From: Planctomycetota bacterium
GTDB taxonomy: Bacteria > Planctomycetota > Phycisphaerae > WQYP01
NCBI GenBank assembly: GCA_021799715.1
Contig: JAJYZY010000105.1
Span: 1 to 8,550 of the forward strand
Reading direction: 5' to 3'
DNA: 8,550 bases
Program-made: the position numbers and the translations under genes
The notes under the pieces: generated by a model
Told to the model about the DNA's origin: nothing
The model's input: the letters and a program-made list of their open reading frames with translations, nothing else
Database searches by the model: none
In this document: positions 1 through 8,550 of the stretch, one piece after another
How positions within the stretch are numbered: position 1 is the first letter of the stretch
Layout: each line of letters begins with the position of its first letter

Positions 1-450
1 GGCTAAAATACACGCGGCCGCGTCAAATTCTCCCGGCGTTATGGCATCGCATGCCGCCAGATTCCGCACATCCCCCTGATAATACCGCTCCAGGGCATGA
101 TCCTCGCGCCGAGCCATGGCGGCGGCGACCAGGGAATCGGCCATATCCACACCGACGGTATTTACTTTAAGTTTCGCGGCGGAGCGTCCCAGCACGCCCT
201 GTCCACAGGCAACATCCAGCAGGTTGTCGCCGGCCTTCAGGTTCAACATCCGCAACACGCCCGGGATGATCAGTTTCTGATGATGATCGCTGCCAACTTG
301 TCCCACCAGATCATCATACCAACTGCCAACGTGGCCCCAGTGTGTACTGCGCTGATGAGCCTGCTTACCGCCCCCCGCCTGCCCCGCACCGCCCGCTTCC
401 GTAAATTCTACTATTTTCCCGCGTTCCGACTGTTTTGTATTTTTTCTCAT
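1..450 (-). CDS. Class I SAM-dependent methyltransferase, N-terminal part (runs off the window)
   Basis: The minus-strand frame is open from an ATG at 450 to the window edge and gives 150 residues. A Rossmann-type methyltransferase core is visible. Motif I is LLDVACGQG (residues 77-85, the SAM-binding glycine loop), the acidic end of strand 2 is GVD (100-102), GDV at 126-128 fits the adenine-contacting region, and FDAAACILA (142-150) begins motif IV. Before the core lies WYDDLVGQVGSDHH (44-57), the sort of N-terminal helix seen in small-molecule or UbiE-like methyltransferases. The substrate cannot be told. The start is uncertain. ATG 450 has no clear ribosome site, and the frame stays open upstream to ATG 543 and ATG 561, the latter overlapping the RND stop codon (TAATG). 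I chose 450 because the extra residues are arginine-rich and span the hairpins at 496-520. The methyltransferase fold is secure; the exact role is not. Confidence 0.8.
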   Translation of the reverse strand, partial: MRKNTKQSERGKIVEFTEAGGAGQAGGGKQAHQRSTHWGHVGSWYDDLVGQVGSDHHQKLIIPGVLRMLNLKAGDNLLDVACGQGVLGRSAAKLKVNTVGVDMADSLVAAAMARREDHALERYYQGDVRNLAACDAITPGEFDAAACILA

Positions 451-495
451 GCTTTGTGCAATCTTAGCGTTAAGATAAAACTTAGTCGAACCGCG

Positions 496-520
496 GCCGG
501 GAATATCCCGGCGATATTCC
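496..520. repeat. Two overlapping, mutually exclusive perfect hairpins
   Basis: In the 110-base gap between the RND gene and the methyltransferase, GCCGGGA-ATA-TCCCGGC (496-512) is a perfect 7-bp stem with a 3-base loop. GGAATATC-CCGGC-GATATTCC (500-520) is a perfect 8-bp stem with a 5-base loop. They share bases, so only one can form at a time. Neither strand has a T-run directly after, so this is not a canonical intrinsic terminator. It may help end or stabilise the RND mRNA 3' end. A further 6-bp hairpin, ATCTTA-GCGT-TAAGAT, sits at 461-476, just upstream of the methyltransferase ATG. Confidence 0.5.
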
Positions 521-560
521 GACGGGCGGGCTATTTGCGGCATCCGGCGGCATTGACCCA

Positions 561-3500
561 TTAGCGCGGCTCAAGCCCATGGCCGGGTTTATTGATAAAC
601 AGAATGTAATAGGTCACCGGAATCACAAAGAGTGTAAACACCGTCGATGCCAGAAGTCCAAAAATCAGCGACCAGGCCAGACCGGAAAAAATCGGATCGG
701 ACAAAATTGGAATCGAAGACAACATGGCGGCGGCGGCGGTCAACAAAATGGGCCGCATGCGCACGACCACACTCTCCAGAATCGCATCATAAAGCGATTG
801 CCCGTTGGCCAGAGATCGATGAATAAAGTCTATGAGGATAATGGCATTGCGGGTCACGATGCCAGCCAGGGCGATCATGCCGATCATGGCGGTGGCGGTG
901 AAAAATACCAGATCGCGATATCCTCCAACATCATGCGCGGTCAGCAGATTCAGCACCCAGAAACCGGGCATCACGCCCGGAATGGTCAGCGGTATGGCCA
1001 GCATGATAATCAGCGGCAGAAGAAACGATCCGGTCTGGGCAATCAACAGAACGTAAATGCCGATCATGGCGGCACCAAAGGCCAGACCCAAGTCCCGAAA
1101 TACATTAATCGTGATTCGCCATTCACCTTCTCCGGCAAAATTTACGTGCAGACCCGGCGGCAGTTGCCAGGCAATTCCCGATCCATCGTGAAAGAAGGAA
1201 CGATCCGCCAGGGGCCGGGCTTTTACTTCGTGTATCCAGCCGCTGCCGACATGCGTCATGCCCGCAATTCGCGGCACCACACCATCAGGCAGGCGATCCG
1301 CTTCGGTATCAAGAATCGCATTGACCGGCGGGCGTCCCGCCGTATCCGCATAAACATAAACAATACGCCGGAGATCTTTATGATAAATCGCTTCACCCGC
1401 CCATTGGCTCTTCCAATGCCCCAATTCCGCCAGCGGTACCAGCACACCGTTGGAGCCGCGGACAAATACCCTGGTTAAATCGGCGCAACTGGACCGCCGC
1501 GATCTTGGCAGGCGCAGTATGATGTTGAGTTCCCGGCGCTGGCGCGGGGCGTGAATAACCCCGGCAATTTTTCCGCCCAGAGCCATGGCCAGCGTTTGAG
1601 AAATTTCTCCGGTGGTAACGCCGTTTAATGCGGCCTTGCGTTTATCCGTGATAAACACCATCTGTTTCTGCGGTGCCTGCACGCTGTCATCCACATCCAC
1701 CACATCCGGCTCCAGCATCAGACGATGGCGCAAGGTGCGCGCGGCCAATTGCATCTGATGGTAGCTTGTCGTCGGTGAGCCGTGAATTTCACCCACAATG
1801 GTATCCAGCACCGGCGGGCCGGGTGGCGCTTCAACAATGGCAATGCGCACGCCGAATTTGCGGGCGATGGCGGTGAGGCTGTTGCGGATACGCAGGGCAA
1901 TTTCATGCGTTTGCATCGCCCGCTGCTGTTTGCCGGCCAGATCAATGGCGATCTGTGCGTCGTTGGGCTGATTGCGGATAAAATAGTGCCGCACCAGGCC
2001 GTTAAAGTCCATTGGAGCGGCAATACCCACATAACTGGTGATATCCACAACCTCATGCAGGCGGTCAAGGCGCTGCACCAGGGCGCGCGTCGCGGCATCG
2101 GTATTTTGCACGGTTGTGCCGCGCGGCGCGTGCACAACAATTAAGAGATTGCTCTGATCGCTGAAAGGCAGCATTTTCAGCGGCACCAGCCGCAGCGCGG
2201 GCAGAGCCACCGCCGCCACGGTGATCCCGGCAACAGCCAGAAGAAATCCCCATCGGGCCGGACGGTATTTCAACATGGACCCCAGCAGAATTGAAAAAAC
2301 TTTGTAGCGCCGCGTGTGTTGGATAACAGAAACCACGTGCGGATCAGCGACTTCTTCGCGCGCTTCGAGTTGCGTTTCGCGGTGCTTATTTTTCAACATG
2401 TGATACGCCATCCACGGCGTGATCGTAAACGCCACGAGCATGGACATTAGCATCGCCACAGGCACGTTAAACGCCATGGGTCGCATATACGGCCCCATCA
2501 TGCCCGTAATAAAAAACATGGGGATAAACGACAGAATCACCGCCAGCGTGGCGACAATCAGCGGTCCGAGCACCTCGGAAATGGCTTTCAGGGCAATCAG
2601 TCGCGTGGCCTTCCCTTCCAGCGCAAAATGCCGGCTGATGTTTTCCACATCCACAATCGGGTCATCCACCAGCAGGCCCAGTGACAGAATCAGCGCAAAG
2701 AGCGTCACGCGGTTAATGGTAAAGCCGAGCATCAGATTACACGCCAGTGTCAGCCCGAATACCACGGGAATGGCCACCGCCACCACAATAGATTCGCGCC
2801 ATCCCAACCCGATGGTCAAGAGAATAATCACAATGACAATCGCCACCAGCAATCCTTCGACAAGACTGTTGACCTTGGAATTGGCTGATAGACCGCTGTT
2901 GCGCGTCACAATCATGTTTATGTCCGATGGAAGCATCACACCCGCGAGTTTCCGGGCGTGGGCAATGACATCGGCCGCCACCGTTACCGCATTGCTGCCG
3001 GCTTTTTTCGCAATCGCCACTGTTACCGCGGGGGTTGCGGCATGCACGCTGCGCACCGGATTTCCCGCCAATACCGTGCCCGGAAAATCACGCGATTCAT
3101 GCACATCCGCGGCGGGACCCCATTTATGCCAGACGTAAGAATCAACTTCCGCCGGGCCATCGACGATTCGCGCGACATTGCTTAAATAAACCGGCTGCTG
3201 ATGCCATACGGACACCACCAGCCGCCCAAGTTGCCGGGCATTGGCCAGGGCTGTCCCGGCCAGAACACGAATTTCTTTATTATTGCGCTGATAACTTCCC
3301 GCCGACATGGTGACATCCGCCGCCTGAATATCGCGGTCAATTTCCAGCGGCGTAATGTTGTAGGCGTGCATTTTCGACGCACTGAGATACGCATACACGA
3401 CGCGCGGGCGGCCACCGATGACATAGGCCCGCGATACGTTGGGAACGGCGGCAAGCCGGGCGGAGAGTTCTTCCGCGGTCTGCCGCAGGGCCACAGCTGT

Positions 3501-3986
3501 GGCGGTTTTGCTGGTTAAGGTCAGGGTGACAATCGGAACATCATTGATGGTTTCCGGTTTGATGACCCAGCCGGTGACACCGGCCGGCACTCGGTTGAGA
3601 TGCTGCTTTATTTTCCGAAACACCTTCACCACGCTGCGTTCCACGTCCTGCCCGACATAAAATCGGGCCGTCACCATGGATTGATCGCGCTGGCTGGTGG
3701 AATAGACATACTCCACGCCATGAATCTGATACAGCAGTTTTTCCAACGGCGTGGTAACAAGTTGTTCTACGCTTTTCGCGCTATGGCCGGGATAGGCCAC
3801 GTAAATATCCACCATGGGGACGATAATTTGCGGGTCTTTTTCACGCGGTGTAATCAGCAGCGATGCGGCTCCCAACAACACGGCCAGCAGAATCAGAACC
3901 AGGGACAGCCGCGAATACAGAAATATCTTGACCACGCGCTCAATGAGGCTTAGCTCGCCGGCGCGGGCTTCCGTTGGGTTGCTCAT
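561..3986 (-). CDS. RND-family efflux transporter permease (AcrB/CusA superfamily)
   Basis: This is the proton-driven inner-membrane pump of a tripartite efflux system, 1141 residues, somewhat longer than AcrB. The N-terminus has one membrane helix (about 20-42), then a porter domain opening with PREKDPQIIVPMVDIYVAYPG, typical of the RND subgroup usually annotated as acriflavin resistance or cation efflux. Helices 2-6 follow from about 378. LGLLVDDPIVDVEN in helix 4 carries the paired proton-relay aspartates D441 and D442. The second porter/docking half includes FNGLVRHYFIRNQ and VEAPPGPPVLDT, also characteristic of this group. Helices 8-12 lie at about 965-1130. Helix 10 has TRNAIILIDF with Arg1046 where AcrB has Lys940. 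The ATG overlaps the adaptor stop (ATGA), with GGAG a few bases upstream, so the two are translationally coupled. The substrate (drug, metal or other) cannot be read from sequence. No outer-membrane factor gene is nearby. Confidence 0.95.
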   Translation of the reverse strand: MSNPTEARAGELSLIERVVKIFLYSRLSLVLILLAVLLGAASLLITPREKDPQIIVPMVDIYVAYPGHSAKSVEQLVTTPLEKLLYQIHGVEYVYSTSQRDQSMVTARFYVGQDVERSVVKVFRKIKQHLNRVPAGVTGWVIKPETINDVPIVTLTLTSKTATAVALRQTAEELSARLAAVPNVSRAYVIGGRPRVVYAYLSASKMHAYNITPLEIDRDIQAADVTMSAGSYQRNNKEIRVLAGTALANARQLGRLVVSVWHQQPVYLSNVARIVDGPAEVDSYVWHKWGPAADVHESRDFPGTVLAGNPVRSVHAATPAVTVAIAKKAGSNAVTVAADVIAHARKLAGVMLPSDINMIVTRNSGLSANSKVNSLVEGLLVAIVIVIILLTIGLGWRESIVVAVAIPVVFGLTLACNLMLGFTINRVTLFALILSLGLLVDDPIVDVENISRHFALEGKATRLIALKAISEVLGPLIVATLAVILSFIPMFFITGMMGPYMRPMAFNVPVAMLMSMLVAFTITPWMAYHMLKNKHRETQLEAREEVADPHVVSVIQHTRRYKVFSILLGSMLKYRPARWGFLLAVAGITVAAVALPALRLVPLKMLPFSDQSNLLIVVHAPRGTTVQNTDAATRALVQRLDRLHEVVDITSYVGIAAPMDFNGLVRHYFIRNQPNDAQIAIDLAGKQQRAMQTHEIALRIRNSLTAIARKFGVRIAIVEAPPGPPVLDTIVGEIHGSPTTSYHQMQLAARTLRHRLMLEPDVVDVDDSVQAPQKQMVFITDKRKAALNGVTTGEISQTLAMALGGKIAGVIHAPRQRRELNIILRLPRSRRSSCADLTRVFVRGSNGVLVPLAELGHWKSQWAGEAIYHKDLRRIVYVYADTAGRPPVNAILDTEADRLPDGVVPRIAGMTHVGSGWIHEVKARPLADRSFFHDGSGIAWQLPPGLHVNFAGEGEWRITINVFRDLGLAFGAAMIGIYVLLIAQTGSFLLPLIIMLAIPLTIPGVMPGFWVLNLLTAHDVGGYRDLVFFTATAMIGMIALAGIVTRNAIILIDFIHRSLANGQSLYDAILESVVVRMRPILLTAAAAMLSSIPILSDPIFSGLAWSLIFGLLASTVFTLFVIPVTYYILFINKPGHGLEPR

Positions 3987-5137
3987 GGCCGAATCTCCGC
4001 GGCAGCGCGAATCTTATTGTGCGATTCGGCGTTTGACTGATGATCTTCTCCGGAAACAACCACCACGCGCTGTCCGGCCGCCACGCCGGAAAGAATTTCA
4101 CGCATCTTGCCAAAATGCCGTCCCGGTTGCACCGTTTGACGCAACAATTGTCCATGCACAATAAGTTTCACAATATCCAGTTGGCCGACATGTTCAATGG
4201 CCGCCTCCGGCACCACCAGCACCCGGTGCGAACCGGTGGGAATGATTAAATTACCGTACATGCCCGGCCACACGCCGGATGGAAATCTTGCCGTGGCTTT
4301 CACAATAAAGCTCCGGCTTTGCGCATCTACCCGCGGCACAATCTGCCGGATTCGCGCCACGACCGTTTGCCGCAACCCTTCCAGCCGCACCGGCATTTTT
4401 TGCCCCAGGTGCAGAATCGAAGCCAGTGATTCCCTTACTACCGCCGCCAGTTGGAGCTTGCGCGGATCATAAAGCTTGGCCAGCATCTGACCCGGCATAA
4501 CGGTGTCTCCCACATTGACATATTTCCGCATGACAATGCCATTGATTGTCGAACGAATCGTGGCATAGCCAAGTACCGCTTGCGCCGCCTGCCTTTCCGC
4601 CACGGCGCGCGCCACATTTGCCTGATCGGACGCCACCGCGGTATTGGCAAGATCCATGGCGGCTGTTGTGACATCACCGGTAACCAGCAGCTTCTTATCC
4701 CGCATCTGATCAATAACCGCCTGGCGCAACTGCGCTCTGGCCAGCAGCACCGCGGCCGCGGCCTGTGCGAATTGCGCTTTGATTTGCGCGGTATTCAGCC
4801 GCACCAGGACCTGACCTTTCTTTACGCTTGCCCCGGCAATGAGACGGCTATACACAATGCGCCCGACAATGCGCGGCGACAACAACACCGGCGCAATCGC
4901 TCTGATTGTACCCACGGCTCGGAGGTTGTCGGAAATTACCATGTACCGCGCAGTAGCGGCGGCACCAGTGAACGGCGGCGCGGCGGCCACAGGCACTGAT
5001 CCAGGTTTAATTTTGGCTTTCAGGGCACCGGTGCTCCATGCCATCAGTGCCACGACCAGCAGTACAGCCAGAAGCAATCCCGCAATGCGCCCGGAAATAA
5101 GGGCAATATTTTTCAATTGGAGCCGGCGCTTGGCCAT
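3983..5137 (-). CDS. RND efflux periplasmic adaptor (membrane fusion protein, HlyD/AcrA-like)
   Basis: This 384-residue adaptor would link the RND pump to an outer-membrane channel. A basic N-terminus and one hydrophobic helix (about 11-34, no lipobox cysteine) anchor it in the inner membrane. The first biotinyl-lipoyl half is near residues 86-115 (SPRIVGRIVYSRLIAGASVKKGQVLVRLN region). An Ala/Gln-rich helical hairpin runs about 116-188. The second lipoyl half is ATIRSTINGIVMRK...VGDTVMPGQMLAKL (192-222). A beta-barrel (about 228-300, with the WPGMYGNLIIP segment) and a membrane-proximal domain (to about 362) follow. GGGAG lies about 9 bases upstream of ATG 5137. The gene starts 56 bases after the DUF2892 gene and ends inside the RND start codon, so the order DUF2892-adaptor-pump is one operon by spacing. 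The C-terminal tail (after about 363) is polar and probably disordered. Confidence 0.93.
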   Translation of the reverse strand: MAKRRLQLKNIALISGRIAGLLLAVLLVVALMAWSTGALKAKIKPGSVPVAAAPPFTGAAATARYMVISDNLRAVGTIRAIAPVLLSPRIVGRIVYSRLIAGASVKKGQVLVRLNTAQIKAQFAQAAAAVLLARAQLRQAVIDQMRDKKLLVTGDVTTAAMDLANTAVASDQANVARAVAERQAAQAVLGYATIRSTINGIVMRKYVNVGDTVMPGQMLAKLYDPRKLQLAAVVRESLASILHLGQKMPVRLEGLRQTVVARIRQIVPRVDAQSRSFIVKATARFPSGVWPGMYGNLIIPTGSHRVLVVPEAAIEHVGQLDIVKLIVHGQLLRQTVQPGRHFGKMREILSGVAAGQRVVVVSGEDHQSNAESHNKIRAAAEIRP

Positions 5138-5193
5138 GATTCACGCTCCCGATCTAAAACGCATACAAACTCAGGGCAATATCAACCGTTGTA

Positions 5194-5394
5194 TTACGCC
5201 TGATGCGTTTGCTTAAGTCCACATTGTCCCAGAATTTTCTCGGCGGGGCAAAATCCGGTAAACGCGGATTGAATAAGATTCAATCCAACAAAGCCCGCCA
5301 GGATCAACCACCACTGATTCACCCATACCGCTAACGCCACGCTGATAAGTACCATCGCACCAGCCACCACGCGTACACCACGTTCAACGTTCAT
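5194..5394 (-). CDS. Small DUF2892 / YgaP-like transmembrane protein
   Basis: A 66-residue protein with the DUF2892 signature: MNVERGVRVVAG at the start, two hydrophobic helices (about 8-25 and 29-47) and a C-terminal FTGFCPAEKILGQCGLKQ with two cysteines. The family is the membrane segment found attached to rhodanese in YgaP, and as stand-alone small proteins near sulfur, arsenic or thiol genes. Its own biochemical role is not established. An upstream in-frame TTG at 5406 would add four residues, but it overlaps the GAGGTG ribosome site at 5399-5404, which is correctly spaced for ATG 5394, so I chose the ATG. It is the first gene of the efflux operon, behind a structured leader. The conserved FCP cysteine suggests, by inference only, a link with thiol or persulfide chemistry. 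Confidence 0.88.
   Translation of the reverse strand: MNVERGVRVVAGAMVLISVALAVWVNQWWLILAGFVGLNLIQSAFTGFCPAEKILGQCGLKQTHQA
5208..5221. repeat. Left arm of a perfect 14-bp inverted repeat (partner 5477-5490)
   Basis: TTTGCTTAAGTCCA on the plus strand, inside the last codons of the DUF2892 gene (Cys-Gly-Leu-Lys-Gln). It is the exact reverse complement of TGGACTTAAGCAAA at 5477-5490 in the operon leader. The two arms enclose about 255 bases that include nearly all of the DUF2892 gene. Confidence 0.75.
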
Positions 5395-5398
5395 GGAA

Positions 5399-5404
5399 CA
5401 CCTC
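5399..5404 (-). promoter_or_regulatory. Ribosome binding site of the DUF2892 gene
   Basis: On the minus strand TTTTTTGAGGTGTTCC precedes the ATG at 5394. GAGG lies six bases before the start codon. This fixes the start at 5394 rather than the in-frame TTG at 5406. The stop codon of a possible 24-codon upstream reading frame (TGA, 5405-5403) overlaps this site. Confidence 0.7.
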
Positions 5405-5423
5405 AAAAAACTCTCGGCACATC

Positions 5424-5462
5424 AAAAAAACCGTTGCCGCATGGCCGCGAACATGAGGCAAC
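5424..5462 (-). terminator. Intrinsic terminator inside the operon leader (attenuator candidate)
   Basis: On the minus strand GTTGCC (5462-5457) pairs perfectly with GGCAAC (5438-5433). A T/C mismatch follows, then CATG (5455-5452) pairs with CATG (5443-5440) around an 8-base loop. The stem is followed by GG and seven T (5430-5424). No other gene lies between the promoter at 5685-5713 and this site, and it ends 29 bases before the DUF2892 start codon. It must therefore either attenuate the operon or end a short RNA. Confidence 0.65.
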
Positions 5463-5476
5463 CAGCCAAGCCCCCA

Positions 5477-5490
5477 TGGACTTAAGCAAA
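5477..5490. repeat. Right arm of a perfect 14-bp inverted repeat (partner 5208-5221)
   Basis: TGGACTTAAGCAAA on the plus strand, within the untranslated leader of the efflux operon and just upstream (in minus-strand sense) of the leader terminator. In the operon mRNA this segment could pair with the 3' end of the DUF2892 coding sequence. Confidence 0.75.
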
Positions 5491-5581
5491 ATTATCGCCG
5501 CCGGTTTGGCACAGCCGCCCGGTGGAGACCAGCGGTCGGCCGGCTGGTGCGACAATGAAACAGTCACAATCCACAAACTCT

Positions 5582-5600
5582 ATGTTATGGACAATAACAT
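5582..5600. repeat. Perfect 7-bp inverted repeat, operator-like or RNA hairpin
   Basis: ATGTTAT-GGACA-ATAACAT is a 19-base perfect dyad about 80 bases downstream of the predicted transcription start. It could be a protein-binding operator in DNA or a small hairpin in the leader RNA. The position downstream of the promoter and the short loop allow both. No regulator gene is present in the window. Confidence 0.5.
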
Positions 5601-5684
5601 TTCATCCGGCGTGTACGCATCGCAATGATTCCTCGCAATCAGGAACGATGCAATTGCGGGCACACCTGCCACACTATTTATATT

Positions 5685-5713
5685 CTTATATTCTTATTTA
5701 GTGATAAAGTCAA
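5685..5713 (-). promoter_or_regulatory. Sigma70-type promoter of the efflux operon leader
   Basis: On the minus strand TTGACT (5713-5708) matches the -35 consensus in five of six bases. After exactly 17 bases, TATAAG (5690-5685) matches the -10 consensus in five of six. The spacer and surrounding DNA are very AT-rich compared with the rest of the window and include a tandem TATTCTTA pair (5681-5696, plus strand). Transcription would start near 5678 and run left. It lies directly downstream of the terminator at 5732-5764, so it begins a new unit. Confidence 0.7.
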
Positions 5714-5731
5714 GTAGCGATGATTGAGCCT

Positions 5732-5764
5732 AAAAAAAGTCCCACAGGGTTTGGCCTGCGGGAC
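5732..5764 (-). terminator. Strong intrinsic terminator after the secreted-protein gene
   Basis: On the minus strand GTCCCGCAGG (5764-5755) pairs with CCTGTGGGAC (5748-5739) over 10 bp including one G-U pair. The loop is six bases, and seven T (5738-5732) follow immediately. It closes the unit containing the gene at 5895-6383. The 130 bases between that gene's stop and this hairpin hold no convincing gene. They include a small dyad GCGGTA-CA-TACCGC at 5846-5859. On the plus strand the stem has an A-C mismatch and a less tight T5 run, so it may act weakly in that direction too. Confidence 0.85.
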
Positions 5765-5894
5765 GGGGTTTTTACTCTGCATGATGAAGGTGTGAGCCGT
5801 CAAGAAGGAGATCGGGACTTTGGCGCTATGGCTCAGCGAATGGCCGCGGTACATACCGCCGCACCCTTCAGGCCCATGCAGCGAAAACGCAAGC

Positions 5895-6383
5895 TTATTG
5901 GCCGGGCGGTGGGCCGCGGCGGCCACCACGACCTGGTCGCCCTTTTTGCAGGGTAATGGTACCGGCATCGCCAGTTCCACCAGATGCCACCCTTACCGGT
6001 CTTTGCACCCGGCCAAAGCCAACACCACGGTCAAATACAAAAATGCGGTATCTGCCAACCGGAGCGTTGTTGATCGTAAATGTGCCGTCATCCGCGGTTT
6101 TGGTGACGCCGCGAACCATTGTCCGCTTAATCCAGACGGTCTGTCCCGGTTGCACCTGATTGGGCCGCATACCGCCGCGCTGCCGGGGGCCGTTTTTCGG
6201 AATCAGCATCACATTGACCATGGCTCCGCTGACTGGATTTCCATTGGCATCCACCACTTTGCCGGTTAATGTTCCGGTTGGATGGGTGTCGGCAGCGGCC
6301 TGCGCTCTGGCCACCTGCGTTACCATTGGAGCAATGGCTCCAACCAGCAATACCGCCAATAGGGCCACCATAAACTTACGCAT
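5895..6383 (-). CDS. Secreted small protein with carboxypeptidase-regulatory-like (Ig-like) domain
   Basis: 162 residues. The first 28 form a typical Sec signal peptide: MRKFM, a hydrophobic core to about residue 18, then a likely cleavage after ARA near residue 27. The mature part has the beta-sandwich pattern of carboxypeptidase regulatory-like domains: GTLTGKVVDANGNPVSGAMVNVML (37-60), then DDGTFTINNAPVGRYRIFVFD, where the turn GxF and the PxGxY-type strand are characteristic. A long insert rich in Arg, Gly, Gln and Pro lies between these strands. The tail (GRPGRGGRRGPPPG) is a low-complexity Arg/Gly/Pro segment with strong positive charge. An excellent ribosome site AAGGAG lies seven bases before ATG 6383. 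The gene is followed by a strong terminator. A structural or carbohydrate/matrix-binding role outside the cytoplasm is a guess; no catalytic motif is visible. Confidence 0.8.
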   Translation of the reverse strand: MRKFMVALLAVLLVGAIAPMVTQVARAQAAADTHPTGTLTGKVVDANGNPVSGAMVNVMLIPKNGPRQRGGMRPNQVQPGQTVWIKRTMVRGVTKTADDGTFTINNAPVGRYRIFVFDRGVGFGRVQRPVRVASGGTGDAGTITLQKGRPGRGGRRGPPPGQ

Positions 6384-6390
6384 AAAATAA

Positions 6391-6396
6391 CTCCTT
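6391..6396 (-). promoter_or_regulatory. Strong ribosome binding site of the secreted-protein gene
   Basis: AAGGAG on the minus strand, seven bases (TTATTTT) before the ATG at 6383, the best Shine-Dalgarno match in the window. Further upstream a perfect dyad ATCGGA-CCA-TCCGAT (6426-6440) could be an operator. I found no convincing -35/-10 pair between this gene and nadE, so read-through from nadE is possible. Confidence 0.7.
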
Positions 6397-6540
6397 GTGT
6401 ATCTGGAAAACGTTGGAACCGGGCCATCGGACCATCCGATTTAACCACCAGTCGTTTCCTACATGGCTGCCAAACGCACCGCGCGCGAAAAAGTTACAGA
6501 TGACATGGAAAATCGATGCGCTAACGTAATCCCCGGAATA

Positions 6541-8220
6541 TTAATCCGGTTCCCGGGCCATCACGGCCGGATCATAACGTTGCGCAATGGGCATGCGACG
6601 ACCATAGCCAAACGCCCGGGACGTTACCTTCAAACCCGGCGGCATCTGTTTGCGCTTGTATTCATTAAGGTCCACCAGCCGCGCCACGCGCAAAACCGTC
6701 GCTTTATCAAAACCTTCGCGCACAATTTCCCACACCGATTTTTCCTCTTCCACGTAATGGTGCAATATGGCATCCAGAACGGGATATGGCGGCAAGCTAT
6801 CCTGATCCGTCTGGTTTGGCCGCAATTCTGCGCTGGGCGGTTTGGTGATGGACCCTTCCGGAATGGCCGCCGGCAGCCCCATTTGCACGCGCTGGTCATT
6901 GATGTTCCGCGCCAGGTCATACACCATCATTTTCGGCACGTCACTGATCACCGCCAGGCCGCCGCACATATCACCGTAAAGCGTACAATAACCGGTGGCT
7001 ACTTCGCTTTTGTTGCCCGTGGTCAAAAGCAGATGGCCGAATTTATTGGATAATGCCATCAGCAGATTGCCGCGAATGCGCGCCTGAAGATTTTCTTCCG
7101 CCAATCCCGCCGCCGTATGCTTGAACAAATCATGAAGCGTTTGTTCCATCGCCTGATGCGCCGTTTCAATGGGCAAAACGTGAAAGTGAATTCCCGCGGC
7201 CTGAGCCAGTTTCCGCGCATCACTTAAGCTATGTTCGGAACTGTAACGCGATGGCAGCGCCACACCCGTCACATTCTCTTTGCCCAATGCCTCGGCCGCT
7301 AGGGCCGCGACCACCGCGGAATCAATTCCGCCGGAAAGTCCCAGCACCGCCGTTTTGAAACCGCATTTATGCGCATAATCCCGCAATCCCAGCACCAGTG
7401 CCGCTTGTACCGACGCAATACCCGTGCGCGGCGGCGGACAATCCAGCTTCACCGGACCGGGTAAATCAAATACGATCAGATCTTCCTGAAAATCTTTCCC
7501 TTGCGCCAGCAGATTTCCCGCCGCGTCAAACGCCATGGAACAGCCGTCAAAAATCAGTTCATCGTTGGCCCCCACCTGATTGACATAGACAATCGGCATG
7601 TTCCATCGCCGCGCCTGATGGCTGATAAGCTTCCGACGGAAGTCATTTTTGCCCAATGTAAACGGCGATGCGCTGATATTGACCAGAACGGTTGCGCCCG
7701 CCTTGGCCAGCGCCTCCACCGGGTTAAAGTGATATATCTGCCGACCCACAACCTGCTCATCATTCCACAAGTCTTCGCAAATGGATAGACCAAATCGGTG
7801 CGTACCCAGCAACACGGTTTCCGTTTTGGGGCCCGGTTCAAAATATCGGCTTTCGTCAAAAACGTCATAAGTGGGCAGAAGACTTTTAACCCCGCAATGC
7901 ACCATTTGGCCGTCCCGAACTACCGCGACCGCATTATAAAGCGTGCGGCCCGCGGGCTTCGGATTTTCCCGCGCATAGCCCACCATGGTGGTCATGGCTT
8001 TACTGTGTCGGGCGATTTCATCCACCGCCTCCCGCATTTGCCGCAGCACGGTGGGCTTCAAGAGCAAATCCCGCGGCGGATAACCGATAACAGAAAGCTC
8101 CGGCGATACCAGCAGCTGCGCCCCCTGTTCACGGGCACGGTCCATGGCATCCATGATCCGGCGCGTGTTTCCGGCAATATCACCAACAATCGGATTGAGT
8201 TGTGCCATGGCAATGCGCAT
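6541..8220 (-). CDS. nadE: Glutamine-dependent NAD+ synthetase
   Basis: Makes NAD+ from nicotinic acid adenine dinucleotide, ATP and glutamine, the last step of NAD synthesis, in the cytoplasm. It is 559 residues long and has both domains. The N-terminal nitrilase-type glutaminase domain (1 to about 255) shows the Glu-Lys-Cys triad: E41 in SPELSVIGYP, K112 in GVKSLLPTYDVFDE and C148 in GLSICEDLWND. The C-terminal synthetase domain has the ATP-pyrophosphatase loop SGGIDSA (296-302). It also has TTGNKSEVATGYCTLYGDMCGG, the EGSITKPPSAELRPNQTDQDSLPPY segment and, near the end, RAFGYGRRMPIAQRY, all conserved in NadE. The start ATG 8220 begins with the family's MRIAMAQLNPIVGD and is preceded by AGGAAAGGAT. 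It is complete, with no missing key residue. It is transcribed away from the tRNA gene to its right. Confidence 0.97.
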   Translation of the reverse strand: MRIAMAQLNPIVGDIAGNTRRIMDAMDRAREQGAQLLVSPELSVIGYPPRDLLLKPTVLRQMREAVDEIARHSKAMTTMVGYARENPKPAGRTLYNAVAVVRDGQMVHCGVKSLLPTYDVFDESRYFEPGPKTETVLLGTHRFGLSICEDLWNDEQVVGRQIYHFNPVEALAKAGATVLVNISASPFTLGKNDFRRKLISHQARRWNMPIVYVNQVGANDELIFDGCSMAFDAAGNLLAQGKDFQEDLIVFDLPGPVKLDCPPPRTGIASVQAALVLGLRDYAHKCGFKTAVLGLSGGIDSAVVAALAAEALGKENVTGVALPSRYSSEHSLSDARKLAQAAGIHFHVLPIETAHQAMEQTLHDLFKHTAAGLAEENLQARIRGNLLMALSNKFGHLLLTTGNKSEVATGYCTLYGDMCGGLAVISDVPKMMVYDLARNINDQRVQMGLPAAIPEGSITKPPSAELRPNQTDQDSLPPYPVLDAILHHYVEEEKSVWEIVREGFDKATVLRVARLVDLNEYKRKQMPPGLKVTSRAFGYGRRMPIAQRYDPAVMAREPD

Positions 8221-8237
8221 GAATCGCGATCCTTTCC

Positions 8238-8250
8238 TGACGCTACGTCA
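8238..8250. repeat. Short dyad in the nadE leader
   Basis: TGACG-CTA-CGTCA, a perfect 5-bp dyad 18 bases before the nadE start codon. It could be an operator or a chance palindrome. Beside it the minus strand reads TATAGAATATAT, a possible -10 region without a good -35 partner. The remaining bases up to the tRNA promoter (8251-8400) show nothing else I can support. Confidence 0.3.
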
Positions 8251-8400
8251 TATATTCTATAGCGCTTTGCATTCCACGGCGTATCGGCAACGCATGTATG
8301 CCTGCTTTCGCCGAAGGCGCGGAAATTTTCTGCCGAACGCAGCTCGGGCATTTTAAGCGTACAACCGAGTTCCCCGGCCGCGGAAAAGCATAACAAATCA

Positions 8401-8429
8401 TTGACTTTTGGCCTCCGGGCCGATAGTGT
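8401..8429 (+). promoter_or_regulatory. Likely promoter of the tRNA-Ser gene
   Basis: TTGACT at 8401-8406 (five of six to the -35 consensus), a 17-base spacer and TAGTGT at 8424-8429 (the conserved T, A and final T of a -10). The predicted start near 8436 leaves only a few bases of 5' leader before the tRNA at 8441. The -10 is weak, so confidence is moderate. Confidence 0.45.
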
Positions 8430-8440
8430 TTCCATTCTCT

Positions 8441-8531
8441 GGAGAGATGGCCGAGCGGCTGAAGGCGCCGGTTTGCTAAACCGGTGTACGGGTTACAACC
8501 TGTACCGCGGGTTCGAATCCCGCTCTCTCCG
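8441..8531 (+). tRNA. tRNA-Ser (anticodon GCT)
   Basis: A complete cloverleaf with a long variable arm (class II). Acceptor GGAGAGA (8441-8447) pairs with TCTCTCC (8524-8530), with discriminator G at 8531. The D stem is GCC/GGC (8450-8452, 8464-8466). The anticodon stem CCGGT/ACCGG carries loop TTGCTAA with anticodon GCT at 8475-8477, which reads AGC and AGU serine codons. The variable stem GTACGGG/CCTGTAC (8486-8492, 8499-8505) includes one G-T pair. The T arm GCGGG-TTCGAAT-CCCGC lies at 8507-8523. The CCA end is not encoded and must be added after transcription. It is divergent from nadE. Confidence 0.97.
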
Positions 8532-8550
8532 TTTTTCCCTGTGGCCGTGA

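Follow-up and report, generated by a model that had tools for sequence, protein, structure and literature searches.

A conserved promoter, a variable leader and a small hairpin near the ribosome-binding site upstream of a planctomycete DUF2892-adaptor-RND operon

Comparison of the region upstream of a DUF2892-adaptor-RND operon from a member of the Planctomycetota (the window, that is, the whole analyzed stretch of 8,550 nucleotides) with the corresponding regions of its relatives shows that the promoter of the operon is conserved, that the leader following it is variable, and that a small hairpin, S1, located just upstream of the ribosome-binding site (RBS), is present in three of the four usable leaders. 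The explanation that we prefer, with a probability of roughly 0.42, is an operon driven by its promoter, with a leader that tolerates insertions, in which the small RBS-proximal hairpin tunes the output and some termination occurs in the window. The riboswitch reading, put forward in a first-pass annotation of the sequence, is not supported.

Gene context and conserved promoter

The operon is located on the minus strand, where it is preceded by nadE (8220-6541, minus strand) and, second in order, by a gene for a carboxypeptidase-regulatory-like protein (6383-5895, minus strand). Between the latter and the DUF2892 gene, a terminator, a promoter, about 255 gene-free bases, and a hairpin with a run of seven U (U7) follow each other. 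The features are, in the order of transcription:

5739-5764, minus strand: intrinsic terminator of the carboxypeptidase-regulatory-like gene (10-pair stem and U7, from the terminator scan)
5685-5713, minus strand: sigma-70-type promoter TTGACT-N17-TATAAG (-35 at 5713-5708, -10 at 5690-5685)
5617-5651, minus strand: hairpin about 25 bases past the promoter, seen in the minimum-energy fold, conservation unproven
5403-5576, minus strand: putative 57-aa open reading frame (ORF) with a stop that overlaps the Shine-Dalgarno (SD) sequence; the frames of relatives end in LCAEFY or LCAELF, that of the window does not
5452-5462, minus strand: 5' arm of the terminator-like stem S1; in the window, the SD is an alternative pairing partner of 5459-5454
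5444-5447, minus strand: CGGC in the S1 loop, 5' arm of a possible pseudoknot stem, S2
5433-5443, minus strand: 3' arm of S1
5424-5430, minus strand: U7, found in the window only (from the sequence and the alignment of relatives)
5415-5418, minus strand: GCCG, 3' arm of the possible stem S2 (from pairing over four leaders)
5399-5404, minus strand: SD-like GAGGTG of the first gene
5194-5394, minus strand: YgaP-like TM (DUF2892) protein, 66 aa, first gene of the operon (PF11127, E 1.3e-15)
3983-5137, minus strand: RND periplasmic adaptor, 384 aa (TIGR01730, above cut-off)
561-3986, minus strand: RND permease, 1141 aa (PF00873, E 3.7e-143)

Elsewhere in the window, Rfam identifies a tRNA gene (8441-8531, plus strand), and the palindrome ATCGGACCATCCGAT (plus-strand reading; window 6426-6440, minus strand) is located upstream of the carboxypeptidase-regulatory-like gene, inside a 17-base stretch that is identical in the window, L003, L004 and L005; it is a possible operator or RNA hairpin.

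A protein search yielded 57 adaptors at E up to 1e-20, including the window's own P0001, among 7995 scored candidates, and a profile scan of genome contigs, with an alignment of the window adaptor and 21 found adaptors, yielded 17 loci, of which 16 are titled Planctomycetota, Phycisphaerae, Phycisphaerales or Phycisphaera. Fifteen of the other adaptors (P0002-P0016), some of which may belong to L001-L005, have identities of 71-79%. In the five close loci (L001-L005), the adaptor is 74-78% identical to that of the window. Homologs at E up to 1e-40 were detected in 20 of 28 genomes of the family, with the same five as the close ones, and 40 of 397 genomes drawn from the class gave a match at E up to 1e-60, with no orthologue above 65% identity beyond these five. 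No relative was found in 12 viral stretches, and the 72 plasmid records matched by the DUF2892 protein, every one below 60% identity, were left out of the comparison. The contig of L002 begins 41 bases before DUF2892, and its leader is not visible; L004 has no DUF2892 match and yet retains the promoter, adaptor and permease (L004 5800-6001). The comparison of promoters rests on four relatives (L001, L003, L004 and L005) and that of DUF2892 leaders on three (L001, L003 and L005) together with the window.

The near-consensus promoter described in the first-pass annotation was verified at the coordinates listed above: it matches the consensus at 10 of 12 bases, with a spacer of 17 bases, and is missing from a rule-based scan because that scan accepts only -10 hexamers ending in T. 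All four testable close relatives (L001, L003, L004 and L005) retain the promoter block TTGACTTTATCRYTAAATARGAATAYAAGAAT almost letter for letter. The spacer motif has one exact match each in G001, G003, G004 and G005 and is absent from G002, the contig of which ends at that place. A regulon sharing this motif was not found in the five genomes (19 further matches with 2-3 mismatches vs 13 for the reversed control), and no second promoter was noticed for the pump genes.

A variable leader with a hairpin at its end

The -10 hexamer and the start codon are 290 bases apart in the window, 128 in L001, 190 in L003 and 249 in L005. The leaders can be aligned at their two ends only; the middle is neither alignable nor constant in length, and blastn found no match for it in the close loci or in five close genomes. 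The final 30 bases before the gene align among the relatives, and the 60-70 bases before DUF2892 are 53-69% identical in pairwise comparisons, which is no better than ahead of neighboring genes. The pump leader of L005 contains a dispersed repeat of the TTTGAGATTTCAGA type (L005 5525-5650), which matches its own genome at 8 other places, G001 and G003 together at 3, and G004 at none. Thus, in these few close relatives, the leader is mostly an insertion-tolerant spacer, with unrelated filler of varying length.

Two statements of the first-pass annotation on the leader agree with these analyses. The approximately 255 bases after the promoter are indeed without a recognizable gene and structured, folding better than their shuffles (z -3.05, with 1 of 200 equally good), and the absence of a known riboswitch consensus is matched by the Rfam scan, which gave no leader match at the gathering score and, at E up to 5, three weak, chance-level matches (E 1.3 to 4.2). 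A conserved aptamer-like sequence or structure was not found across the leaders of the few close relatives. As far as visible, a leader-long conserved aptamer appears not to be a feature of the clade, and no ligand-binding domain is evident in the leader.

The stem of S1, GTTGCCTCATG/CATGCGGCAAC (5462-5452/5443-5433), contains one mismatch and has a computed energy of -12.7 kcal/mol. Counterparts occur at the same place in L005 (GTTGTTGGGTG/CATTTGGCAAC) and L003 (GTTGCTGTGG/CCGCATCAAC), with two-sided changes that preserve the pairing. When the downstream part was kept fixed and the upstream part was shuffled (2000 shuffles each), 12 shuffles were as good for the window, 1 for L005 and 21 for L003; S1 is absent from L001, for which 1211 of the 2000 were as good. 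By eye, L004 lacks the S1 hairpin as well as DUF2892. A looser test, which takes the best hairpin of any shape ending at that place (not in all cases S1), gave 39 (window), 1 (L003), 1 (L005) and 171 (L001) equally good shuffles of 300. Random substitution at the observed sites retained as many pairs in 2.1% of the cases from the window to L005 (5.3% with a stronger transition bias), 1.0% from the window to L003, 2.6% from L005 to L003, and 5.5% from L005 to the window. RNAalifold, unprompted, identifies most of S1, together with a weak stem between GYGCC and the SD region. Conservation of the leader stems had been named in the first-pass annotation as a check on its reading: S1 recurs in L003 and L005 but is absent from L001, and the 5' hairpin (5617-5651) was not recovered by RNAalifold on five sequences, which gave another, 5-pair stem instead.

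The S1 loop could pair with the downstream GCCG (S2) to form an H-type pseudoknot or an alternative hairpin. With G-U permitted, each of the four leaders could form the CGGC/GCCG pairing, without any two-sided change. On the alignment A4, 84.1% of 63 cells are paired for S1 and S2 together, compared with 29.8-55.6% for slid versions; over the four leaders, the values are 79.1% for S1 alone and 95% for S2. Three S1/S2 pairs show two-sided changes, and one slid version has 3 as well, so this count does not discriminate; the column shuffles of this alignment are weak, with 23 to 70 of 500 reaching the observed measures. A covariance model of the 3' element (R1), for which 150 first-look candidates were scored per genome, was run over 28 genomes of the order without a convincing second copy turning up: E values below 1e-5 were obtained at the pump locus only (in G001, G003 and G005, which are among the model's own sequences, and in G002, which is not), the rest being at 0.01 or worse. 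Similarly, among the 7 genomes searched, the pattern GCYGARTTKTWTTGAGGTG occurs at 0 mismatches at the pump locus only (G001, G002, G003 and G005). Taken together, the pairing and shuffle tests appear to give S1 moderate support in three leaders, with a clear failure in the fourth. The recurrence of the stem in L003 and L005 with pairing-preserving changes suggests that a short section of the leader probably evolves under constraint on its RNA structure; S1 is the only part that shows signs of such constraint, and the only likely functional RNA part.

Promoter control in relatives and the leader as plain spacer

An alternative, which we find somewhat doubtful, is that the operon is controlled at the promoter only, with the leader hairpins and the terminator-like element being functionless and the likeness of S1 in the relatives reflecting shared ancestry plus chance. 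This possibility is in line with the lack of leader conservation apart from the two ends and with a start-proximal block that is no better conserved than the sequence before other genes. It also draws on the more distant relatives, where an ArsR-type gene is located divergently upstream of DUF2892 in 7 of 15 such genomes of the 28-genome set (loci L031-L034 and L036-L038, six of them also numbered L008, L010, L011, L013, L014 and L015; the count was made within the sequenced flank, and the flank of L030 is too short to tell), which suggests control at the promoter. NF033788 scored above cut-off for the two ArsR-type proteins scanned. Inverted repeats are present between -35 and -10 of the promoters in ArsR-bearing loci, clear in L008 and L013 (AATATCACTAAACTGTGATATT) and imperfect in L014 and L015 (by eye), and the leaders are short in the ArsR-bearing relatives inspected. 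The promoter of the window, TTGACTTTATCACTAAATAAG, resembles, by eye, the left half of the L013 promoter, and it looks like the promoter of an ArsR locus with the right half changed.

The window shares with the ArsR/SmtB-type regulator-efflux operons of distant relatives the same DUF2892-adaptor-RND order and, by eye, a similar promoter half site; unlike those loci, its clade lacks an adjacent ArsR gene and has one recognizable half site only. An adjacent repressor gene is not apparent, partly by eye, in the window, L003, L004 and L005. The search for a close ArsR orthologue in G001-G005 was negative, with best matches 30-36% identical and weaker ones reaching up to 43% over about 70 residues, and this result, together with the pairing of S1 maintained in L003 and L005, argues against control at the promoter only.

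Two side observations pertain to this group of loci. Two ArsR-type proteins contain cysteines near the C-terminus (ICELVC and LCDLVC, respectively). In L006 and L007, a different palindrome, CTGTATGctgatatagtCATACAG, overlaps the promoter upstream of DUF2892, and no ArsR match of that kind was detected in the locus.

Termination, alternative readings and the proposed mechanism

Intrinsic-terminator attenuators and terminator-type riboswitches consist of a promoter, a leader, and a hairpin with a U-run just before the first gene of the operon. The window has all these elements in the same arrangement. Unlike the terminator-type riboswitches, it shows no conserved aptamer and no Rfam match in the leader, its U-run is not kept in the relatives, and the antiterminator is only a candidate. 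A literature search on riboswitch or intrinsic-terminator leaders of RND efflux operons surfaced only one paper, on cobalt and vitamin B12. Premature-termination control, in which the terminator formed by S1 and U7 would be opened by a ligand, a protein or the ribosome, appears unlikely.

The terminator itself is where it had been reported in the first pass: S1 (5462-5433) is followed by two unpaired G and then by U7 (5430-5424), which ends 29 bases short of the start codon (5394). That there is no gene for it to serve holds too, because the upstream carboxypeptidase-regulatory-like gene has its own strong terminator (5764-5739), which is also present, by eye, in L001, L003, L004 and L005. The absence of the terminator-like element from the rule-based terminator scan we attribute to the stem mismatch. 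By our own score, 3 of 200 dinucleotide shuffles match the best terminator in the window leader, so that its occurrence by chance is unlikely, albeit not wildly so. Once the U-run has just been made, the window leader is computed to favor S1 (pair probability 0.96 outer and 0.93 inner), the competing fold being 3.7 kcal/mol weaker at this stage; in the minimum-energy fold of the full leader, S1 is missing, and GCCTCA of its 5' arm pairs with TGAGGT at the SD. These folds, along with the good hairpin and U7 and the lack of an apparent adjacent repressor gene, are the arguments for premature-termination control, to which L005 adds that S1 ranks first among its terminator candidates.

The relatives argue against it. 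In L003, S1 is followed by TTGTTTGTG, and in L005 by CTTTCATTGTG, with no U-run in either, and no terminator stands out from the shuffles in L001, L003, L004 or L005 (31, 27, 23 and 34 of 200 as good, respectively). The lack of a conserved aptamer-like domain, of an Rfam match at the gathering score, and of a convincing second copy in 28 genomes points in the same direction. Hence the possible riboswitch of the first-pass annotation, or a conserved attenuator, is not supported: the leader is variable, the U-run is confined to the window, Rfam gives no match at the gathering score, and S1 is absent from L001. Partial termination in the window is plausible from the computed folds; a conserved termination switch is not shown.

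Quite unlikely, in our assessment, is a leader peptide, namely a short ORF ahead of the first gene that stops on the SD (TGAGGTG) and couples or attenuates expression. Frames ending on the TGA of the SD are found in L001 (MWVIGAAAICLCAEFY) and L003 (MRSVAVEIGTASTCLCAEFY) and give similar peptides; over 14 codons including the stop, third positions account for 7 of the 10 differences (P 0.02), 6 of the 9 changed codons are synonymous, and the frames of L005 and L002 (contig incomplete) end in LCAELF and GLCAEFY, respectively. Against this, the ratio over 11 codons is only 4 of 6 (P 0.1), FDVPRVF is the end of the window frame, which has no coding pattern in comparison with L003 or L005, the L005 and window alignments contain indels of lengths not divisible by three, and the start signals of the short frames are weak (partly by eye). 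A short ORF tied to efflux genes is reminiscent of the leader-peptide control by PA5471.1, which is linked to the MexXY pump (PMC13041342, PMC12057347), and of peTrpL of Sinorhizobium meliloti, a leader peptide linked to a multidrug pump (PMC7298713), as far as the available parts of these sources go; unlike these systems as described there, the window has no conserved peptide, and its ORF is putative. An N-terminal extension of the DUF2892 protein was considered separately and rejected, given that the frame before the start shifts in L003 (TTCTT vs TTCC).

Distinctly improbable, in our view, is a more elaborate scenario in which the clade lost an ancestral ArsR repressor adjacent to the pump and a small RBS-proximal H-type pseudoknot took over, acting on translation in most members and, via the added U-run, on termination in the species of the window; this would be an undescribed RNA switch, with the pump possibly responding to sulfur or metal stress, a role that is a guess. 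In the available part of a study of Azospira suillum (PMC5358917), a DUF2892 gene and an RND/SQR operon are H2S-induced, being expressed more under sulfide-oxidizing conditions, and their deletion left the sulfide oxidation rate unchanged. The window likewise combines a DUF2892 gene with RND pump genes; unlike in the window, the DUF2892 and RND/SQR genes of A. suillum are at separate loci, and that part of the study describes no leader regulation. We found no literature joining sulfide, BigR and DUF2892. Finally, a separate small RNA of about 255 bases would fit a promoter and a terminator flanking a gene-free structured stretch but is highly improbable given the unmatched leader middle in close loci and five close genomes and the lack of another visible pump promoter.

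In the preferred explanation, the pump operon would be transcribed from the conserved promoter (5713-5685), S1 just upstream of the RBS would tune the output locally, through access to the RBS or RNA stability, and S1 with U7 would end a share of the transcripts before the first gene in the window. The effects of S1 on termination or translation, like the pseudoknot, are inferred, and four usable leaders are too few to decide on the mechanism.

The comparison shrinks the candidate element from 255 bases to about 50 and illustrates that what looks, in one genome, like a leader running from promoter to terminator can consist largely of evolutionary filler. If S1 regulates, a planctomycete lineage that has received little study would control an RND pump at the RNA level, perhaps with the RNA in the place of a DNA-binding repressor.
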